From positions 1 to 64,000 of the forward strand of contig JAMYGW020000018.1 of the NCBI GenBank assembly GCA_025617375.2: 64,000 nucleotides of DNA, in the 5' to 3' direction. Origin of the DNA: Acarospora socialis (taxonomy: Eukaryota > Ascomycota > Lecanoromycetes > Acarosporales > Acarosporaceae). The position numbers were made by a program, and so were the translations under genes. This document shows positions 1 through 64,000 of this stretch, piece after piece (position 1 is the first letter of the stretch; each line of letters starts with the position of its first letter). The notes below the pieces were generated by a model. It worked only from the letters and a program-made list of their open reading frames with translations, ran no database searches and had not been told where the DNA came from.

Positions 1-146
1 CCTTACCTAACCCTAACCCTAACCCTAACCCTAACCCTAACCCTAACCCTAACCCTAACCCTAACCCTAACCCTAACCCTAACCCTAACCCTAACCCTAA
101 CCCTAACCCTAACCCTAACCCTAACCCTAACCCTAACCCTAACCCT
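1..146. repeat. Telomere repeat array (CCCTAA)n
   Basis: About 23 head-to-tail CCCTAA units run from base 5 or so to base 146. The first dozen bases are slightly degenerate. On the complementary strand this is TTAGGG, the usual telomere repeat of filamentous ascomycetes, oriented as expected for the left end of a chromosome. The array ends abruptly at 146 and AT-rich sequence follows directly. No telomere-linked helicase gene is recognisable next to it. Confidence 0.97.
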
Positions 147-147
147 A

Positions 148-3100
148 CTGAAAATAACATCATCATATCAATTTATTCTTTCTTCACAGCAGCTCAGAAC
201 TCTCTGTAGACAACTGATCTTCTGAAAGATTGAGTTCTCTAAGATTCTTTGACAGATTTCTTTCATCAAGATCTTGATTGAGACAATAGAAATAAGATTG
301 CTTGTCAAAGACTTTCTGCTCAATTCATCATAGATGTTGAAAGCATATATTCATGTGCTTCTGTGCTTGAGCACATCAGTGATGTACATATTGCACAGCT
401 GCATCATGATCAGACTTTAAAAGAAGATTTCTTTCAGTTAAAATCATCAGTGAATCTCATCAAGCACAACACACTAAGATGTCTGACAGAGAAGAAAGTT
501 CAGATAATTTGACTGCAGCAGAAAATCTAAAAGAAAGTGTCACAAATCATCAAGACACATTCTTGAACACTCATCTAAAAATCTTTAAATTTTGATGTAT
601 CTTCATAAGTTGAGATCAGATACTCATTTCAGATAATTTTAGCTGTTTCAAGTTCTTTTGCAGATCTACAAATTAGAGTGACATATTTTGTTTTGATGTA
701 TTATCTTTGAAGATGCACATATTGTTTAATACAACTCAATGATGATTAGAACTTAAGTTCATAGATTGAGTCAGACAGTCAACTCAATAGTCATGATGAT
801 CATGAGAAGACAGCTTCACTGATAAATGCTCAAGTAAGAATGTGTTTGAAGTCAGTCTTTTCTTGAAGTAAAAGAGATAGAACATCAATTGTCATGAATT
901 ATTCAATCAGCAATAACAGACAATCAAATACATAACAGAGTTCTGTCATATAAGCTGCTGTCTTAAAGAGTGAAGTATTTTCTTAATTCAACTTTGATTC
1001 TTCTTTTCATCAAGAGTTCTGAAATGATGTTGATACATGTTGAACTTATAGTTTACAATCTCATTCACAGTATAAGCTAACTTGAAAATGATTGTTGACT
1101 CTTCTGTTCATCAGTTGTTGACAAATGAATAATGAATATAGTTAATGTCTGAGTTCTTGATTGATCATACATTTAGTTCTTTTAACAGATTGCTTTGCTC
1201 AAACAAGAAAAATGTTGAAACTTGACTTCAAAACTTATAGAAATCTAAATTGTTCATTGCTTCAATGAGTCAATGTCTTCTTCAAAATCAAAATTCAGTC
1301 TCTTTTCTGACTTTAAACTTTTCTATGTGCTGTCAGTTCATTCAAAGCTGATGCAATTGATCAAATAGAATATCTAAATCAATCTCATGAATCTTCAAAC
1401 TCAGATAAAAGATGATATCTTGTCAATGTTTGTTGCACATCATCTCATGATGAAACATTTTCTTCAATAAGTAAATACTCTTCAAGATGAAACAAGCAGA
1501 ACATTGTTGAACTTGAAGATGTTAGCAAGTAAAAATCTTCTTTGAGCAATAACAGACTTTCTCAACATCTTCTGTATAATCAGATTGAAACTTTGTGATT
1601 ATATGATTTACATCTTCTTTCAGATTGTTGTTAATTGAATGTAATGAAATTTCATTGATATTATCATAGTCAATTCACAAAGATTCATCTTTCTCATTCA
1701 CAACAAGATCATCATTTTCAGCAGAGTCAGTCATCAAGATCTTTGAAGAATCTTCTATCTCAGATTCAGATGAATTTGAAGACTCTTCAACTTCTGACTC
1801 ATTATTTTGTTCAGAGAATGATGAGATAACAATAAGATTCTTCATTATTTGATCTTGATCTTTCAATTTCATCAATTCTATGCAATTCATACACAATCTC
1901 ACTTTTCTTAAATCTCATTGCTTGACAGATTTCAATATAACTCTCTTATTTAAAACATAATCAAAATTGTCTATCAGAGACTCTAAGATCATAAAAACAT
2001 CAGACTTGAAGTAAAGTCTTCAGTGAAAAATTCACTGATTAACTTCTAAAAGTATCTTCTTCAGAAAGCACTTAATTAAATATTTTCTCATCACTATCAG
2101 AAGATTATATGACATAATCTGAATAAGCAAGTCTTTCACTGCTTATTCTCACTTTTTAAGTATTCTTCTGCAAGTCTTTTTCTGTCAGTTTCATTCTTTC
2201 ACAATCTTGACAACTACATCTTGCAGCTTTCTGATCTCTTCTAAAAAGATATTTTTACTGACTGTTTGTTTTCAGCTTCTGTTTTTGCAGATGTATTTGT
2301 AAAATGTTTTGATGACATTGTTGATGACTTGACTTGCATATGTAAGATAGTCACTCAGCTCTTGCTGTCACTGATAGTGTTTCTTTTTTGATTGCTTGAC
2401 TATAAACTGAAGAGCTTTGTGAAGCATGTTGAAACAGTGATCTGCTATAACAATAGTTTTATTTGAGAAAAGAGCTGAAATATTACCTATCAACATAGCT
2501 GTAGTGAAATGATTGTGACAATTGCTGACAGCTTGCAAACATGTAATGAAAGAAAGAAGACATTCTGTCTGAGTGAATCAAGCTATTATAAGGTTTGGTG
2601 AACAAAGATCTCATAATTGTTGATTATGTTGAGACTCTTTGTTGTACTTTGAATTTAGTTTAGTGTTGAATTCTTGAGACTCATTACTTTGATCTCAATA
2701 TCACATCAATTTTTGCCCATACTGTCATCTCTGTTACTTGCAATTGAAGTTAACTTTATTTTGTTCAACATACTGTCTTTTTATGTCATGACATGATACA
2801 TATTCTTAACTTTGATAAACAATCTTTTCTTCTCTTTCTGAGTGCTCTCAAGAAAATCTTTGAACATCAAGAATATGAACATCATGATGATTGTGACTGT
2901 GATTAAAAGTTAAATATGCTGTCTTTTTATGACATGATATGATAAGTCTTCTCAGTTTTGATTGCTGACTTTTTATATCATGACATGATAAGTTCACTCA
3001 GATTTGATTGCTGTCAAATCATGTCAAATCATGTTGTTAATCTTCAAGCTTGATTGCTGATTTTTCTTGTCATGACATGTTAAGTTTTCTCAATCTTGAT

Positions 3101-3650
3101 GAACAACTCTTTATTCTGATCTTCTTCACATTTATGACAAAATATTTGATGTCAAAGTCTGATGCATCATCAAGATCTTAACTGTGCTCAAAGACTCTCA
3201 AGTGATTCAGATTATCTGATCATCAAGTTTTTAATTATGATCAAAGATTTTTGAGTCATCAAGAAAATCATTGTTATTTATATCTTTCACATACACAAGT
3301 GCTTGACTGCAGTTAAGAGCTTCTGCATCTTTGAGAGCTGATCTGCAGTCAAAAGTGTTGATTCTGTCAAATGAGTATTGTGCATTCATCTTGATCATGA
3401 TCAAGATCATTGAGTGTAACAGATGCATTGTAAGAATGATTCAAATGAGTGCACAATAGTGCAGAATTCTTCATGTTTCAACTGAAGCTTTGATTGAGTT
3501 GGGTGATAATGATGCTTTTGATCAATGTGAAATTCTCTGGTGTAAGCAACATTAGTCATCAAATTGTTTCAAATGATTATGAATGTTTGCTCACACTTTC
3601 TCACTAGTGTATGTTGAATGGATCCATCTGAAATATTAAGGTTTTGCTAG
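148..3650. other. AT-rich, CpG/CpC/GpG-depleted subtelomeric block
   Basis: This stretch is AT-rich and has almost no CpG, CpC or GpG, while CpA, TpG, TpC and GpA are very common. No intact gene is present. Short open stretches, for example an acidic, serine-rich 75-codon frame on the minus strand at 1675-1902, look like eroded coding sequence, but I cannot name them. The block ends sharply near 3,650, where CpG-containing sequence resumes inside a polyketide synthase remnant. The composition fits heavy repeat-induced C-to-T mutation with an unusual dinucleotide preference. Confidence 0.8.
2918..3101. repeat. 46-base tandem repeat, four units
   Basis: The word GCTG followed by a T-rich tract recurs at 2918, 2964, 3010 and 3056, an exact 46-base period. 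The first two and the last unit share a T-rich tract, the near-palindromic core TCATGACATG or a close variant, a CTCA-type tract, and a TTGAT end. The third unit is more diverged. A further diverged relative lies near 2771-2815. The units have drifted by point changes but not by indels within the array, suggesting one old amplification followed by mutation. Confidence 0.75.
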
Positions 3651-3669
3651 TGAAAGGTTAAATTTTCGC

Positions 3670-5372
3670 CGTGATCCTTTAAAGATCCGTCCGCGCATAG
3701 TGACAGGGATTGATGCGACTTACAAGAGGCAAGGGTGTGGACGTGATCATGAACTCGCTCGCAGGTGACGCACTTAGAGTGACATGGAATTGTATTGCAC
3801 CTTTCGGGCGCTTCATTGAACTGGGAAAGCGAGATTTCCTCAACAACACACGTCTAGAGATGGGACAGTTCGCGAGGAATGTTAGCTTTGCTGCCGTGGA
3901 CTTCATCAGTTTGGTGAAAGACAGGTTTGAGGAGACGTCGAAGATGTGGGCTGATATCATGGCGCTGGTGCGGGAAGGAGCCATCAAGCCTCCTCAGCCC
4001 ATCACCACTTACTCCATGTCCGAGGTTGAGAAGGCTCTGCGAACAATGCAGTCCGGGAAGCATGTTGGTAAACTAGTCACGGTGGCAAGACCAAATGAGA
4101 TCGTCAGGGTTTGACTCCGCCTGGCACTGTTAAGGAGCGAAAGCTAATTGACTAGGCTATTCCTCGAGACATGAGCAGCACTCTGCTGCGTCCAGACGTA
4201 TCGTACTTACTTGTTGGTGGGCTTGGCGGTCTCGGGCGAGCGATGGCATTATGGATGATGCAACATGGCGCGAGAAATCTGCTATTTGCCTCTCGGAGCG
4301 GCCTAGCCAAGCAGAGCGCCAGGGAAGTGGTATCCCAGCTTCAAGACCAAGGGGCGAATGTTGCCGTGTTCAACTGTGATATCGGTGACAGCGAACAAGT
4401 GGCGCATATGATAGCTGAAAGCGAAAAGACCATGCCTCCAATCCGCGGCGTAATTCAAGGTGCCATGATCCTCCGGGTAAGGCTTTTCGCATGTCTCCTA
4501 CGTGAAAGAATCACAACGCTAACCAGCACAGGATGCCCTCTTCCAAAGCCTCACACTCTCAGATTACCTTACTACCATCCGCCCCAAAGTTCACGGCACC
4601 CTCAACCTCCACACCTCCCTTGCCCACCAACCCCTCGACTTCTTCAAGCGGCATTCTCGGCAACCCCAGCCAAGCTGCCTACGCCGCAGCCTCCACCTAC
4701 CTTGACGCCTTCGCGGCCTACCGCAACAGCCTTAATCTCCCCGCCGTCAGCTTCGACCTCGGCGTCATTGATTCCGTTGGCTACGTCGCTGAGAACGAGG
4801 ATCTCAAGAAAGCTCTCGAGAAACAAGGCTTCATTCCCATTCGCGAAAATGAGCTCATGGCGATGCTCAAATCCGCCATCCTCAACCCGCGCCGCACCGC
4901 TGGCTCCGCGCAAACCGTCACCGGCCTCGGTAAGTGGAAAGAAGACGGCGCCCGGCCGGCCTTCGCGTACCCCCCTTTCTCGCATTTCCGCCGCATAGCC
5001 ACGCAAACTGCCTCGACCACTGCCGGCGACTTCCCTGTTAGCAGCACAGCCGGCGCCGCGCGCGCCGTTCTCCGCGCCGCCACCTCCGTCGAGGGGACCG
5101 CAGCACAAATTGCAGATATCCTAGTTGCGAAGATTGCGGCCTTGCTCATGATCCCCGTCGAGGATATCAGTCCTACGAAGCCGGTTACCGATTACGGGAT
5201 TGACTCGCTCATGGCGGTGGAGATGCGGAACTGGATCTTTAGGGAGATGGATGCCACAGTGCCAATCCTGGAGTTGATGGGGAGTGGCAACATACTGGGG
5301 TTGGCGGCCAGGATTATGAGAAGAAGCAGGTTGGTCGATGAGAAGGTTATGAAAGAGGAGAGAGAAAGCTGA
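3670..5372 (+). pseudogene. Fossil 3' end of a highly reducing polyketide synthase
   Basis: Remnants appear in the order of a fungal highly reducing PKS C terminus: the distal half of an enoylreductase (about 3,710-4,110, with the GKGVDVIMNSLAGD motif), a ketoreductase (about 4,180-4,930, with the GGLGGLGRA nucleotide-binding motif and a GILGNPSQAAYAAA stretch), and an acyl-carrier domain (about 5,090-5,330, with the phosphopantetheine site YGIDSLMAVEMRNW). A short intron with canonical ends survives in the ketoreductase part. The upstream ketosynthase, acyltransferase, dehydratase and first half of the enoylreductase are absent; homology stops where the AT-rich block begins. The remnant is broken in roughly three places and cannot make a functional enzyme. 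The product it once helped make cannot be inferred. Confidence 0.85.
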
Positions 5373-6603
5373 GTGGTCGAGTCTTCCTTGACAAGGTGAG
5401 ATTTGAATCAGTTGCTCGGTGGCGAAGTCGCATGATGTATGCCGCAGCTTCACGAACAAAGCTAGTCGTACCAGCCAGATCTGGCGCATAAATCCCAGTG
5501 AGTGGCACCATAGCTTAATGAAATGATCCTTGAAGGTGTGTGGTTCTTGAATGTATGTTCCAACGACTGCCACCTCGGTAACGGGCTGCCAAACATTAGA
5601 TTGTGTAGGGCTGGGAACCAAGACTTTAGGTGACAGCGAAAGGAAGATGAATACCAAGTATGCATTAATCACACCACTTTTGTGTGGAACTGACGGGGTC
5701 GAAGGCGGTGAACCCTGTTCCATGGCAAGACAGCTGATTCAGCTACTCCAATTTGTTTTTCAACGCGCAACGAAGGCACAGCACTGAGATCCTGCCGCGT
5801 GAGGGCTCGAAAGGCAAAGGATTCCAAAGAGTTGGCGAGTTGATATCACGACTACAGTTGTTCCTACAACAGCCAGTTGATATTTCAAGGACCAAGAGCA
5901 TTCATCTTAGATCTTTTACATAAGAGTTAGTTTGACCGGCAGCTGTGTTGATGAGGCGGAGATTACTAGTTAAAACGTTCAGGCCATAGCTTGCTCATTA
6001 CCCTTCTTTTCGATCTCAATACCTAATCTACTTGTGTATTGTGGGAGATAGCCAGTGTATAAGTGCATGTAGAGAAAAGCGATGTCAGATCGCTTTCTAG
6101 AGGTCTTTGGGCCTAGTTCCATAGTTACGGCAACTACAGGTGCTGTCTCTACAGTATTAGATACAGCCTCGACTCTTTTGAAGGGACCTATTGAAACTAC
6201 TGAAAGGTAAAAGGAGACTCGTGCTATACTGCCACCTATCTAGTGGAACTAGCACCGTCAATGTTGACTGCAGTTGATGTGGATTGTGAAAGTAATCATT
6301 CAGTATATCCTCAGAGTATATCAGTTGTGGGCAACCCCTGATGCTAGGCCTAAGCTAAGACAATAAAAGCAGCTAGAACACCGCTCGTTCCTACACAATG
6401 CAAATTTCAGTACAGGCTTGCTTGTCCATTCTGATACACACAAGTGATATCTTTACTTCTGCTTGTCATGAATGAAGAAGTTAGAGAAGATAAGAAGCAA
6501 CCAAAGTGAGAAAGTGGTGAGTTTTGCTTCATGATGAGTGTGCTGACAAGTTTCATTCAGAGAAATCATGAGTTCAGCTCATGTCAACTGGCAAAGTCCT
6601 TAA
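5373..6603. other. Intergenic, no gene recognised
   Basis: This is the downstream flank of the polyketide synthase fossil. Open frames here are short and unconvincing on both strands. The part at about 6,420-6,620 is poor in CpG, CpC and GpG, like a short mild version of the AT-rich blocks, and may be a small eroded repeat. Confidence 0.5.
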
Positions 6604-8640
6604 TCAAAGCACAAATGTCAGTTGCAACCCTTTCTTCACAGCACTACACAGTACTGACCCATCCGCCGGTTGATAGTAAACCGCACAGGACTTCTGGTGG
6701 TCAGGCCAGTTATCATCACTAAGATTGTCACTTGAAACCATGAAGGCTTGATCCTGGGCAATGGCGGTATACATTCTCTCATAGACATCCTCGGCCGTGA
6801 TCTCCTTGTTTCCGTACACAATGGCCAGGATATGCACGGCGGCGCCTAGTGGCTTAGATATTGGACCAGCTTTCAGCCCTGCCACGCTCAAGTCAATTAA
6901 GACAGTACCTCGCCACTGTGTTATAACGAGCAGTTGAGGCCCTTCATCGCTGTCACTGAATTGATATAGATGAGAGAGGGTTTTGGGGACCCAAAGCCAC
7001 GGATCCCCTAAGTATCCATCAAGTGCGTTTGTGTCAAGTTCCAGGGACTGGTCATCCACGACGAGTTCCGCTACGATGTTTGTAACGTCTAGGTCGCAGT
7101 AAGTAGCTACCAGAATTTGTAGTTTTGAGCGGTTAGACGGCATGTATCCTAGCAATGGTCGTTCAGGTTTAGATACAGCTTTCTCAAAGATCTCACTTTC
7201 ATGAAGGTAGTTTTCGCATGTTGTGTCCTAGATCTCAGATATTTCATTCCTGGTGTAATGGCGCCGCAGAACAGACGTGAAAACATCGATGCGCATATCG
7301 CTAACAAAGTTGAGCCATGCTGGGAAAATTGCGCACACAATAACGGATATGCGATCTCCTGGTTTGACTAGGTCCCAACCCTGAAGCTCTGAACGTGACT
7401 GAGTAATATGATGGGTGTACCACTCCCGAGATGCATGTCTGTTGTATGTTATTATTGTATGTTCGGAAGGCCAGCGCTGCCCCTTCTTGAAATATTCACC
7501 GGAAAGTCGTCGTGATTCAAACCAAGTTCAGTTACCCTGGTCCTCTTCTGGATTGCTGTCCCAGCCCTGATCATGGCTTGTGATGGTGTAGGTGATTTTT
7601 TGCAACGGCCTTGTGTTGCGGCCCAAGATTGGGGCACTTCGCAAATATGTTTTCTGTACCGATGACATATCGTATACCTGCATATCAGCTCTGGTGACTG
7701 ATGACTGAACCCAAAGCTCAGCCATGTCGATAATACGGGCCGTTATTGAGTTGGAACAAACAAGACTTCTTTGAAGTGGAAGCATAGTTGATAGATGTGT
7801 CGAGCGCACAGGGGCCAAGGTGTGTCCACAGGCTTCATCTCCTGGATACGATTATCCAACGCGGTGGTTCGAAGGAGGAGGATGAGTGACTCTGGCCTTC
7901 CTCGGTGTTGGCTCCCATGTCAAGCAAGACCGAGGCGGCCTCCATGCTCTGATCCTCCAACGCAATGACAAGAGGGCTTTGGCGCCACCGACCTTGCGTG
8001 TCAACGCTACATCCTCTTTCTATGATAGCTTTCGGCGCTGGTCCTAGATCTTGCTGCGCAGCAGCCTGAATTGGTAATACCCCTCTGGAATCGGGTGTAT
8101 TGACATCCACTCCATGCTCTACTAAGAATGGCACCATGCGAGGATTGTTCTGAAGCGCAAAGTTTAAAGCAGCATTGTCGTGAAAACGTTGGCTGAGAAG
8201 GTTGAAAGCATTTCCTGGGTCTTGAACACGTATCTCATCGAGAATTGCCCCTGCTATTCTAGGCTTATCATGTAAGATAGCATGATGCAAGATGGAACCA
8301 AGGGTCCGATGATAGACCTTCCACAACTGTGGGCTATATTCCAGTAGTAGCTTCACCACAGAAGTCTCCCCGTCACCATCCGTATTATTACTATCGACAA
8401 GGAAATTTAGAAGGGTCCATTCATTCCCATCTTTTAACTCCGGGTTGGCTCCAGCCTCAAGAAGAATTCGAACAACCGGGTAAGTGCCGGGATAAGTGAC
8501 CAAGTGACGTTCTTGAAAGATGGCTTTCGCGAGAGCAGTCTCCTGGCGAGTATGAGACTACTGAACAGTATCAGATGAGCCACCGCGCGCCGCCCATAGT
8601 AGAGCAGTACCACCGGGTCAGGCCAGGTTTTACTGACCTG
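6604..8640 (-). pseudogene. Broken ankyrin-repeat gene with C-terminal fungal domain
   Basis: On the minus strand a coding frame runs from about 8,640 through ankyrin units (for example VVRILLEAGANPELKDGNEW and VPFLVEHGVDVNTPDSRGVL) to about 7,840. It changes frame near 7,820-7,840, by intron or frameshift, and continues through a C-terminal region (a DMAELWVQS stretch, SHDQGWDSNPEED, then about 290 residues) to a stop at 6,604. The C-terminal part resembles an uncharacterised domain often found with ankyrins or F-boxes in fungi. Three in-frame stops interrupt it: TAG at 8558-8560, TGA at 7528-7530 and TAG at 7228-7230. All are explicable as single transitions, for example CGA to TGA in the middle of a conserved TWFES stretch. 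The host gene therefore appears inactivated by point mutation while its sequence is still well preserved, so loss is recent. Readthrough or additional introns could rescue one site but hardly all three. Confidence 0.65.
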
Positions 8641-8920
8641 ACCGGCCAGCCTAGGAGGCGCTGTGCTGGTACTATAGTTATATAGGTTCTTACCGATAAC
8701 TGCGCCATATGAGCGCATTTATAGTAGTCTTTTGGCTCAGTGAATTGCGCATGTGTCGCTAAGCGCTCACACTTACAGTGGACTTATATACATAGTGAAG
8801 TAGTGGTATTGCTGTGTGATCTGTGAGATCGCCTGTTTGGTAGAGACTGAATATTGCATACACTTCAAATCAACTAGCATACATACAGCCTTGAAAAGCT
8901 CCCATTCTCTGTGTACCTCC

Positions 8921-10022
8921 TCAATTGCCAGAGGGCAAGGTATGGTCATGATGATACTTGCCATTTTGGTAATTGTAACCCCTCAGTTCACACTCTTCAC
9001 CTTGGTAGAACAGCCGAATTTCGGGATTCTTGTTGAGTAGAAACATGAAGCTACACAGCTTTCCGTCAATCAAAGACGACACAAGCTTTGTTGGTGCGCT
9101 CCATGGTTCAAGCCCAGCATACACCTCAGTTATCTGACCAGAGGGTTCCATGTAGTATACACGAAGGAGGTGGTCATCACCCGTGCCAACGGAGTAATAG
9201 ACGGCGGCGATGCCGCATTGAGTGGGTGCTTTCGGTACCGCTAGATAGATATCGCCTAGAATATGTCAGAGGAGACGGGTTGACTCTCCAAGTCTATCAT
9301 CCACGCTAGGAGGCAACTCACCAGTGTGCCATGCCCTTTCACTCGGGGTGTAGTATGATGATCTCAGCTCGCTGCCGGACCCTTGATAGATGATAACGAT
9401 TTCGTGAAGCTCTTTGTGTTCATTCACCAACACAACAGAAGCGACACCGGAGCCGACAATTGCAGGGACCTGATAGGCTCCAAAAGACCATGTTGGGGCC
9501 GCCTTGCTCGGCGAACACAGTTCTCGGATCCGCAAGTCTGGCGCTTGGAAGTACAGCCGGAGTGTGTTCTCCTGGCCGAAACTAAGGCAGCTCAGTTGGG
9601 ACGCCGGGTTTGCGGAAACGCCTTGTTTGTTCAGGCCGTACATCGGGCGCCAGCTGTGGCCATTGTAGACTACTCCTCGAAGTGTGTCTTCCTTGCTGAT
9701 GTAGAACAACGTGATCTGTGGGCCAGAGATCAGAGCTGCTCATGAGACACGCAGTAGATTGATATTGCAGGGGGGGACACACTTGCTGCTCTTCAATAGT
9801 AGAACCAACAGCTGCCAGTGGCGTGTGATATTTCGCATCATGACACGGTGGGATTATACTCTTGGTGTTCCCGCCTTGATAGCTGTTCAGATATCGGACT
9901 TCCCGAATGTTTCCATCAAAGTCTTGAAAGTATACTCGGAAACCCTTCTCGACAGAGATGTAGCACGCACACAATGCTGAGCGACGAAGCACAGATACTT
10001 GGCTTTCTAGAGTTGATGGCAT
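8921..10022 (-). CDS. Fucose-specific lectin (AAL/FleA-type six-bladed propeller)
   Basis: Three exons, 10022-9783, 9715-9322 and 9255-8921, with introns of 67 and 66 bases (GTGTGT...ACAG and GTGAGT...CTAG), give 322 residues, close to the 312 of Aleuria aurantia lectin. Six repeats are visible: RVYFQDFDGNIREVRY, ITLFYISKEDTLRG, LRLYFQAPDLRIREL, IVIIYQGSGSELRS, LRVYYMEPSGQITEVY and IRLFYQGEECELRGY. In this family each repeat forms one propeller blade, and the Arg and Glu of the R-x-YFQ...IRE pattern bind fucose. Only repeats 1 and 3 keep both residues clearly, so fewer than six sites are probably active. There is no signal peptide, as usual for the family, which is stored in the cytosol or on spores and recognises fucosylated glycans of hosts, bacteria or animals. 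It lies between two decayed loci, yet its frame is clean. Confidence 0.85.
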
Positions 10023-11166
10023 GATTTGCGGCGAGAATTGTTAGGGTTGAGATTCAAGGAGCAAGGACTGTGTTGATAAGGTGTCTCAATGCTGCAGATT
10101 GAGAGTGCCCTGAACGCTTTATAGACTTCAGTAGGCTTGAAGGGCTTCCTCAACATGAGCCCCGGAGAGCCATATGCAACAGATGAGAGCTGACCAGCAG
10201 ACACGGAAGAACTGCAGAGGCAGTACATGAAGCGAACCGGAAGTGATGATGCGGGAGACAAGAACGCAGGCCCATGCAGTGTAACTACATGATTACTGTT
10301 GAGAGGTCCGATCCATATCAAACATGAACCACAGGGTGCATTGAGCGATGACGGCAGTGATCAGAGCTTTGGTTCCACAATCTCTAAGAGCAGCGTACAG
10401 CCTTCCGACGTTGCACACAGCCAGCCCACTGAGGTACAGATGATCAATGGGGATGACCTTGATAAGCGCTGATACAGGATCGACCCCTTGATACAAGTCT
10501 TGCGATACTTCAGACACCATCAAAGAAGCAAAGCAAACCCTTTCGGGTGATGCAGCAAGATCAGCCTTGAAGTGCTCGCAACATCACCAACGCATACCTG
10601 GGTAATGTCAGACACAGATTTAGAGTAATAGAGCTGGTCATTACAGTTGAGCTCGTACCGAAGACAGTTTGTGATTGGGGGTATTTCCAATGGATACACT
10701 GCATGGCATGCCACGCTCGTACTGAACAGCGCCCGCTACAAAAACGAAGGAAAACTGTGGCATATTAAAGCCAATCGACCGGAATAGGCCCCATAGGAGG
10801 CATAAGGCTAGTTTGCAATAAAGTGGGTCTTGCATCACCTCAGATAGATTAGCGACGAAGATTGAAATGTCTAGAGAGAACAATAACATCAACAAATATC
10901 GGGTTCAGGCCACAGCAATTGCCTGAGGTAGCTTCTTTAACCCCCTTGAGGAGAACGCATCGGCTAGATTGGTTAGTCAACAAAACCCTGATCGACTGGA
11001 AGACAGTACGTTTTGCGAGAGTTTGGCTGGAGAAACCCGGCATCGACCTTACTGAGATGCCCAATAATTACGTCAGTCACTCAAACACAATGTACAGTCT
11101 GGGCCATACAAGTGAGTTTCAAATGGAAATTGCACCTTACTGGGGCCAGTAATACAGCAGCTCAGC
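10023..11166. other. Intergenic, possible minus-strand remnants
   Basis: Several short frames lie on the minus strand. One covers 10641-10895 with a hydrophobic start and no ATG, one covers 10520-10714, and one covers 10293-10523. They could be exons of one small gene or remnants of one. I could not join them into a convincing coding sequence and recognise no domain. Confidence 0.3.
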
Positions 11167-12032
11167 ATGCCTTCTCTGCTTAATCTCCGCCGTGAGCTCC
11201 GCGATCTCATGTACACCGCCGTGCTTCACAACGAGCTCCCTGCACCTTCGATCGCAGATCTACTGAATTACTACACGCTCGCAAGTTGGGCGGGGACTAA
11301 ACAAATCATGGGATGTGTTCGCACTGTTCAGCCTGTTTACATCGCTAGCTCTGCCTTACTTCTCGTCAACCGCCAGATCTACGTCGAGTTCAGTCAGATC
11401 GTCTCCCTTGCCAAGAAGAACAAGTCGCTGCAATACAAGCTGGACTGCGTGCTTTGGGGTCGGCAAGGTTGGCAAGACAATGTCTACACAACCTGGTTAT
11501 CCGTTCCCGCACTGTCTTCGTACGTCGCCACTGTCGAAGTCAATCTGCGGTTTTCCGGAGACACCAAGGGTCTTCATGCCGCCTGGCATGATGATATCTT
11601 CTGCGGGAACCCTAATAGGTATCACGTATGGTCACTTCTGAGGGAGAGCTTGAAGTCTGGGCCTGCCTTCTTAGTAACCCTCAGCGCGGCGGGGTGAGGG
11701 TTGAGGTGCTTGTGGTCAATATCATAACTCCTTCGCAGTCAGAACTGGATGATTTTCGCCGACTCAGGTCTTTGTTTCCGGTGGTGGAAGAAACTGGGCT
11801 GCTTCCGGATGACTCCAGGCTATGGGATTCCGACGCTGTTGTGGTTATAGTGGAGTGTGACATAAGTGGATTTCTTAATCGACCCATGCCGGATCGTTTT
11901 GAGCTATCAAGGCGGCCTACCTGGCTGGCTAGGTCCAACCTTTATGAGAAAGTCGGAGTCATCAGCATACGTGTTGACGGGAAGGAGAAGAGGGTGTATG
12001 ACCTCCAGACTATGGCCTCTCGATCTACTTGA
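11167..12032 (+). CDS. F-box-like fungal protein of unknown function, frame split
   Basis: An ATG at 11167 opens a frame beginning MPSLLNLRRELRDLMYTAVL, which matches the L-P/R-x-ELRDxxY start common to large families of fungal F-box-like hypothetical proteins. The first frame ends at 11697. A second frame covering 11628-12032 continues the same kind of sequence (GGVRVEVLVVNIITPSQSEL). Two explanations are possible. A 59-base intron at 11626-11684 (GTATGG...CTCAG) joins the frames in phase. Alternatively the overlapping sequence is coding and a one-base shift near 11,675 broke the gene. The overlap (WSLLRESLKSGPAF then LSNPQRGGVRVEV) reads like conserved coding sequence, which favours a frameshift. 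Function is unknown. Total length would be about 265-285 residues. Confidence 0.5.
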
Positions 12033-12589
12033 CGCCTTCCAGTATCTTTCTCTCAATTTTGGTGTCCAACCCCTACTGTCTCGTAAGTACAGCCTCGAGT
12101 CTCTCCAAAAGATGTACATCCTTATACTACAGTCATAAGTAGCCAAACTCAGAAGGTGTACACAAATTACTGTCACTCTATGTGACCACTACCTTTGGTG
12201 GCAATCAGGTACTGTATGGGGAGTGGCTCAGCTTGTTTCACTGAGGCTTGGCCGTAGCTCTTGTAGCCTACGAGGGGACCTATCTTCAACCTCAATTTCT
12301 TGTCGTCTTGGCACGGAAGAATATGGGATTGGTGATACTAGAATGAGAGTAGCGGTTTCCACAATCAGGCCCTATTCCCATACTATCATGTATCAAGACA
12401 TGATGTTGCACGTTGGGCATCTGACAGGCAAATGTGAGAGAAAGGCGCAGCAGAGACCATCCCAATTAGCCCTTGTAAATGATAACAAACCCGGTTTACC
12501 CTTAACCTGACAGCTCATCATCCACCAGCCTTGTCCCACACTGCTGTTGAGGAGATACCAGTTGCACCTGCAATTGCGAAAGTCAAAGC
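12033..12589. other. Intergenic, no gene recognised
   Basis: This 557-base gap lies between the F-box-like gene and the methyltransferase start and presumably contains the latter's promoter. I see no conserved element or repeat in it. Confidence 0.5.
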
Positions 12590-14191
12590 ATGGCTCAGCT
12601 TGCAACTCCAGAGGTCATCGTCCCAATTGTAAGTACTGATAACCCTCCGCTTGAGGTGTGATTGACTGCGTGCCTTCAATTGGCTAACGGACGAAATTCT
12701 TGCGCAACAGGATAAAAACCACAGCGAGACGGACGCGGCCTGGGGCGACGACATGTCGGTATACCATTTTACTTTGTAACTAGAGAAACAGCTTCGGCGG
12801 CGGTTGCGGCTCCTGACCCTGGCGGCGGGAACTAGTGCTACGGAGACGACGTCGCTGGCGTCCAGCATCACCAACTACCGCTACGAGAATGGAAGACGCT
12901 ACCACGCGTACAAGGAGGGTGAATATTGGTATGAGCAGGATGTTACGCTTTAAGCGATTACACTGGGCTAATGCAGCATGTATTTATAGGGGACCGAATG
13001 ACAAGAAGCAGAACGATCAACTTGACATTGGGTACGTTTACTTGCCCATTAGAAGCTGGTCGAGTCACTGACGCGCCGATGTAGTCATCACACGTTCTTT
13101 TTACTCTTCGACGGAAAGCTCTTCCAAGCCCCCATTGGCAAAAACCCGCAGGTGAGAGATATCTACAACGGGGTCAAGGACGATTCGTGGAGAACGCTCG
13201 TTCTGATGGAGAGGCAGAGGGTACTAGATGTCGGGACCGGGACGGGAATATGGGCATTGTACGTTCTATCGCACCGACTTGGAACAGCCATAGCCACGTT
13301 GTAAATAAACGGGACTCATGGTTATAGGGACTTCGCCGACCAATTCCCCTCCGCAACCATCATCGGCACCGACCTGTCGCCCATCCAGCCCAGCTGGGTT
13401 CCCCCAAACTGCAAATTCGAGATCGACGACGCCGCGAGCGAATGGACCTTTGCGGACAATAGCTTCGACTTCATCCACGTCCGAGGGCTTTACGGCTGCC
13501 TTCGTGACTGGCCGGCCTTTTACCGACAAGTGTACCAGTACGACTCTAATCTCTCTCCGAACGAAGACCCCTCGCACAATGGTCCAAGTCACTAATTCCT
13601 CCTCAGACATCTCAAGCCCGGCGGCTGGTACGAGCAAGTGGAATACTCGGTGCACTGGCGGGCCGACGACGGCTCCATCCCCTCGGACCACGTCTTCAAG
13701 CGGTGGTCGGACATCTTCGTCGAAGCGGGCGAGAAGATGGGCAAGACGTTCCGCATCCTGGACCTGCAGAAACAGTATGTCCTTGACGCCGGCTTCGAGA
13801 ATGTGGTGGAGAAGCGGTATAAGATGCCGGTCGGGCCATGGAGCAGCGACCCGAAGCTGAAGGAGGTCGGGAGGTGGCATTTGCTGGAGTGTTTTGAGGG
13901 CATTGAGGGCTGGTCGATGGCGCTGTTGACGAGGGTGATGGGTGTACGTGACTGACTCTCTCGCTAATTCTTTGCGTCTTGTACTAGAGTTCTGCTGACT
14001 GGTGAATCGCAACCTATAGTGGACGATCGACGAAGTCCAAGCCTTTCTCGCCGAGGTGCGCAAGGGGTTGAATGACAGGAAAGTGCATGCCTATACCAGC
14101 GTGTACGTTTCCCTTCGAACAACCTTCATCTTACGGCTGTTAACCGTTAACCAGATCGGTCGTGTACGGCCAGAAACCAGCAGCAAAGTGA
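12590..14191 (+). CDS. LaeA-like class I SAM-dependent methyltransferase
   Basis: Ten exons can be traced: 12590-12628, 12711-12758, 12792-12928, 12990-13031, 13085-13151, 13218-13258, 13328-13537, 13607-13943, 14020-14102 and 14155-14191, giving about 346 residues. The protein has the family layout: a variable acidic N terminus, the YRYENGRRYHAYKEGEYWGPND stretch broken across exons 3 and 4, motif I VLDVGTGTGIWA, the SAM-binding aspartate in GTDLSPIQPSWVPPN, FDFIHVRGL, and HLKPGGWYEQVEY. LaeA relatives act in the nucleus or cytosol and often influence secondary metabolism and development; most paralogues are uncharacterised. The acceptor of intron 2 is uncertain, because the in-phase choice leaves a very short 33-base intron and 12755-12835 is an alternative. 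The 66-base intron 13152-13217 is in frame and could also be coding. The nearest secondary-metabolism gene, the PKS at 4-5 kb, is a fossil. Confidence 0.85.
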
Positions 14192-15119
14192 GACGGCGGT
14201 TCGAGACTTGGATGTTGGGGTCTCGCATCATGGCCATTTTCTCGAGGAGAGCTGCGAGCCGGATGAGGATTGACAATTCATACAGATTGCTAAAATGACT
14301 AACGAATAATGTACCTATCTTGACTCTATCTCTGTCCCTGTATCTACATGAAATCTACCGTGACCCATTCCACGCTACGAGTGCCAAGCACCGTTCTCAA
14401 CTTCGTGTTTTCCTTCTCAGCCATAGGCAGTGCTTGGTCAACAGCGGCTCCGCACAAACCAGCTACCCGTTGAGGGAGTTCCTCCTCGAGGCTACTGCTT
14501 GTATTCTGCTCAGCAACTCAGTCCTGGAGTACGAGTACCTACATCTATCGCAACTTCTCCCAATCCCAATATGCTCCTGACATCCGCGTCATGAGGATAG
14601 GGTATCGTTTGGGTCCAAGTGCCACCCGTGTTGACCGACCTTGTCTCGGGAATTAAGTCATTAACGTATCTAGATGTACGTCGACGCAGTCCCGCGATCG
14701 AGAGCAATGATGCGGTACTCGTACCACAAATCCCGACCTCCGCCGGAAAATAGCGAGATCCTTTGCGTCAAACCCGCTGGTCTTGGGGCGAAGATTGTGG
14801 GGAAGATGTGAGAGAAGGAACGATGAGCATGATATAGGTAGATGAGAGAAGGGTTACCGCTCGTGCTACTACTTCCCTCGATCGTGCTCCACAACCGAAC
14901 GGCTTGCTCTACGGTTAGGCTGAATCGTTGCGATAGAATCCTGCGGCACCGGGTTGGAAGAAAAATGCCTTGCGTTGGATTTCTCTCTCCATTTCCGTGC
15001 TACGAATTCCAAAAGCCCTCACTGTACATACATACACGAAGCTAGTCAACGAGCACACGATGCTCATGCCGCACCGCTCCCCTTACCCTCCTTTCCCCAA
15101 CAGAGCTCCCTCTTCCGCC
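14192..15119. other. Convergent intergenic region, no gene recognised
   Basis: This is the shared downstream region between the methyltransferase (plus) and sdhB (minus). Open frames of 60-86 codons occur on both strands, but none resembles a known protein or shows a credible gene structure. Confidence 0.5.
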
Positions 15120-16141
15120 TCATGAAAACGCCATCGCCTTCTTAATCTCCGTGATAGCCTTCGCCGGATTCAAGCCCTTGGGACACGTCCGGCTGCAGTT
15201 GAGGATCGTATGGCACCTGTAGACACTCATCGAGTTATCCATCGCTGCCTTGCGCTCCTCCCTCCTCTCGTCGCGCGAGTCGGCGAGCCAGCGGTAGGAT
15301 TGCAGCAGGACGGCGGGGCCGAGGTATTCTTCCGAATTCCACCAGTACGAGGGGCACGAGGTCGAGCAGCAGAAGCAGAGAATGCATTCGTACAGGCCGT
15401 CGAGCTTCTTGCGGTCGGCGGGTGATTGCCGGTTTTCGAGGCCCTATGGTCAGTGTTATTCCGAGTGTTGACGTGCTTGTGGGGTGGCGAGGTAAGAGAG
15501 GGGAACGTACGTCTGGGGATTTGGAGTCCTTTTGCAGGTACGGCTTGATGGACTTGTATTGTTTGTAGAGTTGGGTCAAGTCTGGCACGAGATCTTTGAC
15601 GACGTAGGTGTGTGGTAGAGGGTAGATTCGAGTCTCGGCTTTGGTGTCTGTAGGAATGCGACCTGCCAGACGGTCAGCAAGATGGTAAAAATTACGAAGG
15701 ACGCCATGGCATACACAAGCAAGCAAGCGTATTGATGCCATCAATGTTCATGGCGCAACTGCCACAAATCCCCTCTCTACAGCTCCGCCGAAATGTCAAT
15801 GTGGGGTCGACTTCGTTCTTGATGCGGATCAAGGCGTCCAGCACCATTGGTCCGGTCTTGTTCATATCGAGAGTGTAGGTCTGCATTTTCGGCTTCTCGC
15901 TGGGTTTCTCGGGCGACCAACGGTAAATGTGAAAGGTCTTGATCTTCGCATCCTTCGATGGCTCGGGTTCGCGGACGGTGGAGGTCTTGGACGGCGGCAC
16001 TGGCTTTGACGAGGAGGTCATGCCTTCGGCCAGATTGGAGATGGGATCAACCGTCGCATAGCCTCGAGATAGGCTTGTTGGTCGGAATAGTGGTCGAGAG
16101 GAAGCCAAGAGGCGGGAAGTGGAGGTTCGTAAGGCGGCCAT
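15120..16141 (-). CDS. sdhB: Succinate dehydrogenase iron-sulfur subunit
   Basis: Three exons, 16141-15715, 15662-15511 and 15443-15120, with introns of 52 and 67 bases encode 300 residues. The N terminus is rich in Arg and Ser ([20 protein letters not shown]), a mitochondrial presequence. The ferredoxin domain holds the [2Fe-2S] ligands in [15 protein letters not shown] plus the later CLC. The C-terminal domain holds the [4Fe-4S] and [3Fe-4S] ligands in [17 protein letters not shown] and [17 protein letters not shown]. The protein passes electrons from the flavoprotein subunit to ubiquinone in complex II of the inner mitochondrial membrane and serves the TCA cycle. The Pro and Asn of CPSYWWN and the His of RCHTILNC, positions known from SDHI-fungicide resistance studies, are in the sensitive, ancestral state. 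It is a single-copy type housekeeping gene and shows intact coding throughout. Confidence 0.97.
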
Positions 16142-16847
16142 TGTGATGTGACGACAGCTGAACGGTGCTATGCGAATGCCGGCGATGTGGACAATCGATA
16201 TCTTGGGTGCACTACCGACACCCCTATATCTGATCCTTACAGTGTCAATTAATCAGACAATCGGTGTTGATTGATCAATGAAGGCAAGAAGTGGGATGAT
16301 GGGGTAGGAGGCAAATGATGATGATGGTCATTAACGGCCGCGGCTCGGCAATCGATGGTGCATTCTTGTCAACCAATCAGCGCGAGGCTATAGTAACAGA
16401 GCCGCATCAAGGAGCTTCACCCCGGAAGTCAAGAGTAAGGTAACTTAGGTAATAATGTGTGGTATCTTTGGTACAGACTATACAGCATTCTGCAGCACTC
16501 CTATGTTCAATGGGACCAACACTCCTCATGTATGATGATGATGATGATGATGAAAATTCTATGCGCATTTTACACGTGCTCCGTCTCCAACTCTACTAAG
16601 ACTTTCAACTTTGATCGTTGTCATACAAGGCTCAAGTACAAGAGCCTATGATTATCATACAAAGGACCATTAGTACATCAGAGCTACATAAACCAGTCAA
16701 ATACGCTGGAATAAAACCACCAGGGCTTCTGTGGCAGCCATTTCCAAGTCCGAATCATGACCAGTGGTGGAGTTGATGTCCAATGTCGCCTCCAACTTTA
16801 CAAATCCCCGCGCCAACACGAGCCCAGAGACCCATCGAAGACTTTCA
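16142..16847. other. Intergenic, sdhB promoter side
   Basis: This gap lies upstream of sdhB and downstream of the SET gene. It contains a short (ATG) microsatellite of about seven units at 16,529-16,552. Nothing else stands out. Confidence 0.5.
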
Positions 16848-19130
16848 TCAAAATATGTCGGCAGGCCTCGAAATCAGCGTTCCTGCTTTTATGCACCGCC
16901 TGACCTCGTTGTCTTTGCGATCCGATTGGCTGTGGGTGCTTGTCTTCTCAACTATATCCATACTCTTATGATCCAAATCAGACGGCGTATCCTTTCTCCC
17001 ATTCTCGGCTCCACGGGCAGTGCAGCTTACGGATCCCTCGTCGCGAACGGTGATATTCGCGTCCGACTCGTTGCTGACACATCGGATGTGACTGAAGATC
17101 GGATGGATGCTTCCGATACAGACATCGCTGTCGTCGTTGTCAGCACCTCGACGTAGATGTACCTCGAGGCCCGACACGAGTCTGCCGGACGCATCGTACA
17201 CCTTCACTTGTCTTGAGCCTCGCGTGATTCTCGTGGAAGCCATGAGCTTGGCAAGCAGGGTGTTGATAATCCACCCATCGCACCTTTCCAAATTCTCGAC
17301 CGGTTTCAAACCCATCTTCATCAGCCACTTGATGGGGCGAACCACATTGGCTTCGAATGACCAGGGCAAGGTCTTGCGCGACTCGTCATATTGTCGGTCT
17401 GGGAAGAGTGGGTAAGGAATCTGAAGCCGCTCGCCCTGATCGTCAAGTTGTGAACTGGTTTCAACATCGCATGCGGCGAAGAAATCGCCGTTCAGCCAGC
17501 GGACTTCGTCGAGAGCAAGAGGGTGAATTCCTCTTTCCTTTGCCAATGCGAAGATCCGTACCAACAATAGCTCGTAGATTTGCTCCGCCTCCGCGTTGAT
17601 GGGATGATGAGCGAGCACCTCATGCTTTTGGATCGATTCGCAAATGCCTTCTTCCACACCCGAACCGCAAAGAACTTGGTGGTAGTCGATTCTCGCCTCT
17701 TCCTGGCAGGAGGAAGAGCAGAACGGCACTCGCTCGCAATAAGGGCATATCTGGATGTCGGAAGGCAAGTGTCGATGCGGAGGTGGCTTGGGTGGTGTAC
17801 CCGGTGGCGTCAACGCAGCACCAGTTTCGATTCCCTGCTTCTGAGAGAAGTATGCTATGTCTTCATCATCATCGCTGCTCATGCTTTTGACTGTTGAGGA
17901 AGATCCGTCAAAGGGGTCACCCAAAGGCTTGCTTGGCAGATCTCCCCCTTTGTTGGTATATTTTGAGTTTGGCGGGACGATTAGCGTAGCTGCGCAGTTG
18001 TTGCAATGCATAACCCTACTTTGACCCGTGACGGTGTTGGTGACTTGCAAGCTGGAAACCTCGGTCAATACCGTACTGTCAGGTGCGATATCTCTTGTAG
18101 AGTAGAGACCCAACCGAGGCGCTTTCCCTTGTTCGAGCGGCAGTAGGCTCAACTGCGAACCAAGAGCGATGTCACTGGTTGCGCGGTTTAGGATGTCGAC
18201 CATGGACGGGTCCTCAAGATCAGGCTCGTGTTTATTCCATGGATAAAGCTCCCTCTTGACCCAGGTATATCTTCTTCTCATCATATCTCTAACTGCAAAA
18301 GCCTTCTTCGTCCCTGCGTTTGCCAAATGGTGATGAAATAGTCTATCCTCGCCCTGCTCCTGCGCATCCATGTCATCGCCGGCCATAGCGTCACCAATCT
18401 CCAACATTATCTGGTTCCCAAGCGACAAAATACTGAACTCTTCCTCGGTCGTCAACTTATAAACCGCATTGGCGTCGCACAACAACCCGAGCGCATCTGA
18501 CAAGGCTCCTCCACCACACTTCCACAACGCATATGCCATTCGGTAGATTGCCTTCAACTCCAAAACCGTGCAGATCGATTGTCGTGTGCTGGTCTCCAAT
18601 CTAACCTGATCGATCTGCAAGAAGATGGCCCCAAGAGGTACTGCGAGCCAAACCGGTCCCAGGTAGCAGGTCGGTTCTGTCGCCCATGGCTCTCCGCTCT
18701 TCTTCGCAAGGTTCTCAGATCGCGTGTATTTGGCGACAGCTTTCAGCATCCTGTCGCCGGAGATCGTGCTGGCTTGGCGCATGCTGTAGGACGCCATAGC
18801 GGCACGATACGCGTCTGCGACCGCAAGTTCCGGATAGCCCAAAGCGATGTAGGCGAGGGAGCGGTTCAAGAAGGCGCATGGATGACCAGGAGCTTTCGAG
18901 ACCAGGATTTTGTTATATAGCTGAAGAGCATCATATGGCTGTTGCGCCGCGAGATGCGCGTTGGCTCGGTTCATAAGATCTTCAGTGCTATCTGGAGTGT
19001 ACACGAGGCGTAATTTGGGCGGTGGAGAACATGCGGTCTTTGTTGCCATTTTGACTGCGTGGCGAGACCGATCTTTGGTTCGGGTTGTTGCTTTGGTCGG
19101 TGAGTCGCGAGAACGCGCGAGTCTCGCCAT
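16848..19130 (-). CDS. TPR/MYND/SET domain protein, divergent SMYD type
   Basis: A single uninterrupted frame of 760 codons starts at an ATG at 19130. Residues about 50-115 look like tetratricopeptide repeats (RANAHLAAQQPYDALQLYNK, FLNRSLAYIALGYPELAVAD). A split SET domain begins near residue 338 (RLGLYSTRDIAPDSTVL). Within it lie a CNNC pair near 375 and a MYND-like zinc cluster near 462-487 (CPYCERVPFCSSSC, then H and C). The distal SET part near 673-692 reads HPIFSHIRCVSNESDANITV, where active SMYD enzymes have NHSCxPN. The last residues IKAGTLISRPADIF* end before the catalytic GEELxxxY element. The fold is therefore recognisable, but two methyl-transfer signatures are degenerate or missing. 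It may be an inactive relative or a scaffold protein. The C-terminal linker at 700-745 is charged and probably disordered. Confidence 0.8.
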   Translation of the reverse strand: MARLARSRDSPTKATTRTKDRSRHAVKMATKTACSPPPKLRLVYTPDSTEDLMNRANAHLAAQQPYDALQLYNKILVSKAPGHPCAFLNRSLAYIALGYPELAVADAYRAAMASYSMRQASTISGDRMLKAVAKYTRSENLAKKSGEPWATEPTCYLGPVWLAVPLGAIFLQIDQVRLETSTRQSICTVLELKAIYRMAYALWKCGGGALSDALGLLCDANAVYKLTTEEEFSILSLGNQIMLEIGDAMAGDDMDAQEQGEDRLFHHHLANAGTKKAFAVRDMMRRRYTWVKRELYPWNKHEPDLEDPSMVDILNRATSDIALGSQLSLLPLEQGKAPRLGLYSTRDIAPDSTVLTEVSSLQVTNTVTGQSRVMHCNNCAATLIVPPNSKYTNKGGDLPSKPLGDPFDGSSSTVKSMSSDDDEDIAYFSQKQGIETGAALTPPGTPPKPPPHRHLPSDIQICPYCERVPFCSSSCQEEARIDYHQVLCGSGVEEGICESIQKHEVLAHHPINAEAEQIYELLLVRIFALAKERGIHPLALDEVRWLNGDFFAACDVETSSQLDDQGERLQIPYPLFPDRQYDESRKTLPWSFEANVVRPIKWLMKMGLKPVENLERCDGWIINTLLAKLMASTRITRGSRQVKVYDASGRLVSGLEVHLRRGADNDDSDVCIGSIHPIFSHIRCVSNESDANITVRDEGSVSCTARGAENGRKDTPSDLDHKSMDIVEKTSTHSQSDRKDNEVRRCIKAGTLISRPADIF

Positions 19131-21972
19131 GGTCGAGCTACGTTGTTAAAAAGAAAGCGACGTGCAGCAGGTCGATCAGAGCGAAGCAGCTGAATTCACG
19201 TGGTACTTGCGAACGAAAGCGCGCGATTCCGCCAGGTCAGAGGCAGCCCTAAAGTTTAGACTTTGTGAAGTTGCGAGTATAGCGTGAAAAGCAAGTGTGT
19301 TCGAAAGCCAAGCTAAGGTCAGTCCATCTGTGGAGAGTTGTGCCATCTCAGAGTTACTAAAGTGTGTTGTTGTTCATATCAATAGTATAATCGAGGAAGC
19401 GCAATCTGGGTAACCTTGACACGTCGCACTCAGGATTCTCCCTACATGGTGCAGCTCAATTCACAAGTATTAGAACTGTGAGGCGAAGTTGGAGACTGAC
19501 ATAGCTAAGACGACATAGCGGCAGTTTGGTTCTGTTGCGCTGCATTGTGTTCAACACAGGGTTAGGGTCTGGGCCGCGTCCTCGAGGCTGCGGCCATTTT
19601 GTTAAGACGAGATGAATGTACATGTAAACAAGTCTGCTACTAGACAAACAATATAGTAGTGAGACAGAAGTTGCAAGACCGCCTCTGTCATTTAACTCGG
19701 TTGGAAGGAGCAAGCAACTGTGTTCCGACGAAACACAAAGAGGTAAGTACTCTGCTGGTATATGAATGGGATCGCTTGTGAAAAGTCGGATAAGCAAGTG
19801 AACGGAGAAAGATAAATCACTTCTCAGACAAGGACTCGAACCCAACCCCTGTGAGGGAGAAGGGCAAAAAAGTTCGGGTCGCCGAGCCTCACATGGGATC
19901 TCCATGCTAATCTCGTGCCCTACGTCTTTGTGTATTTAACGACGTATGCTCGTCGAGGCGTGTTTAGCCAGTGGTTCTCGCTGGGGTACTGGATCTTATG
20001 GCTCGGCGTCTTGCTTGCACCCGCGGCTGATCTTGAGTGTGTAAACGGGATAGCGCACAACAGAGTCTAGCACCTTAGACCACCCTCGCTATGGGAAATA
20101 TTAGCATCATCTTAATATATACCTAGTTACCTTACGAAACTTGAATTGCCCGAACATCAAAATCGCCACACAGAGATTTCGTATAAAGAACAGAGATAAA
20201 TTGACGATATCTTGCTTAGATCTCAGCACCCAGCAGTATATTTGAGAAGATATCGGCAAAGAGTCTGTTTTTAATACAGGCTTGTGGGACGGGAGCTCTT
20301 CATCTTTGAGACTCTCGAGGGTCGAACGACCGTCATGATCCATTCCTTTGGATAAACTGCAACACAGCGCAAGGTTGTCGCCCTGACAGTTGTAATTAAC
20401 GGTCTTAAAATTATCGGAGGTGGCAAATACTGATGCTCGCAACTGCACTAGTCAGCGGGGCGCATTTCCGAACAGAAGTACTCGATATCATTGCTTCCAG
20501 AGGGAAAGAGCTCACGATACCAGTTCAGATTGAGGCGTGACCAACATCCTGCCGCACTGCACACCCAGCAGGAGTCCCGTTGAGGATCTGGTCGTGGTTT
20601 CCATCTTGGCCATGGCAGGATCATGTCATTGCTCCAGCCATCCATCGGACAAACGGCTACGGGACTCCGAACGGCACAGCAGCAGGTATGGGCTGTACAG
20701 ACTGCTTTAAAGGACACTTGGCTCATTTGTGACCAATCTCTTCACCCTGTTGCACTCAAAATTACCAGTAGACAAGAAGATGAGAGGATGTCGTCTCCGT
20801 TGCGGCTCTGCGATCAGTCATCACCGGCTAAATGCTTGGCCAAAGCTTGTTTCCGCCAAGGCAGGCGGTATCGCATAGGGCTACCAAGACAAATGCGGTA
20901 TTTCTCGAGGTATCCATATATGACACTTGTCTGTTGCTACAACATAGTACGTTTACATCTCACTTAGGAACAACTGTTTGATACTTGTCATGGAGAACTT
21001 GGAATACTAATACGTATCTTCCGCAAAAGGCTTATCGCTGCCTTGTGCCGGCTTCCCGAGCCGGGTGTTAGGGCGTTGAAGAGACATAGAACGACATCAA
21101 ACACAGTCGGACAAAACAATTTAACCCCAATTGTTCTCCCTGAAGAAAGAACTTCAGAGCATAGCCCTGATGTACTCGTAGAATTGAGCACAAATGTTAG
21201 AGCGGCCCTTCTTCGGCGAATGAGCAGCTGAAAACGGTTTAGTGTTACGCTTCATCGTTGATTGGTCGGCTACCGTAGAGAGCGGATTGGCAAATCGCTC
21301 AAGCTTCGTTAGTTGCTTTCCTCTCCCCGACCGGAGTTCCTTTCTCACCACCACTGCTTCCGTCATATTATCATCTAGTTGTGCCATTGACTACCAGCTC
21401 GTGTCGCTGCTCCTCGCGACATCATCTCCTACAGCTGTAAGTCCTTTCAACGTCACTTCTCCCTCTCTATTGACCCATTGGCGGTCTCGCGCGCTCGCCG
21501 GATCGCATCGCAGTCTGACTCTCCATTTAAATGCCTCATCGCCGTGCGATCACTTTGTTCGGTTTCCAGCACGCGCCAACAGTCACTTCGCCGATTTTGC
21601 TCTTGGATTCTTTGTTTTTACCTGCTTCATCCGTGGGGACTGCGCAATTGACTAGCTCCAAAAGCGGGGTTCACTGACTGACTGACACGGTGATCCAGCT
21701 CGGTCAGGGATCCTCAGCTATCAATCAAGCCCTCGAAGTGATTGTACCTTTGGCCAAACATTGCTGAGACCTGACTCGCAGGTAAGCATGCCGGTGTCTA
21801 CGGTCGCCTGGCTTACACCATCGCCGCAACCCACGTTCCGACTCTATCATACACACAGGCATGGCTGGCCAGCCATCCGCACGGGCTCTCCTCTCCTCAA
21901 TCATTCGCGCTGTCAAACAAGCTATAAGAACGGATCACTAATCAAGGCGTCGAAATACAGGATCCATATCCA
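19131..21972. other. Long gap without a secure gene
   Basis: This 2.8 kb divergent gap separates the SET gene (minus) from the small membrane-protein gene (plus). A 92-codon minus frame with an ATG at 20726 and a stop at 20448 has nine Cys and several Trp but no signal peptide. Another minus frame at 20107-20448 holds CQGDNLALCCSLSK. They might be exons of one cysteine-rich protein, but I could not support a gene model. The region 21,200-21,970 contains pyrimidine tracts and possible splice sites and is probably the promoter and spliced leader of the 21,973 gene. Confidence 0.4.
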
Positions 21973-22173
21973 ATGGCTGCTCTAGATCTGTCTCTCGTCC
22001 GTCGCGACGCTCAAGCGACCGTCCACCAACTCGTCAAGCGCAAGAACTGGGCGGCCCGCGAAGCAGGTGTCATCGTCGTGTTCTGTATCGTCTTCATCGT
22101 CGTCGTCGGTCTCATCAGCCTGTTTCTCTACCGCAGAATCATTGCCCGCCGAGCTCGTCGCCAAACCGTTTGA
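21973..22173 (+). CDS. Small single-pass membrane protein, 66 residues
   Basis: An ATG at 21973 opens a 66-residue frame. Residues 1-30 are polar and basic (LVKRKNWAAREAG). One strong transmembrane segment follows at about 31-53 (VIVVFCIVFIVVVGLISLFL). The tail is arginine-rich (YRRIIARRARRQTV). The arrangement fits a small type-II or tail-anchored membrane protein of fungi with basic residues on both sides. No enzymatic motif is present and the function is unknown. The start is the only ATG before the segment; upstream introns probably lie in the leader. Confidence 0.65.
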   Translation: MAALDLSLVRRDAQATVHQLVKRKNWAAREAGVIVVFCIVFIVVVGLISLFLYRRIIARRARRQTV

Positions 22174-23380
22174 ACGATAAGTTGGGAAGAGGGAAGGTGG
22201 TAATAGTGCGGTTTGGATCGAGGGAACAGGAGGTCCGGCGGAGAAACGGGAGATGGAGTAGGCGGTTGATGGAAGTGGGAGTCGCAGCAGGGCTCAGTCG
22301 AACTGTGTTCTAGGGTTGGGCCTCTCTTGAATACCAGTTTCTAGCCAACGCAACCTCTGGATCGGTACAATCCCATGTTGCCCTTCTCGTTGAACGCAGC
22401 TATAGCCCTTAACTGTATATGCTGGGTCAGGCTCTTCTATCTCAGTGTGTGTTCAATGGAAATGTAGTCTGACTTTCAGAACCCAAAGACGTGGCTCGGC
22501 TCCTACTCTAGAGTACATCGGATGAATTTTTGAATCTCCTCACACTAACTACTTCATAGCAGACCGTAATGAAACAATCCTCGTGCTTCATGAGAATACC
22601 TTAATCAGTGTAACAATAGTTCTTGCAGAAGGGACCATCAAATCGGAGGCTGGACCACCTCATTACCTTAAGATCGGTACTTCGGACTATTCATGTGTGG
22701 CTTGCACAATCTCTATATGCATTACTTTATGCACTCCGCTCAATCGAACTCTCAGCAGGAATAAATAACTAAAACATTCATACCATGCATATCAACATCA
22801 CTTACCTACTATAAACATGCATGCGTTATCTAAACAGATACCTGACCTCTTCAACCGTGATACAGATCTTGAGGCCGAAATGGCACCACTTTCTTCCCAA
22901 TTCTCTTTGACCTTCGGTACCTTAGGCGAGATATGCAACATCGGCGGGACTCGTGCATCCGGCGTTCATCACCAAGCACGGCAACCACGGCATCTCGGGC
23001 AAGATACAAGTAAATATATTATCTACCCTTGAACCCTCTGAGACCACATATATTGTTTGATTGACCTGTTCATCAGCAGCATGGCAGAACATCCCTGAGT
23101 ATCATTGTCTGTTTGTTGATCATCCTTTTGATCATCTCTCTCCCCACATTCCTTTGCTCAATCCGAAACGGCTTAGCGTTGTCTGAAACCATCCTGGTAA
23201 TTCCGATCGTCTGGAGCCGAGGTTCGTGTGGCTACCTAATTGCCAAGGTAAGGTATCAATCTACAACTATGCTTCGATTATTCCTGTGATTCTTTGCCGC
23301 TCTTCTCAGCCTTCTAGCCTTTCAGCTGTAAGCACTCGTTCTGTTCACGCTCATTATGGCCTGGTTAGAATTCTGCTGTC
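22174..23380. other. Intergenic, no gene recognised
   Basis: A 1.2 kb gap lies between two plus-strand genes. It contains the terminator side of the small membrane-protein gene and the promoter of the DHA1 transporter. No conserved element was recognised. Confidence 0.5.
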
Positions 23381-25195
23381 ATGGCAGAGCGCTCGATCCA
23401 CCCGCCACCCCGACGTGAAAAGGCGCGAGAGGAGCTTGCTTTTCTCGAGGGACACGATGCAGATCTTCCCACCAACGAGGAGCCCGGCTTGCCATCAAAG
23501 GAGTCATTACGGTCTACGTCCGGCTCGTCCAGAGATGTCGAGAAGGGATTTGGCGAGGAAGCTGGCGTTGCCCAGGCTGCCGCTGCACCCCAGGCAGCGG
23601 GGCAGGTCCGAGGGGAGACTCCAGAAGATGATCCCAACATTGTGTTCTGGAATGGACCCAATGATGCCACGAACCCAATGAACTGGTCGACGAAGGTCAA
23701 GTGGAGCCACATTGCCATCATCGCCTCCATCACCTTGGTGACGTTCGTATCCTCATCATCTACAGGCACGTGTCTCAGCTGACGGCGTCCTTGCAGTCCG
23801 CTCGCATCCTCCATGTTCGCCCCTGGTGTTCCCGATGTCATGCGCGAGTTCGGATCCACCAACATAGAACTGGGCTCCTTCGTGGTATCCGTCTATGTTC
23901 TGGGATACGCTTTTGGTCCGCTCCTGATTGCGCCTCTCTCCGAACTGTACGGTCGCCTATACCTGTACCATGCCTGCAACGTCCTCTTCGTCGTTTTTAC
24001 CGTCGCCTGCGCCGTCAGTAGCAGTTTGAATATGCTCATTGGGTTTCGCTTTCTTGCCGGATGCGCCGGGTCGGCACCGTTGACTCTCGGTGGGGGTACG
24101 ATCGCGGACATGATACCTCAGGAGAAAAGAGGAGGTGCCATGTCGATCTGGGCAATGGGATCGTTGATCGGACCGGTAATAGGCCCGGTGGCCGGTGGGT
24201 TTCTGTCCCAAGCCAAGGGATGGAGATGGGTATTTTGGGTTCTCGCAATTGCCGTGCGAAGCGCCACAACCAAGTTTAAGTGCTCTTAAGCTAACCATCG
24301 CTCAGGCTGGCGTGATCACCATTGCAGCACTGGTTGTGCTCCGTGAAACGTATCCCCCTACCCTTCTGGAGCGAAAGACGAGGCGGCTTCGCAAGGAGAC
24401 GGGCAACGAGAAGCTTGTTTCCAAACTAGACTCCGGACTGTCTCCGAAGGATCTTTTCATCCGATCGATCGTCCGACCTACAAAGATGCTCATCTTGTCG
24501 CCCATTGTGTTGGCGCTCTCGACTTTCATGGCCATAGCGTACGGCTATCTCTACCTTCTGTTTACCACCATCACAGGCGTGTTTGAAGGCACCTATGGCT
24601 TCTCTCAAGGTACAGTCGGACTTACGTATCTTGGCATCGGAATCGGATCAATCATTGGCCTCATCGCGTTTGGCATATCATCTGATCTCATCATGAAGAA
24701 AAGGTCCGCCCAAGGGGAGATGAAGCCAGAATATCGATTGCCACCGATGATCCCGGGTGCGATGTTCATTCCCGTCGGTTTATTCTTGTACGGTTGGACG
24801 GCGGACAAGCATGTCTTCTGGCTTGTCCCCATCATCGGCACCACTTTTGTAGGACTGGGCATTCTCGCGACGTTTGTACGTATATTTCCTATCCGTCTAG
24901 TCTTGGTGTCAAATAGCATGCACACTGACCTCCTCTACAGATGTCTATCTCAATCTACCTTGTCGATGCATTCACTTTACATGCAGCGTCCGCCATGGCT
25001 GCCAACACCGTCCTACGATCCACCGTCGGAGCCGTGCTCCCTCTGGCTGGTCCGAAGATGTACGCTACTCTGGGTCTTGGTTGGGGAAACTCCTTGCTCG
25101 CCTTTATTGCATTGGCGATGTGTCCAATCCCTTGGGTCTTTCTCAAATACGGCGAGCGAATAAGAACATATCCGCGCTTTCAGGTGAAATTATAA
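23381..25195 (+). CDS. MFS multidrug/polyamine transporter, DHA1 family
   Basis: Four exons, 23381-23742, 23797-24253, 24306-24875 and 24941-25195, encode 547 residues. The first intron uses the weak donor GTTCGT. A hydrophilic cytoplasmic N terminus of about 105 residues is followed by NPMNWS, typical just before the first membrane helix of fungal DHA1 proteins. Twelve helices can be followed, including [14 protein letters not shown] (motif A region, loop 2-3), [22 protein letters not shown], and the motif C segment [17 protein letters not shown]. The C terminus is short. Such carriers export drugs, fungicides or polyamines across the plasma membrane by proton antiport; the substrate cannot be told from sequence. 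No biosynthetic gene lies next to it, so it is not obviously part of a cluster. Confidence 0.92.
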
Positions 25196-25781
25196 ATAGC
25201 GTCAATATAAGAGCAAATGCAGAAGCAAATGATACAGACAGCGCCTTTGCTGTTGAGGTCTCATGTTGTTGATGTATAATGGCTACATCCTGTATACTAT
25301 ATTAGAACAATGATCCTAGATACCAGCAATGTGTTCTCTATCACTGCGTCGCTGATCTGCCAGCTGCTCGGCTGCATGGTGGACTCAGCATGCAACGCCG
25401 TACAACTACGCCGCGACAGCCCGAACACTCTTTTGGCAGTGTATTGTCTGTTCAGTGTACACATGATGTTGAGGATTATTCAATTGATACTTGCCCAGTG
25501 TGTGAGGGTTGACTTAACTAACTCATAAGCATGAGTCAGTGTTTTCATGCATAGACTGCCTTATCGGTCCTCAGGGCTTTGACTGCTGACTAAGATCAAT
25601 CCACAAGCTGCACCACGACGTCATGTTCTAGCTTCCCCATCGTCCCTTAGCTGCCGCCTCAGCCTAACTGTTTATGTCAGGTAAATAGTTGCGACCATGG
25701 ACCGCGCATCTCCCCCGCTTCATGCCCGTGCCCTTTTTTCCACCGGCATGATCAATCAATTGCTGTATATAAGTTTTAGAA
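25196..25781. other. Intergenic, no gene recognised
   Basis: A 586-base gap separates two plus-strand genes and must hold the gamma-glutamyltransferase promoter. A TATA-like sequence (GTATATAAG) lies about 20 bases upstream of that start. Confidence 0.5.
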
Positions 25782-27755
25782 ATGCTTCCTCCATGGACCT
25801 TACTCGGCGCCCTCGCCGTCACGCAGATTGCCCTAGCAAATCCGGTCCCGGTCTGCGCGGGGCAAGATAAGCTCGGCGCAGTTGCGTCGGAGAGCTCGAT
25901 ATGTAGCAACATCGGCATTGACCTGCTCAAGGCTGGTGGCAATGCCGCTGATGCTGTACGTATATGCTGCGATCATTCCGTCGTGAATTGCGCAGGTGCT
26001 GACTGTGCCCGCAGCTTGTCGGCACCGTCTTCTGTATCGGCGTGATAGGTAAATCTATGATTCCATTCAATCGCAAGGAGATCGCGGCTCATGGATTATT
26101 CTAGGGATGTACCATAGCGGAATTGGCGGGGGAGGATTCATGCTCGTTCGCTCATCCAATGGCTCGTACGAGTTCATCGACTTTCGCGAGACCGCTCCGG
26201 CAGCTGCGTTTCAGGATATGTATAAGAACAACACAAACGCATCAATATTCGGAGGGCTAGCCAGGTACGGTCCTATCAAGCTTGCCTATCTATTATGGAA
26301 GAGCTTACACGTCTGCGAGAACAGCGGTGTCCCCGGCGAATTGCGCGGTCTCGAGCACCTCCACCAAAACTACGGCGTTCTCAACTGGTCGACGGTTCTC
26401 CAACCCGCCATCAACACCGCCCGCTACGGCTTTCCAGTTACTCAAGATCTAGTCTCTTATATGCGCTCCGCCACCGCCGGCCAATCTGACTTTCTCACCA
26501 ACAATCCCACATGGGCCATTGACTTTGCGCCAAATGGGACGAGACTGGGACTGGGTGACACGATCACGAGAAAGCGCTATGCGGACACGCTGGAAACGAT
26601 TGCCCAAAAAGGCGCGAACGCTTTCTACACCGGGGCGATCGCCAATGCAACCATCAAGGCGCTTCGAGCGGCCAACGGCACGATGACGCTCGAGGATCTG
26701 GCAAACTACACCGTGGCCATCCGACCACCGGCGGAGATTGAATATCGAGGGTACAAAGTCACAAGTTGCAGTGCGCCATCCAGCGGCGTTGTTGCCTTGA
26801 GCGTGCTGAAGACGGTGGAAGGGTATCAAGATTTCGGAGAGGCGTCGACGGTCAATCTGAGTACACATCGATTGGACGAAGCGATCAGGTTTGGATACGG
26901 TGAAGTAAGCCCATACCTCTATCCATCGTCCGAAGTGTCAGAACTGACACGAGCAGAGAGCGAACCTGGGCGACCCGTCATTCGTCAAAGGGCTACAAAC
27001 GTACGAGGACGAGATGCTCAACGACACGACCGCCGCCAGGATCAGATCTAAGATCTCCGACTTCCACACCCTGAACGTATCCGCCTACGACCCCTCCGGT
27101 CTCGAGAGTCTCGAAACGTAGGTCCATCCCAGTCCTTCATCTCCCCAACCAACCATCTAACTTCCATCCCAGTCCAGGAACCTCCCACGTCGTCACCGCC
27201 GACTCCACCGGAATGGCCATCAGCCTCACGACAACCGTCAACCTCCTCTTCGGCTCCCAACTCATGGTGCCCGAAACGGGCGTCATCATGAACAACGAAA
27301 TGAACGACTTCTCCATCCCCGGCACCACCAACGCCTTCGGCTACGTCCCGTCCCCCTCCAACTTCATCCGCCCCGGCAAACGCCCCCTGTCCTCCATCTC
27401 GCCCACCATCGTCGACTTCCCCAACGGCACCCTCTACTTCGTCGTCGGCGCCGCCGGCGGCTCCCGCATCATCACCGCCACCATCCAGAACCTCTGGCAC
27501 GTGCTCGACCAGAACCTCACCGCGCCGCAGGCCCTGGCGAAACCCCGCCTGCACGATCAGCTCGTGCCGAATCTGGTCAGTTTCGAGTACGCGTACGATA
27601 ATGCGACGGTCGCGTTCATGCGCGAGCGCGGGCATAACGTGTCGTTTGTGGCACCGGGCCAGAGCACGGCGCAGGCGTTGCGGCGCTTGGCGAATGGCAC
27701 GTTCGAGGCGGCGGGCGAGCCGAGGCAGAAGAATTCGGGTGGGTTTGCGGTTTGA
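25782..27755 (+). CDS. ggt: Gamma-glutamyltransferase (secreted)
   Basis: Six exons, 25782-25955, 26015-26048, 26105-26264, 26325-26904, 26957-27117 and 27173-27755, give 563 residues. The fourth-exon boundary intron 26265-26324 is in frame but removes a stretch absent from the family. A signal peptide (MLPPWTLLGALAVTQIALA) begins the protein. GGNAADA, YHSGIGGGGFM and FRETAPAAA are the hallmark N-terminal motifs. The autocleavage and nucleophile threonine is predicted at about residue 373 in ETPGTSHVVTAD. The oxyanion-hole stretch GAAGGSRI follows. The enzyme cleaves the gamma-glutamyl bond of glutathione and its conjugates outside the cell or in the vacuole and matures into two chains. It has many potential N-glycosylation sites (NNT, NAS, NGT, NLT, NVS), consistent with secretion. 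Confidence 0.95.
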
Positions 27756-30700
27756 GTGAGGTGTGGTGTAGATACAGTATGGGGGATGGATAGATACATG
27801 GTCGTGCGGTGCTGTAATGCCGCGAATACGTGTCGACCATGACCATGCAAGTCGTATCCTCGAGCAACCACCCTACTACAGAATAGAGGACTCGTCCCAA
27901 ACTGAACCCCTGACGCAAGGACCTCTCATGCGTCCATCTACTCACACACTCACCACAAGTACTTTTGCGCCCCGAAACAAATGCAACACTTTCCCCCCAA
28001 GCTTCTACACGACGACACGAAACGGACCATCTATTCTCCTAGGTATCTACTACACCCAACCCAGTAACCTCGACCAACAAATCCGCAATGTCAACGTCCA
28101 CCGCACCGCACCCACCTCTCATACTTACGCCCAACCCTACTATAAGACGTCCCACAACCGTCCCTCCCAACCGACCTTGACCGACAACCCCCAATGACAA
28201 TCCCATCACTACCCAGCTCAGCCTAACTAAAACCCTCACGCATTCCTCCAGCATCATCAACTCGCACCAGCCCAACTTCTCTCTCCGTGCTGCAACCGCG
28301 TCCTGAACCTCTACTCCACTCCACTGCCTCCAAGCCCGTCAATTCCTCGCCCTCCCCACCCCTCCCCATCCCTCAACCCGCCGCCGCCCACGCCCGAGGC
28401 CTCGGCGAGAGAAAATCGGCGGTGGTCACTGCCCTATGGCAGAGATCGTCTGGCGTAGAGCTAGGCCGCGAGTCTATCCGGCAGAACGCGGGTTAGAGAA
28501 GCGGAGATGGTGAGCAGAGCTGATGCCGTCGGGTCGAGGTCGGTTGGGTGTGGGAGGTGGAAGAGGTGGGTAGGAGGTTCGTAATGATTGGAGGAGGTCG
28601 TAGCAGGTCATGAACGTTTTTCGGAGAGCGGATCTCGCGGAAGGTTGGGAACGGTTGGTCTTCGTGCTTGAGTCCCGTCGACGCGGTACGATTCTGTTTC
28701 GTTGGGGAGAAGGGAGGAGGATGTGAGGTCGTCGGCTGTTTCGTGCACGGTTGGTTTTGCAGCTTTCTTATCGCTGCTGTCTTGTGTCAGGGATCTCTGA
28801 TTGATTCGTCATGACGGACGGGGATGTATTCTGTTTGGTCCTTGCTGGACTGTCTGCTGCCTCGTCGTTGCATATTTCTTGGCTTGACACGATATGACAG
28901 ACGTCGAGACGTCTTCATGCCACGTGTCTCGTATCTAGGTAGGTGGTTGGCGAGGATTGAACGGCGAGAAAAGATATTAGGTTGATGCTCTTCTATTGTT
29001 CACGGTTACTAAGGATGCCACCAGCATGGCCTTCTGCCTCCCAGGTCTTACTCAATATTTCCAGTCTTCCTGGCAGATCGCAACGGCAAATCTGACTCTG
29101 GCTATTTAGTCCGACTTGATTGCTTCCCGGAAAATAGACAGACGCAGACGGACCCTGTTGAGGGAGATATGGAGCGTGGCGAATGGCACGTCTGTTAGAG
29201 CCTTCGTGTTCAAAATTGCCTGCTAGGAACGGAGACGTAATAGTATGGAACCGGTAAACGATCACCTTCTCCTAGCCCTCTGCGAGTGGGAGAAAATGGA
29301 GGTTTTGCCTGAACACCCGCTCACCATTTCTTCCTCGTCAGCTCAGGCAGCTGTCCCTGATAGCTGGGGCGTGACTGTGAAGCTTCGACAACACAAGACC
29401 ATCTTTCCCCTTGCCTTTCACTTTGTGCTGGTGCGCTCTGCCGCTCTTGCGGATGCCGGTGGACTGTTTAGCCAAACTGATACTGCAACCCAGTTTTGGG
29501 TGCTGGTAATGCATCGTCTCCGTTTTTCGAACAGGACTTGTCCGAGATGGACCTGCGAAGATCCTTCTTTGTTCCTTCGGCAGGGGAGTTGAGCTGGTAT
29601 GTTGAGACTCCAACGAACAGGTTCCAGAACTCCGTGTAGTGCTCGATCCCAGTCTCTCAGTAATGCGCGCAAGGGGTTGACTGGTGGACATTGTCTGCAG
29701 CTGAGTTGCCAATGAACTGTGCCAGGATGATTCTTATTGTCAAATTTCATTGCCTGAGCAATAGGGTGCCCGGGAGAGATTGCTCGAGAGAGGGTACCTA
29801 CTTCGTGGACTGACTACTATGTACTCGACACAGCGATTGAGTAGCCAACGTTATTACAAGGTCAATGTTCCTTACTATTTGTTAGCCTGTGCTGTCCTAT
29901 GTCTATGGCATTGGAGTAGGAAGTAAATAATGTATAATGCTAAATGTGCGGCGCTGTTTCTAGTGTCGATGAAGTCTTATGTGGAAGCGGCTCTCAACCG
30001 CCTCAGAGATGAGTGGTCAAAGCCCCTATTATCGTTCAGGCTATGCAGCGAGATTCGCCGGCAAGTTGGGAAGGTACCTGTTCAATTCTTCCTCCAAAGC
30101 CATCTGCACCATTTGATTTGATACAAAACCTTGCAACCCTATCAACGACAAGGTTTTCGGCAGCGATGAGGATCGCAGTACCTTCCAGCTTTCCGCCACC
30201 AAGGACGCAGGAGTCAGTGGCGACACCTTTCGCGTTCATGACAACTGGACATCGGAACGGCCGCTTTTATCCAATTTATCCCAGACCACACCATGATGAG
30301 CTCTCCGCAACTAGGCAGAGATCTTATCGGCCGAGATCCGAGGGTCTTGCCCTCGATGACGCCATCGCCGTTACTGCTGGCGCTGTCCGTCTCTCCGTTC
30401 AGATCCGAGAGTGTTGAGAGAATTAGGGTGCGTTCGACAAGGCTCTGAGTGCCTACCTTGATGACGTTCAACAAGCCATAGCCTCATCTTGCTGGAAATA
30501 GCTTCAATAAGCCGGGCTACAGACTCCCCTAGTTGTTCTTACCGAACAGACAGGGTGCAGTGTATCATTGACTGAGGTGGTGATGTTGGTTCCGGGGCTT
30601 TTGTAGTCGTCTCTAAGGCTCTTGATCCATCACGAGGAATCCGTACCTTATGCAGCCAAGGCGATTGACCAAGACAAGCCCCAACAGCTCGAATCGTACT

Positions 30701-31794
30701 CGGAGAGATTGACATACATCGGGTAGATAACTTCCTATCAGTCTGTCCTTCATTTTTGGTGCCTGAATTAGACCTGACTTGTAGTCTGAACAAGCGAATT
30801 GTCCATGTTTGTCCATGTCATCAATGTCTAAGGACACCTCCCATCGCTGATCACAGAGATATATGCCATTCGGCAACCTTCTGCAGAATGATGTCTTCTA
30901 GATATCTTGTTAGGACGTCGGGCGTTATCAATCGACTGAAGTTGTTCAAGGCGACACCATGAGAGCAAACCCTTGCAAACCAGCGGACCTGTTCGGAGAA
31001 AAGGAAAGCGCGAACCATGGCAGCAAAGAGTAACAACACGGTAGTGATTGCGAACGAAGAGACAGCGAAGTCCTTGGATCAGAAACACATCGACATAGAA
31101 CACCCCGACCTAGAGGACCTTTTGTGCAAGGTAGGCACAGCGGGACAAGCCAGCCCGTATATAGCAAGCCCTGACACCATATGAGTGAGCGGCTGAAATG
31201 AATAACGACTGATTCACAAAGTTCCGCTTCATATAGAAGTACAAGGTCAGTGAGACGAACTGGTTGTTGGAGGCTAGGCCAAACTATTGATGTTATAAGA
31301 AGGAATTCAATGTATCATATTAGTAGGCATATGCTAGGTTGTATGCGTGAATGCAGCAAAGCTCTTGAGGAGACTTCGGTCAGGTTTGACAGCTCGGATT
31401 CATATTTGTTGCGCAGGAGAGAAGCAAAATGTGGATGAATGTCGAATGATCTTATCGTGTTATGGCCAAGCAACCACGCTGTGTTCTCATAGCATAGGGA
31501 TCATAGGATTAGCGATGCGTGTGAGGCGAGGGACGGCAAGGCAAGACAAGGCAAGCCGAAGCTGGATCAAGTACCACTGTTGTGTCACCTCTTCAAGTTG
31601 TGAAACAAAACTTTGGGTAGTTTGATTCTATGCCCAGCGCAGATGCAACATGTTCCAAACCTCCGGTTAGAGACCAATATCATCGCTTTTATACCATCCG
31701 CCTGCGTTCCTAGTGCCCTTGCGCCCCTACCAACGGACAATGCGTTCATGGTCATCTCATCCTCTGTCTGCCACATCTGACATCCCCAGCTCAG
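27756..31794. other. 4 kb gap without a secure gene
   Basis: The base composition is ordinary, not the AT-rich type, and CpG is frequent, so this is not a mutated repeat block. Many 60-130 codon frames overlap on both strands without domains. A minus-strand frame around 29,610-29,750 (IILAQFIGNSAADN, then about 25 residues later YTEFWNLFVGVSTYQLN) reads like protein but is interrupted. A short plus frame begins at an ATG at 31017 (MAAKSNNTVVIANEETAKSL). These may be remnants of genes or exons that I cannot connect. Confidence 0.4.
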
Positions 31795-33621
31795 TCATCG
31801 ACTACTCATAATATCCCGGACCATATTCTGCGACACCTGCTGAAGTAGCACACCCCCTTTCCCCTCACGCCCAGCATGGCCTCTCCCTTTCCCAAGCAAC
31901 GGGCTGTTCGTCGCCCCACCTCCCGACGAGGCCGCCAATTCCATCCCCATGTGCGCAAGGCCAAGTTGGACCGCACCTTCTCCCTTCGGCTTGAGTTTGA
32001 TGCCTGGTAGTAAGCTGCGTGGGTTGGAATCGCGTTCGCAGGAGGGCGCTGGATGAAAGGTGCATACGGCGTGCTCGGGGGCGGGGCGGTCGGCATTCGT
32101 AGGGTTCGCGAGTATCACGTCGGTGGCTGCGGATGTGGTCTTGGATGCGCAAGACAGGTCGTGCTCCGGTATGGGTTTATGCTGGTCGGGGAACGGTGGG
32201 AGGATAGGTTTCAATTGTTCGAGATCGAAGACGCCTTGGCCTCTGGTGCCGTGGGGGTCGGAGACTGCGCGTGTTCGAGATATGTCCGTAACGTCTATGA
32301 TATCGGGAGGTTTGGCTGGTCTCCTCTTCACTTCCCGAAGGAACATTTTGAAGTGAGAGGATTTGACCTTCTTTTGCTCTCCTTCAGTGGAGATGTGCCA
32401 TGCTGAGGCGAGTTTACTGGCTCGGTTGTCTGGATCGTGATCGACTTCCTGAACAGCCGCGGTCTCCGACGGCTCGATGACGTAGTTGTACATGTCTTCG
32501 GGGCCAGCGCTACCATCTCTGCGCCAGTCATAGGTGTTGATTCCTTCGATGGACAGGTCGGAGTCCTTTGAGGGTACCGGCCTAAGTCGTCGGCGTAAGC
32601 CGGCATACTGATCTTCAGGAGGGCGTCGCGTGATCTTGGTAGGCTCATCGGATCGGACTAGACAAGACTCGACCTCTGCAAGCTTCAAACCTTTTCGATA
32701 CATAACGAGCAATATTCCTCCGCCGGCGAGGAACGGAACAAGCACAATCAAGGACTTCAGTGGCCACCATAGGTTCATATCTGAGCGAGGGTCGTCGGGT
32801 GTCAAGGGCGGAGGACCTTCGTCTAGCTCATCATGTAGGTGTGATGAAGGGCTGCTGTGAAGGTTTGTGACATTCTGATTGCTAATCTTCGTTGGTTGAT
32901 ACCCAGTATCAAGGAATCTCTTGGTCAGGGTGGTGAAAAAGTCGTTATACACGTACGGAGGGGGTGCCAAGCCCATCGAGAGTGTCGTCGCACATTCTCG
33001 ACTGATAGAATCGTTCTCCACCTGATTGTACCAATATCAGCTAGCTGAGAGGTATGAGTCTTGTGTGGGAACTACCTTGGCATTATGGCATTGCTCGTAA
33101 AAGTCTTTAGCGGCGGTCCAACGTGCGAGATTGTAAGAACGATATGCAGAATACACCAGGCCAAGAACGCCAATGACCAATGTTATAATGGCGATGGAGC
33201 CTTGCCACCACGTGCGGATATGGAGCCACTTTCGTACTCGCTGTCCCACTGACTCCACCTCCGTGCTGATACTGAGTTGCCCCGGGTCCGGGAGTACTGG
33301 GATTGCGACATGACTTGTTGTTCGTGAAGCTGAAGAATAAGATGAAGTGGTAAGAGAATTTGAGAAAGGTGAGGTTGGTAACGATGTTGCTGGCAGGGTT
33401 CCTTGTGTGCCTGGTGGAAACCTGAGTCCAGTATGTGGTTGTGACGCACCGAGGGTGATGAAAGACCGAGGTGTGGAGTCCAACGACGTTCTTGAGCCAC
33501 TTGATGAGGCTTGCAATTTGCCTAACTGCACAGGCTGGTGGGCCGTGGAGCAGGTAGAGTTGATGGAAGGTCGGGGGCTGTGGGGACTCGAGGTTCGAGT
33601 GCTCGTAGCGGCGGGAGCCAT
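31795..33621 (-). CDS. Fungal membrane protein of unknown function, two TM segments
   Basis: Two exons, 33621-33076 and 33021-31795, are separated by a 54-base intron (GTAGTT...TCAG) and give about 590 residues. The N-terminal 145 residues are Ser/Thr/Pro-rich and disordered. A first membrane segment follows (SIAIITLVIGVLGLVYSAY), then a polar stretch FYEQCHNAKVENDSISRECATTL with two cysteines, then a second segment (LIVLVPFLAGGGILLVMY). The rest is a long charged tail of about 310 residues, probably cytoplasmic. The architecture resembles a family of uncharacterised Pezizomycotina membrane proteins. No catalytic motif is visible. The start is set at the ATG at 33621 because the frame upstream has no other ATG. 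Confidence 0.7.
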
Positions 33622-35229
33622 CGTAGCGATGATGACAGCCAACCTCACGCTGTGTTCAACACCACAGAGACTGAGAGTTCGTACTCATTTCCTCTTGTTT
33701 TAATAGGATGGGCAATCACACAATACAGGTGAGCTGAAATTCCAGACACCTCTCTTACATCCGCCAATGTTGCTCAAGCGCCAACGATGTTGTCCTTGAA
33801 TGTGATTGGACCAAGCCACACTCTCCGCCTCGTTGCCTTTCGCGCCCCCAACTTTTGGCAGATCAAGTTGACGCGTCCATTTCCCTCCGGAGGTCCTTGG
33901 TGCGATTCATAGCCAGCCTGTCTCTGTGTGGCGGCACCAGTGTGAGACCTCCTTCGCAGCCTGATGCGATCTACTTCATATCAAAGTCGAGGACTTGAGG
34001 TCGAGTCCGACGTTCGTGCACGATTTGAGACGGAGATATTACGATTAGACTACTACCTTACAGAGCGATACGTAATAGCGTAGAAAGAACAATACAACCT
34101 GCCAAGCAGAAATCGAACAGCTACGTCTCAAAAGGATATCTACCGTATCCCACACGATGCCAGAGTGCTCAAGTACGGAAGTAAGAACTCCAAGGATGCG
34201 TACCCCTTCCTTAAGCCAGTGGTATATAGCACATTGTATATTTCGACCTTCACTTTCTAGGGCTTTCATACTTCCCGTCAGACCGCTACGATTCAAAGTG
34301 CCGTTTTGCCTCCAAACGCGAGAGGATGGTCCAGCTATCATTCCGTCTTCTACTCTCTCTTTATCATCCTTGTCAAAAGAAATGCCGGGCACCACTCTCC
34401 CACCTTCTTCTTCACGGCATACAAACCCGTACCAGGAGGCTTCTCATATGAAGCCATATCACAGCAGCCGCTGAGGCTTGGTCCGAGCAGACGGGCAATA
34501 GCTCGTGCGCACACACATGACAGTAAAGATCCTTGCTCACACAGACGAAGTCCGAGTGAGCATACGCAGGGCTTTGGCACGGCTTACGCGCACTATGATC
34601 GCCTGCCTGGCTAACGATGACATGGCTATCCATGCGAGCGATGTTGGTTGTCGCGCCGTTGTTAGACGAAGGGCTGCTTGGCCACGTACACGTGCCAGTT
34701 GGAACCTCGAGGGATCACGCAGAAGCCGACTTATGGTGGTATCTGCTCGACCTGTTCTGCAGTAGGATCTGTGCCTACGGCCGGGTTGCACATCGTCTTG
34801 CCCGGCGCACCGACGATGGGTTCCAACGTTTGGAGGATGGTCGCTGTAGGGCTGATATGGTAGAACCGGTTGAAGATAGGGATGCAGTTGAGGACGGACG
34901 CTTTTGGCCACATGCTCCCTCGGGGTAATCGAGCAGATCTCAAGTGGGACCGTGGGATTTGAACAAGTAGGAACCTCATGCCCTGAGGCAACTAATTTTC
35001 TCGTTTGACTTGGGCGAGGCTGATCCAAAGTACAGTTTGGCTTGTGTTCAAATTGACATGGTCAGATCTTGAAGTTTGTGAAATGCCAGACACTTCGACG
35101 CGCCTTCTGAATATCACTGAAGAATGGGCCAGTCTGCTTTGATAAATGTTTGCTGGCTGTAGTTCTGCTTTTAGACTCCTTGATATCCATATACTTTTCC
35201 AAGCTCTAAGGTAGCCAGCCGTACCTCCT
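33622..35229. other. Intergenic, no gene recognised
   Basis: A 1.6 kb gap lies between two minus-strand genes. Minus-strand frames at 34,045-34,395 and 34,731-34,991 show protein-like stretches (LNRSGLTGSMKALESEGR; FNRFYHISPTATILQTLEP) but lack starts and are interrupted. They could be remnants. No domain can be assigned. Confidence 0.4.
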
Positions 35230-36762
35230 TTAGTTGATGAACATTCTTTTAGGATATTCACCGCTTGCGAACGCTTCTGCGTACTTGGTCCGCGCTGGAT
35301 CTACCTCTTTCGCTCCAAGTTCAATTAGAGTCCTGATCACGTGGGTCTGTCCCCCCATCTTAGCAGAGAGCATCGGGCTCTGGTTGATTTTGCCTGGTCC
35401 GTCGGGACTGATTCCTTTGGCGACAAGTAAGCGTACTACCGATTCATATCCTCTTGCAGCCGCCGTGCAGATAGCCTTCGCCCCACAATTGTGAGCGTGC
35501 ACATCGGCGCCCTTTTCCAACAAGAAGTGCATCATGTGTATCTCTTCGTTGCCTACGGCCGCATAGAACGGCGAGTCCGACGCACTTCGACCGTTGACGT
35601 CTTGCCCGGCGTCAAGTAGTAGCTGTACTACTTGCTCATGTCCGTTCGATGCTGCTCGACAGAGTGGATCATCGAATCTGCAGTCACGCCTCTTATAGGT
35701 TTGATCGGCCCCAGCCGCTAGGAGCAATCGCACAATTTCCGCTCGACCTAATGAGGCGGCCAGTTGGATGGCGCTTGGGCCTCCAATACTTCTGGCATCG
35801 ACATCCGCTCCAGCCTCGAGCATCATTTGCACAATTTGCACATGCCCATATTCAGAGGCCATCAACAATGCCTGGGACCGCAAGGACAGCGTACCGCTCT
35901 TGTCTCTTTCCAGCAAGAATCGAAACAGGCCTATGTGACCCCCTTTGGCTGCAGAGAGTACCCCGAGCTGGTAATGTGCGGGGATGTTAATCTTAAACTT
36001 TGGCTGCAAAAGCAGGCGAACGATGTGGTCCTGCCCTGCCGTCGCTGCTGCGTCAAGCGTGTGAACACACCAGCTATCGAATTCAGTATCAGTGGAGTAC
36101 TCAAGCAGCAGTAGCACAGCGTCCTGGTGGCCCTGTCTCGCAGCAGCCTGTAACGGTTGGGGAAAAGGATAAGGTCTCTCAAGAACAGGTCTGACGCCCT
36201 TAGTAAGCAGCGTTTTCATTAGATGAATGTTACCGATGAAAGCTGCTGCTACGAGGGCAATATTCATACTCTCCTCGGGATTGGGTTCCATCTCGCCGCC
36301 TGGCTTGAGAAGGTCAATCACATCACCCATATATCCATCGCACGCTAATGCCGCACACAAAGCGTGGATGTACTGAGACTCTTGCTCTTCGCTCAGCGGG
36401 TGCCCTTGGACGTCCTCGATCACCGCAAGCGTTCGAGTGATCAGCATGGACAGTTGGTTCCGACCAGCGCGATCGGCTTTGGTCTTTGCAACCGACAGTT
36501 TGGTGATAAACGATTCCGACATATACGTAACACGGCGATATCTATTACGGTTCACCGCATCGCTACTTGCGAATATGGCGCGCGAAATCTCGCGATCGAA
36601 CAGCCCTGCCACCTTTATTTAGCAATGAAGCCAGCGAGTCAAATTGTCGAGTTGCCTACTGCTGACCAGTCTGAGCCTGACCGCCTTGTACAATCCCACA
36701 CAAGCAACCATTTCTTCCATGACCGACTGAAACGGTAGCACCGGTAGTGCCATGATGTCCAT
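35230..36762 (-). CDS. Ankyrin-repeat protein with F-box-like N terminus
   Basis: Two exons, 36762-36660 and 36605-35230, with a 54-base intron (GTAGGC...GCAG) encode about 492 residues. The first exon gives MDIMALPVLPFQSVMEEMVA, and the junction reads LRLVS/RLFDREISRAIF. This L-P-x-x-x...LRLVxRxFDREI pattern is a short F-box-like start seen in fungal ankyrin families. Around ten ankyrin units follow between residues 130 and 475, for example HVQIVQMMLEAGADVDARSI, RAEIVRLLLAAGADQTYKRR, and EIHMMHFLLEKGADVHAHN. It probably binds partner proteins, possibly for ubiquitin ligation. A related locus at 6.6-8.6 kb is broken, while this one is intact. Confidence 0.8.
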
Positions 36763-37762
36763 TCTGAGAGCTTCCGCACCTGAAAAGGTAGGTAGAATAC
36801 ACGCTTGCCCAAGTCGAGTGACCGTCCTGTGCTGCTTGAAGGGATCCGAACTCTAGGCTGCGAACGAGGAGCCCTGAGGATGAAAGATAGATGGTCGTAG
36901 AGGCCTATTAGGCTACCGCGTGTTAGAAGCACTATCAACAAGCTGCTCTGGTCCCTCTCAAAAGGAGTCTGTACTTCTAGTGAAGATACCCAGGTTGTTA
37001 CGCGTTTGCGAACCCTAGAAGCTCACCAAGTCCGTGGCTATTATACCAGTCTCCTTCATATCGGCTGGAAGAGTGAAGTACGAAGACTCGCACCATGAAG
37101 GTCAGGGGTCGCTGTTTTGAGGGAGGAGGCGGCGCAGCACTGCTTGAGCCATCCAGATTTGGGTAGCTTCGTACAGCAACTGTTGTTTTTGCTCAACAAC
37201 AACGTTCGTCTTTCTTGCTAAGCAGGCCATGGCTAATGCATCCATAGCCAGCCCTTCGCTGATATTATTCGTGCAGCAAGGTCAGGTTGGTGGATCGAAT
37301 TGCCAGTTGATAAAAACGATAAGGTACAAAGTATGTCATATTGATGACTAAGACAATTGACCAGGCCGTGGCAAGGGACGAGTAACGGCCAAGCTACTCA
37401 ACCCAAAATATCTCGACTTAAATATTTCTTCTGCGGATCAATGTAAAGGGATAGACCCCTGATTATGGTTCATATCTGTCTATTCCTATAGTGTTCAGCC
37501 GAGGCGGGTTGAAGATACTCTACCTGGGTAGGTATCCTGTCCACGAGGTACTTGTACATGCGGTACAGATCGAACCGCCGGTCTGGCACATGCAACACAA
37601 CAATGCACGCAGCGTGATGCGACAGCTCTCCCGTTTCAAAGTTTCAAGTTCTGTTCCTAACTGACTTTCATCTCTTCTCTCTTCACTCTCTCCACACACT
37701 GTTTCCTGTCAGGTGTCGAGTTTCCATTTACTTTCTGCTCCAACAAGCTCACTACGTGCGCG
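36763..37762. other. Divergent promoter region, no gene recognised
   Basis: This 1 kb gap separates the ankyrin gene (minus) from CYP505 (plus), so it contains both promoters. I see no repeated operator-like motif. Confidence 0.5.
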
Positions 37763-40700
37763 ATGGGAACGCCAATTCCGACTCCGCCGGGCCTACCTCT
37801 CTTGGGCAATATCAACGATATTGACCCGGAGAACTCGATAGCGAGCTTGATGCATTTGGCGGAATTGTACGGTACAGGAAACACACTCGACCAACACTGC
37901 TGACGCGTGCGCTGATTGTATTTCCCCAACAGGCCCGATATACAAGGTCACGCTTGGCGGCCAGGAGCGTATTATCGTTTCGAGTCACGAACTGCTGGAT
38001 CAGATCTGCGACGAACGGCGCTTCTTCAAAGCAGTCTCGGGACCTCTGGAGCAGATTCGAAATGGAGTCCATGACGGTCTTTTCACTGCTTATCCCGAAG
38101 AGCACAACTGGGGCGTAGCGCATCGGGTGTTGATGCCCGCATTTGGCCCGTTGATGATTCGGTCCATGTTTGATGGCAAGGCCAAGTTGCCTCCGGCGAA
38201 GATGCATCGCTGACCACTTGAATGCAGAAATGCATGACATCGCTACCCAACTGGTCTCGAAATGGGCACGGTTCGGTCCAAGTCACCGCATCAACGTGAC
38301 TGAAGACTTTACACGCCTCACTCTTGACTCCATCGCTTTGTAAGTGAGCTGTACGGGCTTCACCGTTAAGCATTCCACCATGCTTCTCCTAACGATTGAC
38401 TTTACCAGATGCGCCATGGATACGAGGTTTAACAGTTTCTACAAAGATGACCTCCATCCCTTCGTTCACGCAATGGTGGGCTTCTTGCAAGAGTCTGGTC
38501 TCCGAGCAAGGCGACCGGCATTTGCAAACTACTTCATGCGCCAGTCTCAGCAACAGTACGACAGCGATATCAAGCTCATGCGCTCGGTGGCGGAGGAGGT
38601 TGTGGCCGAACGAAGACGACACCCGTCAGATAAGAAGGATCTGCTAAATGCAATGATCAAAGGCCGTGATCCCAAAACAGGAGAAGGCTTGACAGACGCG
38701 ACTATCTACAACAACATGATCACATTTCTGATAGCCGGTGAGCGCTCTGGCGTTTCAACGAAGTGTGTCGGGCTTCGCAATGCTAAACTTGCCCCTAGGG
38801 CATGAAACGACTTCAGGGCTTCTTTCTTTCTTGTTCATGTATCTGATGAAGACACCGGCTGCCTACCAAGCGGCCCAAGAAGAGGTCGACAAGGTTATCG
38901 GCAGAGGACCGGTCACAGTCGAGCATATGTCGAAGCTGCCATACATTACTGCTTGCTTGCGGGAGACTCTTCGACTGCAACCGACTGCGCCTGCTTTCTC
39001 GACTCAGCCGCTTGCAAGTACCAAGGATTGGCCGGTGTTGCTGGGTAATGAGAAGTACGAAGTCATGCCTGGACAAGTTCTCGTAGCTCTGCTGCCAGGG
39101 GTCCACCGAGACCCGGTAGTCTTTGGCGATGATGCCGAGGCGTTCCGCCCCGAACGTATGCTCGACGAGCGTTTCGAAAAGTTGCCGAAGAACGCGTGGA
39201 AGGTATGACCCGTTGGTTCTGGCCGCAAAACTATTACCTTTACTAATTTTCTCCTCCAGCCTTTCGGCAATGGGGTCAGGGCCTGTATTGGCAGACCATT
39301 TGCATGGCAGGAAGCCCTCCTCACCACAGCCCTCCTCTTGCAGAACTTCAACTTCCATTTAGACGATCCTAGCTACCAGCTCTCGATAAAGCAAACCTTG
39401 ACGATTAAGCCAAAGGACCTGTTCATGTATGCCACGCTCCGCGGAGGAATCGATCCAGTTCAACTGGAAAAGACCATGTTCAGCGGCGGAAGTCAAGGAG
39501 GTCAGGTGTCATCTAAAGATAAGAAGATTGAGAAAATGACCGTCTCTGGCGGCGAAAAGAAGCCAATGTCTATCTTCTACGGATCTAACACCGGAACGTG
39601 TGAGGCCTTGGCCCAGACGCTTGCAAACGCTGCGTCAGGTCACGGGTACAGCGCTCGGGCAGCCGCATTAGACTCGGCCACGGATGCTTTGCCTCGCGGC
39701 GAACCAGTTGTGATCATCACGGCAAGCTACGAGGGCGAGCCCCCGGACAATGCCGCGCATTTCATCCAGTGGTTGCGAAACCTGAAAGGGTCGGAGATTG
39801 AGGGCGTTCAGTATGCTGTATTCGGATGTGGACATCGTAAGTATGCCCTTCTCGCATCGCGAGATTTCACACCTCTTGAACACGTGGTCAACCCTTCACG
39901 CCTTGAGTCTTAACATATTTGTCGTACTTCTCGCAATCGGTTCAAGAACATACCTGCGACGATTTGTGAAATTGAGCTGACCGCGCAATTTGTAGGTGAC
40001 TGGCAAGCAACATTTCAGAAGATTCCCAAGTTAACAGACGAGTTGCTGAATGCTAGAGGAGGAAAGCGAGTTGCAGAAAGAGGTTATGCTGACGCTGCTG
40101 CGGGGGACATGTTCAACGACTTTGATAAGTGGGAAGATCAAGTACTCTGGCCCTCGATACGCAAGGTTTTCGGAGATAACGATGCGAATGCGGAAGAACC
40201 ATCGGGGCTCGATGTGGAGGTCACAGCCTCCGTTAGAACTTCGAGCCTCCACCAAGACGTAAGAGAGGCGATCGTCACGGACACCAAAGCCCTTACTGCG
40301 GAGGGAGAGCCACCCAAGAGGCATATTGAGATCAAACTTCCCACAGATATGACGTACCGGGCTGGGGACTATCTGGCAATCCTGCCCCTCAATCAACCCC
40401 CCATCATACGGAGGGTTCTACAACGATTTGAGCTGCCTTGGGATGCGAAAATTACCATCAAGCCAGGCCAGAACACTGTATTACCCGCGGGGGAACCGCT
40501 CTCGGTGTTCGGCTTGTTAGGAGGCTACGTTGAGCTAAGTCAACCAGCAACTCTCAAGGTAGATCTCTTCCTCCAGGCACGGCGTAGCTGATTCTTGCAG
40601 AATGTCATCGCTATCAGCAAGCTGGCCTCCAACGAAGCGACCAAGCACGATCTCCAAACACTGTGTGGCGACTCGTTCAAGACTGAAATCACCGACAAGC

Positions 40701-41473
40701 GCGTTAGCCCACTCGACCTCTTGGAGAGGTTTCATGACATTCGAATGCCATTTGGCGACTTCCTGGCAATGCTTCCGCCTCTGCGTATCCGGCAGTACTC
40801 CATATCCTCCTCGCCGTTGGCAGATCCCACTTCGTGCACACTCACATACAGTGTTCTAGACCTGGAAGCACTTGCCGGTGGTAAACGATTCATGGGCGTG
40901 ACGTCTAATTACTTATCCATGTTGGAGAAAGGCGAGCGGATTCACGTCGCGGTCAAACCAAGCCACCAGGCTTTCCACCCACCATTAGATATCGCCAACG
41001 TCCCACTGCTGATGGTCTGCGCCGGCACCGGTCTGGCGCCCTTCAGGGGTTTCGTCCAAGAAAGAGCCAAGCAGATTGAGGCTGGCCGCCAGCTGGCGCC
41101 TGCTCTTCTCTTCGTTGGATGCAGATACCACGACCGGGACAGGCTGTACCCGGACGAGTTCGACGAGTGGGAGCGTCTCGGTGCCGTCGACGTCCGCTAC
41201 GCATTCAGCCGCGAGCCTGACAAGAGCAAGGGCTGCAAGCGTGTCCAGGAGAGGCTGTGGAACGATCGCAAGGACGTCGTTGCATTGTTCGATGCTGGAG
41301 CAAGGGCCTATGTTTGCGGCTCTAGTGTGGTCGGCGAAGCGGTCAAAACGGTGTCGAAGAAGATTTATATGGATATTGCACAGGAGCGTGGTCGACCGAA
41401 GACGGAGGAAGAGACTGAGGCCTGGTTTAGGGATATCAGGAATGAGCGATATGCCTCGGATGTCTTTGCTTGA
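37763..41473 (+). CDS. CYP505: Self-sufficient P450-reductase fusion, CYP505 (P450foxy-type)
   Basis: Eight exons, 37763-37871, 37933-38175, 38228-38339, 38409-38737, 38799-39202, 39260-39836, 39996-40558 and 40601-41473, join in phase to 1069 residues, the normal length of this family. The haem domain shows the I-helix AGHETTSG near residue 265, the K-helix ExxR in CLRETLRL near 320, and the haem-binding [10 protein letters not shown] with its cysteine near 408. The FMN domain has [16 protein letters not shown] near 500. The FAD/NADPH part has RQYSISSSP and [12 protein letters not shown] near 919. Known members such as Fusarium P450foxy hydroxylate fatty acids at subterminal positions with NADPH, at the ER membrane surface. 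Intron 2 (38176-38227) uses a GC donor. No neighbouring gene points to a pathway. Confidence 0.93.
38176..38227 (+). other. GC-AG intron in CYP505
   Basis: The donor is G|GCAAGG and the acceptor TGCAG|AA. Removing these 52 bases restores the conserved junction [21 protein letters not shown]. No GT donor nearby preserves both sides. GCAAG is the usual strong form of rare GC donors. Confidence 0.85.
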
Positions 41474-42152
41474 AGGAAGGGTTTGTTACCAAATCTTAAC
41501 TTTCTGGGCTGGGGCTTGGTAACTCCCAGCGGCGACTCTTTCGAAAGATAGTATTCACAACGTTCGAATCGATAGATCCCAGCAAAAATATGTTGCCGTA
41601 CTGACATTGATGTGTGCATCGCATGCCTGAAGAAGACATGATTATTATACCCATTGGTCTGCCGGAGCTGTCTCTAGAGCCTGGCAGGTATTAGGATTAA
41701 TAGGCAACGCGCTAGGAGACTATCTGACTCGTGTGACTGGCGCAGCGGGGTGATTTTGATTCCGAGGAAGCATAAAAGTGCGCATCGGCGCACTTTATCG
41801 CCATCTTTGGACGCTCCACTAGACTCCACTGGACTGATATCGAGCATCTCTCCATCTATATACGAGATATACGTTAACCCGAACCTACCAACACTATCAC
41901 CCTGAACTCCTCTTCCTTGACAACAACCTTCCCCGCCTCCCGACCCGACCGGCTAACCACGCATAACCAAGCCAGAGCAAGAGCCTGCCATATGCAAGTA
42001 ATCGCGCAAAGACCGAAACTCCCCTCCCCTTTGCCCAGCCCTCCCCGACCTCCACGCCCAAAAACCCCTCCATTCCGATCCCACCTCCAACTCCAACCCG
42101 ACTCTCACCCATTCCCTCCCCTCCACTCCGTACTTCATATCCCCACTCCTAC
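41474..42152. other. Convergent intergenic region
   Basis: This is the shared downstream region of CYP505 (plus) and the 127-residue protein gene (minus). It contains a pyrimidine-rich stretch on the plus strand at about 41,890-42,150. No gene was recognised. Confidence 0.5.
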
Positions 42153-42536
42153 TTACTTATACTTCCCACCCAACCCCAACGGATTCCCCGCCGTCTGCTT
42201 CCTCCCACCCACAGCGCCCTTCTGCCCGCTCAGGCCCAACGGATTATTCGCCGTCTGGCTCCTCGCCCCTCCCGCGCCCGCCGCGTCGCGCACCTCGTTG
42301 CCCATCTCGCGTGTGCTGTCGCCCCAGTTGTGCGTCGTTTTGGCGACGCCGTCGCTGACGCCCTTGACGCCGCTGTTGACTCCTTTGACGCCGTTGTTGA
42401 CGCCGTCGCTGACGTTCCGGCCCGCTTTGTCGACGGTGCTGCCGAGGCCGGAGACGAGGAAGCCGGCGGTTTGGCCGGCGCTGGCGATGGTGGTGTTTAT
42501 GGTGCGCGTTAGCGGGTTGGTGGAGGGGGAGGACAT
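42153..42536 (-). CDS. Small repeat-bearing fungal protein, 127 residues
   Basis: An ATG at 42536 opens a frame of 127 residues ending at 42153. The middle carries short glycine-valine repeats (NGVKGVNSGVKGVSDGV), predicted to form an amphipathic helix-like series with a period near seven. The C terminus repeats a basic motif twice, TANNPLGLSGQKG and TAGNPLGLGGKYK. No signal peptide or membrane segment is present. Similar glycine-rich small proteins are widespread in Pezizomycotina without known function. Upstream codons are open but contain no ATG, so this start is preferred. The repeat is also visible in the DNA, with 15-33 base units rich in CpG. Confidence 0.65.
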   Translation of the reverse strand: MSSPSTNPLTRTINTTIASAGQTAGFLVSGLGSTVDKAGRNVSDGVNNGVKGVNSGVKGVSDGVAKTTHNWGDSTREMGNEVRDAAGAGGARSQTANNPLGLSGQKGAVGGRKQTAGNPLGLGGKYK

Positions 42537-43054
42537 GGTGCGGGGTGGGGCGTGGGGGCTTTGCGAGATGGGGAGGTGGAGAGGTGGGGTGTTGCGTTGT
42601 GTTTCAATGGATGTGGTGGGCGGATTGATGGTGGACGTGAGATTCAAACTGTTGTTGTATCAGGGTTAGGATTACAGACCGTATAGGGGTTGATGGTGAA
42701 GGATGGGACTGACGTCAGGGATTCGCCCTTTAGCTTGTGGAGGATACCCTTGATGCTCACTCAGCGTGGAAGCCAACCACTGTACATACGCGTCGACGCA
42801 TCTTGTGCCGTCAATGAGGAGGATCATATCGCATGAGATTACGCTTGTCACCAAGGTTTGGATTTAGTCGATTTCTCACAAGACTATCAGTAAAGACGTG
42901 ATTGTCGGTACAACTTAACTGTACTTGTACTTTCTGTCGACTCATCATAAGATCTACCTAATCGCAACGTGACTTCGGTGTTGATTGACATTGAAAACCC
43001 AGCCGCTCAGCAGACCCATCACTCTCAAAAGATATTGCTCTCCAAAACTCTAGG
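42537..43054. other. Intergenic, no gene recognised
   Basis: A 518-base gap separates two minus-strand genes and presumably contains the promoter of the 127-residue protein gene. Nothing distinctive was seen. Confidence 0.5.
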
Positions 43055-43708
43055 TCATGTCTGCGCATCTGGTGGATAATAAGCCCCAATTGAGAAACCT
43101 TGACCCGCAGTTGACCCAGGACGACTCCCCGCGAACCCAGGACGAATCCCGCTGGACCCAGGACGAATCCCCGCGGACCCAGGCTGGGTCGAGTACGGGT
43201 TGTGCATGATGGCGATGAGCACGGGTCCCAACTGTGCGGACCCTCCCCCACCGGGGCCCTGTGGTGACGGGTTGATCTCCATGTTGCCCACACATCTGTT
43301 CACCACGTCACGGGCGGCCTCCCTGACATCGTCCCAGAGGAGGTGGGCGACTTGGGGCCCCGAGGGCATACGGACATGGATGCGGCAGTCGCCCAACCAC
43401 GTCGATCGCGGCAAGTGGAGGTCCGAGTTTGGGTCCCCGACCGTGGTCAGCGCCGTGTTGAGGACGATTCTCCCCGAGCCCGGGTCCAGACCGTAGTCTC
43501 TGGGTACGTGGGAGGACGGCAAGCGCGCGATGGCGGCGCCGCAATTGTGTGCCGTCGGCTTGTTGGGGGTGAGCTCGGCGGGAAAACAGTTCAAGACGGG
43601 TACGAGGGAGGGATTCAAAAGCGTGCTTGTTGCGAGTGGGGCGAGGAGGAGAAGGACAGTTGTGAAGAGGGATTGGTGAAGGAGGCATACGTTATAAAAC
43701 AGGGCCAT
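43055..43708 (-). CDS. Candidate secreted cysteine-containing protein with repeat tail
   Basis: An ATG at 43708 gives 217 residues. Residues 1-29 form a signal peptide (hydrophobic SLFTTVLLLLAPLATSTLL). The mature part has four cysteines, in LNCFPAE, HNCGAA, GDCRIHV and NRCVGN, enough for two disulfides. Its plan (Cys, Cys, P-R-x-T-W-x-x-D-C-R-I-x-V, then A-x-x-V-V-N-R-C-V and a GGGG turn) matches a widespread class of small secreted fungal proteins of unknown role. The C-terminal tail holds three copies of a seven-residue unit (GSAGIRP, GSSGIRP, GFAGSRP) encoded by a 21-base tandem repeat. It could be an effector or cell-surface protein, but nothing in the sequence decides between these. Confidence 0.7.
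   Translation of the reverse strand: MALFYNVCLLHQSLFTTVLLLLAPLATSTLLNPSLVPVLNCFPAELTPNKPTAHNCGAAIARLPSSHVPRDYGLDPGSGRIVLNTALTTVGDPNSDLHLPRSTWLGDCRIHVRMPSGPQVAHLLWDDVREAARDVVNRCVGNMEINPSPQGPGGGGSAQLGPVLIAIMHNPYSTQPGSAGIRPGSSGIRPGFAGSRPGSTAGQGFSIGAYYPPDAQT
43114..43190. repeat. 21-base coding minisatellite
   Basis: On the plus strand the word ACCCAGG recurs at 43114, 43135, 43156 and 43177, an exact 21-base period. Each unit encodes seven residues of the secreted protein's tail on the minus strand. Because the period is a multiple of three, copy-number change would keep the frame. Confidence 0.85.
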
Positions 43709-44791
43709 GGTGAGAGGAAGATGAGAAAGGATGAAGAAAGCTTGACTCTCGAGAATGTGTAAGGCTTTTGCAAGAGTCCCTCTGGTTTGAATGCCTTGTT
43801 TCTGAGCTTCCAACTCTGTTTTGAAAGCAGCACAAGGCGCATGGATGTGGAGACTGTACTTATACGAAGTAAGCTGCCTCGCGTTCCAGCGCCTCGCGTT
43901 GCATCGCCGTCAGTAGGAAGCTGAAACCCACTTTCCAGCCGGCAAATGTGTCACATGTACGCTGGTATGGATGTAGTAGAAAGGTAGGGACGGATATCGC
44001 TTGATGCGATGGGGCGCAGTTCTTGACGCTCATAGCGAACAGACGCGGATATATGGACGAAGAAGACCGCATGTCAATGATGGATAATCTGGTTCGATGA
44101 TACTATGTACTTGATCCTGGTGATGCCGTCGCATTTCATGAACAACACTACCATTGTGCCACCTCTCTCCCGAGATGATTGTGGAGGTCACCCTGACACA
44201 TGATCTCAGGCGGGGCTCTTAGGTCCTCATGAAGAGAAGAGATCTTTGAGGGATTAGAACCGATTTAACAGTTCGTATTTAAGACATTGACCTGGGCATC
44301 CTCTGGAACTCGGCCCTCTGATTGGAGCCTTTGTGAGAGTAGACGTTATGGATATGCTTCGGCTTTGGATCGTTTCGAATCTACGCATTAAGGTAGATGT
44401 CCGTAGAAGTTCGCTTACATAATCAAATAGAACGCTACCTAGTAAAGAGGTATTTGTACAAAGTACGAAGTACCTTTGTACAGTAACTTACATACCTGCT
44501 AGCTTTCTGCCATCTTTGTCTCGACGACTCACTAAAAGGAGTCAACTAACGATTGTAGCAACAAATAATAACAACAACCGTCCGTCCTTAAGACTCGACA
44601 GGTGTTAGCCATTTTCCTTCTCGCAGCTCCCCTCCAGCATTTCTTCGATGATCGACTGTCTACTCCCTCACAGTAACCATAAGTGATTCTACTGCAGGTA
44701 TCTCGAATCTCACTTTGTTCTAGTTGTTCTAGGAAGCTTTGAAACGAAGAGAGTAACAAGCTTTTGTCTTCCCCCTTTAGGTATCGTGTCA
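43709..44791. other. Divergent promoter region with a short palindrome
   Basis: A 1.1 kb gap lies between the secreted-protein gene (minus) and the glycosylase gene (plus). At 44,456-44,481 an inverted repeat pairs GTACAAAGTAC with GTACCTTTGTAC around a three-base loop. A pyrimidine tract ending in TTTAG at 44,771-44,780 could be the acceptor of a leader intron just before the glycosylase start. Confidence 0.5.
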
Positions 44792-47700
44792 ATGTATCAG
44801 GATCTTCCGCGTTGGACGGGATCAACCTCATTGATTAAGTCACACAGCACTGATCGAGACTCATCTGGGATGCGGACGCCAAGTCCACGTCGATTCAAGG
44901 ACAACAGCAGGCCTGATATATCCAAAGCCAACACTCGACAACATGCTGCTCCCGAATCACCAACAGAGAAATTCCCGTTTCCTCGGAAAGTTCAATCGAC
45001 TCTGAATGTCGCTGAGGCTGACAGTAGCGATGGAGAGCTCTCAACGACGTCGAATGATACCGAGGATCCCGCTAGTTCGAATCGCAGCGAACATCCGCTC
45101 ACGAAGGTCTACAGCGAATACGATCTCAAAGGCTTCACCCCGCAGGATTTGGACCTGTTGCTGACCCTTGCTCCTGCCGACCAGCTACCAATACTAACCA
45201 CGTCCGAAGTCAAGGCAGATGTGGCTTCTAGCCTCCCGGATAGACACTCAGCAATTCGCACAGCCATCAAACGTTATGTCATCTTTCACAAGTTCAACCA
45301 AGACCCATATGCTTCGCATACTACCTCTCAGCGAAGAGATTTCGAAAGGAACGTTTACGACTACGCTCGAGCCTACGGCCTTGGTAAACAAGAGGCGTCG
45401 AGCGAGGTTCGCAAGGCACGGATAATTGGTGGGGCACCCGAAGATGATTCCGAAGATTCTTCCTTTGGTTCTGAGGTTGATGACACTTCGACGATCTTGA
45501 GCCACTTGGCCAAGACTACCTTCTCGTTGCGGGACATACAAATGGAGGGGAAAAATAGTAGCAAGGATGATGAACCGCAGAGGCCGAAACAAGTCAACAA
45601 AGCGCGGAAGAAAACCAGAAGAGGGAAGGAAAGGAGTGGAGAGGAGCATAACACCGCACCTACTAGAAATACCGCTGCCGATGCGGACCATGATGGGAAG
45701 GGTACACCGGGCAAGGCCAAAGTGAAGTCAGCGAAATCACAAGCGATAGAGGTACCAAGTTCATCAAGCTCAGTCCCAGCCACCGAAAGCCAGAGCAGTA
45801 GGAGAAAGCGCAAGCGGATGAACGTTGAGACCACCGGCGATACTACGAATCAATCAATGCGGGGGTCGAAGAAGTCCAAGCATTTCCAACGATCCAACAA
45901 AGAGCAACCTACCGCCTCGATGAGCCGACCTACTTCCGACAGTACCGCTGAAACAATGGACATGGACGTGGTACATGAGAAGGATGCAGATAAGCCACAG
46001 ATCACTTTGACGTTGCCCAAGGATACTGAGAAGGCAGCTAAGAGGCAGGAGAAGATGAAACGCCGACGCGAAAAACATGCGGCAGATCCGAAAGACGGAC
46101 TTCATTCAGCTACTAAGAAACCTGGGGAGGACAAACCACATGGCATTGATGTGGCGCAGCTTCCAGCAGCAAAGATGATCGATACGAAGCCATCGAAATC
46201 GGAAAATTCTCCCGCACCAAAGAAAAGAAAACGCAACAGAAGGAAGAGCAAACGCGGTGACAGCGAGAGCAGAGTCGATGCCGGAGCGTCCAGCAGCAGG
46301 CCAGAGGATCAGGCAAGTTCGAAAGAGCATGGCTCAAACGACCCAAAGTCCGAGCAAGAAGCGCATCAGAACTTCTTGAGAGCCAACACATATGACCCAC
46401 AAGAGAGTACATTGACTGCAGACAAAACACCTCGAGAGCTTGCGGAGGCGGAGGGAAAGCAAGCCAAGTTCATTGAAAAGCTTGATGCTCTGAAACAGTT
46501 CTCCGACGAAATACAGCTACAACTCTACGATGACGGCAAGTACGCCAATACGGATAAGCAGACCAAGGACGATTTGAAGGACCTTAAGGAGGAAAAGACA
46601 ACAATGGAAGAGATGGTTATCGATACTCCCAAGATCGACAAAGGTACCAAGAACAAAGAGCAAAAGAAGGCAAGAAGGAGTAAGACCAAACAGGACAAGG
46701 CCGCAAAGGATGAAGAGAGCGGCGGTGACTACAAACGCGAAATCGGTAACACCAAAAGCCCTAGTACCAAAGTTAAGGGAAGGAAGAAAGGCGCGGAAAA
46801 GCAAGGGAGCGTCTCACCCAACGAACAAGTGGGTTTTCAATAGCCAATGATTCGCCAGATATGACTACTGGTGATGAGGATGTGTCTGTATCAATTGCGG
46901 GCCCAGTACCGACCAATAATGCATCAACTAAAGATGCCAACGAGATATACAACTGCATTGACGTGCTTCCATATTCTCTATCTCTATCGAAAGTCAATGC
47001 TATCCCAGATATCGGTTCGACCCAAGAGATTGATCCAAGGTCTACCACGTTTGTCGAGGAGAGTGTTTCCATTGGCAAGAAATCCTCTGCATTACTTAGC
47101 CCTCCAAAATCGCCAGTTGCATGCAAGGCTACGGACATGAGCGGAGAGTATCAAGAAATAGTCTCTATACCTGCCTCCGTCTCTCCGCTTACACCAATCA
47201 AGTCGCAAGATGCACTTAGACCTATGGACATGCAGTCAATATGTACATCATCGCGGAAACCCTGCCGTCGATCAGCATCCAAAACATCGCCCTTCTTCCC
47301 CAAGATCACCACTTCATGCATACCGTTTCCGCCCCTGAGGGCACCGGCTTTCGGCCTTATTCAAGAGAAACTCTCCCACGATCCATATCGGTTACTCATT
47401 GCAGTCATCTTCCTCAACAAAACAAAGGGTCAGACCGCAGTACCGGTGTTTTGGAAGGTCATGGAGCGTTACCCCACACCTAAGGATCTCGCAGCTGCGG
47501 AGCAGACGGAGTTGGTAGAGATGATCGGTCATTTGGGGTTGCAGAACCAAAGAGCTGCAACGTGCATCAACCTCTCGAAGAAATGGATCGAGCAAGTGCC
47601 CTGCAAGGGGGTGCGGTACCGCCGCTTACATTACCCCAAGAAGGATGATGGGAAAGATATTCAGTGCAATGGCCCGCCTATCAGCGATGATGACGCGAGA

Positions 47701-48189
47701 TCTGCATGGGAGATCGCGCATCTGCCGGGTATTGGTCCTTACGCCATTGATAGCTGGCGAATATTCTGCAGAGATAAGCTTCGCGGTCTCGCAACTGGTT
47801 GGAACGGTGAAGGGGCAGCATCTCGAGGTTTTGAGCCCGAGTGGCGCAGAGTAGTGCCTCTGGATAAAGAGTTGAGAGCATTTTTGAGGTGGATGTGGCT
47901 ACGACACGGGTGGGATTGGGATCCATTGACTGGAACGAGGACGTTGGCCAGCGACGATCTGATCCTGCAAGCGACTAGAGGTGGTACAGCACACGAGAGA
48001 GGTGACGGCAACTGGGTTCTAAAACCCCAAGACGGAGAGGTTGAGCCTTCGCTTATCCAGCTACGGGGAGATGGGGAAGAAGCAATTCAAGTGGTACACA
48101 GTCACGGGGAGTGCATCCAGGATACAGAGATCTGTAGTGGAGGACATTGTAATATGTGGGCGGTCCAGACTGTTGATTTTTCCATTTGA
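44792..48189 (+). CDS. MBD4-like HhH-GPD DNA glycosylase with long charged N terminus
   Basis: The frame from ATG 44792 runs to 46843. A second frame continues to 48189. A candidate intron 46746-46843 (GTAACA...AATAG) joins them in phase, for about 1099 residues. Residues 1-650 are Lys/Glu/Ser-rich, full of basic clusters such as KKRKRNRRKSKRG, and probably disordered and nuclear. The C-terminal HhH-GPD domain begins near LSHDPYRLLIAVIFLNKTKG. It contains the helix-hairpin-helix LPGIGPYAIDSWRIFCRD, whose Asp is the catalytic residue of MBD4, and the DKELRAFLRWMWLRHGWDWDP tail. MBD4-type enzymes remove thymine or uracil opposite guanine, which arises when methylcytosine or cytosine is deaminated. 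No methyl-CpG-binding domain is visible. If the intron is not used, the two frames are separate genes or the locus is frameshifted. Confidence 0.72.
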
Positions 48190-48926
48190 GTAAACTTGCA
48201 TTGCCCCGTGTAACAGAATGTACAGGATTTCGGCGGTCCCTTCAATGTTATAGTGTATATATCAGTTCTACATGCTCCTTAAGGGTCGAAGACCTCCAAT
48301 GACAAGGCACCTTCACCCACATGCCAAGAGCAATCCTCAAATTGCATACATCATTGATTCTGGGCGCAGCAAGGCGGTGTAATGACCTTCTGTGAATCTC
48401 GAACAATTTCTGCCCAGCAAGGAGCTTGGCAGTCTTGATCACTATCAGTGGCACAAATTCCCTGCAACATCAACCAAGGGATATCAACGGATATCGACTT
48501 TCAAGGTAAGGCCTGCTATATGCGGAAGTACACATATGAATACCTCACTTATACCGACGTATGTATCCAGCCAAGACTCGTGCCAAGCTGACAACGGCTA
48601 CTCCCTTTCCGCCAAGAGATGTGCTTATGTCGATCACGACGTTTCACAGCAACAACAATTCCTTGGGCTGGATGCCCGCCATTATCGCCTGTGGTATATT
48701 CAATGGCTCCGTGCGACATATTCAAGGATGCGGGAACCCATGTACGGACCCGCTCCGGAGTCTTGGTCTTGGCATTATGCATGCAGGTGGACTTCCTTTG
48801 CGTTATCGCCCCTTATCCCGGCGGCTGTGTACGCGTCCACGCAAGCGGTGCACTCTGCACTGGACATAGTACAAGAACAATGGAAGCCCCGGACGAGAGC
48901 AATCCAGTTGACATCTTCACAGAGAG
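48190..48926. other. Intergenic, no gene recognised
   Basis: A 737-base gap separates two plus-strand genes. Long open frames are present on both strands without recognisable protein. The transporter's true first exon could lie further upstream here. Confidence 0.45.
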
Positions 48927-50484
48927 ATGGTCCGACTCCAAACCATTCTTCTTCGCGGGGTGAATCCCAGCGAGAAAAGTTTCGAAGACCAGCCGACTCC
49001 GGACGTAACTGTCAACCCGGAACCCATCCAGACCTATTCAATTCCGGGATGGCGAGCCTACGGGGCGGCGCTCGGAGGCCATCTAATGATGGCGAATTGC
49101 TGGTGAGATTAACCCTGCTTTGTCTGGCCGGTGGCCGGCGATATGTAACTGACGATATAGGGGCCTGATCACAACATACGGTGCTTTTCTGCCCTATTAC
49201 CAGGACCATCTCTTGCCAGACACCGACGACTTCTTACTGAGCCTGATCGGGAGCACTCAGTCGTTCCTCGTCCTTCTGTTCTCCGGGTTCGTCGGTCGAT
49301 TGCTCGATGCGGGCTTTCATCGGTCAATCGCCATCACTGGCTCGAGTCTTCTGACGGTCGGTACTTTGACTCTCAGCTGGACTAGTGGTGACGGCGGCCA
49401 AGGCGAAGGTAACTATGGTCTGATATGGTTGACTTCTGCATTCATCGCCGGGCTCGGGGAAGCTTGCTTTTTTGTTTTCTCTTCACAGAATGCCGCAGCG
49501 TGGTTTCCACGCTCGAAAAGTCCGGCCGTGGGCTTTACATCTTCCGGAGCAGCTTTGGGTGAGCATTCCCGGAGCCTAACCCATGGCATCGCTGACTGGA
49601 TGCAAGGCGGCCTTGTGTATCCTCTGATGTTCAAATACACTATCGGCAAGCACGGCTTTCAAGTCGCCGTCTGGTGTCTGTTCGGTGCGGTCTCCGGTAC
49701 ATCGTGGCTTGCAGCTCTATTATCGGGTCGAAACCCGGATACGCGACCGCGGAAAGTCGAGAAATATCTGAGCCTCGCGCCTTGGTGGGACACGTCCGCT
49801 TATGCAAACCCATGTTATCGATGGTATACTGCTGCCACCTGTCTCGTGTTCTTCGGATTCTATTCCCTGCCGTTCTTCGTTGGAGTCTGGGCGGAGGAGA
49901 GGGGTCTGGGATGCAAAGAAGATATCCTAGGGGGAACAGGAGTTCACCTTTGCAAGCACCACTTCCAAACGTTCTGGTTTGTATCCATTATGAACGGATG
50001 CAGTTTCCCCGGGAGGCTGGGTGGACCTGCAATTGCTCATAGGTACGTGCGACGACACAGTCACGGTGGACAACCATCGCTGACCACACTCAGGTTCGGA
50101 GCTCTCAACGTTTATATATTCTCCGCCGCTGCTACTTCCATATTCTGTTTCCTTTTCTGGCCACTGGCTATCAACACCGCCGGCGCCATTGCGTTCTGCG
50201 TCTTATTTGGTGTATTTGGAGGTGCCGTGGTCGCACTACCCGCGGCCTGCGTGTCGGAGATACTGGCCGGGAAGCAAGAACGGCTAGGGCAATGGACAGG
50301 CATGTCGTTCACATGTAGCGCGGCATGGTCTCTCGCAGGTCCCGCCATAGTCGGAGCCCTAGTCAGCCAGTTCGGTATCCTCGCTCCGGGGTTGTGGGGT
50401 GGGTCATCGTTGCTGCTTGCCGCGCTGTGTATGGCGATTGCGCGATACCACGCAGGGCGAGAAGCTCGAATGAACGACGATTGA
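48927..50484 (+). CDS. MFS transporter, monocarboxylate-permease (MCT) type
   Basis: Four exons, 48927-49102, 49161-49558, 49607-50042 and 50094-50484, encode 466 residues. The first junction restores MMANCW/GLITTYGAFLPYYQDHLL, the conserved first helix and loop of fungal MCT-type carriers. Further markers are SLIGSTQSFLVLLFSGFVGRLLDAG, WFPRSKSPAVGFTSSGAALGGLVYP (the loop between helices 4 and 5), and GPAIVGALVSQFGILAPGLW. About twelve membrane helices can be followed. Relatives move monocarboxylates, riboflavin or other organic acids at the plasma membrane; most fungal members lack a known substrate. The N-terminal cytoplasmic part is short, about 40 residues, so an upstream exon may be missing from this model. 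Confidence 0.85.
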
Positions 50485-51206
50485 CATGGCCTGGCGTTCC
50501 TTCAGATGCAGCGTGTGGCCTTTCTATCGATAAGACGCACCTATACATAACTTAGACCAGATAGACACTAGATCATTGCAGCGATTTATCATACTACATC
50601 GTTTCTACTCGCTCCCAAATAGTAATATAGCGGTGATATTCTCATCATCCTTGTAGTTGTGTACCTCAGTAAATCTGCCTGAAGTTCCTGAGGGTGTCCA
50701 TGCAGGGTGAGGTGGCCCAAAGAGAAGCGGCCAAGTCGACCGCGCAGCACCCCGGGATTCAGTCCGCAACTCAGTCCGTAGTTGGTGGAAAAACATCTCC
50801 AACTTTTCTCAATCAGTGAAGCGACATAACCAGTGCGACGTGAGCCCGATTTCTGCTCTGCTCTTCAAGTCTTATTACCCTACCTTGGATTCTTTCCTTA
50901 TCAGCTCGCTGCGCAGCTGCGCAGCTTCATATGGCCTTCCACCGTCAATCGTTCACATCCGTTTCAAGGCACACTCCAACTGACAGCAACATCGATCCTT
51001 TCACTCATCTCTTATTCGCCGTGGACGCCTGCTCTACCTGCTGGTCTAGGTTAGCCGCGCCCGCCACAATTCACCTAAGCGCTTGAGAACCCGCACCACT
51101 GCCATCATCCCAGAGCACATCAACTACAAGCCGCGATCCCTTAAGCGCTGTGCCACCTCTACTAAACCCTCAATCCTACAAACTATCATTCGCGTATACA
51201 CCGGCC
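50485..51206. other. Intergenic, no gene recognised
   Basis: A 722-base gap separates two plus-strand genes. The pyrimidine-rich stretch at about 50,860-51,180 is typical of a fungal promoter and leader. No element was recognised. Confidence 0.5.
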
Positions 51207-53786
51207 ATGCCATCGAAGACCCTCGAGAAGGATCGCGATCGTGATCGAGAGATTTCAAAGAAGGATCGTCACCGATCATCTCGCTCCTCTCACAAGAAAA
51301 CCACCAAAGACCGTGAGAAAGATTCAACCAAGCCCGCCAGATCATCAACGACCAGCACTCCGACACCGAAGCGAAGGTCTTCAATGCCTATACCTGAGCT
51401 GGAACGAAGAGCTTCCTCCTCCTCCCCTTACGGCTCGAAAACATCCCTACCGTACCCGAGCTTTTCCAAGGCGCATAGCAAGGAAGCGGTTGGCAGCAGA
51501 GAGAATGTCATACCTCGCAGAATGGCATTGTATACACCTGACCCGACGGACTTGGACGCCAGGAAAGAAGGAGTTGTTGAGGGGACAAGAACTCATGTGG
51601 TGGTGAATGATCCTGGAGGTGAAGCTCCGCCTAGCCCTCCTTTGACGACAGTGGCGCCGGATATCAAGAGGGAGAACAGTAAGGGAAGCTTGAGGAAGGT
51701 GACGGTAGAGTTGGAGCAAGAGTTGGAACCGGAGAGTAATATTGTGGTTGATGAAGGCGTAACCGAGATGCGGCCGCGGATTTCCAAGTCCAAGAATAGC
51801 CTACGACGGTTGGCGAAGGAGGATGGCAGCTCAACGACGCGACGATCCAAGTCTAGTAGCACGGCTGCGAAGCCGAAGCGCAACCTGTTCCCCACGGTGG
51901 AGGACTCGTCGTCGTTCACCAAGAGTACTGATTCGTTGTCTCCGGCACCTTCGTCCGCGACGGGTACGGCGACGGTCACTGATTCCGACGCAACCTCGAT
52001 CGCTCCGACATATCAAAAGGTGCAACAGCAGCAAACGCCAGACGCTGATGACGAACAGTCGCCTAGCATTGAGGTCGAGTGTCCAACACCGAGGGACGCA
52101 GTATTTCCCTCTATCGACTCCTACCGCAAACATACACCGATTGTAGATGTCCCTATGCCAGGTGGTCAGACTACGAACTATTACACCTCACCAATGCCAC
52201 CGCCACCACCACCTCCGCCTATGATGCCAGTGGAAATACCAAGAGTTGACTACCTATTGCAGAACGGGGGGCTACCGCACAATGTGGCGAGAACGTTTCT
52301 GGGCAAGCCCAGTGTTCCCCAATCGTATCAGCAATACGCGTCTCCGCAACTACCGGCAGCCGCCGCAGCAGAAGTCGAGAAGATATTTGCTCCTTTCAAC
52401 CGGTTATTAGATGACTATACTAATGTTATGTCAAAGAACGGATCTCTGGCGGTGGCAACCGGTTACCGCTCTGTGGCTCGACGACTACTTGACAGGCTGG
52501 AAGCTGTCTTCTCCCGCGATATATCTACAGAATCTTGTCATTGTGTAATATGCCAGACAGGTCCATCTTCTTCACACCTGAGCGAGTACGAGCAAGGAGT
52601 CAGCTGGGGTGAAGTGCTGGAGCTTGTGTCTGGACGCCGAGACCTGCCTCAATGGCCAGCCTTCTCCATGGAACCCTCTCCTGTCGGTCTTGGTATTTCA
52701 ACTCTCGAGCGCAGGACGCCGATGCAGAAACTTGACATTGACGTGCCAGAAGAGTTCCGTGAACACTATCTACAGCAGTCACGAAAGACCAAACAGTCGG
52801 TGGACCGATGGCTTGCCAGCCAGCCTCAACAACCCAGCAACCCGCCGGCAGAAGTGGATGACGAGACTCTGACATTTGCCATGCTGACTCACCTGATCCC
52901 AGAACAGAGGTCGATGTTTACCGCGTTGTTGGGATCGGTGTGCAGTCGGCCGCCTTCAAGAGCGGCAACACCGTTAGAGAGACCGAGACCGGAGTTTCTC
53001 GTAAGGACAGGACTCGCCATCCAGCGTTTGTATCGATTATCAAAGCCGCCACGCGATCCCGAGTCGGCGATTTATCTCCTCAACAACCCGACATTGCATA
53101 ACGTTCTAACCACAATAGCCGCGATCAGCGACGACGAATGGGAAATCCTCACTTCCGGGCGATTTGATGGATTCTTGCGAAGCGGAGCCGAAGACCAAAC
53201 TCCTCACCACGTAGCAACCGCAATGCTATCCCGAACGCCATCCCGAGGCCCTAACTCCCTAAGCCGCACGACCACCCCCTTTAATGCCGCACTCGGACAG
53301 ACAAACGGATCCTTCCGCGCTTTCACACCGCACGATCCCGCTCTCTCCCGAGGCCCAACACCCGCACCCGCCAGCGTCGGCGCGCCCGTCACCCTCGACG
53401 AAGAGACCGAGATCGGCGTCCTCGCCGAAGTCGAACGCGAAATCTACCTGGGCATGGAAGCGCTCGAGGACGCGTTCGAAGCGCTGCACTGCAAGGCCGA
53501 AGCTGTCCGTCAAGCGCTACGGCAACGTGGCGCTGGACTATCCATGGCTAGCCAGGCGAGACGGGGATCAATGGGCGTAGAAGTCAGGCTCGGGACGCCG
53601 GCTATGGGCGGAGGGGTAGGGGTGTCGTGGGAGAGCGAGACGGATGATGGGATCGACGATGGGATATCGGAGCTCGCGCCCGACGATTCGGCTAGTAACG
53701 TGTCGAGGAGTAGGGTGCGGAGGCCGAAGAGGAGGAACGAGAGGAGGACGCCGGCGCCGGTGGAGGAGGAGGAAGAGAGTGGGTGA
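51207..53786 (+). CDS. Large fungal protein of unknown function, single exon
   Basis: An ATG at 51207 opens 859 codons without introns. Residues 1-320 are Ser/Lys/Arg/Glu-rich and probably disordered (DRDRDREISKKDRHRSSRSS). A run of nine prolines interrupted by Met lies near 330-345. A conserved-looking core follows: VDYLLQNGGLPHNVARTFLG, a segment FNRLLDDYTNVMSKNGSLAV, and the cysteine motif ESCHCVIC near 443, which could bind a metal. A second helical region covers about 570-680. The C terminus is Gly/Ser-rich, then acidic and basic. This looks like a conserved Pezizomycotina protein with a structured centre, but I recognise no established domain and do not assign a role. Codon use is CpG-rich, unlike the AT block that begins 1.2 kb downstream. 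Confidence 0.75.
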   Translation: MPSKTLEKDRDRDREISKKDRHRSSRSSHKKTTKDREKDSTKPARSSTTSTPTPKRRSSMPIPELERRASSSSPYGSKTSLPYPSFSKAHSKEAVGSRENVIPRRMALYTPDPTDLDARKEGVVEGTRTHVVVNDPGGEAPPSPPLTTVAPDIKRENSKGSLRKVTVELEQELEPESNIVVDEGVTEMRPRISKSKNSLRRLAKEDGSSTTRRSKSSSTAAKPKRNLFPTVEDSSSFTKSTDSLSPAPSSATGTATVTDSDATSIAPTYQKVQQQQTPDADDEQSPSIEVECPTPRDAVFPSIDSYRKHTPIVDVPMPGGQTTNYYTSPMPPPPPPPPMMPVEIPRVDYLLQNGGLPHNVARTFLGKPSVPQSYQQYASPQLPAAAAAEVEKIFAPFNRLLDDYTNVMSKNGSLAVATGYRSVARRLLDRLEAVFSRDISTESCHCVICQTGPSSSHLSEYEQGVSWGEVLELVSGRRDLPQWPAFSMEPSPVGLGISTLERRTPMQKLDIDVPEEFREHYLQQSRKTKQSVDRWLASQPQQPSNPPAEVDDETLTFAMLTHLIPEQRSMFTALLGSVCSRPPSRAATPLERPRPEFLVRTGLAIQRLYRLSKPPRDPESAIYLLNNPTLHNVLTTIAAISDDEWEILTSGRFDGFLRSGAEDQTPHHVATAMLSRTPSRGPNSLSRTTTPFNAALGQTNGSFRAFTPHDPALSRGPTPAPASVGAPVTLDEETEIGVLAEVEREIYLGMEALEDAFEALHCKAEAVRQALRQRGAGLSMASQARRGSMGVEVRLGTPAMGGGVGVSWESETDDGIDDGISELAPDDSASNVSRSRVRRPKRRNERRTPAPVEEEEESG

Positions 53787-54960
53787 GGTGGTTGGCACGA
53801 GAGCTGGTGTGGGATGGGATGTCATGGGATGGGATTGGGTGGCGTACCGAATGTTGGGTTTGGGGGTGTCCATTTCGCTAGTGCTACGTCGATTGCGTCG
53901 GGGTGAAGGGTTCTCTGGGTCTCTCTGGCACATAACTACCATACAGACATGTGAATAGTTTTGGTGAGGTAGCTAGCTAGCGGGTCGGCGTCTGCAAGGC
54001 AGATATGGGACGATGCTTGGCGCTGGACGGCTTTCGTGGGTCAAGAACGTTTTGCCAATGGCTTTTGATCCACTATCCGGACTGGAAACCCGGCTGGCAA
54101 AAGTGGTACGCTTACCTAGTGCTGTACTCAAATCTGGCGGGCTTTACCGCAGAGTAACTTCCGTACCTTGACCTACTAGTAACTACGTAGTGACATTTAA
54201 AACTCATTTACACCATATGCGATTGGATGGTAAATTGTGCAGTGCTATTGCAAGCCCAAGGAGTCGACTTCAGATCACCTCAAAATATGCATCAATTCTC
54301 TACAAATTTCAAACTATACAACAATTTCATGTATCAAGTTGAGTGTCCTTCGTAGCTATAAAGCTGCACGAGGACAATAACTTGAAGGTTATCAACATCT
54401 ACAGTTCAGATCCATCTCCATCAGCTTTGTTCCTGTTTCTTGTTCTTATCTTCTGCTTTCTTTGCTCATCGTTGTCTCCATCTTCATCTCAGTGTGCAGT
54501 CTCATCCTTATCTTGATCTTCATCTCCATCATTCCCCCAACATTTATATTTAACACGGCTCTACCCTTCGGGCAGGAATTTGGGCCTCTTTCCTCCTCAC
54601 TTCTGTTCAAAATCCACTTACCTCAACTCTCAACACTTTGGCTACCTCGGTACGAAGAGAAGTACCACCACTTCAGCGCTTATCCAGCCAATCAATATAA
54701 TGGTCTCTGTAGGAAGGCCCTACAGAGCCAAGTTCACAAGTGTCACACTACCTTTGAGTAATCGAAAACGAGTTTGGATGCTCTGAAGTACCTTTGATGC
54801 ATAAGTTGTACTGTGGTGCACGCAAACTATCAGATTGAGCTTTGATAGGCTTGGTGAAACTTTGAGTTGTCGTAAGCCGTTGTGGTGAAATACTGATTAT
54901 GTGGTGCCATGAATCTCAGGATGTCTCAGGACAGGATGTCAGGACAGAACCTGCTAACCA
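53787..54960. other. Gene-to-AT-block transition, no gene recognised
   Basis: CpG-containing sequence gives way to AT-rich sequence between about 54,180 and 54,960. The part at 54,400-54,560 is a pyrimidine-rich tract of TCATC/TCTTCATC-like words. No coding frame is convincing. The last bases show duplicated CAGGATGTC words (about 54,917-54,942). Confidence 0.5.
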
Positions 54961-55159
54961 ACTTAGACATGAAGAAGGAGATTATGCAGAACTAAATTCA
55001 TAGATAGAAAGCTAGAATTTAGACTGTGAATTAGAATCAGATTAACAATAATTCTACTCATTATTATTGTGAAGATAGAGCATGAACAGAAAAAGAAAAA
55101 TGTATATAACTACAACATATCATATAGAAACTTGTAGACATTAATAGAACAATTTACTA

Positions 55160-57010
55160 TATAAACTACATACAAAATGAATCAAATTCTGTCTTTCAGT
55201 CTCATAATTGCACCTGAAGTTCTCAAAGACTTTCAGAAAGTTTGCAATTCAATTTTTCAAGAGCATTTAATCAAACTCTATAAAAATGAAGAAGTCAGTA
55301 ACAAGAAAACAGAAAGATAAAGACTTCTAGACTATGTTTTTAGTCAGAAATATGTTTTCATCACAGAAATTAGCAAGACAAACTGCATCATTCTTAACTG
55401 TGTTCATCATCACAAGAAGACTCAAAACAGTCAGTGACTGATGAAGAACAAAAGAAAGAAAAAATAGACATTTGTCAAGCAGAAAAACTGCAAGTATTTG
55501 ATCTATATATCTGTTAAAGAGATCTCTCATAGTTAAAGAAGAAGAACATGACTTATTGACATTACAGATGACAGTCACAATCATTCTTTCATGTTTAATT
55601 CATTTCAATATTTTTCTCATCTTTCTCAAAAGTCTGAATTCAATAGAATCATGCAACTGATCTATACACACTGTGCTATGTCAATGTTCTATGTATAGTC
55701 AGCTTGAATACTCAATCTTAACAATTTAAACATAAATAGAAAGAAGTTTTATAACTTAATATGCTCAAAAGAAATCAAAACAAAAACAGAGAAAGTGAAT
55801 ATGCTACTTATCAGTTTAGTTCTGCAACAATTTCATGTTTAACTTCTTGAAAAGTATGAAATAGATTTTCTTACTCAGAAAAAAAACAGCTCAAATTGTT
55901 CAGCAGATCTTCTTCTGCTCAATGAAGTAGATAATTTTAGCTAGATATTTTGTTAACAATTGAATGCTGAAAGTGAATGCAACATTCAATACAAATAAGC
56001 TTCACTTATTTCTTTTTGTCATCATTAACATCATCAACACTGATTTAACATTTTTCATTGCTTTCTTTCTTATAATCTTCAAATTCTTCAAGTTCTTCAC
56101 ATTTGTCAAGAAACAAATGCAGTTTCTTATGTAATATGACTGTTCTGAGTCTAGAATTGTTGTGAAAGATCAGATCAAAGATTTAATAATCTTTATGATT
56201 CAGATGAAGAAACAATGATGATGAGATGAAAAAGAAGAAGAAAAAGAAGAAGAAAAAAACTGAGTTATTCTGCAACTGTATGAGCAACATGTCATTTAAA
56301 ACATAAGAAAATGAGTGCTTCAATCAGAAAAATATAACAAAGAGAAGTATAACAAACTTACTGATTATATATGAAATTATGTAAAGTTTAAATCTATGTC
56401 TGAGATTGAACAATGATGAGAACAACTATTCATGAAGTTGAAGATTGTAAAATAAAACTATCTTTTTGAGAATTGAGTTTCTAAAGAACATCAGTTTGTT
56501 AAAATATACATTAAGAGATATTCAAATTTTGATGTCAACTTCACTCAGTGTGTTGAAAGCTATCATAACATCATTAAGAAAAGTCTTACTTGACAGCTTT
56601 CTGTCTTGAAAGTATGCACTAAATTGTTAAATCAGTTTAATAAACTTACTTAAAGACTTGTAGAAGAAGAAGATCATAGTTAAATCAATATATTTTATTT
56701 TATTGACAGAAAGATCTTTCAAATCATGCTGAATTGCATTATTCACTATGTTCTAGCTCTTCTTGCTTCAAAGTGAAAGCAGATAAAGACATAAGCATCT
56801 TAAATCAATAAGAAGAAAAAGAAGAAATCAGAGAAATCTGAATGTTTGTTAATATGTGAACTATTCATAAAATATAACTTATCTTGTTGTCACTGAATGT
56901 ATTCAGCAATTTCAGAAGACATTGTTGAGAAGTGTGGTGTTCTAGCTGCTTTTATAGTCTTAGTTGAAACTAGTGTCAGAAATTGCTCATTACTCATATA
57001 GTTTGTGTGA
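55160..57010 (+). mobile_element. Eroded MULE-type DNA transposon (tentative)
   Basis: One plus-strand frame can be followed from about 56,510 to 57,000, interrupted by several stops. It contains VESYHNIIKKSLT, LVEEEDHS and KIFQIMLNCIIHYVLALLAS, then CELFIKYNLSCCH. The order of a VE-x-x-H-x-x-(I/L)-K stretch, a helical region, and a C-x6..8-(L)-x-CxH cluster resembles the end of Mutator-like transposases with their SWIM zinc finger. The N-terminal part (from about 55,160) is too eroded to assign. Terminal inverted repeats were not found. The family call is by motif order only. Confidence 0.45.
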
Positions 57011-57224
57011 CAGAACATGTGAATTGACAATCTCTACAATTCACATTGATCATGATTAAGTCAATGATGTACATTTCACTAAATAGACAGTTAGTTAGCA
57101 GTATAGCACAAATATTCTTTTTATCTTTCAATAAATTCAATAAATTATGAGCTCAGATTAGCAAAAAGCTTTTTAGAGAAAGTGCATACTGTTCTAGTGT
57201 TTTGACAGCTTAATATGAGAACTT

Positions 57225-57450
57225 AAAGATTGAGCAAAACAAACATTATTGATTATCAATACAGAGCTCTAAGATTGAGCAAAAACAACATTCTTGACAG
57301 CTTGATACAAAATTAAAACAAACACTCTTGATTATCAATACAGAACTTAAAGATTGAGCAAAATAACATTCTCAACACTCAATACAGAGCTTTAAGATTG
57401 AGCAAAACAAGACTTACTGACAACTTGATACAATGCTCAATGATTGAGCA
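57225..57450. repeat. Short tandem-like array with an AAGATTGAGC core
   Basis: AAGATTGAGC recurs at 57225, 57271, 57350 and 57394, with the variant ATGATTGAGC at 57440. Spacings are 46, 79, 44 and 46 bases. Between cores lie CAATACAGAGCT or CTTGATACA words. The array sits just upstream of the Copia gag remnant and could belong to that element's LTR or leader. Confidence 0.65.
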
Positions 57451-57559
57451 AACAAGCACACATACTTCTTCTTTCTCTTATTTACATTATCTTCTTCTGT
57501 ACATCTTAATACTTCATTTTATTCATTTTTTATATTATGTGCTGACTGTCATCAAAAGC

Positions 57560-58751
57560 TACATTATGAATTTTAACAACTTTTTCACAAAGCAACAACT
57601 CATTTCAATTCTCAGTCACAAGAACTGCAATCAATGATTTACTCTCATGAGAAAATGACTGATAAATGAAGATCTGTAATACATCATTGAGATCTCAGTG
57701 ATTAATACTTCTGTCAGTAGCTTCTTCTTTTTACTTAGCTATCTTGACTTCAAAAGTCAGAAGTCTGACACAAAAACTCTGTATTAACTCATCATCTATA
57801 TCAGTATAAATGATCAGAAATACATTACAGACAAGATTAATGTAAAGAATGCTTGAGATGTCTTGAAGTTCAAATACAAGAAGAAACTGCAGATCACTGA
57901 AAGATAATATTTGATGAAATTTATTGAATACAAAATATCAACAAATGTATTCATCAATGAAGCATAAACACATCTCAGTAAGCTGAACAGAAAAATTGCT
58001 GCAACTCAGTTTGATATAACTGATCTATTTAAGTCTGAGCAACAATTTTAGATACTTCTTTAAGCATTATTTAAGAATTACACAGTAATTCACAACACAA
58101 TCAACATTTAAAACATTTCAAACATCAAGAGAAGTCTGCAGAAGCTTCAAGAGAAAAAGATACAATTAAAGACTGTTGAGACTGTCTTATAAACAGATTG
58201 ACATAAAGAGAAAAATCTGACACATTTATATCAGCATGATGTGAAATATCATTATTGAAGATCATTAAGCTCTGACAATGACTGTTCTTCTCAGCATAAA
58301 TCAGTTAAATGTTTTCTCTGCTGTAATTTTCATCATATTTGAGACTGTGAATATCTTTTCACTGCTCATAAGAACATTGAGTTAAGAAAGTTATTTGTTT
58401 CAATTGCAATCAAGTCAGTCAGAAAGTCAGACAAGTTGTCTGCAAACAACTTACATTATAAAGACAAGATAAGATTCAAGTACAAAGACAGAAAGTATAG
58501 AGCTTTTGATGCTAAAACTAAGAAAAACAATGACTTATTCTCATCTGAGTTCAATGCAGAGAAAAACAATGAGATTGTCACTTTGTTCAAGAAAGCTATC
58601 AGTAAAATATTTAGCTTTAAATGAATTGTGAATTTTAAATGCTTTACACACATAATTAATCAATGTCAACTCTTCAGTGACTCTTTGATACACATACAGT
58701 GTCAAAGAATTAAAGTTGAAAGAAAACACTTATACTCTCACTACTGTAAAG
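57560..58751 (+). mobile_element. Fossil Ty1/Copia retrotransposon, gag to start of protease
   Basis: Copia-type gag remains (UBN2-like; for example THLSKLNRKIAATQFDITDL near 57,970) are followed by a CCHC-like zinc knuckle near 58,310-58,355, a charged linker, and what looks like the beginning of the Copia aspartic protease near 58,625. The element is broken in many places and heavily mutated, so it is old. It stops exactly where the Gypsy LTR begins at 58,752, which shows that the Gypsy element inserted into it. The remainder of its pol region should lie beyond the window. Confidence 0.65.
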
Positions 58752-59075
58752 TGTTACAGTCAAGTCAGAATAAGCTAAAAGCAAACTGATGTGTATATGT
58801 GAAGAGTGTATGTTCAGAGAATATCTAAATAATAATTATGTAACAGCACAACAGCTTGACAGTGAGCAGATGAGCTGAGAACTTGATTTCTCAATGTTGA
58901 GATGATGAGCAGACTCACTATATAGTAAAATTGTTTTTCTTATGAAAATAATCATGTTCAACTTAAATAACTATCTAAGAGTTAAAGATCAGAATCATTT
59001 CAGATCAACTGTTATATCAATAAGCACAAACTCTTAATTCTACATATCTGAGAAAGTTCAGATTAGAATGTTACA
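58752..59075 (+). repeat. 5' LTR of the Gypsy chromovirus fossil
   Basis: The 324-base segment begins TGTTACA and ends TGTTACA, giving the usual TG...CA termini, and lies immediately upstream of the gag remains. A TATA-like CTATATAG lies near 58,919. The five bases before it, TAAAG, would be the target-site duplicate; the other copy lies outside the window. Confidence 0.6.
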
Positions 59076-62000
59076 CTTTAAACATTCTTACAATATAACA
59101 AGTATGATGTCTGACACACAGAAGAACATCTCAATCTTGTTTTTGAGATAAGCTCAAGTAAACTCATCTTTATCATCTACTTTAGATAGAATGATGACAC
59201 AATTAGTGATAATGTCAGTTCAGATCATATAACTATCTCTGAATACATCTAAGATACAGATATCAGATATTTTTGATGAAGAATAAGAAAAGTTGTGAGT
59301 CTTTGTGACTAAATTCAATCTGTATATTGAATTTAATCAATTAAAGTTTCAAATTGATCAAGAGAAGACACTATTTGCAATAATCTATCTCATGAATGCA
59401 GTCTTCAACTGAGTTGACTTCAAGCTGCATGAGTTTCTAGAAAAGAAGTACAAAGAATGCAACACAGATGTGAAGTCTATGTTTAATGACTATAAATGAT
59501 TTAAAAAAGAACTCAGAAAAGTCTTCAGAGTGATTAATGAAGAGAGAGCAGCAAAGAAACAAGTTTATATTTTACAACAGAGTGAATCAGCAGCAGTATA
59601 TGTCACAGAGTTTCAGTGATTAGTGATACTTATCAGATAAAATGATGAAGCACTTATCTATCAGTACTATTGTGAGTTGAGAAAGTTCATCAAAGACAAA
59701 ATAGTTTAAATAAAACAATCAGACAATCTTCAGAGAATGATTAATCTGAGTATCAATATTAACAGTCATCAATGAAAATGACAGATGAAACAAAAAAAAT
59801 ATTGAATGTTATCTATGATAGAAGATCAAGAAGAAAGCTTTCAATCATGAACAAAATGATATGTTTCATCAATAAAACATAGAGAAACAAATTCTATATA
59901 TCTTAATATAATTAAGAAGCATCATCAGAAGTCATAAAAAACTAAATAAGTGAAGTCTGAATATCAGATAGAGTGATTCACTAAGTCTTAGATGACATTG
60001 TGAAACAAAATATAAATATGTTACAACTGCAGAAAACTCAAATATCTTGTTCAAGAATGCAACAGATCTCAGATGAAAAGAAAAAATATTGCAGTGATAG
60101 TCAAGAAAAATACATGCATAGTGCACAACACTCTCAGCTAAACAGTCTGCTACAATGACATGTGCAGAGTACATATAAACATAAAAAACAAAGTCAGATA
60201 ATATCTTCAGAAACTATACAAAGACATAAGAGACAGATACAACACAATGAATCAATTAATCTACAAAAAAGAACTAACTATTTTTACAAAAGAATATATC
60301 AAGAAGAACATTCTTGATGTTAAGATTGAAGAGATCAATACTTGAGAAACTCAGATAGAAGAAAACTACAGTGATAACATCTGACAAGCACTGAATTTGA
60401 ATGTGAATCAAAAGAAGATCAATAAATAAAAAGTCAATATAAGACTAAAGAAAGCATATCAGCACTTAGAGAATCAACACAAGACATTGAAAGAAGACAA
60501 GCTTCAGTTTGAGAAACAAGAACTTAAACAAGAAATACAAACTTAAAAATGAAAAGCAAAATGCAAAAGTGCAGAAGAAAAAAAGACATATAATCAGCTA
60601 AATGAGCTGATGATAGCTGTTAAAGACAAATGTTTCAGCAGTGATGATGCAGTATTGCTGAAATTTCTTGTGTGAAAAACAAAGAGTCACAAAATTGAGA
60701 TACACTTACTCAAAGAATATATTACACAGAATAAAGACAGATGAATCTTCAGTGAAGAATATATATTATCTGAATTTCTGCAAAGAATAAAAGTCTTTGA
60801 GAGTCAATTGCAGATGAAATACAATCAGTATGAACTCTGACTACATTTGAAAAGACACATTGAGCAGTACAGTCTAAAGTATGCAAATTTTATGATTGAA
60901 AGAAAATCAAGATGATTTCAGAAACTTTGAAGACAAACTGAACAATTAAATGAGTCAAAAAATAAAAAGCTCTCTTAACAAGACTAGAGAACAAGAAGCT
61001 AGCAGCATCTCAAAGACATGACAATGATCATCAAATATGAATCAAAATCACAATCAATAAACATCAAATCAACACATTAATGAATTTTGAAGTGAACAGT
61101 AACATTATGAACTGCAAAATAGTCAATCTGTTGAAATTAGAGACACAGTGAGCATGCTGTTCATTTAACATACAAATAATAAATGAAATCATTGAAAGAA
61201 TCAACAAGAAAGTCTGTGTGAAAGTCTCAATTCTTGAAAACTCACAAGAGATAATGTTTGATGTTATGAAATCAATCAAATATGATACAATGCTAGAGAT
61301 GTCTTGATTGCACAAAAAGAATTCAAGAATCAATTGAATTACAAAAGAGATATACACAATTAAAAACACATATGAGATTCTCAAACAATCAAAGATGAGC
61401 TTATCAAAACATAAGTCATAAAATCATAAAATATTGCTATTAAACAGAAAGCAATCTAAGTAAATGTCATTATACTTAATGAGCAAGAATCAACTCAAGA
61501 AAGTTAAAACTTATCTTGACAAGAATCTCAAGAAAGAATTCATAAAATCATTAAAATCATCAGCAGAATATTCAATTCTGTTTGTATCAAAGAAGAATGA
61601 AAAAAAACAACTATGTATTAACTACAGACAACTCAACAAGATAACTCACTGAGACAGTTATCTCTTATTGTTGATAAAAGAGTTGCAAGATTAATTAAAC
61701 AAGATTAAGTGATTCACAAGTTTAGATCTTAAGAATGTCTACTATTAAGTCAAAATGAAGAAAGATGAAGAATGAAAAACAGCATTTCACACAAGATATA
61801 AACATTATAAGTATACTGTTATGTCATTTGAGCTAAAAAATGCTTCAGTCATTTTTCAGAGATTAATTAACAACATATTAAGAGAATATCTCAATGATTT
61901 TGTAATCACATATCTTAACAATATTCTGATATATTCAGAAGATCTTGAAGAGCACTGTGAGCATGTGTGCAAGATACTGACAAGACTCAATGAGTGAGTT

Positions 62001-64000
62001 CTGTACATGAAAAAGTCAAAAAGCAGATTTAAGATCAAGAAAGTTGAGTTTTTAAACTATATAATTTAATCTGAACAGATCAAGAAGAATTTAAAGAAAA
62101 CAGAAGCAGTCAGAAATTAATTAATATTAAAATGAATCAAGAAAGTACAGATCTTTCTAAAATTAACAAACTACTATTAAAAGTTTGTATCAAACTATGC
62201 AAGAATTGCAGAATCACTAATGTGTTTGACACACAAAAACAAAAAATAACATTGAAATAAGAAGCAGAAGAATGTGTTTCACATATTAAAGAAAAGTTTT
62301 AGCAAAACAACACATCTGAGAATACTCAATTCAGCATATAAGAAAATACTGAAAATTAATGCTTCAGATTTTGCAGTAAAAGTATGTCTATATTAAATTG
62401 AGAAAGAACAACAGAAACTCATAGTGTATCAATTTAGAAAGTTATCAGAACTCAAGAAAAGATATGAGATTCATGATAAGAAACTTCTTGTGATAGTGAA
62501 GACATTGCAAGATTAAAGATCTTATCTTACAGAAATAAACAAGTCAATTCAGATCTATATGAATCATAAGAATCTGAGAAACTTTGCAATGACAAAACAA
62601 CTCAATTGACAACAAATTCATTGAATGAAGCAGTTAACAGACTATGAATTTTAAATTCATTACAGAAAAAATAATGAGAATAATAAAGCAGATATCTTGA
62701 GCAGACAATCTGATTATGAAGATGTACAGACAGTATACATTGAAATTTTAAGCAAAGATGACAGAGAAATTCTCACAAAAAACTTAACAGCAATACATAA
62801 AATAGAGTAAGCTTTCTTGACAGACAAAGAACTCATTAAAATATGTCACTACAGCAAAATTGATGAGTATTTAAAAGTCAAATACACAGAGAATCTTGTG
62901 CAGAGAAGATGCAATGTTAATAATTTTAGAAATTGAGTCATCAAGATGATCACTGTGTGTGATTCATGCTGAAGAAATAAGATCAATTAAGATAAATGAT
63001 ATAACAAAGTAACACAACTAAACACATCAGATACATCATGAAAGTCAGTTATCATGAACTTCATTATGAAGTTATCATTATCAAAGAACTCAGCATGAAG
63101 AGTGAAATTTAACAGTATATTAATCATAGTAAACAAATTAATCAAGTATACAATGTTCATTTCATTCAGAGAAACTGCAACAGCATCAGTATTGATGTAC
63201 ATTATACTGCAGAAATTAATTAACAATTATGAACTATCAAAAGAATTTATCATCAATAGAGACAAACTGTTTACAAGCAAATTTTGAGAAACACTTACAG
63301 CAGAACTCAGAATAAAACATAAAATGTTAATGATATATCATTTACAGACAGATGAGTAAAGCAAATGAATGAATCAGACAGTAAAGACATACTTGAGACA
63401 CTACATCAATAAAAGTCAAGATGACTGAGTATGACTGTTATCAACAGCACAATTTGCATACAACAACACTAAGAATGAGATCACAGAAGAAATGTCTTTC
63501 TATATGAATTATAACTACAATTTGAAGATATAACAAGATCTCAAAAAACATAAATTACAAAGTCAGAAAGCAATTTTGAACATCACTCAGATGAAGAAAC
63601 TGCATCAAGATCTAATGAGATGAATTGAACAGCAGATGAAACAAATGATAAAGACAAAATAATTTGAAGAAGAAAAAAAGATATACTTAAAAATGAACAA
63701 TATACAAATCAAAGAAAAAAGCAAGAAGCTGAAAAACAGAAGTCATTGAATCATTCAAGATTATATGAAACATCAAGAAATTAAGTTATGAGCTAGACTT
63801 ACTTAAGAAAATGAAAATACACTCAGTATTTCATGCATTCATGTTACAGCACTGCAATCAATTCATATCACTTCAAATCATTGAAACATCTGTCAAATTT
63901 AACAAAGAATATAAAGTCAAGAACATTTTAAAAAAGAAAATGATTAGTGAGAAAGTTCACTATCTCATAAAATGAAAAGATTACAATATCTCAGAAAATA
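58752..64000 (+). mobile_element. Fossil Ty3/Gypsy chromovirus, truncated by window end
   Basis: In order on the plus strand: LTR (58,752-59,075), gag (about 59,300-59,900), a zinc knuckle near 60,015-60,060, a long eroded stretch, reverse transcriptase (about 61,460-62,060, including INYRQLNKITH), RNase H (about 62,330-62,700), integrase (about 62,850-63,650) and a C-terminal chromodomain (about 63,895-64,000). The domain order RT-RH-IN-chromodomain defines a chromovirus of the Ty3/Gypsy superfamily. The element is broken in very many places and cannot be active. The heavy C-to-T type erosion implies an old insertion, but one younger than the Copia element it interrupts. Confidence 0.8.

Follow-up and report, generated by a model that had tools for sequence, protein, structure and literature searches.

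Erosion of CpC and CpG with Relative Sparing of CpA in the Mobile DNA of Acarospora socialis

In the mobile DNA of the fungus Acarospora socialis, the target preference is the reverse of that of textbook fungal repeat mutation: cytosines change to thymine before C or G and only rarely before A. The direction of the changes, their occurrence on both strands, and the rule on the 3′ base are shown, and the erosion is present in several unrelated mobile elements and absent from gene DNA.

Results and Discussion

Composition of the Eroded Blocks

The window, i.e., the whole stretch of 64,000 nucleotides that was analysed, starts with a telomere array (CCCTAA)n at positions 6–147 (+ strand, 23.7 copies, 100% match), which is CpC-rich yet uneroded, the erosion beginning directly after position 147. 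Dinucleotide counts delimit a left, subtelomeric eroded block (148–3650), a gene block that serves as control (12590–53786), and a right eroded block (54961–64000), which extends in the contig to about C18:83500. In the right block, the full counts give 0 CpG, 1 CpC, and 2 GpG, while 183 CpG and 365 CpC+GpG are expected from the base composition; the rho values are 1.50 for CpA, 1.42 for TpC/GpA, 1.06 for GpC, and 0.62 for TpA. The left block has 0 CpG, 4 CpC, and 7 GpG, with rho values of 1.62 for CpA and 0.48 for TpA, and the gene block is normal (CpC 0.93, CpG 0.97, CpA 1.09). The initial annotation had described CpG, CpC, and GpG as almost gone from the AT-rich blocks, and CpA, TpC, GpA, and GpC as common there, which the counts bear out: CpA is undepleted and the gene block has no CpC/GpG deficit. 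Its zero for CpC and GpG stands as near-zero but not as an exact value, and its (CpA+TpG)/(ApC+GpT) ratio of 2–3 is replaced by 1.58 and 1.88 for the two blocks.

At the left edge (3650), the eroded and gene-block states meet within about 100 bases. At the right edge, partial depletion is seen from about 54720 and full erosion from about 54980, the switch again occurring within about 100 bases. The right block is an insertion of about 28.8 kb bounded by 43-bp inverted ends, and full erosion is confined inside it. The terminal inverted repeat at 54919–54961 (+) differs from its partner at C18:83641–83683 (L009:9641–9683) at three positions, all C-to-T/G-to-A at CpG or GpG, and a 10-bp direct repeat, CATGAATCTC, lies on either side of the insertion, at distances of 1 and 2 bases from the inverted-repeat ends. 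In the window, the insertion comprises the end portion of an inverted-repeat element (54921–56922, +), whose copies on C3 and C5 (about 76% identical) are eroded too, a 1830-bp repeat (56922–58752, +) with 40 further long genome matches of 82–87% identity, a lower bound because 40 of 774 candidates were scored, and eroded retroelement sequence (58750–64000, +). The latter recurs at other contig ends, with long matches of about 79–84% to L008, L009, L010, L011, L013, L016, L017, L020, and L023, and includes a reverse transcriptase (RT) remnant at 61584–62060 (+) that is homologous to the RVT_1 copies L047–L061. Our reading of the RT motif suggests a Ty3/Gypsy-like element.

In the left block, positions 2259–3706 show a 90.7% match to the beginning of contig C10 (L019) and positions 2309–3514 one of 87.7% to L010, while no long match to 148–2258 was found among the loci compared. 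Erosion stops near the repeat end at the window's blocks and at L011 and L013, and extends beyond the stretch homologous to the window at L016, L019, L065, and L066. Edges near repeat ends may reflect a trigger by homology between copies, and methylation of mobile DNA could produce them as well.

Extent in the Genome

The erosion is confirmed, and further eroded loci are spread over the genome. Among 116 non-telomeric 1-kb tiles with GC <0.40, taken from twenty 10-kb loci and the window, 91 lack CpG altogether and have no more than 12 CpC+GpG; pooled (91 kb), they hold 0 CpG and 165 CpC+GpG, the absence of CpG having been a selection criterion for these tiles but not for the window's two blocks. 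The remaining 25 tiles lie at edges, are eroded in part, or consist of mitochondrial-like DNA. Erosion was also found in 3 of 20 stretches of 700 bases at round-number positions on C1–C12. Uneroded AT-rich DNA with normal CpC is present at the starts of C1 and C15 and in parts of C5, C9, and C12; these stretches seem to be mitochondrial, judging by their look and normal CpC (by the sequence itself for C1). The statement in the initial annotation that standard RIP indices would call such blocks unmutated agrees with the present data, as only 3 of the 91 eroded tiles pass the TpA/ApT threshold (>0.89) and none passes that of the substrate index (<1.03).

Target Preference in Young Copies

The cytosines that mutate were identified in LINE-like RT fragments, 20 of 37 RVT_1 rows (714–753 bases) being used, with a natural intact copy as the reference for the polarity of the changes. 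C-to-T changes are found at 36 of 42 CpC and 6 of 6 CpG sites, compared to 6 of 132 CpA and 7 of 91 CpT sites (CpS 42/48 vs CpW 13/223, Fisher p=3e-31). Counted per cell over the 20 copies, the changes are 28/114 for CpG, 129/798 for CpC, 8/1729 for CpT, and 9/2501 for CpA, with 8/14255 for transversions, and the minimum numbers of changes per site on the tree are 1.83, 2.05, 0.088, and 0.068 for the same four contexts. CpA and CpT decay is accordingly slower than that of CpC and CpG by a factor of roughly 20–45. These results uphold the proposed rule, under which a C on either strand mutates when its 3′ neighbour is C or G, and the transitions between young repeat copies, sorted by 3′ neighbour, are not mainly at CpA.

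The eight least changed copies differ pairwise at 91 C/T positions, and all 91 are at CpC or CpG (63 CC/TC, 28 CG/TG). Over the series of copies, CpC+GpG declines from 43 to 13; CpA+TpG, by comparison, remains at 131–134 and TpA at 52–56. The load per copy ranges from 1 to 27 CpC/CpG changes, both strands are affected in a mixed order along the copies, and the continuing action is seen on copies that are 95–100% identical. Among the changes private to one of the 20 copies (CpC 6, CpA 4, CpT 6), the raw contrast is gone. We attribute this to most CpC sites having changed more than once, 28 of the 36 variable CpC sites requiring more than one change on the tree.

At the trinucleotide level, changes are found at 8/10 GCC, 11/11 TCC, 7/8 CCC, and 10/13 ACC sites, compared to 2/24 CCA, 3/23 TCT, and no TCA sites. 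The CpC+CpG changes per cell are 0.105, 0.216, 0.227, and 0.158 for 5′ A, C, G, and T, respectively, i.e., a two-fold dependence on the 5′ base, which speaks against a requirement for a 5′ T of the basidiomycete TpCpG type. A rule of C preceded by C is rejected by the CCA sites and by a simulated GpC of 1.61 (1.06 observed), and CpG-only decay by the fact that CpC makes up 129 of the 157 CpC+CpG events.

Some observations fit RIP less well. Young repeated LINE copies with only 1–4 changes exist, so that each round is gentler than in Neurospora RIP or the process has just started on these copies. Long one-strand runs sometimes follow a single RIP cycle; the changes here are instead intermingled on the strands, without such runs.

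Simulations were started from gene-block sequence. The model with C mutating before C or G and with CpW at 1/30 (one run, rounds set by hand) gave a GC of 0.288, CpA of 1.61, TpA of 0.63, and TpC of 1.46, the observed values being 0.284, 1.50, 0.62, and 1.42. Classical CpA RIP, CpG-only decay, and uniform C-to-T change failed to fit in one run per model, the rounds again being set by hand.

Older Families and Stop Codons

The sparing of CpA and CpT is only relative, their rate being about 1/20 to 1/45 of that of the preferred targets. In the old 1830-bp family (ti/tv = 35.7), CpA/TpA and CpT/TpT are the commonest C/T differences; in 15 copies of it, the adjacent column pairs are TG/CA 68, GT/AC 22, and AT/GC 15. 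The contrast is weaker for the Gypsy-like copies: with the divergent L045 as reference, the values per cell are 0.53 for CpC, 0.53 for CpG, 0.21 for CpA, and 0.27 for CpT, and with L047, L054, or L055 they are 0.49–0.52 for CpC, 0.22–0.25 for CpA, and 0.16–0.18 for CpT. We attribute the weaker contrast to the 21–29% difference between L045 and the eroded copies and to eroded references mixing old TG/CA sites into CpA. Close Gypsy-like copies, compared without polarity, show per-site values of 0.29–0.56 for CpC, 0.05–0.08 for CpA, and 0.04–0.08 for CpT.

Among 150 listed RVT_1 matches, 127 contain in-frame stops; these are TGA in 418 cases, TAA in 60, and TAG in 21, with 3 of the TGA on the probably organellar contig C16. 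The RT copy at C8:223–699 (L061), with a GC of 0.27 the most AT-rich of those compared, has four TAA stops and no TGA, which we read as late CpA/CpT decay.

Methyltransferase Genes

The genome encodes RID-, DIM-2-, and DNMT5-like methyltransferases as open genes. The RID-like gene carries a PPC motif (SPPCQVFS); its RID/Masc1-type identity is our reading of the alignment, no match being named RID. The DIM-2-like protein has many relatives named Dim-2, and its best PDB chain is 9bap (E 4.7e-200), deposited as DNA (cytosine-5-)-methyltransferase; we take this chain to be Neurospora DIM-2. The initial annotation had proposed a check for RID, DIM-2, and DIM-5 homologues; the first two have like genes, while for DIM-5 the single Pre-SET (DIM-5-type) match, at C6:791872–792210, is a candidate.

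Proposed Mechanism and Alternatives

The explanation that we moderately favor is a RIP-like, methyltransferase-driven hypermutation with a preference for CpG and CpC and a weak targeting of CpA and CpT. We infer a methyltransferase because the context is on the 3′ side with little 5′ dependence, as expected for such enzymes and not for APOBEC-type deaminases, and because the genome carries RID-, DIM-2-, and DNMT5-like genes. The enzyme would be a C5-DNA-methyltransferase similar to RID/DIM-2 but preferring C/G instead of A/T on the 3′ side. It would act on either strand of mobile, repeated DNA and lead to C-to-T change before C or G, slightly faster at CpG than at CpC, and would target CpA and CpT roughly 20- to 45-fold more weakly. 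CpG would mostly become TpG or CpA, CCA/CCT would become TCA/TCT, and a TGG codon would turn into a TGA stop; with no CpC or CpG left, the slow CpA/CpT decay would go on. The process may, we infer, be RIP in the strict sense, i.e., premeiotic, homology-triggered, and RID-dependent. We regard as evenly balanced the narrower proposal of a distinct RIP form in a lichen-forming lineage, invisible to the indices, in which a RID- or DIM-2-type enzyme would have an inverted 3′ preference (C/G) and would hold mobile DNA in check.

A possible but rather doubtful alternative is slow decay, in which mobile DNA is methylated at CpG/CpC in vegetative nuclei and 5-methylcytosine deaminates spontaneously, with no premeiotic, homology-triggered mutation. 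It predicts the same sequence contexts, and the graded loads without an all-or-none jump, the intermingled strands, and the existence of DIM-2- and DNMT5-like genes are consistent with it. On the other hand, CpC changes per cell are about 290-fold the transversions per site, far above the methyl-CpG excess in mammals of roughly 30-fold, and CpG saturation is complete, with none left in the window's two blocks or in the tiles chosen for it.

It is unlikely that two mutators are at work, namely, ordinary methyl-CpG decay, e.g., via the DNMT5-like enzyme, and a separate CpC-specific pathway. CpG does go before CpC (CpG is 0 and CpC+GpG 0–24 in the 15 Gypsy-like copies that are eroded), and the contexts differ in detail, residual CpC being mostly ACCA/ACCT (118 of 158 residual NCCN), but the youngest copies are changed in both contexts together and in nothing else, and the CpG and CpC rates are within a factor of about 1.5.

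Classical CpA RIP followed by other change, or plain AT drift, would suit blocks that are AT-rich and repeated in a genome with RIP-type genes, but is highly improbable given the CpA excess and TpA depletion of the blocks, the opposite or flat dinucleotide profiles of the CpA-type and uniform C-to-T simulations (the graded CpA model, run to GC 0.05, being comparable only in direction), and the almost untouched CpA of the young LINE-like family, for which it is refuted. An origin in deaminase activity or DNA damage (APOBEC-like, UV) would account for abundant C-to-T changes but is equally improbable, as such agents act by the 5′ neighbour and CCA, TCT, and TCA are largely spared while GCC, TCC, CCC, and ACC are changed.

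Comparison with Known Systems

The favored RIP-like process shares with RIP of Neurospora and other Pezizomycotina the C:G to T:A transitions on both strands of repeated mobile DNA, the sparing of genes, and the presence of RID and DIM-2 homologues, and differs in that the target is CpG/CpC and not CpA. In a survey of 1,239 fungi, CpA preference is described as common to RIP-like defences (PMC12543289), and in Monilinia CpC-to-TpT double mutations are reported inside CpA-type RIP (PMC8959702). The CpG-to-TpG change is common to the present process and CpG-type RIP (Aspergillus nidulans MATE, Tuber melanosporum, and basidiomycetes including Microbotryum TpCpG); here, in contrast, CpC changes almost as fast as CpG, and a 5′ T is unnecessary. 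A. nidulans and Tuber mutate CpA too, and the relevant sections of PMC2621366 and PMC4352252 name no CpC component. In Ascobolus, MIP relies on methyltransferases (Masc1/Masc2) from the same families, likewise directed at repeats, but is described as methylating without mutating (PMC4352252).

For Rhizoctonia solani AG8, the reported whole-genome distances between heterozygous C-to-T SNPs are 214 bp for CpC, 370 for CpG, 422 for CpA, and 491 for CpT, so that CpC ranks first of the four by this measure, which takes no account of site number; the authors stress CpG and give TGA as the commonest stop codon in genes (PMC4014442). That fungus is a basidiomycete with genes and repeats affected alike, whereas gene DNA is spared here. 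Coccidioides repeats are known to be depleted in CpG. A 2022 Coccidioides review has the words "CpG and CpC" once, and if it describes the loss of both, Coccidioides may be the nearest precedent (PMC9409882). The literature search, covering parts of the sources, found no report of CpC+CpG erosion with CpA spared; PMC9409882 and PMC3017866 mention CpC.

Conclusions

Indices based on CpA are in common use for scoring RIP (e.g., PMC3828140, PMC7882544), and they call fully eroded DNA of this fungus untouched. If the proposed reading is true, genomes scored RIP-free by them would need rescoring. The pattern also has a bearing on studies that survey genome defence among lichen fungi. Gene prediction is also affected, since inactivated copies carry mostly TGA, not TAA/TAG, stops. 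A natural series of young copies with another target offers a handle on what in RID/DIM-2 sets the adjacent base, the specificity differences between homologous enzymes being mappable by swaps, and bears on whether the mutation passes through 5-methylcytosine.

Dinucleotide Loss in the Window

All dinucleotides were tabulated in the left block (148-3650), the right block (54961-64000), and the gene block (12590-53786), the last serving as control. The right block holds 0 CpG, 1 CpC, and 2 GpG, vs ~183 CpG and ~365 CpC+GpG expected from its base composition, and the left block 0, 4, and 7, respectively. In these eroded blocks, CpA/TpG (observed/expected ratio 1.50 right, 1.62 left) and TpC/GpA (1.42 and 1.56) are over-represented, TpA is under-represented (0.62 and 0.48), and GpC is neutral (1.06 right). 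The gene block is unremarkable (CpC 0.93, CpG 0.97, CpA 1.09), and the CpC-rich telomere array adjoining the left block is uneroded. The full counts agree with the initial annotation, which had described CpG, CpC, and GpG as nearly absent, and CpA as common, across both AT-rich blocks; its (CpA+TpG)/(ApC+GpT) ratio of 2-3, however, was too high, the true values being 1.58 (right) and 1.88 (left).

The right block forms the leftmost part of a single insertion, delimited by 43-bp inverted repeats (54919-54961 and C18:83641-83683). The two repeats differ at 3 positions, each a C-to-T or G-to-A change within CpG or GpG. The 10-base word CATGAATCTC is present in both flanks, and such inverted ends with a flanking repeat of 10 bases resemble those of Mutator-like DNA transposons. 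The insertion contains 2-kb, 1.83-kb, and Gypsy-like repeats. Full erosion begins ~60 bases inward of its left end and stops ~180 bases inward of its right end, CpC/CpG being partly thinned outside it from ~54720. In the left block and at loci L011 and L013, erosion stops at most ~150 bases from the homology end; at L016, L019, L065, and L066 it extends past the stretch homologous to the window.

Sequence Context in Young Repeat Copies

The RVT_1 genome search listed 150 of at least 151 matches, with 150 of 435 candidates scored. One young family among them is assigned by Pfam to RVT_1 and appears, in our reading of the sequence, to be LINE-like. We aligned 20 of its 37 listed rows of 714-753 bases, intact and broken copies together, which share 95-100% identity. 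As the number of changes per copy rises, CpC+GpG falls from 43 to 13, with CpA+TpG at 131-134 and TpA at 52-56 throughout.

Polarised against the natural intact copy L029, with both strands pooled, C-to-T changes occur at 36/42 CpC and 6/6 CpG sites vs 6/132 CpA and 7/91 CpT sites, bearing out the dependence on the 3′ neighbour proposed initially. Only 2/24 CCA sites are changed, so that the base 3′ of C governs rather than the 5′ base. The rate is nonetheless about halved where the 5′ base is A, and ACCA/ACCT make up 118/158 of the residual NCCN in saturated DNA. Per cell, the 20 copies show C-to-T at 28/114 CpG, 129/798 CpC, 8/1729 CpT, and 9/2501 CpA, with transversions at 8/14255. Because changes common to several copies may be inherited, minimum changes were also counted on a tree: 86 at CpC (42 sites), 11 at CpG (6), 9 at CpA (132), and 8 at CpT (91). 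The eight least changed copies show 91 C/T differences in pairwise comparison, every one of them of the type CC/TC or CG/TG. Single-copy changes show no contrast in raw numbers (CpC 6, CpT 6, CpA 4), which fits repeated mutation of most CpC sites.

The youngest copies (L025-L032) are CpG-poor, with 1-3 CpG per 753 bases at 36% GC, and are not CpC-poor; the active element may be adapted to the mutator. Among the matches listed, young copies are mostly grouped, one cluster per contig (C1, 2.65-2.80 Mb; C2, 1.47-1.50 Mb; C4, 1.99-2.00 Mb; C5, 1.54-1.59 Mb; C6, 0.65-0.69 Mb; C7, 1.32-1.36 Mb; C9, 1.25 Mb; C10, 187-265 kb; C14, 11-85 kb), and these clusters may mark centromeres.

Older Copies and Simulations

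For the 1830-bp repeat we aligned 15 copies, the window's (56922-58752) and 14 of at least 40 other long matches. The alignment has 587 C/T or A/G dimorphic columns and 6 with a transversion. TG and CA occur together in 68 adjacent column pairs (436 CA, 427 TG, 154 TA, 3 others), vs 22 and 15 for the mirror controls GT/AC and AT/GC; such a pair is the scar of a CpG mutated on either strand. The commonest differences are CpA/TpA and CpT/TpT, slow decay at CpA and CpT persisting after CpC and CpG have run out. Of 17 Gypsy-like reverse transcriptase copies fetched, 15 are eroded, with 0 CpG and still 0-24 CpC+GpG, indicating that CpG was lost before CpC. Their CpC/CpA contrast is no more than two- to threefold against any one eroded copy or against a GC-richer relative, and larger between close copies.

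Simulations were started from gene-block sequence, with one run per model and rounds set by hand. Targeting CpC/CpG, with CpA/CpT at one thirtieth, gives GC 0.288, CpA 1.61, TpA 0.63, TpC 1.46, and GpC 1.04. These values approach those of the right block (0.284, 1.50, 0.62, 1.42, and 1.06, respectively); omitting CpA/CpT decay gives GC 0.351, CpA 1.78, and TpA 0.40. Models targeting CpA, CpG only, all C uniformly, or by a 5′ rule produced outcomes of a different kind.

In-frame stops agree with CpC/CpG erosion: TGA 418, TAA 60, and TAG 21 in the 127 of 150 listed RVT_1 rows that have stops (three of the TGA lying on C16, probably organellar), and 53, 16, and 6 in the 13 of 17 DDE_1 rows that have them. 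The first 3000 bases of C14 (L023:1-3000; GC ~15%, no CpC, GpG, or CpG, few CpT/CpA) may represent the final stage of slow decay at CpA/CpT, or else the core of a centromere.

Extent in the Genome

The window belongs to a 108-kb contig (C18); the genome comprises 38 contigs and 31.1 Mb. Twenty 10-kb loci, a biased sample because 15 of them are contig starts, gave with the window 259 countable 1-kb tiles, of which 116 have GC <0.40 and no telomere array. Of these, 91 are eroded (0 CpG, ≤12 CpC+GpG), summing to 165 CpC+GpG vs 14,883 CpA+TpG in 91 kb; the remaining 25 are edges, partial erosion, and mitochondrial-like DNA. Erosion also appears in 3/20 700-base stretches at round-number positions on C1-C12. 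With the customary thresholds quoted in PMC3828140, TpA/ApT flags 3/91 eroded tiles and the substrate index 0/91, so standard RIP indices overlook the erosion, as anticipated.

Other AT-rich DNA has near-normal CpC. C1:1-3600 (L010) is mitochondrial-like, with tRNA-like stretches by eye, and adjoins a CCCTAA array (3453-3598) followed by eroded subtelomere, a junction reflecting either telomere capture or an assembly chimera. C15:1-10000 (L024) and C16:102853-103620 (L064) are likewise AT-rich with near-normal CpC, and the latter carries a motif resembling that of a group II intron reverse transcriptase; C15 and C16 are therefore probably organellar. On C4 (L013:1-5811), an internal telomere array (5673-5811) has ~5.6 kb of GC 40-55% outside it, and sequence also precedes the arrays of C9 (L018, ~663), C12 (L021, ~474), and C13 (L022, ~56). 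C6 opens with ~5 kb (L015:1-5000) that read N in the stored genome.

Methyltransferases and Mechanism

Three methyltransferase genes were found in the genome. The DIM-2-like gene on C3 has DUF7893 and methylase domains, with BAH just under cut-off (top PDB chain 9bap, E 4.7e-200). The RID/Masc1-like gene on C2 has an intact motif, SPPCQVFS; the corresponding residues in homologues from Aaosphaeria and Bipolaris read SPPCCYWS. The third, on C8, has a methylase frame followed by an SNF2 frame and is presumably DNMT5-like. Among the matches listed, the RID- and DIM-2-like proteins have their nearest species-named counterparts in Pleopsidium flavum, of the Acarosporaceae (55% and 62%, respectively), which points to a related and probably lichen-forming source for the window; other database proteins reach 73% and 85%. 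Of the homologues sought on the initial annotation's suggestion, RID and DIM-2 thus have counterparts, and the one Pre-SET match may be DIM-5.

The changes run from C to T on both strands under a 3′-base rule, affect repeated mobile elements, spare gene DNA, and are ongoing. The decisive role of the 3′ base and the small influence of the 5′ base suggest that a methyltransferase would make or mark the target cytosine. A RIP-like, methyltransferase-driven mutator preferring CpC/CpG is, we think, the probable explanation. Slow spontaneous decay of 5mC would account for the graded loads between copies and the intermingled changes on the two strands, which keep it in consideration; however, CpC changes are ~290 times as frequent per site as transversions, favoring an active mutator and making spontaneous decay the less likely of the two.

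In the accessible portions of PMC4352252, PMC2621366, and PMC12543289, ascomycete RIP centres on CpA; CpT or CpG are additional targets or, in Tuber and A. nidulans repeats, the leading ones. Basidiomycete RIP-like forms are described as targeting CpG or TpCpG. In A. socialis repeats, by contrast, CpC and CpG are mutated and CpA is spared. The literature searched, as far as its text was accessible, contains no report of joint CpG and CpC mutation with CpA spared, but a Coccidioides review has the words "CpG and CpC". We therefore make only the modest claim that this erosion is a new form of RIP-like mutation.
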